Source: an uncultured Rhodanobacteraceae bacterium (lineage in GTDB: Bacteria; Pseudomonadota; Gammaproteobacteria; Xanthomonadales; Rhodanobacteraceae). Taken from it: DNA of 20,288 nucleotides. Below, piece by piece: positions 1 through 20,288 of the stretch. The stretch lies in assembly GCA_937902695.1 (NCBI GenBank), contig CALFNI010000370.1, positions 1-20,288 of the forward strand. Reading direction: 5' to 3'. The notes below the pieces were generated by a model. It did not search any database and was not told the DNA's origin. It saw nothing but the letters and a program-made list of their open reading frames with translations. How positions within the stretch are numbered: position 1 is the first letter of the stretch; every line of letters begins with the position of its first letter. Made by a program: the position numbers and the translations under genes.

Positions 1-683
1 CCGCCGGGAAAGGTCAGCTTCGGCAGCGCCTGGAAGCCGCTCTCGTTGAGCGCAAGCGGCACGAGCACTTCGGACGCCATCAGGTTCCGGTAGTCGTTGC
101 GGTAGGTGCGCGCGACGATCTGGCCGAGCAGCGCGACGCCGAGCTCCGAATAGCGGTAGGTGCCCGCGCCGTCAGGATGGGCGTGCGCGAGATAGGCATC
201 GAGCGCCGCGGCATCGAATGCCACGTACGGATCGTCGACGCTGCGCGGAAAGAGATTCGACGCGACCGCCGGCAGGCCGGCGCGATGCGCGGCGATCTCC
301 CCGACCGTCGTCGCGGCGAGCTTGGGATCTGCGAAGCGGATGTCGGCGAAGATCCTGCCGAGCGTGTCGTCGAGACGGAGCTTTCCGGCGTAGAGCGCCT
401 TGGCGAGGAGGAGACCCGTGAAGCAGCGCGTCGTCGAGCCGATTTCGTAGGCGACGTCCGCGGTCGGCTTCGCGCCGTCGGGCTCGACGGCGCCGAACAG
501 CCACTGGCTCTGCTCGCCGTTGTCGAGCAATCCGATGGCGACGCTCTGGTAGCGCCCGTTCGCGACGCCCTGCTCGATCGTCGCGCGGAACTCGTCGCGC
601 AGCTCGATCGCCGATGCGCCGACCGGCAGCGCGAGCGCCGCAATGACGAGACCGGCAAGGCGGCGCAGGGACGATGCGGGCAT
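1..683 (-). CDS. Beta-lactamase-fold serine hydrolase (partial, probably catalytically altered)
   Basis: The frame reads from an ATG at 683 off the left window edge, so 227 N-terminal residues are visible and the C-terminus is missing. Residues 1-25 are a signal peptide (two Arg, then an Ala/Leu-rich core ending near ASA), so export to the periplasm is inferred. The fold matches class C beta-lactamase / penicillin-binding-like esterases: a YEIGS segment at 79-83, a HRAGLP segment at 133-138 (family usually HTSGLP) and a YRYSELG segment at 176-182. Two catalytic signatures are off. The SxxK tetrad is Ser83-Thr-Thr-Arg86, with Arg for the general-base Lys, and the YxN motif is Tyr178-Ser-Glu180. 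The substrate is unknown, and the protein may be a pseudoenzyme or use altered chemistry. A strong hairpin separates it from the upstream PDZ gene on the same strand, so co-transcription with the sigma-factor operon is uncertain. Confidence 0.8.
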   Translation of the reverse strand, partial: MPASSLRRLAGLVIAALALPVGASAIELRDEFRATIEQGVANGRYQSVAIGLLDNGEQSQWLFGAVEPDGAKPTADVAYEIGSTTRCFTGLLLAKALYAGKLRLDDTLGRIFADIRFADPKLAATTVGEIAAHRAGLPAVASNLFPRSVDDPYVAFDAAALDAYLAHAHPDGAGTYRYSELGVALLGQIVARTYRNDYRNLMASEVLVPLALNESGFQALPKLTFPG

Positions 684-709
684 GCGCGAAGCTTAGCGTC
701 TGCGCCGCC

Positions 710-745
710 CGCGCGGCGTGATCCAGGTTGCGATCACGCCGCGTG
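710..745 (-). terminator. Strong stem-loop after the PDZ gene
   Basis: A perfect 12-bp stem (712-723 with 732-743) with an 8-nt loop lies just after the PDZ gene stop and before the hydrolase start. A G-T pair and a C-G pair extend it outward. No T-run follows in the minus direction, so it is a weak candidate for intrinsic termination. It could instead be an mRNA-stabilising or processing hairpin. Confidence 0.45.
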
Positions 746-750
746 CCGGA

Positions 751-1794
751 TCAGCGGCAGGTTTCCGGCGTCTCTTTCCAGACGACCGGATCCCAGTACG
801 CGCCATTCGCCGGATTGTCGCGCTGATCCTCGTTGAGGCGCGCGGCGACGAGATACGTCGTGTCCGGCGCGACGTTGACCTCGACGGTCTTGTAGCCGCC
901 GCCGACCTGCGCGTTGCGCTGGCGGTCGTTGAACGAGAAATAGCGGCTCTCGATGTGCTCGGCGACCTTCAGCGTGTGCGGACCCGTGCTGACCTGGTAC
1001 GACTGCGAGCCGTGCGGACCCGGCGCGTGGTTGTCGATCGCGATGATCGTCGCCTTGTGCAGGCCCTGCCCGCGCGGCGCGACGTCGAAGTCGCTGATGC
1101 GCCCGCAGCCTTGCGAGGTGTCCGCCGGACCGCGGCCGTACGCGCCGGAAGACGATCCCGCCGCGTTCGCGCCGGCATCGCCGGCGTTCGACGCGAGCGC
1201 GGCGCCGCCGCCGACGCTGAGATGCATCGCGGGCAGATACGTGCTCGCCGCCGCGCCGCCGATCGTGGTCGTGCGGCCGTCGCGGCGCACGCTGAAGTCG
1301 AGGCGGGCGCCGTCGGGCAGCGTATCGACCGTGTTGCGCAGCCCCGCCATGCCGTCGGCCGACGACAGCTGCGCGCCGTGCAACGCGACCAGAACGTCGC
1401 CGGCGCGCAGGCGCCTGCGCTCGGCGTTGCCGCCGGGCGTCACCGCGAGCACGTGCAGGCCATCGCCCGCGCCGCCGCCCTTGCTGTCGACGAGCAGGCC
1501 GAGGTTCGAGACCTTCTGCGGCGGCGAATCGACACTGAGCGCGATCTGCTGCGGCGAGGTGTTGCCGAAGGCGCCGCTCTGGATCAGGTCAATCATGACG
1601 ACGTTGAGCTCTTCGCGGAGCCGCTGCTCGACCGTGAGGCCGGCGGTCGCGTTCGTGTGGGTCGCCACCGCGGAGACGTCGATCGCGGCCTGTTGCTGGC
1701 CCGCGGCGGATACGGAACCGGCTGCGGCGGCGAAACTTGCCGCGGCGACCGCAAGGAGACATCGGCGCAGTTGAACTGGATTCTTGGTTGTCAT
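751..1794 (-). CDS. Exported PDZ-domain protein
   Basis: This is a 347-aa protein from the ATG at 1794. I chose that start because a GAGGG sequence lies about 9 nt upstream and the signal peptide then begins normally; upstream in-frame ATGs at 1809 and 1836 lack a ribosome site. Residues 1-30 form a signal peptide (RR, hydrophobic core, VSAA cleavage region). Residues about 88-175 look like a PDZ domain, with a GLHVLAVTPGG peptide-binding-loop region and an RAGDVLVALHG segment. A Gly/Ala/Ser-rich linker at 195-225 leads to a C-terminal domain (about 228-347) with cysteines at 230 and 346 that could form a disulfide. No protease triad is visible. It lies 60 bp downstream of the sigma/anti-sigma pair on the same strand. 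A role as periplasmic sensor or effector of that system is inference. Confidence 0.75.
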   Translation of the reverse strand: MTTKNPVQLRRCLLAVAAASFAAAAGSVSAAGQQQAAIDVSAVATHTNATAGLTVEQRLREELNVVMIDLIQSGAFGNTSPQQIALSVDSPPQKVSNLGLLVDSKGGGAGDGLHVLAVTPGGNAERRRLRAGDVLVALHGAQLSSADGMAGLRNTVDTLPDGARLDFSVRRDGRTTTIGGAAASTYLPAMHLSVGGGAALASNAGDAGANAAGSSSGAYGRGPADTSQGCGRISDFDVAPRGQGLHKATIIAIDNHAPGPHGSQSYQVSTGPHTLKVAEHIESRYFSFNDRQRNAQVGGGYKTVEVNVAPDTTYLVAARLNEDQRDNPANGAYWDPVVWKETPETCR

Positions 1795-1854
1795 CTTGGA
1801 AACCCTCATTGCTAAATCAAAGTACGTCAGTTGCATCCGCTAAAACCGCGGACG

Positions 1855-2316
1855 TCAGATGCGCGTCACGGTGTCCGCCTGCGCGGTCAGGATCAGTCCG
1901 CGCAACGCGTCGTTGCGTTCCTTCCAGAGCGGCGCGAGCTCGTCGCTGCCGGCGCCGCGGTCGTAAGCCGATTGCAACGCCGCATCGATGATGCGAAGAC
2001 GCGCCAGGTCGACCGACGGTCGCGCGCTCACCGGCGTCAGCGACTGCCATTCGCGCTCGAGCGCCTGCGATTCGCGCTGGCCTTCGATCGCGAGCGGCTC
2101 GCCGGGTTTCGTCCGCGTGAACGTCGGCACCGCGACGATCGCGGCGACGATCGCCGCTGCCGAAGCCAGCACGATCCAGCGACGCGGCCGCGGCGGCGCC
2201 TTCTGCCTCGCGTGCTCGGCGACGATGCGCGACCAGAGCTTCGCATCGGGCGCGAACACCGGGAGCCCGGCGAGCACCGGGTGCAGCGGTTCTTCGTTTA
2301 GAGGTTGCTCGCGCAT
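1855..2316 (-). CDS. Single-pass membrane protein, probable anti-sigma factor
   Basis: This 153-aa protein starts at an ATG at 2316, inside the last codons of the sigma-factor gene (19-bp overlap). The overlap suggests translational coupling and matched dosage. The N-terminal 45 residues would be cytoplasmic and end in a basic stretch (PPRPRR). One transmembrane helix spans about 47-64. The remainder is charged, helical and probably periplasmic, with conserved-looking Trp90 and Trp131. The HxxxCxxC zinc motif of ZAS anti-sigma factors is absent, so assignment rests on position, topology and size rather than on a sequence signature. It could instead be a regulator that binds the sigma factor in a family-specific way. 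The upstream GGAG is about 10 nt from the ATG. Confidence 0.65.
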   Translation of the reverse strand: MREQPLNEEPLHPVLAGLPVFAPDAKLWSRIVAEHARQKAPPRPRRWIVLASAAAIVAAIVAVPTFTRTKPGEPLAIEGQRESQALEREWQSLTPVSARPSVDLARLRIIDAALQSAYDRGAGSDELAPLWKERNDALRGLILTAQADTVTRI

Positions 2317-2912
2317 GCTGCGAGTTCTCCGTGGTTCGGGTGGGCGTCGGCCGGATCGCCGAGCTTCTTCAGCGCGCGCGCCAGGATCGACTTCGAATAG
2401 CTTTCACTTTGTCCGAAGAGCTCCGAGAGCTCCTTGTGCGTGTAGCCTTCGAGCTCGTGCAGCACCAGCACGGCGCGTGCGCGCGGCGAGAGACGCATCA
2501 GCAGCGACCATGCGTCGACGCGCGCATCGGCTTCCGTCGCGCGGCTCGCCATCGAGGCGAACAGCGCTTCGGGATCCTCGTCGGCGAAGCGCTGCGTCGC
2601 GCGCAATGCGTCGATCGTCGCGTTCGCGGTCATGCGCTTCAGCCAGACGCCGAACGGCGCATCGCCGCGAAAGCCCGCCAGCGTGTTCATGACCTTCACG
2701 AACACGTCCTGCACGACGTCCTCGGCTGCCGCACGTTCGCCCAGGATGCGCAGCGCCAGGTTGAAGCAGGCGGTGCCGTAGCGCCGGTAGATCGCGGCGC
2801 ACGCGTCCATGTCGCCGCGGCGTGCGCGCTCCAGGGTGAGGCGGTCGAGCTCCTGGCCGAAGCCCGTTCGCGAGAAGGCCGGGGTTGAAGGTGGTGTCGT
2901 TTCGCTCGTCAC
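2298..2912 (-). CDS. ECF-type RNA polymerase sigma factor
   Basis: This 204-aa sigma-70 family protein has only regions 2 and 4, as in extracytoplasmic-function sigma factors. Region 2 (about 26-105) includes the AAAEDVVQDVFVKVMNTL helix and the WLKRMTANATIDALR segment that binds the -10 element. Region 4 (about 135-184) includes LSPRARAVLVLHELEGYTHK and a helix-turn-helix ending in KSILARALKKL. The N-terminal 25 residues are an unstructured-looking extension. The start is a GTG at 2912 preceded by an AGG about 7 nt away. It overlaps the next gene, the probable anti-sigma factor, and heads an operon with the PDZ protein. Its stimulus cannot be read from the sequence. Confidence 0.9.
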   Translation of the reverse strand: MTSETTPPSTPAFSRTGFGQELDRLTLERARRGDMDACAAIYRRYGTACFNLALRILGERAAAEDVVQDVFVKVMNTLAGFRGDAPFGVWLKRMTANATIDALRATQRFADEDPEALFASMASRATEADARVDAWSLLMRLSPRARAVLVLHELEGYTHKELSELFGQSESYSKSILARALKKLGDPADAHPNHGELAACASNL

Positions 2913-3008
2913 GTCGCACCTAAGGACGAATCGGGGCCGGCGAGCGTCGCAGCCGAACGACCGCCGTGGCCCGCGCGACCCCGCCTAAGCGTAGCTCGCC
3001 GCGCGCTG

Positions 3009-3030
3009 AACGGGTGCCGACACAGAGGTT
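3009..3030 (-). promoter_or_regulatory. Possible ECF-type promoter of the sigma operon
   Basis: Read on the minus strand there is an AAC (3028-3030), a 15-nt spacer and CGTT (3009-3012). This resembles the AAC / CGT core of ECF promoters and lies about 100 bp upstream of the sigma-factor start, which would fit autoregulation. The spacing is slightly short and the preceding GG is absent, so this is weak. Confidence 0.22.
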
Positions 3031-3044
3031 TACGTTGTGCGGAC

Positions 3045-4745
3045 CTAGAGATCGCCGGCGCGGCGGACCTCGGCGCCGCGAATGCCGGCCGCCGGGATGC
3101 GCATCTCGGCGCTGCCGCCGTCGCGGAAGACGAGCATGACGACATCGCCGCCGTCGAGGCGTTTCAGTCGTCCCTCGACGCGCTTGCCGCCGGCGGTCAC
3201 CAGCCGGACGCGTGCGCCGACATTCGCGCCGAGCGTGGACGGCGCGATGGCGACATACGCGGACGCCCGCGCCGATCGTTCCGGCAGCCGCTCGATCGTC
3301 GGCGCACGCCAGACGAGCGCGGCCGTCGAGTTCGCCGGCGGCGGCGGTGCGCTCGCCGGAATCGCCTCGACCGCATCGCGCGGATCGACCGACGGATGCG
3401 TGGCGATCGTCCACGCCGGCGCGGCTTCTTCCGGCGTCGCTGCCGCGATGACTTCGAGCGGGAGCTGCGGCACCGGCGCTGCCGGCGCCTCGACTGGAAG
3501 CGCGGCTGCATTCGCGACGGAAAGCAGCGGCATGCCCTCGCCTTTCGACGGCTCGGCGCGGACGATCGTCGTCGGCAGCTCGGATTCGGGCGTCGCATCC
3601 GCCTCGGCGGCGCTCTCGGCCGCGGCGGGTACCGCAGATGACGGCACGACCGGCGCGACCGGCGCAGCCTCGGCGGGCACGCCCGTCGCCGGCGTCGTGA
3701 TGCCCGCAAGCGCGGTCGCAATGTCGGCATCGGCCGGCTGCGCGGGCACCGTGAACGCCAGGCGCATCAGGATCGGCGGCGCGGTATTGCGCCGGATCGT
3801 CACGTTGAGCGCGCGCAGAAGATCCTCGGGCTCGTACTCGGCGAAGTCGGACGGGACGAACTGCGCCTCGGGCAGGCTCGAGATCTCGGCACTGCCGCCT
3901 TCGGCGACGAGCTTGCGGTAAAGCTTTGCGACGTCCTCGCCCGGCACGACGCCGCGCGCTTCGAGGAAGCTCTTCACGGCCGCGAGGTGACGATCGGCGT
4001 AGGTCGCCGCGTCGGTGCCGGTGAGCTGTGCGCAGAAGCGGTTGCGCTTGGCGAGATAGCCGCCGTCGAGCCAGGTCAGCGCGACCTGCTCGACGCGCTC
4101 GGTCTTCGCCGCGCGCGCGTTGCCGAACCATGCGGCCGGCTCGAACGAGGAAAGATCGACGTGCGCCGTCACGGTCGCGAACGGCGCCGCGGTTGCGGTG
4201 ATGTCGGCGCGCAGCGTGTGCGCGTCCGGATCGTAGCGATAGCGGAGCTCGTCCTCGCGCGGGTACGCCGACAGGCCCATGCGCGCGTAGTCGCGCGAGG
4301 AGAACGCGCTGACCGGCTCGCAGCCCAGCGTTTCGAACGGCACGAGGCTCGTCGTCCCGAACCAGCCTTCCTGCGCGTAGCGGTCGACGGCGTCCTGCGA
4401 GAACGAGGTGCCTTCGAGGCGCACATCGAGACCGCGCGGAATGCCGGCGTCGGCGCTGACGATGCGTTGCAGCAGCCAGAACGTGCCGGGCGGCTCGATC
4501 GTCGCGCGCGCCGCGCGCAGCACGGCGCCTTGCGCCGGGCCGGCAAGCACGTCGAGGCGCGGCGATTCGAGGATGACGCGGCCGTCGAGCGCACCTGCGA
4601 CGTCCGCATAGCTCAGCCGAAGCGACGGCGCGAGCGCACCCGCGATCCGCTGCAGCTGACTTTCCGCCGCCAGGTGCTGTGCGAGCTTGAGCGCGGCCAC
4701 CGCGGCAAGCACGGTGAGGGCTCCGATGCGAAGCGACTTCCACAT
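3045..4745 (-). CDS. Unrecognised membrane-anchored periplasmic protein, 566 aa
   Basis: I do not recognise a family with certainty. The ATG start at 4745 leads straight into an N-terminal signal-anchor (about 7-24), after which the chain is predicted to be periplasmic. Residues 40-330 look like a folded domain, with alternating beta-type segments such as LSYADVAGALDGRVILESPRL that loosely recall AsmA/DUF945-type envelope proteins. It has two cysteines (in LGCEP and RFCAQL). Residues about 345-490 are a low-complexity Ala/Pro/Glu linker. The last 70 residues (RVRLVTAGGKRVEGRLKRL and following) look like a small SH3-like beta-barrel. It stands alone upstream of the sigma operon and shares an 11-bp upstream motif with it. 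An envelope role is inference only. Confidence 0.7.
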   Translation of the reverse strand: MWKSLRIGALTVLAAVAALKLAQHLAAESQLQRIAGALAPSLRLSYADVAGALDGRVILESPRLDVLAGPAQGAVLRAARATIEPPGTFWLLQRIVSADAGIPRGLDVRLEGTSFSQDAVDRYAQEGWFGTTSLVPFETLGCEPVSAFSSRDYARMGLSAYPREDELRYRYDPDAHTLRADITATAAPFATVTAHVDLSSFEPAAWFGNARAAKTERVEQVALTWLDGGYLAKRNRFCAQLTGTDAATYADRHLAAVKSFLEARGVVPGEDVAKLYRKLVAEGGSAEISSLPEAQFVPSDFAEYEPEDLLRALNVTIRRNTAPPILMRLAFTVPAQPADADIATALAGITTPATGVPAEAAPVAPVVPSSAVPAAAESAAEADATPESELPTTIVRAEPSKGEGMPLLSVANAAALPVEAPAAPVPQLPLEVIAAATPEEAAPAWTIATHPSVDPRDAVEAIPASAPPPPANSTAALVWRAPTIERLPERSARASAYVAIAPSTLGANVGARVRLVTAGGKRVEGRLKRLDGGDVVMLVFRDGGSAEMRIPAAGIRGAEVRRAGDL

Positions 4746-4875
4746 AGGCCGTTACCGCGACGCAGCGGCAGCCTCATCTCGACAGGGTTTTCGCGAAAGC
4801 TAGCGCCTCGCCGTTACGCTGAACGGGCGCGGTTCACAAAAACACGAGAATCCGACCGGCGGCGAGGAAACGGCG

Positions 4876-5568
4876 TCAGGCGAACCGGCTGGTCAGCGCG
4901 GAGGCGGCGACGAAGGCGCGGATATGACGCGGCGCACCATGCCAGGCGAGGGCGCCCAGAAACCCCGTCGCCGGTTCGAGCAGCCAAACGCGCCAGTCGG
5001 CGAGCGTGCCCGCCTCCGGCGCGGCATCGGCGATCGCCGATGGCCTTCCGGTGGGGTCGAGATCGAACGCGATGCGGTCGAGCCCGAAGCTGATGCCCGC
5101 GCCCAGCGCCTTCAACACCGCTTCCTTGCAGGTCCACAGGCGAATGAACGCCGGCGTGCGCAGCGCTTCGTGCAACCGGTCGAGCGCATCGGCTTCGCGC
5201 CTGGAGAAAAAGCGATGGGAGAGGTCGTGCGGCTCGAGCTTGCGGTCCGCGCGTTCCAGATCGACGCCGAGCGGCTGGCCGCGCGCGATCGCGATGAGCG
5301 CGTGGTCGCGCGCGTGGCTGAGGTTGAAATCGATGCCGGCGAGCGCCGGCGCGTACGGCTTGCCGCGTCCCGTGCGCGCGATGACGGGCGGGTGATCGAG
5401 CCCGGCATAGCTCGCGAGCAACCGGCCGAGCAACGCATGCGCTGCTGCCGCGACCGCGCGGTGATCGGGCGCATGTTCGATCGCGAGCAGCCAGACGTGC
5501 ACGGACGACTCATCGAGCGCGGGTACCGACTCGGTGTGCGCAAAAGCGGCGGCTTCGAGGGTCTGCAT
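4876..5568 (-). CDS. Sfp-type 4'-phosphopantetheinyl transferase
   Basis: This 230-aa protein would transfer the phosphopantetheine arm of CoA to a serine of carrier proteins, in the cytoplasm. Family motifs are all present and in order: GRGKPY at 67-72, NLSHARDH at 82-89, LGVDLE at 100-105 (Mg-binding Asp103 and Glu105) and LWTCKEAVLKALG at 144-156. The length fits the Sfp/AcpT class rather than the short AcpS class. The ATG at 5568 has no clear ribosome site. The gene lies 26 bp after acs on the same strand, so co-transcription and perhaps translational reinitiation are likely. No carrier-protein, PKS or NRPS gene lies in the window, so its target is elsewhere. Both enzymes touch CoA metabolism, but a functional link is inference. 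Confidence 0.9.
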   Translation of the reverse strand: MQTLEAAAFAHTESVPALDESSVHVWLLAIEHAPDHRAVAAAAHALLGRLLASYAGLDHPPVIARTGRGKPYAPALAGIDFNLSHARDHALIAIARGQPLGVDLERADRKLEPHDLSHRFFSRREADALDRLHEALRTPAFIRLWTCKEAVLKALGAGISFGLDRIAFDLDPTGRPSAIADAAPEAGTLADWRVWLLEPATGFLGALAWHGAPRHIRAFVAASALTSRFA

Positions 5569-5594
5569 GCGGCGGCGCTTGGCGAGCGCGCGCG

Positions 5595-7535
5595 CTACTT
5601 CACCAGCCGCTCGTCGACGAGGCTCTTGACGACCGACGGATCGGCCAGCGTCGAGATATCACCGAGCGCCTCGGGTTGATTCTCGGCGATCTTGCGCAGG
5701 ATCCTGCGCATGATCTTGCCCGAGCGTGTCTTGGGAAGTCCCGGCGCCCATTGCAGCCAGTCCGGCGTCGCTATCGCGCCGATTTCCTTGCGCACCCAGG
5801 CGACGAGCTCCTTGCGCAGCGCATCGCTCGGCTGCTCGCCCGACTTCAGCGTGACGTACGCATAGATGCCCTGCCCTTTGACGTCGTGCGGCGCGCCGAC
5901 GACCGCGGCTTCGGCGACCTTCGCGTGCGCGACGAGCGCGCTCTCGACTTCGGCCGTGCCGAGGCGATGGCCGGAGACGTTGATGACGTCGTCGACGCGG
6001 CCGGTGATCCAGTAGTAGCCGTCGTCGTCGCGGCGCGCGCCGTCGCCGGTGAAGTACGTGCCGGGATAGGTCTTGAAATACGTGTCGATGAAGCGCTGGT
6101 GATCGCCATAGACGGTGCGCATCTGGCCCGGCCACGAATCGGTCAGCACGAGATTGCCTTCGCAGGCGCCGTGCTGGACGTTGCCGGTGGCGTCGACGAT
6201 CGCCGGCTGCACGCCGAAGAACGGCAGCGTCGCCGATCCGGGTTTCTGCGCGATCGCACCGGGCAATGGCGTGATCAGGATCCCGCCGGTTTCCGTCTGC
6301 CACCAGGTGTCGACGATGGGACAGCGGCCATCGCCCACGACGCGGTGATACCACTCCCATGCTTCGGGATTGATCGGCTCGCCGACCGTGCCGAGCAGGC
6401 GCAGCGACGTGCGCGACGCCTTCTTCACCGGCGCTTCGCCCTCGCGCATCAGCGCGCGGATCGCTGTCGGCGCCGTATAGAAGAGCGTCACCTTGTGCTT
6501 GTCGACGACGTTCCAGAAGCGCGAGAAATCGGGATAATTCGGCACGCCCTCGAACATCAGCGTCGTCGCGCCGTTCGCGAGCGGACCATACAGCAGGTAG
6601 CTGTGTCCGGTGACCCAGCCGACGTCGGCCGTGCACCAGTAGACGTCGTCGTCGCGAAGATCGAACACGCATTCGTGCGTGTAGCTGACGTAGACGAGAT
6701 AGCCGCCCGTCGTGTGCAGCACGCCTTTCGGCTTGCCGGTGGAACCGGATGTGTAGAGGATGAAGAGCGGATCCTCGGCGTTCATCGGCGCCGGCGCGCA
6801 TTCGGTGGATTGGCCTTCGATCAGCGCATGCCACCAGCGGTCGCGCGGCGGCTGCATTGCGATGGCGCCGCCCGTGTGCCTGACGACGATGACGGTTTCG
6901 ACGCTGTTCGTGCCGGGCCGCGTCAGTGCCTCGTCGACGTTGGCCTTCAGCGGAATCTTCCTGCCGCCGCGCACGCCTTCGTCGGCCGTGATGACGAGCT
7001 TGCACGTCGAATCGGCGATGCGGCCCGCGAGCGAATCGGGCGAGAAGCCGCCGAACACGACCGAATGCACCGCGCCGATGCGCGTGCACGCGAGCATCGC
7101 GATCGCAGCTTCGGGAATCATCGGGAGATAGATGCAGACGCGATCGCCCTTGCGGATGCCGAGATTCTTCAGGAGATTCGCCGCGCGGCACACGTCGGCA
7201 TGGAGCTCGCCAAAGCTGATGCGCCGCGACACGTCAGGATCGTCGCCTTCCCAGATGATCGCGGTCTTGTCGCCGAGCCTGGCGAGGTGGCGGTCGAGGC
7301 AGTTCGCGGAGACGTTCAGCGCGCCGTCGTGGAACCAGCGGATGTGCAGGTCGTCCGCATCGAACGATACGTCCTTGACCTTGCTGTACGGCGTCATCCA
7401 GTCGAGCCGCTTGCCGATGCGCCGCCAGAACTCTTCGGGATCGCGCAGCGATTCGGCGTAGAGCCGCTCATAGGTCGGCTCGTCGATGCGCGCTTTGGCG
7501 GCGAAGGCGGCGTCGAGCGGATGGGCCTCGGTCAT
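5595..7535 (-). CDS. acs: Acetyl-CoA synthetase (AMP-forming)
   Basis: This 646-aa enzyme makes acetyl-CoA from acetate, ATP and CoA through an acetyl-AMP intermediate; E. coli Acs is 652 aa. Motifs seen include the P-loop [11 protein letters not shown] (about 261-271), the acetate-pocket segment [10 protein letters not shown] (about 409-418), YFTGDGA, the hinge region [18 protein letters not shown] (from about 512) and the C-terminal [10 protein letters not shown], with catalytic Lys607. That lysine is the residue reversibly acetylated in known Acs proteins. I chose the ATG at 7535 because a GAGGAA ribosome site lies 5 nt upstream; the in-frame ATG at 7625 has no such site and would add 30 residues unlike the family. 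It heads a probable operon with the phosphopantetheinyl transferase and works with the aceBA genes further right in growth on acetate. Confidence 0.97.
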
Positions 7536-7775
7536 GGCGGTTCCTCGGGCGGGGGTGGCCGGCGTCACGATTCCGTAACGCGGCGGGCGCACTGGTTTTG
7601 CGAAGACTTTAAACTCGAACGCCACTCATGGCGATGGGGAGATAGCCATCTCCGGTGCTGCGGCGGGGAACGCAGGACTGACGACGGGTCACCGGCGCAT
7701 CATCGTCGCGTCGAGCATCGGCACCGTTTTCGAGCGGACGACTTCTCTCCGTACGGTTCGCTCGGGGCCGAAGTG
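7536..7775 (-). promoter_or_regulatory. Upstream region of acs with a small dyad
   Basis: This spacer should hold the acs promoter. It has the ribosome site GAGGAA (7541-7546), an A/T-rich stretch at about 7606-7613, and a perfect GGAGAT-AGCC-ATCTCC dyad (7638-7653) about 100 bp upstream of the start codon that may be an operator or a 5'-UTR hairpin. No confident -35/-10 pair was found. Confidence 0.35.
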
Positions 7776-7802
7776 AAAAAAAGGGCCGGGAAGCCCGGCC
7801 CT
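7776..7802 (-). terminator. Intrinsic terminator of the YeaQ/YmgE-type gene
   Basis: On the minus strand the sequence reads GGGCCGGG, a 3-nt loop, CCCGGCCC and then seven Ts. This is an 8-bp all-GC stem with a T-run, starting 27 bp after the stop of the small membrane-protein gene. It should insulate acs from read-through. Confidence 0.92.
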
Positions 7803-7828
7803 CGAATCCCATTCCCTTCGCAGCGACG

Positions 7829-8083
7829 CTAGGCGCGTTTGATGAAGCCGATGATCACGAGCAGGATCACGGCACCGATCAGCGCGTCGATGATCGCGGC
7901 GACGATGCCGCCGCCGATCGCGATGCCGAGCGTCGGCAGCAGCCAGCCGGCGAGGAACGCGCCGATGATGCCGACGATGATGTTGCCGACGAGGCCGAAG
8001 CCGTGGCCCTTGACGATCACGCCGGCCAACCAGCCGGCCACCGCACCAACGATCAGAAAGACAAGCAAGGTCTGGACGTCCAC
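7829..8083 (-). CDS. GlsB/YeaQ/YmgE family stress-response membrane protein
   Basis: This 84-aa protein of the transglycosylase-associated family consists of three hydrophobic helices. The Gly-rich pattern GAVAGWLAGVIVKGHGFGLV followed by GNIIVGIIGAFLAGWLL is typical of the family. The inner-membrane location is clear, but the biochemical role of the family is not known. It starts with a GTG at 8083 preceded by a strong ribosome site (AGGGAGG, 5 nt away) and ends at a strong terminator, which indicates a short, well-expressed monocistronic unit. Confidence 0.92.
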   Translation of the reverse strand: MDVQTLLVFLIVGAVAGWLAGVIVKGHGFGLVGNIIVGIIGAFLAGWLLPTLGIAIGGGIVAAIIDALIGAVILLVIIGFIKRA

Positions 8084-8187
8084 ACGAACCTCCCTTCATG
8101 GTTTCGTGTCGCGTGCTGCGACCTTCGCATTCTGCGCGCCGGCGGAGCGCGACGCATGATGCGGTGCGGCGCGAACGCGTCGGCGGC

Positions 8188-8460
8188 CTAGGCGCGCCGC
8201 TCGGGCGTCGGGCCGGCAGCCGGCGTGCGCGCCTTCGCGGCGGCCTCGCGACGCGCGCGGAGCGCGGCGAGATCCTCCGTCGTCAGCATTGCCGTGTCCG
8301 GTCGCGCACTCGACGCGACGCGGTCCGCGGCGATGCTGAACACCGCGCCGAACAGGCCGACGAAGCCGAGCACGAGCCCGAACGCGAGGAAGCCCGGCGT
8401 CCTCGCAATGAACGCCATTGCGAAACCGAGGACCGTAAGCCCCAGCATGATCCAGCGCAT
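8188..8460 (-). CDS. Small two-helix membrane protein, 90 aa
   Basis: No family was recognised. Residues about 3-19 and 24-44 are hydrophobic helices joined by an ART turn, and the C-terminal half (about 45-90) is a charged, Ala/Arg-rich cytoplasmic-looking tail (TTEDLAALRARREAAAKAR). The ATG at 8460 has a GGGGTGG sequence about 8 nt upstream. It is transcribed in the same direction as the YeaQ/YmgE-type gene, 104 bp ahead of it, and divergently from the DUF4126 gene. Clean membrane segments and a plausible ribosome site support a real gene. Confidence 0.7.
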   Translation of the reverse strand: MRWIMLGLTVLGFAMAFIARTPGFLAFGLVLGFVGLFGAVFSIAADRVASSARPDTAMLTTEDLAALRARREAAAKARTPAAGPTPERRA

Positions 8461-8641
8461 CGCACGTCCACCCCTCTTGCTGCGTCGACGCGCAAGCTAG
8501 CAGAAATGCGGCGCGCCGGCGCCGCGACCGATCCGGGAATCCGTCGGCCGCGCAATGGGTGACTTCGGCACAACGATCGCGCAGCAACGCGCGCCCGCCA
8601 TTCACCGTCCCGATCGTACGATGCGCGCGGAGACGTATCGG

Positions 8642-9259
8642 ATGGATTACCCCTCGCAACTCGCACTCGCCGGCAGCCTCGCCTGGGCCAGCGGCATCCG
8701 CCTCTACGCGACGATCTTCATCGTCGGCCTGCTCGGCCGGCTCGAATACCTGCATCTGCCCGAGCCCCTGTTCGTGCTCGAGCACACCTGGGTGCTGGCG
8801 GCGTCCGGGATCATGGTGGCCGGCGAGTTCTTCGCGGACAAGGTGCCGGGATTCGATTCGGTCTGGGACGCGATCCATACGTTCGTGCGCATCCCGGCCG
8901 GCGCGTTTCTGGCGTGGGGTGCGATGGGCGACGCGACGCCGGCCGCGCAGACGGCCGCGGCGATTCTCGGCGGCCTCGTCGCGGGCGGGACGCATCTTGC
9001 GAAAAGCGGCGGGCGCGCCGTCATCAACACCTCGCCCGAGCCGCTCAGCAACTGGACGCTCAGCTTCGGCGAGGACGGCCTCGTGCTCGGCGGGCTCTTC
9101 CTCGCGGTCACGCACCCGCTTGCGTTTCTCGTGCTGCTCGCGCTGTTCCTCGCGCTCGTGATCTGGCTGCTGCCGAAGCTGTTTCGCGTGCTCGCGGGGA
9201 TGTTCCAGAAGCTGCGATCGCGCGATGGCGACAGCACGATGCCGGCGGCGCGCGGCTGA
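8642..9259 (+). CDS. DUF4126 family membrane protein
   Basis: This 205-aa protein begins at the ATG at 8642, where the conserved region LALAGSLAWASGIRLYATIF follows directly and a GGAGA lies 9 nt upstream. In-frame ATGs at 8555 and 8621 would add residues unlike the family. Four or more hydrophobic segments (about 10-30, 46-64, 86-122 and 148-187) place it in the inner membrane. A polar segment with HLAKSGGRAVINTSPEP sits between the third and last hydrophobic blocks. The family is widespread and of unknown function. It is flanked by a divergent small membrane-protein gene and a convergent LysR gene, so it is probably transcribed alone. Confidence 0.82.
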   Translation: MDYPSQLALAGSLAWASGIRLYATIFIVGLLGRLEYLHLPEPLFVLEHTWVLAASGIMVAGEFFADKVPGFDSVWDAIHTFVRIPAGAFLAWGAMGDATPAAQTAAAILGGLVAGGTHLAKSGGRAVINTSPEPLSNWTLSFGEDGLVLGGLFLAVTHPLAFLVLLALFLALVIWLLPKLFRVLAGMFQKLRSRDGDSTMPAARG

Positions 9260-9356
9260 GCTTCGCGCAAGAGGTCGGGGCCGGCACCGGGTTTCGGGAG
9301 ATCCCATCGCGGCTTTCGCCTTGGCGATGACGGCGAGAAGCGAGCGCGGCGGACTC

Positions 9357-9376
9357 GGCGACGAAGCCGCGTCGCC
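9357..9376. terminator. Weak hairpin between convergent genes
   Basis: A 6-bp GGCGAC/GTCGCC stem with an 8-nt loop lies in the 131-bp spacer between the stops of the DUF4126 gene and the LysR gene. There is no T-run on either strand, so a terminator role is only suggested by position. Confidence 0.25.
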
Positions 9377-9390
9377 CGCGTGCAGCGGCG

Positions 9391-10392
9391 TCAACGCTCC
9401 GAGTGCCCCGCTTCCCAGTAATCGCGGCGCGTGAACAGGCCCGGACGGATCAGGTCGACGAACGCGCGGGCGTCGGCGGAGAGGTATTTCCCCTTGCGCA
9501 CGACGACGCCGTACGTGCGCTGCGGAAAATACGCGCTCATGTTGCGCACGGCGAGGCGCGCGTGATCGCCCTCGCCGATGCAGATGCCGGTCACGACCGA
9601 GATGCCGAGCCCCATCGCGACGTACTGCTTGATGACCTCCCAGCCGCCCACCTCGATCGCGACGCGATACGGCACCTTGCGCTGCTGGAAGATCAGGTCG
9701 ACGAGGCGGTATGTCGTGAGCCGTTGCGGCGGCAGGATCAGGCCGAACGGCGAGAGATCCTCGAGGCGAACGTCCGGTTTCGCCGCGAGTGGATGATCGA
9801 GCGGCAGGATCAGCATCGGATCGTACGAGTACACGGGCTCGTAGCTGAGATCGTTCGGCACGTCGAGCATCGAGCCGATCGCGAAATCCACCTGGTCGGA
9901 GCGCAGCAACGCGAGCCCGTCCTTGCCGGTGACGTTGTGGAGCTGCAGCTTCACCTCGGGATACTGCTCGCGGAATGCGCGCACGAGCGAAGGCAAGAGA
10001 TATTGGATCGTCGATGCGCCGGCGGCGAGGTTGAGCTCCCGGCCGGCCGGCCCCGCGTTCAGCGCGCGGAACTGCCGATCGAGCGAATCGAGTCCTTCGA
10101 CGAGCGGCAATGCGAGCTCGTAGAGCGCCTGTCCCTCGCGCGTCAGCGCGACACGGCGCCGGCGCCGCTCGACGAGGCGCGCGCCGAGCTCCTTCTCGAG
10201 CGCCGACAGCTGCAGGCTGACCGACGGTTGCGACAGGAACAGCGCCTCGGCGGCGCGCGACAGCGTGCCGAGCTTTGCGATCGTGCAGAACGCCCGCAGC
10301 TGCTTCAGCCGGTTGCCCTTGTAATAAAAGCGCGTCGCCGGCGGCGGCGAAGGGTGGCTGGCGCGGGCCTTGCGGTCGGATTTGCGTGCCAT
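9391..10392 (-). CDS. LysR-family regulator divergent from aceBA
   Basis: This 333-aa regulator has an N-terminal winged helix-turn-helix (about 28-88, with FCTIAKLGTLSRAAEALFLS and QPSVSLQLSALEKELGARL) and a periplasmic-binding-protein-like effector domain (about 110-315). The first 25 residues are a basic, Pro-rich extension. I chose the ATG at 10392; a TTG at 10410 is in frame but lacks better support. It is divergent from aceB, with 155 bp between the two start codons, the classic arrangement for a LysR protein that controls its neighbour and itself. Control of the glyoxylate bypass is inferred from this layout. The effector is not deducible. Confidence 0.9.
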   Translation of the reverse strand: MARKSDRKARASHPSPPPATRFYYKGNRLKQLRAFCTIAKLGTLSRAAEALFLSQPSVSLQLSALEKELGARLVERRRRRVALTREGQALYELALPLVEGLDSLDRQFRALNAGPAGRELNLAAGASTIQYLLPSLVRAFREQYPEVKLQLHNVTGKDGLALLRSDQVDFAIGSMLDVPNDLSYEPVYSYDPMLILPLDHPLAAKPDVRLEDLSPFGLILPPQRLTTYRLVDLIFQQRKVPYRVAIEVGGWEVIKQYVAMGLGISVVTGICIGEGDHARLAVRNMSAYFPQRTYGVVVRKGKYLSADARAFVDLIRPGLFTRRDYWEAGHSER

Positions 10393-10401
10393 CGAACGGC
10401 T

Positions 10402-10500
10402 ATCCGTCAATTCGGTCGCTGCTTAAACCTAGATCCGTCAATGCGTTAGACATTACATTAACGTTGTCAATTTGTTGCATTGAAACATGTGCTTTGTCAA
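10402..10500. promoter_or_regulatory. LysR/aceB divergent control region with four GTCAA repeats
   Basis: Four same-direction GTCAA elements start at 10406, 10437, 10466 and 10496, which are 31, 29 and 30 bp apart, close to three helical turns. The first two share ATCCGTCAAT and the last two share TTGTCAA. A GACA-N12-TGTC dyad spans 10449-10468. The stretch is markedly more A/T-rich than its surroundings. It is the likely binding region of the LysR protein and of RNA polymerase for aceB, but no single -35/-10 pair stands out. Confidence 0.5.
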
Positions 10501-10547
10501 ATGTCGCCCGCATCCCTAGGCTTCGCTTCCCACATGGATCGTTCGAG

Positions 10548-12140
<1,593 letters not shown>

Positions 12141-12180
12141 CGGTTTGCCTGCCAACCGCCTTCCATCGAACGAGACTGCC

Positions 12181-13485
12181 ATGAAGAACTCGCTGCCGAC
12201 CGTCGATCAGATCAAGCTGGACTGGGCCAACAATCCGCGCTGGAACGGCGTCAAGCGCAACTACACGGCCGACGACGTCGTGCGCCTGCGCGGCACGGTG
12301 CACGTCGAGCATTCGCTCGCGCGCATCGGCGCCGAGAAACTCTGGGGCTACCTGCAGCGGGAGCCGTTCGTCAACGCGCTCGGCGCACTGACCGGCAACC
12401 AGGCGATGCAGCAGGTCAAGGCAGGGCTGAAGGCGATCTACCTTTCGGGCTGGCAGGTTGCGGCCGATGCGAACGTCGCCGGCGAGATGTATCCGGACCA
12501 GTCGCTCTATCCCGCGAACTCGGTGCCGATGGTCGTCAAGCGCATCAACAACGCGCTGCTGCGTGCCGATCAGCTGAACCACGCCGAAGGCAACGACAGC
12601 ATCGATTACCTGCAGCCGATCCTCGCCGATGCCGAAGCCGGTTTCGGCGGCGTGCTCAATGCGTTCGAGCTGATGAAATCGATGATCGAGGCGGGCGCTG
12701 CCGGCGTGCACTTCGAGGATCAGCTCGCGTCGGTGAAGAAATGCGGCCACATGGGCGGCAAGGTGCTCGTGCCGACGCGCGAGGCGGTGGAGAAACTCAA
12801 CGCGGCGCGTCTTGCGGCCGACATCGCCGGCGCGCCGACGATCCTGGTCGCGCGCACCGACGCCGAAGCGGCCGATCTCCTGACCAGCGACGTCGACGAG
12901 AACGACAAGCCGTTCTGCACCGGCGAGCGCACGGTCGAAGGCTTCTACAAGACGCAGAAGGGTCTCGATCAGGCGGTCAGCCGCGGCCTTGCGTATGCGC
13001 CATATGCCGATCTCGTCTGGTGCGAGACCGGCAAGCCGGATCTGGAGTTCGCGCGCAAGTTCGCCGAAGGCATCCACGCGAAGTATCCCGGCAAGCTCCT
13101 CGCGTACAACTGCTCGCCGTCGTTCAACTGGAAGAAGAACCTCGACGACGCGACGATCGCGAAGTTCCAGAAGGAAATCGCGAGCTACGGCTACCGGTTC
13201 CAGTTCATCACGCTGGCCGGCTTCCACGCACTCAACTATTCGATGTTCGATCTCGCGTATCACTACGCGCGCAACCAGATGAGCGCGTTCGTCGAGCTGC
13301 AGGAAAAGGAGTTCGCTGCGGCCGATCGCGGCTTCACGGCCGTGAAGCACCAGCGCGAAGTCGGCACGGGTTATTTCGACGCGGTGACGCAGGCGATCCA
13401 GCAAGGCCAGTCGTCGACGACGGCGCTGAAGGGCTCGACCGAGGACGAGCAGTTCCACGTCAAGCGCACGCCGCACGCGGCGTAG
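12181..13485 (+). CDS. aceA: Isocitrate lyase
   Basis: This 434-aa enzyme splits isocitrate into succinate and glyoxylate, the first step of the glyoxylate bypass, and passes glyoxylate to malate synthase encoded just upstream. The catalytic signature KKCGH is at 186-190, with nucleophile Cys188. The metal-binding region ADAEAGFGG is at 149-157, [11 protein letters not shown] at 224-234, and an NCSPSFNW substrate loop lies further on. Length and motifs fit the E. coli-type enzyme (434 aa). The ATG at 12181 is 40 bp after the aceB stop, and only a weak GAGA precedes it. A GC-rich hairpin begins at its stop codon. Confidence 0.97.
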
Positions 13486-13506
13486 GGCGCTCCGAAAAGA
13501 GCGCCC
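13485..13506 (+). terminator. Hairpin at the end of aceA
   Basis: A perfect 8-bp stem, GGGCGCTC (13485-13492) with GAGCGCCC (13499-13506), has a 6-nt CGAAAA loop and starts on the last base of the aceA stop codon. No T-run follows, so it may end transcription inefficiently or protect the 3' end. Confidence 0.55.
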
Positions 13507-13590
13507 GCCGGCACCGAAACGGGGGTTGGGAGGAGAGGCCCGGGCTGGGGGTGGCTGATCCGGGCGTTGCGTTCCGATGCCGGCGTTGCG

Positions 13591-13619
13591 CAGGATGCCG
13601 GAATGGGGTCGGCATCCTG
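13591..13619. repeat. Inverted repeat in the aceA-TetR spacer
   Basis: A perfect 10-bp stem, CAGGATGCCG with CGGCATCCTG, has a 9-nt loop. A partial copy of its left arm (ATGCCGGCGTTGCG) precedes it at 13577-13590. It resembles a REP-like or secondary terminator hairpin. No gene is seen in 13507-13837, which holds this and the next stem-loop. Confidence 0.5.
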
Positions 13620-13743
13620 TCACTTGGACGGGGCGGAGGGGGGTTCCGTCGCGTTGTCCACGTAGACGTTCGTAGATTATCGGCGTCTCGTCGCAGCGTG
13701 GTGCGATTCGTCGCGCGCGCTGCACGCTTCGTGGATTCCCCCG

Positions 13744-13794
13744 GGCTCCGTCCACCGAGCAGGGAGGGCAGGGAGGAGCCTGATGGACGGAGCC
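13744..13794. repeat. Long stem-loop with a G-rich loop, convergent spacer
   Basis: An 11-bp perfect stem, GGCTCCGTCCA (13744-13754) with TGGACGGAGCC (13784-13794), can be extended by CCC/GGG past a one-base bulge. The 29-nt loop holds three GGG runs and a GG on the plus strand. It lies between the convergent aceA and TetR genes, where a bidirectional transcription barrier would be expected. There is no T-run. Confidence 0.5.
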
Positions 13795-13837
13795 GGGAGA
13801 AAAGCGAAACGGGTTCGCGGCAGTGGATGCGATGCGG

Positions 13838-14503
13838 CTACGTCGTGTCGTTGCGGATGCCGCTCACTGCGTTTGCATCGACTGCGCGCACGCCGCGCAT
13901 CAGCACGTCGGTCAGACGATCGACGTAAGTCTCGTCGCTGATGCCGCGCCACGACGGCATGTGCGGACGAAGGCGCGCGGTCTGCGAATTGAACAAGGTC
14001 ACGCCGAGCATCAGCGAGGCGACGACGGTCGGATCCGCATCGGCGCGGAACACGCCCGCGTCGCGCGCAGCGCGTACGTGCGCGACGACGTTGTCGAAGA
14101 GCCGCGACAACACCGGCAACACCGGACCCGATTCGGCGAGGTCCGGATTGCCGGTCACTTCGCGGAACACGAGCCGCGCCGTCGCCGGATGCGCGCACAG
14201 GTAGTCGTGATACCAGACGAGGAAATGCGGCACCTGCAACGCCGGATCGGCTTCGGCCGAAAGGTGCCGCTCGATCTCCTCGCCCAGCGCCTCGCACGAG
14301 CGGGTCAGCACGGCGTCGTAAAGCGCCTGCTTGGTCGCGAAGTGATGGAACACGTTCGCCTTGCACACGCCCGCCTGGCGCGCGACGTCGCTGATCGCGA
14401 CGCCGTCGAACCCGCGTCCGGCGAAGAGCCGCTCGGCCGCGCCAACGATGCGGTCGAGTGCGGGAACGCCGCCGGGCGAGGGCACGGTGTCGGGCATGGA
14501 CAT
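13838..14503 (-). CDS. TetR-family transcriptional regulator
   Basis: This is a 221-aa protein from the ATG at 14503; an ATG at 14497 is equally possible, and neither has a clear ribosome site. The N-terminal TetR helix-turn-helix is at about 14-60 (RIVGAAERLFAGRGFDGVAI, then DVARQAGVCKANVFHHFATK). The C-terminal ligand and dimer domain contains VPHFLVWYHDYLCAHPATARL, typical of the family. A frame extending to 14614 exists but would run through the operator and promoter. A perfect palindrome 14 bp upstream points to autorepression. No partner gene is adjacent on its strand. The divergent neighbour is the GGDEF gene 350 bp away. The ligand and targets are unknown. Confidence 0.88.
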   Translation of the reverse strand: MSMPDTVPSPGGVPALDRIVGAAERLFAGRGFDGVAISDVARQAGVCKANVFHHFATKQALYDAVLTRSCEALGEEIERHLSAEADPALQVPHFLVWYHDYLCAHPATARLVFREVTGNPDLAESGPVLPVLSRLFDNVVAHVRAARDAGVFRADADPTVVASLMLGVTLFNSQTARLRPHMPSWRGISDETYVDRLTDVLMRGVRAVDANAVSGIRNDTT

Positions 14504-14516
14504 CTGAAAATTGCAC

Positions 14517-14534
14517 TGACCGATCAATCGGTCA
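14517..14534. promoter_or_regulatory. Probable TetR operator
   Basis: TGACCGATCAATCGGTCA is a perfect inverted repeat of 8-bp arms around a CA centre. It lies between the predicted -10 and the start codon of the TetR gene, where bound repressor would block transcription. Size and symmetry suit a TetR dimer. Confidence 0.8.
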
Positions 14535-14538
14535 GCGC

Positions 14539-14566
14539 ATTCTGAACAAGCCGGACGCCAAGTCAA
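14539..14566 (-). promoter_or_regulatory. Predicted sigma-70 promoter of the TetR gene
   Basis: On the minus strand, TTGACT (14561-14566) and CAGAAT (14539-14544) are 16 bp apart, matching 5/6 and 4/6 consensus bases. Transcription would start at the edge of the operator, about 30 nt before the ATG. Confidence 0.55.
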
Positions 14567-14855
14567 CGGGTTTTTGGTCACGCGGCGCGCAAGCACTTTC
14601 CATCCGCGCGCCATCGCCGTACCGCCCGGACCGCCGTCGGCCCGGCGGACGCCGCCCCGTCGGAAAATCGGACCCGTCCGGCGGGGTTCGCCACCGGGGG
14701 CGCCCCGGGCACCGGATCGAAATCCCGTTCCGCGACCGGGAGATGCGCGCGGCAGGTCAGATATTTCCTACAGCGCGCGGTGGCGCCGTCGGATGAGGAC
14801 TTCCGGCACATACGCTACGATGCAGTCCTCAGCGGGCCCCGAGGGAGGTTCGTAG
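14567..14855. other. Intergenic stretch before the GGDEF gene
   Basis: No gene is supported here. Possible frames lack family likeness and a ribosome site. It should contain the GGDEF gene promoter; a TACGAT at 14816-14821 is a poor -10 candidate without a clear -35. The strong ribosome site GGGAGG lies 7 nt before the GTG start at 14856. Confidence 0.5.
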
Positions 14856-15917
14856 GTGTCAGCCATCGACGCGGAACGCCCCAGCCAGTCCAGCGCCTCC
14901 TTGCACGTGGTGCGCTCGCGCGCCGTTCTGCTGCCCCGCGAGCTCTCGGACGAGGAATGCGCGCTGTTCGCCCGCGTCGGCCGCCGCCGCGAGCTCAAGC
15001 CCGGCGAGGTGATTTTCACGCGCGGCGAGCTCGGTCGCAGCATGTTCATCGTGGAAAAAGGCGAGATCCAGCTCGAGTTCGGCGACGGCATGCCGGACAA
15101 GCTGATCGGCGCCCGCGAGTTCTTCGGCGAGCTTGCGCTCTTCATCGGCAACCACGCCCGCGTCGCGAACGCAGTGGCGGTCGTGCCGAGCGCGCTGATC
15201 GTCGTCGAGCACCAGGCGTTCGACGATCTCATCGTCAAGGAGCCGGGCCTCCTCGCGCAGTTCATGCGCCGCTCGTTTTCGTATCTCGTCGCGAGCGAGC
15301 AGCAGCTGATCCAGAGCCTCAAGCGTCGCAACGAAGATCTGATGGTGACGCTCGATTCGCTTCGCCAGACGCAAACGCAGCTCTCGACCGCGCAGCGCCT
15401 CGTGCAGACTGACGAGCTCACCGGCCTGTGCAACCGGCGCGGCCTCTACATGTTTCTCGAGCATCTCGACGAGCAGCGCCTGCCGGGCACCGTGCTCGGG
15501 CTCCTGCTCGTCGATCTCGACCGCTTCAAGCAGATCAACGACCACTGCGGCCATCTCGTCGGCGATCAGGTGCTGCGCGCGATCGCCGAGGAAGTTTCGA
15601 ACGCGGCCTCGCCGTGCGATCTGCCGTGCCGCCTCGGCGGCGATGAGTTCGCGTTGCTAATGCAGGTCACCGGCATCGAGGAGCTTCGCGCCCGCGCGAC
15701 GCAGATCATCGGCGCGGTGCGCACGCTGCGCTTTCCGGGTTGCGCCGACGAAGCGCTGTCGGTCGCGGTCAGCGTCGGCGGCAGCCTCTGCGCGCATGGC
15801 GCCGACTGGGCCGTCTGGTACAGCGACGCCGATTGCGCGCTCTATGAGGCGAAGGGCATCGGCGGCGACGGCTATCGCGTCATCGAGGGGGCGGGAGCGC
15901 CCGCCGCTCCGGCCTGA
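14856..15917 (+). CDS. cNMP-binding GGDEF diguanylate cyclase
   Basis: This 353-aa protein would make c-di-GMP from two GTP under control of a cyclic nucleotide. A CRP-like cNMP-binding domain covers about 22-130; its phosphate-binding cassette GELALFIGNHARVANA (91-106) keeps Glu92 and Arg102. A coiled-coil signalling helix follows (about 146-183). The GGDEF domain (184-345) has TDELTGLCNRRGL, VDLDRFKQINDHCGHLVGD and an intact RLGGDEF with GGDEF at 261-265. The inhibitory RxxD site is Ser252-Pro-Cys-Asp255, so product feedback is probably lost. No transmembrane segment is seen. It starts with a GTG behind a strong ribosome site. A nucleotide cyclase gene begins 75 bp downstream. This pairing resembles the XC_0249/XC_0250 cGMP to c-di-GMP pathway of Xanthomonas campestris. 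Confidence 0.92.
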   Translation: MSAIDAERPSQSSASLHVVRSRAVLLPRELSDEECALFARVGRRRELKPGEVIFTRGELGRSMFIVEKGEIQLEFGDGMPDKLIGAREFFGELALFIGNHARVANAVAVVPSALIVVEHQAFDDLIVKEPGLLAQFMRRSFSYLVASEQQLIQSLKRRNEDLMVTLDSLRQTQTQLSTAQRLVQTDELTGLCNRRGLYMFLEHLDEQRLPGTVLGLLLVDLDRFKQINDHCGHLVGDQVLRAIAEEVSNAASPCDLPCRLGGDEFALLMQVTGIEELRARATQIIGAVRTLRFPGCADEALSVAVSVGGSLCAHGADWAVWYSDADCALYEAKGIGGDGYRVIEGAGAPAAPA

Positions 15918-15992
15918 TGCCATGCAGCATGCCGCACGGACGTTGATCCCGCCAGGCCGGCGCCGACTCACCCGCGAAGCCAGCGCGCTTGC

Positions 15993-18656
15993 GTGCCGCA
16001 CGATCCGGGCGAACCGTCCGTGAGCGCGGTGCTCAACACGCCCGTACCCGAACGCCGCGACGCGCCGGCGCCGCTGTTGCGCACGCTGGTGCTCTGCGAT
16101 CTCGCCGATTCGACCGCACTCGTCGAGCGCCTCGGCGATCTGCAGGCCGCGGAGCTGTTCCGCAAGCACGATCGTCTGACGCGCACGCTCGTGCACCATC
16201 ACGGCGGTCGCGAGATCGACAAGACCGACGGCTTCCTGATGATGTTCGACCGCCCGATCGAGGCGGTCGCCTTCGCGCTCGCCTACCAGCGCGCGCTGCG
16301 CGGGCTCGACCAGGCCGGCATCGCGCTGCACGCGCGCGTCGGCATCCACTTCGGCGAAGTCATCGCCTGGGACAACACGCTCGACGACATCGCCAAGGGC
16401 GCCAAGCCGTTCGAGATCGAAGGCCTCGTCAAGCCGACGACGTCGCGCCTGATGCAGCTCGCGCTGCCGGGCCAGATCCTGCTTTCGGGCGTCGCCTACC
16501 AGCTCGCGCACCGCGGGCAGGACGAGCTCGGCGTCGTCGCCGGCACGGCGGTCTGGCGCACGCACGGCCGCTATCGTTTCAAGGGCCTGCCCGATCCGGT
16601 CGCGGTGTTCGAAGTCGGCGAGAAGGACATCGCGCCGCTGAAGGCGCCGCCGTGGTCCGGCAAGGCGCATCGCGAAGTGCCGTTCTGGCGGCGCCCGGCG
16701 ACGATGGTCGTCGAGGCTTTCGTCCTGCTCGCGCTCGTCGCGATGCCGCTCTGGTATCTGCTGCGGCCGGAGCCCGCCATCGCGTTCGCGCAGCGCGACT
16801 GGGTCGTCGTCGGCAGCCTCAAGAACCTCACCGACGACACCAGCTTCGACGATTCGCTGCAAACCGCGTTCCGCCTCGGCCTCGAGCAGTCGCGCTACGT
16901 CAACGTGCTGTCCGATCTCAAGACGCGCGACACGGTCAAGCTGATGCAGCGTGATCCGGAGCACACCGAGGTCGATCGTACGATCGGCTCGGAAGTGGCG
17001 ATCCGCGACGGCGCGCGCGCGCTGATCCTGCCGACCGTTGCCGAGATCGGCGGCCGCGTGCGCGTGACGGCCGAGGTCGTCGATCCGCAGACGCAGACGA
17101 CGGTGTGGTCCGAATCGGCCGACGGCGTCGGCGCCGAATCCGTGCTGCCCTCGCTCGACCAGGTGAATCAGAAGCTGCGCGTACGGCTCGGCGAGGCGCT
17201 GGCGACGGTGTCGAGCGAATCGCAGCCGCTCGACAAGGTCGCCACGAAGAACCTCGATGCGCTGCGCGCTTATTCGCTGGCCGAACGAGCCTACGCCGGC
17301 GAGCATCTTGCCGATGCCGCGGCCCTCTACCGGCAGGCGCTCAAGCTTGATCCTGATTTTGCGCTGGCCCACATCGGCCTTGCCCGCACGTTGGTCTATT
17401 CGGACGATCGGCAGCAAGCGACCTCCGAGCTCCAGGCCGCCGGCCGCTCACGCGACCGGCTTTCGCCGCGCGATGCGCTGTTCGTCGAGGCGTGGCAAGC
17501 GAGCCTGCAAGGCTCGCACAAGGTTGCATTGGAAAAGTGGAGGCTTCTTGCGACGCTTTATCCCGATCTGTTCGCGGCGCACGGCCTCTACGCATACTTC
17601 GCATGGCAGTTCGCCAACCGCTACGACGATGAGATCGTCGCGTCGGCAAGGAAGGCTGCCTCGCCGCTGAATGCCTATGCGCCGAAGAGCCTCATGCTGC
17701 TCGGCACGCTTTACGTCGCCAACGGCCGTTTTGACGAGGCAAACGAGCAGTTCGCATTGGCGCGCAAGGGCGGCATGGCGTGGCACGTCGACTATGTTTT
17801 TGCCGACGCGGCGCGGCGTCGCTTCGCCGACGCCGACAAGACGCTCGATCTGGTCCAGTCGTCAGGCGTCGCCTCTCGCGATGTCGATACGCTATTCCGC
17901 CGCATTCTGCTGTCGGCCGACAAGGGCGATTGGGCGGACACATGGACGCAGGTCGACCTGGCCAAGCGCGCGTCGGCGAAAGTCAGCGCGGACGTCCAGC
18001 GCCGGTTTACGCTGGTCGATACCTCGCTGCGCGTTGCCGTCGACCCGGGTTCGATGGAGGCGAAGGCACTGCGCGAACGACTGCGGCCGACGATCGACTG
18101 GCTGCAGAAGGCCAGCGGCGAATATAGGGCCGACGGTCAGCTGGACGCGCTGTTGGCGGCTTATCTGGCTGCACGGGGTGGCGACCTTGATCTGGCCCGT
18201 GACGCGCTCGCGGCCGCGCGGCCGCAAGACGATTATTATCCGGTGCTCACGGATATGTTCACGATCGCCGACGCCGAACGGCAGCGCGCCGAGGGCAAAG
18301 CCGATGAGGCGATCCAGACCCTCAAGCCCACCGTCAACGGCGCGGAGCTCTATTTGACGCACGTCGCGCTGATGGACGCCTACGAATCGGTGAAAAATTA
18401 CAAGAGGGCGCTCGCCGAAGCGCGCTGGCTCGCAGCGCATCGCGGTCGAGCCTACGCGGAGTTCGATCCCAATCGCGTGCCGCTCAACGTCATCGAGTCC
18501 GATCTCGCCACGTTGCACATTGCTGAATACAGCGGAGCGCTTGGCGACAAGGCTGGCGAGCGCCAAGCCCTGGATGACTTCCGCAAACTATGGCCGGGCG
18601 CCCAGGAGCTGCCGTACGTCAAGGAACGCGTCAGGAAGATCCAAACGAAGTCCTAG
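15993..18656 (+). CDS. Membrane class III nucleotide cyclase with TPR-like repeats (putative peptide modification system cyclase)
   Basis: The protein is up to 887 aa. The start is unsure between GTG at 15993 and GTG at 16020, and neither has a good ribosome site. Residues 28-205 are a class III cyclase domain: LCDLADST with metal-binding Asp36, KTDGFLMMF with Asp79, HARVGIHFGEV (113-123) and TTSRLMQLALPGQILLS with Arg152. The usual VN-x-A-x-R segment reads VKPTTSR, so substrate choice (ATP or GTP) cannot be told. A transmembrane helix at about 236-257 is followed by a TolB/FlgO-like domain (about 265-400, with GARALILPTVAEIGGRVRVT) and TPR-like helical repeats (about 410-860), predicted to be periplasmic. 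It follows the cNMP-binding GGDEF gene by 75 bp. Its last 26 bp overlap the peptide gene on the other strand. Codon use becomes less GC-rich from about 17.3 kb. Confidence 0.88.
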   Translation: MPHDPGEPSVSAVLNTPVPERRDAPAPLLRTLVLCDLADSTALVERLGDLQAAELFRKHDRLTRTLVHHHGGREIDKTDGFLMMFDRPIEAVAFALAYQRALRGLDQAGIALHARVGIHFGEVIAWDNTLDDIAKGAKPFEIEGLVKPTTSRLMQLALPGQILLSGVAYQLAHRGQDELGVVAGTAVWRTHGRYRFKGLPDPVAVFEVGEKDIAPLKAPPWSGKAHREVPFWRRPATMVVEAFVLLALVAMPLWYLLRPEPAIAFAQRDWVVVGSLKNLTDDTSFDDSLQTAFRLGLEQSRYVNVLSDLKTRDTVKLMQRDPEHTEVDRTIGSEVAIRDGARALILPTVAEIGGRVRVTAEVVDPQTQTTVWSESADGVGAESVLPSLDQVNQKLRVRLGEALATVSSESQPLDKVATKNLDALRAYSLAERAYAGEHLADAAALYRQALKLDPDFALAHIGLARTLVYSDDRQQATSELQAAGRSRDRLSPRDALFVEAWQASLQGSHKVALEKWRLLATLYPDLFAAHGLYAYFAWQFANRYDDEIVASARKAASPLNAYAPKSLMLLGTLYVANGRFDEANEQFALARKGGMAWHVDYVFADAARRRFADADKTLDLVQSSGVASRDVDTLFRRILLSADKGDWADTWTQVDLAKRASAKVSADVQRRFTLVDTSLRVAVDPGSMEAKALRERLRPTIDWLQKASGEYRADGQLDALLAAYLAARGGDLDLARDALAAARPQDDYYPVLTDMFTIADAERQRAEGKADEAIQTLKPTVNGAELYLTHVALMDAYESVKNYKRALAEARWLAAHRGRAYAEFDPNRVPLNVIESDLATLHIAEYSGALGDKAGERQALDDFRKLWPGAQELPYVKERVRKIQTKS

Positions 18657-18963
18657 GCGGCTTGTTCACGGCTGCCAGGCTTCCCACCGACAGCTTGATC
18701 TGCGGTGGCGCGTGGCAGACGCAGACAGCGGCGACGTTGTCGATCACCTGATACAGCGCTTCCTGGAAGATCTGCGAATCAGCCAGCTTGATCGGTGCCT
18801 GATGCCCCGGCGGCAGCTCGCCCACGATTTTCTCCGGAACGCCGATGTCGCGTAGCGCCTGTACCGGATTGCACTCATAAACCTTCCGGTAGTCGTGGTC
18901 GGCGGCAAGCTTGCGCAGCAGCACAAGCGCATATTCCTTCGGTAGCAGTACGTCGTCGCTCAC
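18631..18963 (-). CDS. Putative modified peptide (RiPP precursor with nitrile-hydratase-like leader)
   Basis: This is a 110-aa peptide from a GTG at 18963, chosen for the AAGGGGGAAAGC just upstream; the frame stays open to 19092 but would cross the predicted promoter. Residues 6-46 resemble nitrile-hydratase-alpha-like leader peptides: ALVLLRKLAADHDYRKVYE, then NPVQALRDIGVP. The second half includes a helix-like ADSQIFQEALYQVIDNV (61-77), a Cys81-Val-Cys83 pair and a Ser/Thr/Pro-rich tail (SVGSLAAVNKPPRTSFGSS), which is the likely core. No Gly-Gly cleavage site is seen. It matches what I remember of the 'putative modified peptide' family found beside a cyclase and a SagB-like dehydrogenase. 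It is convergent with the cyclase gene and overlaps it by 26 bp. The modification and product are unknown. Confidence 0.8.
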   Translation of the reverse strand: MSDDVLLPKEYALVLLRKLAADHDYRKVYECNPVQALRDIGVPEKIVGELPPGHQAPIKLADSQIFQEALYQVIDNVAAVCVCHAPPQIKLSVGSLAAVNKPPRTSFGSS

Positions 18964-19055
18964 GCTTTCCCCCTTCTGCTCCGAAGGCCGCCTGTTCCCT
19001 GGGCCCCTTCGAATCGTGGACCGATAGGCCGGGAGTCCTTTGCGGGCTCCGTGGA

Positions 19056-19084
19056 AGTGTAGTGGCACCGCTCCGGCGCAGCAA
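19056..19084 (-). promoter_or_regulatory. Possible promoter of the peptide gene
   Basis: On the minus strand TTGCTG (19079-19084) and TACACT (19056-19061) are 17 bp apart, with 3/6 and 4/6 consensus bases. They would give an approximately 85-nt leader before the GTG at 18963. The spacer 18964-19397 otherwise holds only the terminator and palindrome listed below. Confidence 0.35.
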
Positions 19085-19120
19085 CAATTCACGGTCCGGA
19101 CGTGGCGCGATCACATACCG

Positions 19121-19150
19121 AAAAAAGCCTCCCCTTTTTCAGGGGGAGGC
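19121..19150 (-). terminator. Intrinsic terminator without an obvious upstream gene
   Basis: On the minus strand the sequence reads GCCTCCCC, an 8-nt loop, GGGGAGGC and six Ts, a textbook terminator. It ends transcripts coming from the right. The only gene there is on the plus strand, so it either blocks antisense reading into the peptide gene or ends an unseen small RNA. Confidence 0.8.
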
Positions 19151-19298
19151 AGGTTTGTCCACGCCAAAAAAACCAGTCGGTCAGGCGCCGAAAGTGCCAA
19201 GCGCGAACCCGCGCGCATGGCCGATGGCGAGACGGCCGAACCGGCGAGCGTTGGAGGCGCGTGACAGGTGAAGCAGTGGCTGCATGCGATCGGCGCAA

Positions 19299-19312
19299 CC
19301 GAAGGCCTTCGG
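19299..19312. repeat. 14-bp perfect palindrome upstream of the dehydrogenase gene
   Basis: CCGAAGGCCTTCGG is fully self-complementary and lies about 85 bp before the dehydrogenase start, followed by a TACACT (19317-19322) that resembles a -10. It may be an operator for this gene, but no regulator is known. Confidence 0.3.
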
Positions 19313-19397
19313 CGCATACACTCTTCTCGGCGAGTTTGACGGGCCTCGAACCGGATGCCGAGGCCATGGCAATGACCTCGGGCGAGAAGGAGCCTAT

Positions 19398-20288
19398 ATG
19401 CGAGCGCGCCGCTGCGCGATTGTCACCATGGAACCGCGGGAAAACCTGGAGTTCAATCTGGCGCTCCTCTCCGAGGGCGGGAACGGTCTGCAAACGGTCC
19501 TAGCGTGGGTCGCGGTCGCGCCGCATACGGGCGGGGAAGTTGCCGTGACCGCCGGCGAAGTCGAATTACTCGGCAAGGTCTCACCCTCCGCCTGGTGCGA
19601 CCTCGACGATCTTGCCGCGCTGCATCCTCCGCTTCTTATCGAGGCGCTCCTTTCGAAAAGCCTGCTGGTTCGGGAAGGTTCCGACGCGGACGGCCGTGAT
19701 CGGCGGCTGCGCGATACGCATTGGCGTAGTGCCTCGGCCGCGATGCACTACGCATCGCGATGGCACGGAGTGGATACCGAAGCCATGGGACGCGAGTTTG
19801 AGGAAGTCAGCGGGCAGACGCTGCTGGAGCGTCTCGGCCCGTCGCCGCCCCCGGTCCGCGAGCGCGTCGATCGAGACCGCCGCATCCGGTTGCCGGCTGG
19901 CGAGGCATCCTCACTCGACGCGCTGCTGGCGCACCGCGCCACCTGCCGGAATTTCGATCGTTCGAGCGCGCTCACGCAGGCGCAATTCGCGGGAGTGCTG
20001 TATCGCACGTACGGCGCGCGCGCAGTCGACGACTTCGCACCGGGCGTGCAGCTTCTCAAGAAGGGCGTGCCGAGCGCGGGCGGTTTGCACGCTACCGAAG
20101 CGTACCTGCTCGTGCAGCGCGTCGAAGGCATCGAGCCCGGGCTCTATCACTATCATCCGGTCGATCATGCGCTCGAGCCGGTCCGGACGCTGACCGCCAT
20201 CGAAGCCGCGACGCTGGCACGTCGCTTCGTCGCGGCACAGGCGTACTTCGTCGACGCGCAGGTGATGGTGATTCCGACGAGCCGGTTC
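19398..20288 (+). CDS. SagB-like flavin dehydrogenase (putative peptide maturation dehydrogenase), partial
   Basis: The frame starts at an ATG at 19398 with an AAGGAG ribosome site 5 nt upstream and runs off the right edge (297 residues seen). Residues 1-165 are a family-specific N-terminal part without a recognised fold. From about 172 the chain matches the FMN-binding nitroreductase/SagB fold: SLDALLAHRATCRNF (with Arg180 and Arg184 as flavin-contact candidates), VPSAGGLHATEAYLLVQ (224-240, the conserved PSAG element) and a GLYHYHP segment. SagB-type enzymes oxidise azolines to azoles in modified peptides. The nearby leader-like peptide makes a peptide substrate likely, but no cyclodehydratase (YcaO) gene lies in the window. 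The first hundred codons use more A/T-rich codons than the rest. Confidence 0.85.
   Translation, partial: MRARRCAIVTMEPRENLEFNLALLSEGGNGLQTVLAWVAVAPHTGGEVAVTAGEVELLGKVSPSAWCDLDDLAALHPPLLIEALLSKSLLVREGSDADGRDRRLRDTHWRSASAAMHYASRWHGVDTEAMGREFEEVSGQTLLERLGPSPPPVRERVDRDRRIRLPAGEASSLDALLAHRATCRNFDRSSALTQAQFAGVLYRTYGARAVDDFAPGVQLLKKGVPSAGGLHATEAYLLVQRVEGIEPGLYHYHPVDHALEPVRTLTAIEAATLARRFVAAQAYFVDAQVMVIPTSRF

Follow-up and report, generated by a model that had tools for sequence, protein, structure and literature searches.

The window, that is, the whole 20,288-nucleotide stretch analyzed here, carries toward its end four genes in the order GGDEF protein (+), membrane cyclase (+), peptide (-), and dehydrogenase (+). 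The first (14856..15917, +) encodes an XC_0249-like cNMP-binding GGDEF diguanylate cyclase, which matches Pfam PF00027 (cNMP_binding, 62 bits) and PF00990 (GGDEF, 114 bits) and has 5h5o_A as its best PDB match (105 bits). It is followed by an XC_0250-like membrane cyclase (15993..18656, +) that matches TIGR04510 with 871 bits, against a cut-off of 400, and whose AlphaFold model has a mean pLDDT of 90. The cytosolic class III cyclase domain of this protein (residues 28 to 210; 16074..16622, +) precedes a transmembrane helix (residues 235 to 257; 16695..16763, +), the N side of which is more positively charged, and a predicted periplasmic part (16797..18650, +) composed of an alpha/beta domain (residues 269 to 404) and a TPR solenoid (residues 421 to 886). 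When the whole model was used in a fold search, the matches were filled by the catalytic domain, and the TPR part matched generic TPR proteins.

The third gene (18631..18963, -) encodes a precursor-like peptide of 110 amino acids with an NHLP-related leader and a variable C-terminal part. The peptide gene is convergent with the cyclase gene, about 26 bases being common to their 3' ends, and it diverges from the dehydrogenase gene. Against TIGR04509 the peptide scores 31.1 bits, just below the cut-off of 34; a profile of 205 relatives, from which the window peptide was excluded, retrieves it with E=1.3e-15 among the 244 open reading frames of the window. The SagB-like dehydrogenase gene (19398..20288, +) starts at about 19398 and runs past 20288, its 3' end being missing; the match to TIGR04511 (303 bits, cut-off 240) stops at profile position 297 of 380, which is the window end. 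The adjacency of a cNMP-binding GGDEF protein, a membrane cyclase, a leader-like peptide, and a SagB-like dehydrogenase, as claimed in the original prediction, is thus confirmed by profile matches, with the peptide, just under its TIGR04509 cut-off, supported by its own profile.

Upstream of the peptide gene, at 19117 to 19150, we noticed an inverted repeat rich in G+C, accompanied on the minus strand by a T run, which is terminator- or attenuator-like by eye only; a search of positions 14300 to 20288 for known RNAs gave a chance match only (RT-15, E 0.71). The window genome is 77% complete, and another genome considered here, G605, belongs to the same genus. A second cyclase-peptide-dehydrogenase set is present in the window genome on contig C551 (L088), where the cyclase is cut by the contig end and the dehydrogenase is complete (TIGR04511, 493.5 bits); the peptide of this set is Cys free and of a different type from that of the window. 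On contig C312 (L298) of the same genome, we found a match to the cyclase catalytic domain alone (149 bits).

A LysR regulator gene (-) and genes for malate synthase (+) and isocitrate lyase (+) lie at 9391..13485, a conserved context that stands outside the mechanism considered below. When neighbor families were defined over 123 regions by clustering with a codon-position filter, clusters of the LysR, malate synthase, and isocitrate lyase types, one member of each being identified, recurred in 87, 92, and 85 regions, respectively; the module often occupies the same chromosomal address. A gene of the prolyl-oligopeptidase family (PF00326), the product of which might trim the peptide, recurs in 20 of the 123 regions (e.g., L108), all in one part of the order, at a distance of about 4.2 kb from the midpoint of the cyclase gene. 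Elsewhere in the window, we observed on the minus strand a Beta-lactamase-family fragment (PF00144; 3 to 683), a sigma-70-like factor (2301 to 2912), a phosphopantetheinyl transferase (4879 to 5568), and an acetyl-CoA-synthetase-like enzyme (5598 to 7625), and on the plus strand a DUF4126 protein (8501 to 9256). As for regulation, CRP/Clp-like sites with at most one mismatch occur in 6 of 158 peptide-dehydrogenase regions versus 0.3 in mononucleotide shuffles, and such sites upstream of the GGDEF gene occur in 5 of 156 cases versus 0.55 in shuffles; both counts exceed those in shuffles and are too few for a rule. Among 8-mers upstream of the GGDEF gene, the commonest resemble, by eye, isocitrate lyase coding sequence.

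The presence of the four families was scored in 398 genomes of the window's order, drawn evenly from a larger group, with cut-offs of E<=1e-60 for the cyclase, 1e-30 for the dehydrogenase, 1e-3 for the peptide, and 1e-45 for the GGDEF protein. The families occur in nearly the same set of about 120 genomes. Cyclase and dehydrogenase were each scored in 122 genomes and have 120 of these in common; the peptide was scored in 123, and the GGDEF protein in 125, overlapping with the cyclase in 120. The cyclase occurs without the dehydrogenase in G549 and G655 and without the GGDEF protein in G362 and G642, the dehydrogenase without the cyclase in G353 and G563 (weak matches), and the GGDEF protein without the cyclase in G301 (weak match), G377, G382, G504, and G527. 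Failure of the genes to co-occur in relatives had been set in advance as a refutation of the original prediction; what we found over the 398 genomes is a near-identical distribution. In a class-wide sample, the cyclase cut-off was passed in 3 of 274 genomes, all from the window's order.

Gene arrangement was counted over the regions retrieved for the order sample, leaving out cyclase pieces of <1500 bases (n=136 genes). The GGDEF gene lies immediately upstream of the cyclase gene on the same strand in 112 of the 136 cases, and the first family member downstream of the cyclase is a convergent peptide gene in 125. In eight genomes (G485, G532, G536, G645, G285, G295, G344, and G508), the GGDEF gene is located elsewhere, not next to the cyclase gene. 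Tandem and shared arrangements, such as cyclase-peptide-cyclase-peptide-dehydrogenase in L149, L150, and L231 and repeated cyclase-peptide-dehydrogenase next to a single GGDEF gene in L089, L091, L092, and L105, suggest that cyclase and peptide form a copied unit. Downstream of the dehydrogenase in L114 and L130 (G367 and G474), additional TIGR04510-like genes keep the sensor part without the catalytic domain (profile positions 206-208 to 810); they are possible decoy receptors. In a Xanthomonas genome (G563; L293), dehydrogenase pieces spread over several frames lie near a contig end together with a fragment of the peptide, and the cyclase and the GGDEF protein have no match in the genome, so that this module has apparently decayed. 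A contig labeled as a Rhizobium sp. MAG (L225) carries a typical module of the window's order, perhaps by a binning error.

Two of the four genes correspond to a published pathway. In Xanthomonas campestris, XC_0250 makes cGMP, which is bound by XC_0249 and raises its output of c-di-GMP, with effects on biofilm and virulence (An et al. 2013; PMC3770947). In that report, the demonstration of guanylate cyclase activity and of c-di-GMP synthesis stimulated by cGMP is confined to X. campestris, the phenotypes are explained by the two signaling genes alone, the word "peptide" does not occur in the main text, and the TPR domain is termed uncharacterized (PMC3770947). A 2019 review (PMC8042644) likewise terms this domain uncharacterized, and where the pathway or its enzymes are mentioned in PMC8042644, PMC6341742, and PMC5323637, no adjacent peptide or dehydrogenase is mentioned. 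We placed the residue numbering of XC_0250 on the cyclase of Xanthomonas nasturtii (L200) and found D41, D71, L73, A150, I157 (L157 in the paper), and A161 in register. Since the L200 cyclase is also a TIGR04510 protein (1209 bits) with TIGR04509 and TIGR04511 adjoining, the published XC_0249/XC_0250 pathway and the NCBIfam set to which these three families belong are very probably one locus, and what the original prediction had drawn as a parallel with Xanthomonas appears to be more than that.

The residues of this pathway are largely retained. In the window cyclase, the equivalents of D41, D71, A150, L157, and A161 are kept, and L73 is replaced by F. The cGMP contacts F73, E90, L91, H98, and E146 (paper numbering) are invariant in 189 of 189 GGDEF proteins. 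At the N145 contact, 126 of these proteins keep N, 43 carry S, and 20 carry G; the window protein keeps the five invariant contacts and has S at N145 and L at V142. Thus, the window pair shares with XC_0249/XC_0250 the same two adjoining genes, their domains, and the cGMP contacts, and differs in the peptide, which is absent from the main text of the paper (PMC3770947). PDB chain 5h5o is matched at 85 to 97% in 29 of 35 Xanthomonas genomes, with the published contacts in register, and the cNMP fragment has no match in the other 6 of the 35; we infer that 5h5o is XC_0249 or a close orthologue. A Pycsar anti-phage reading was considered and rejected: at E 0.001 the cyclase has no PADLOC match, and weak matches, of up to 27 bits, are confined to the cNMP domain of the GGDEF protein.

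The other part of the locus has been named as well, so that the genes for peptide modification form an already recognized set, a correction to the original prediction. NCBIfam describes TIGR04510, TIGR04509, and TIGR04511 as the putative peptide modification system cyclase, the NHLP-related RiPP peptide, and the putative peptide maturation dehydrogenase, names that leave out the GGDEF protein. All three families exceed their cut-offs in relatives, and in the window the cyclase and the dehydrogenase do so, the peptide reaching 31.1 against 34. Our literature search returned no experimental paper on the TIGR04509/TIGR04510/TIGR04511 set and no paper joining this set with the XC_0249/XC_0250 pathway. 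The peptides of the relatives, reduced to 206 distinct sequences, have a median length of 101 amino acids, a conserved leader, and a variable C-terminal part, and a box of the L-A-S-K form is present in 173 of the 206 versus 31 in shuffles. Several peptide matches may stand at one locus, as in G362 (L113), with an array of five closely similar ones, and in G508 (L241), with nine peptide and four dehydrogenase matches.

With regard to the chemistry, a full-length relative of the dehydrogenase from a Dokdonella fugitiva contig (L153) has a fold resembling those of McbC, ThcOx, and BmdC and contains the fWKY box. The likeness to the systems of thiazole/oxazole-modified microcins and cyanobactins (McbC and ThcOx) therefore comprises the dehydrogenase fold, this box, and a leader-bearing precursor. 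However, different from those systems, YcaO has no match in 35 of the 38 carrier genomes checked, including the window genome (77% complete) and the other 5 tested of its genus; it is present in G508, G543, and G579. Given this distribution of YcaO, azole formation by classic SagB chemistry is unlikely, a second correction to the original prediction.

To compare how the parts of the module vary, we assembled 212 regions from the order sample and a named set (with species common to both), kept the 153 loci with exactly one of each gene, and retained 130 after removing identical cyclases; the cyclase was divided into the catalytic domain, the periplasmic alpha/beta domain, and the TPR part. Mean identities over the 130 loci are 55% for the GGDEF protein, 65% for the catalytic domain, 58% for the alpha/beta domain, 30% for the TPR part, 47% for the peptide leader, 23% for the peptide core, and 47% for the dehydrogenase. 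With GGDEF distance controlled, the peptide core shows partial correlations of 0.59 with the TPR part, 0.52 with the dehydrogenase, 0.23 with the alpha/beta domain, and 0.17 with the catalytic domain. The value for the TPR part decreases to 0.32 once the dehydrogenase is also controlled, and part of the stronger correlation could come from the TPR part being longer and having a wider spread. Permutation tests, which ignore tree structure, gave 0 of 300 for every pair, weaker controls included.

The pattern becomes evident among close relatives. In 229 pairs with GGDEF identity of >88%, TPR identity is bimodal, being <50% in 157 pairs, 50 to 70% in 16, and >70% in 56. In particular, the Xanthomonas loci L125 (G446) and L224/L252 (Xanthomonas sp. 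3793, G514) share 99.7% of the GGDEF protein and 100% of the catalytic domain, whereas the alpha/beta domain is 43%, the TPR part 23%, the peptide core 16%, and the dehydrogenase 33% identical, the last gene being inverted. At the DNA level, 97.3% identity over 7155 bases is followed by a gap of about 3.6 kb without a blastn match (E 1e-3) and then by 98.9% identity over 5337 bases; the blastn table omitted pieces of <120 bases, and L125/L252 was redone without that limit. Since the cyclase, dehydrogenase, and peptide pass the NCBIfam cut-offs in both genomes, the two segments are diverged alleles rather than unrelated DNA. The inverted dehydrogenase marks a cassette subtype seen in several genera (L098, L104, L106, L118, L125, L128, L138, L222, and L238).

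Pooled over the 157 pairs with TPR identity of <50%, cyclase identity is 80 to 96% up to about residue 243 and 16 to 50% from residue 424 on. The blastn breakpoints fall at residue 270 or beyond in 157 of 157 pairs, block ends overshooting, and the protein profile sets the drop nearer the transmembrane helix. The catalytic domain is not constant everywhere, being already reduced in L112/L245. Among 77 single-copy loci of the order sample, 48 cassette types can be distinguished at 50% TPR identity. The nearest neighbor of 64 loci belongs to the same genus in 62 cases for the GGDEF protein, 60 for the catalytic domain, 50 for the alpha/beta domain, 44 for the TPR part, 48 for the peptide core, and 53 for the dehydrogenase. 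Mismatches within the cassette amount to 3 of 71 pairs with TPR identity of >60% and peptide cores of <40%, all among L122, L145, L268, and L275 (dehydrogenases 54 to 59%), and, in the reverse direction, to 1 of 68 pairs with similar peptide cores and unlike TPR parts. In these alignments, the periplasmic half of the cyclase, the peptide, and the dehydrogenase, as its first, second, and third parts, vary jointly as one exchangeable cassette, beside which the catalytic half, the GGDEF protein as the output, and the outer flanks are constant, with the exceptions named. Such joint variation could arise by block inheritance alone. This cassette pattern is what is new here; the peptide-modification set and the cGMP to c-di-GMP pathway were already known.

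A comparable arrangement exists in Bacillus, where ComQXPA uses an isoprenyl transferase as the modifying enzyme and a histidine kinase with a response regulator as the output. There, the modifying enzyme, the precursor peptide, and the receptor are polymorphic together, unlike the core gene gyrA, and define separate communication groups (PMC4408185). In our loci too, the enzyme, the precursor, and the sensor of the receptor are polymorphic as one block and the output is constant, again with exceptions. Different from ComQXPA, the output consists of a cyclase and two second messengers, the hosts are Gram negative, and a SagB-like dehydrogenase takes the place of the isoprenyl transferase. The resemblance is one of evolutionary pattern, with no sequence relationship or family membership claimed, and activation of a receptor only by a secreted peptide of its own group is a prediction for our loci.

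Our observations concern the conservation of residues, the co-occurrence of the four families, the predicted membrane topology, and the pattern of the cassette, and the explanation that we favor, by a modest measure of confidence, is a chromosomal peptide-signaling module in which an exchangeable cassette is set on a fixed cGMP/c-di-GMP output. The N-terminal domain of the dehydrogenase would probably dock the peptide leader, and the peptide would be oxidized without YcaO; the mature peptide would then reach the periplasm. There, it may be sensed by the cyclase of the same cassette through its periplasmic part, comprising the alpha/beta domain and the TPR solenoid. Sensing by the periplasmic TPR part was already proposed in the original prediction, and the joint exchange lends it evolutionary support. 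Sensing would set cytosolic cGMP synthesis, and cGMP would act through the cNMP domain of the neighboring GGDEF protein on the c-di-GMP level, a step shown by others for XC_0250/XC_0249, the residues of which are kept here. The cassettes would represent different signal-receptor-enzyme specificities on one shared output, as in ComQXPA pherotypes. More tentatively, as a realistic possibility, we propose in full a Gram-negative pherotype system, in which the periplasmic TPR part of the guanylate cyclase reads a ribosomal peptide that a SagB-like enzyme has oxidized without YcaO, lineages exchange the whole cassette while the relay stays fixed, and biofilm decisions in relatives of Xanthomonas are made by signal group.

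The most serious objection to signaling between cells is that the recurring neighbors revealed no exporter, 23 of the 24 commonest families being compared with Pfam through one representative each (the L117 family left out; 6 without a Pfam match). The sole transport protein among the tested families is a sodium/proton exchanger, in 12 regions. Moreover, a C39 peptidase has no match in 18 of the 38 carrier genomes, including the window genome (77% complete) and the other 5 tested of its genus, and the window genome falls outside the C39-exported NHLP definition. An envelope-resident peptide would fit this result: it could be an oxidizable cis-regulator adaptor through which the cyclase reports the redox or envelope state of its own cell. 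The adjacency and convergence of peptide and cyclase genes in 125 of 136 cases and the inclusion of a flavin-type dehydrogenase in the set would agree with such a role, as would the position of the peptide Cys, which lies mostly mid-sequence, ahead of a conserved SKE box. However, Cys is missing altogether from 25 of the 206 peptides, and a sensor of internal state leaves the allelic diversity unexplained, so that we consider this explanation unlikely.

If the peptide were instead an antagonist or a kin marker, with the cyclase acting as the corresponding immunity or danger sensor, receptor, peptide, and enzyme would also be expected to diversify quickly and jointly, as strains compete in an arms race instead of sharing a language, and the many peptides at some loci (five in G362, nine in G508) would suit this possibility. 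Nevertheless, among the recurring neighbors tested neither an exporter nor a recognizable immunity gene was seen, genes related to the glyoxylate shunt precede the module in 85 to 92 of 123 regions, the GGDEF/catalytic end tracks genus lines, and the output known from the Xanthomonas report is a biofilm second messenger (PMC3770947); we therefore regard an arms race as rather improbable. That GGDEF protein and cyclase are one pathway and that peptide and dehydrogenase are merely its neighbors, making an unrelated natural product in a recombination hot spot, would agree with the explanation of the Xanthomonas phenotypes by two signaling genes in An et al. (PMC3770947), but is very improbable given the near-identical presence and absence of four families across 398 genomes, an exchanged block that begins within the cyclase gene, near the membrane helix, and the joint duplication of cyclase-peptide units.

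If the peptide-signaling module with its exchangeable cassette is the right explanation, two gaps would close each other, since the cited passages on the X. campestris cGMP to c-di-GMP pathway name no input ligand (PMC3770947) and the NCBIfam set has no assigned purpose. It would also imply a YcaO-independent, SagB-like oxidation of peptides. Taken as a whole, the module resembles a private language of chemical signals among bacteria, with the peptide as the predicted signal, and it would provide a Gram-negative counterpart to the diversity of ComQXPA, with second messengers as the output.
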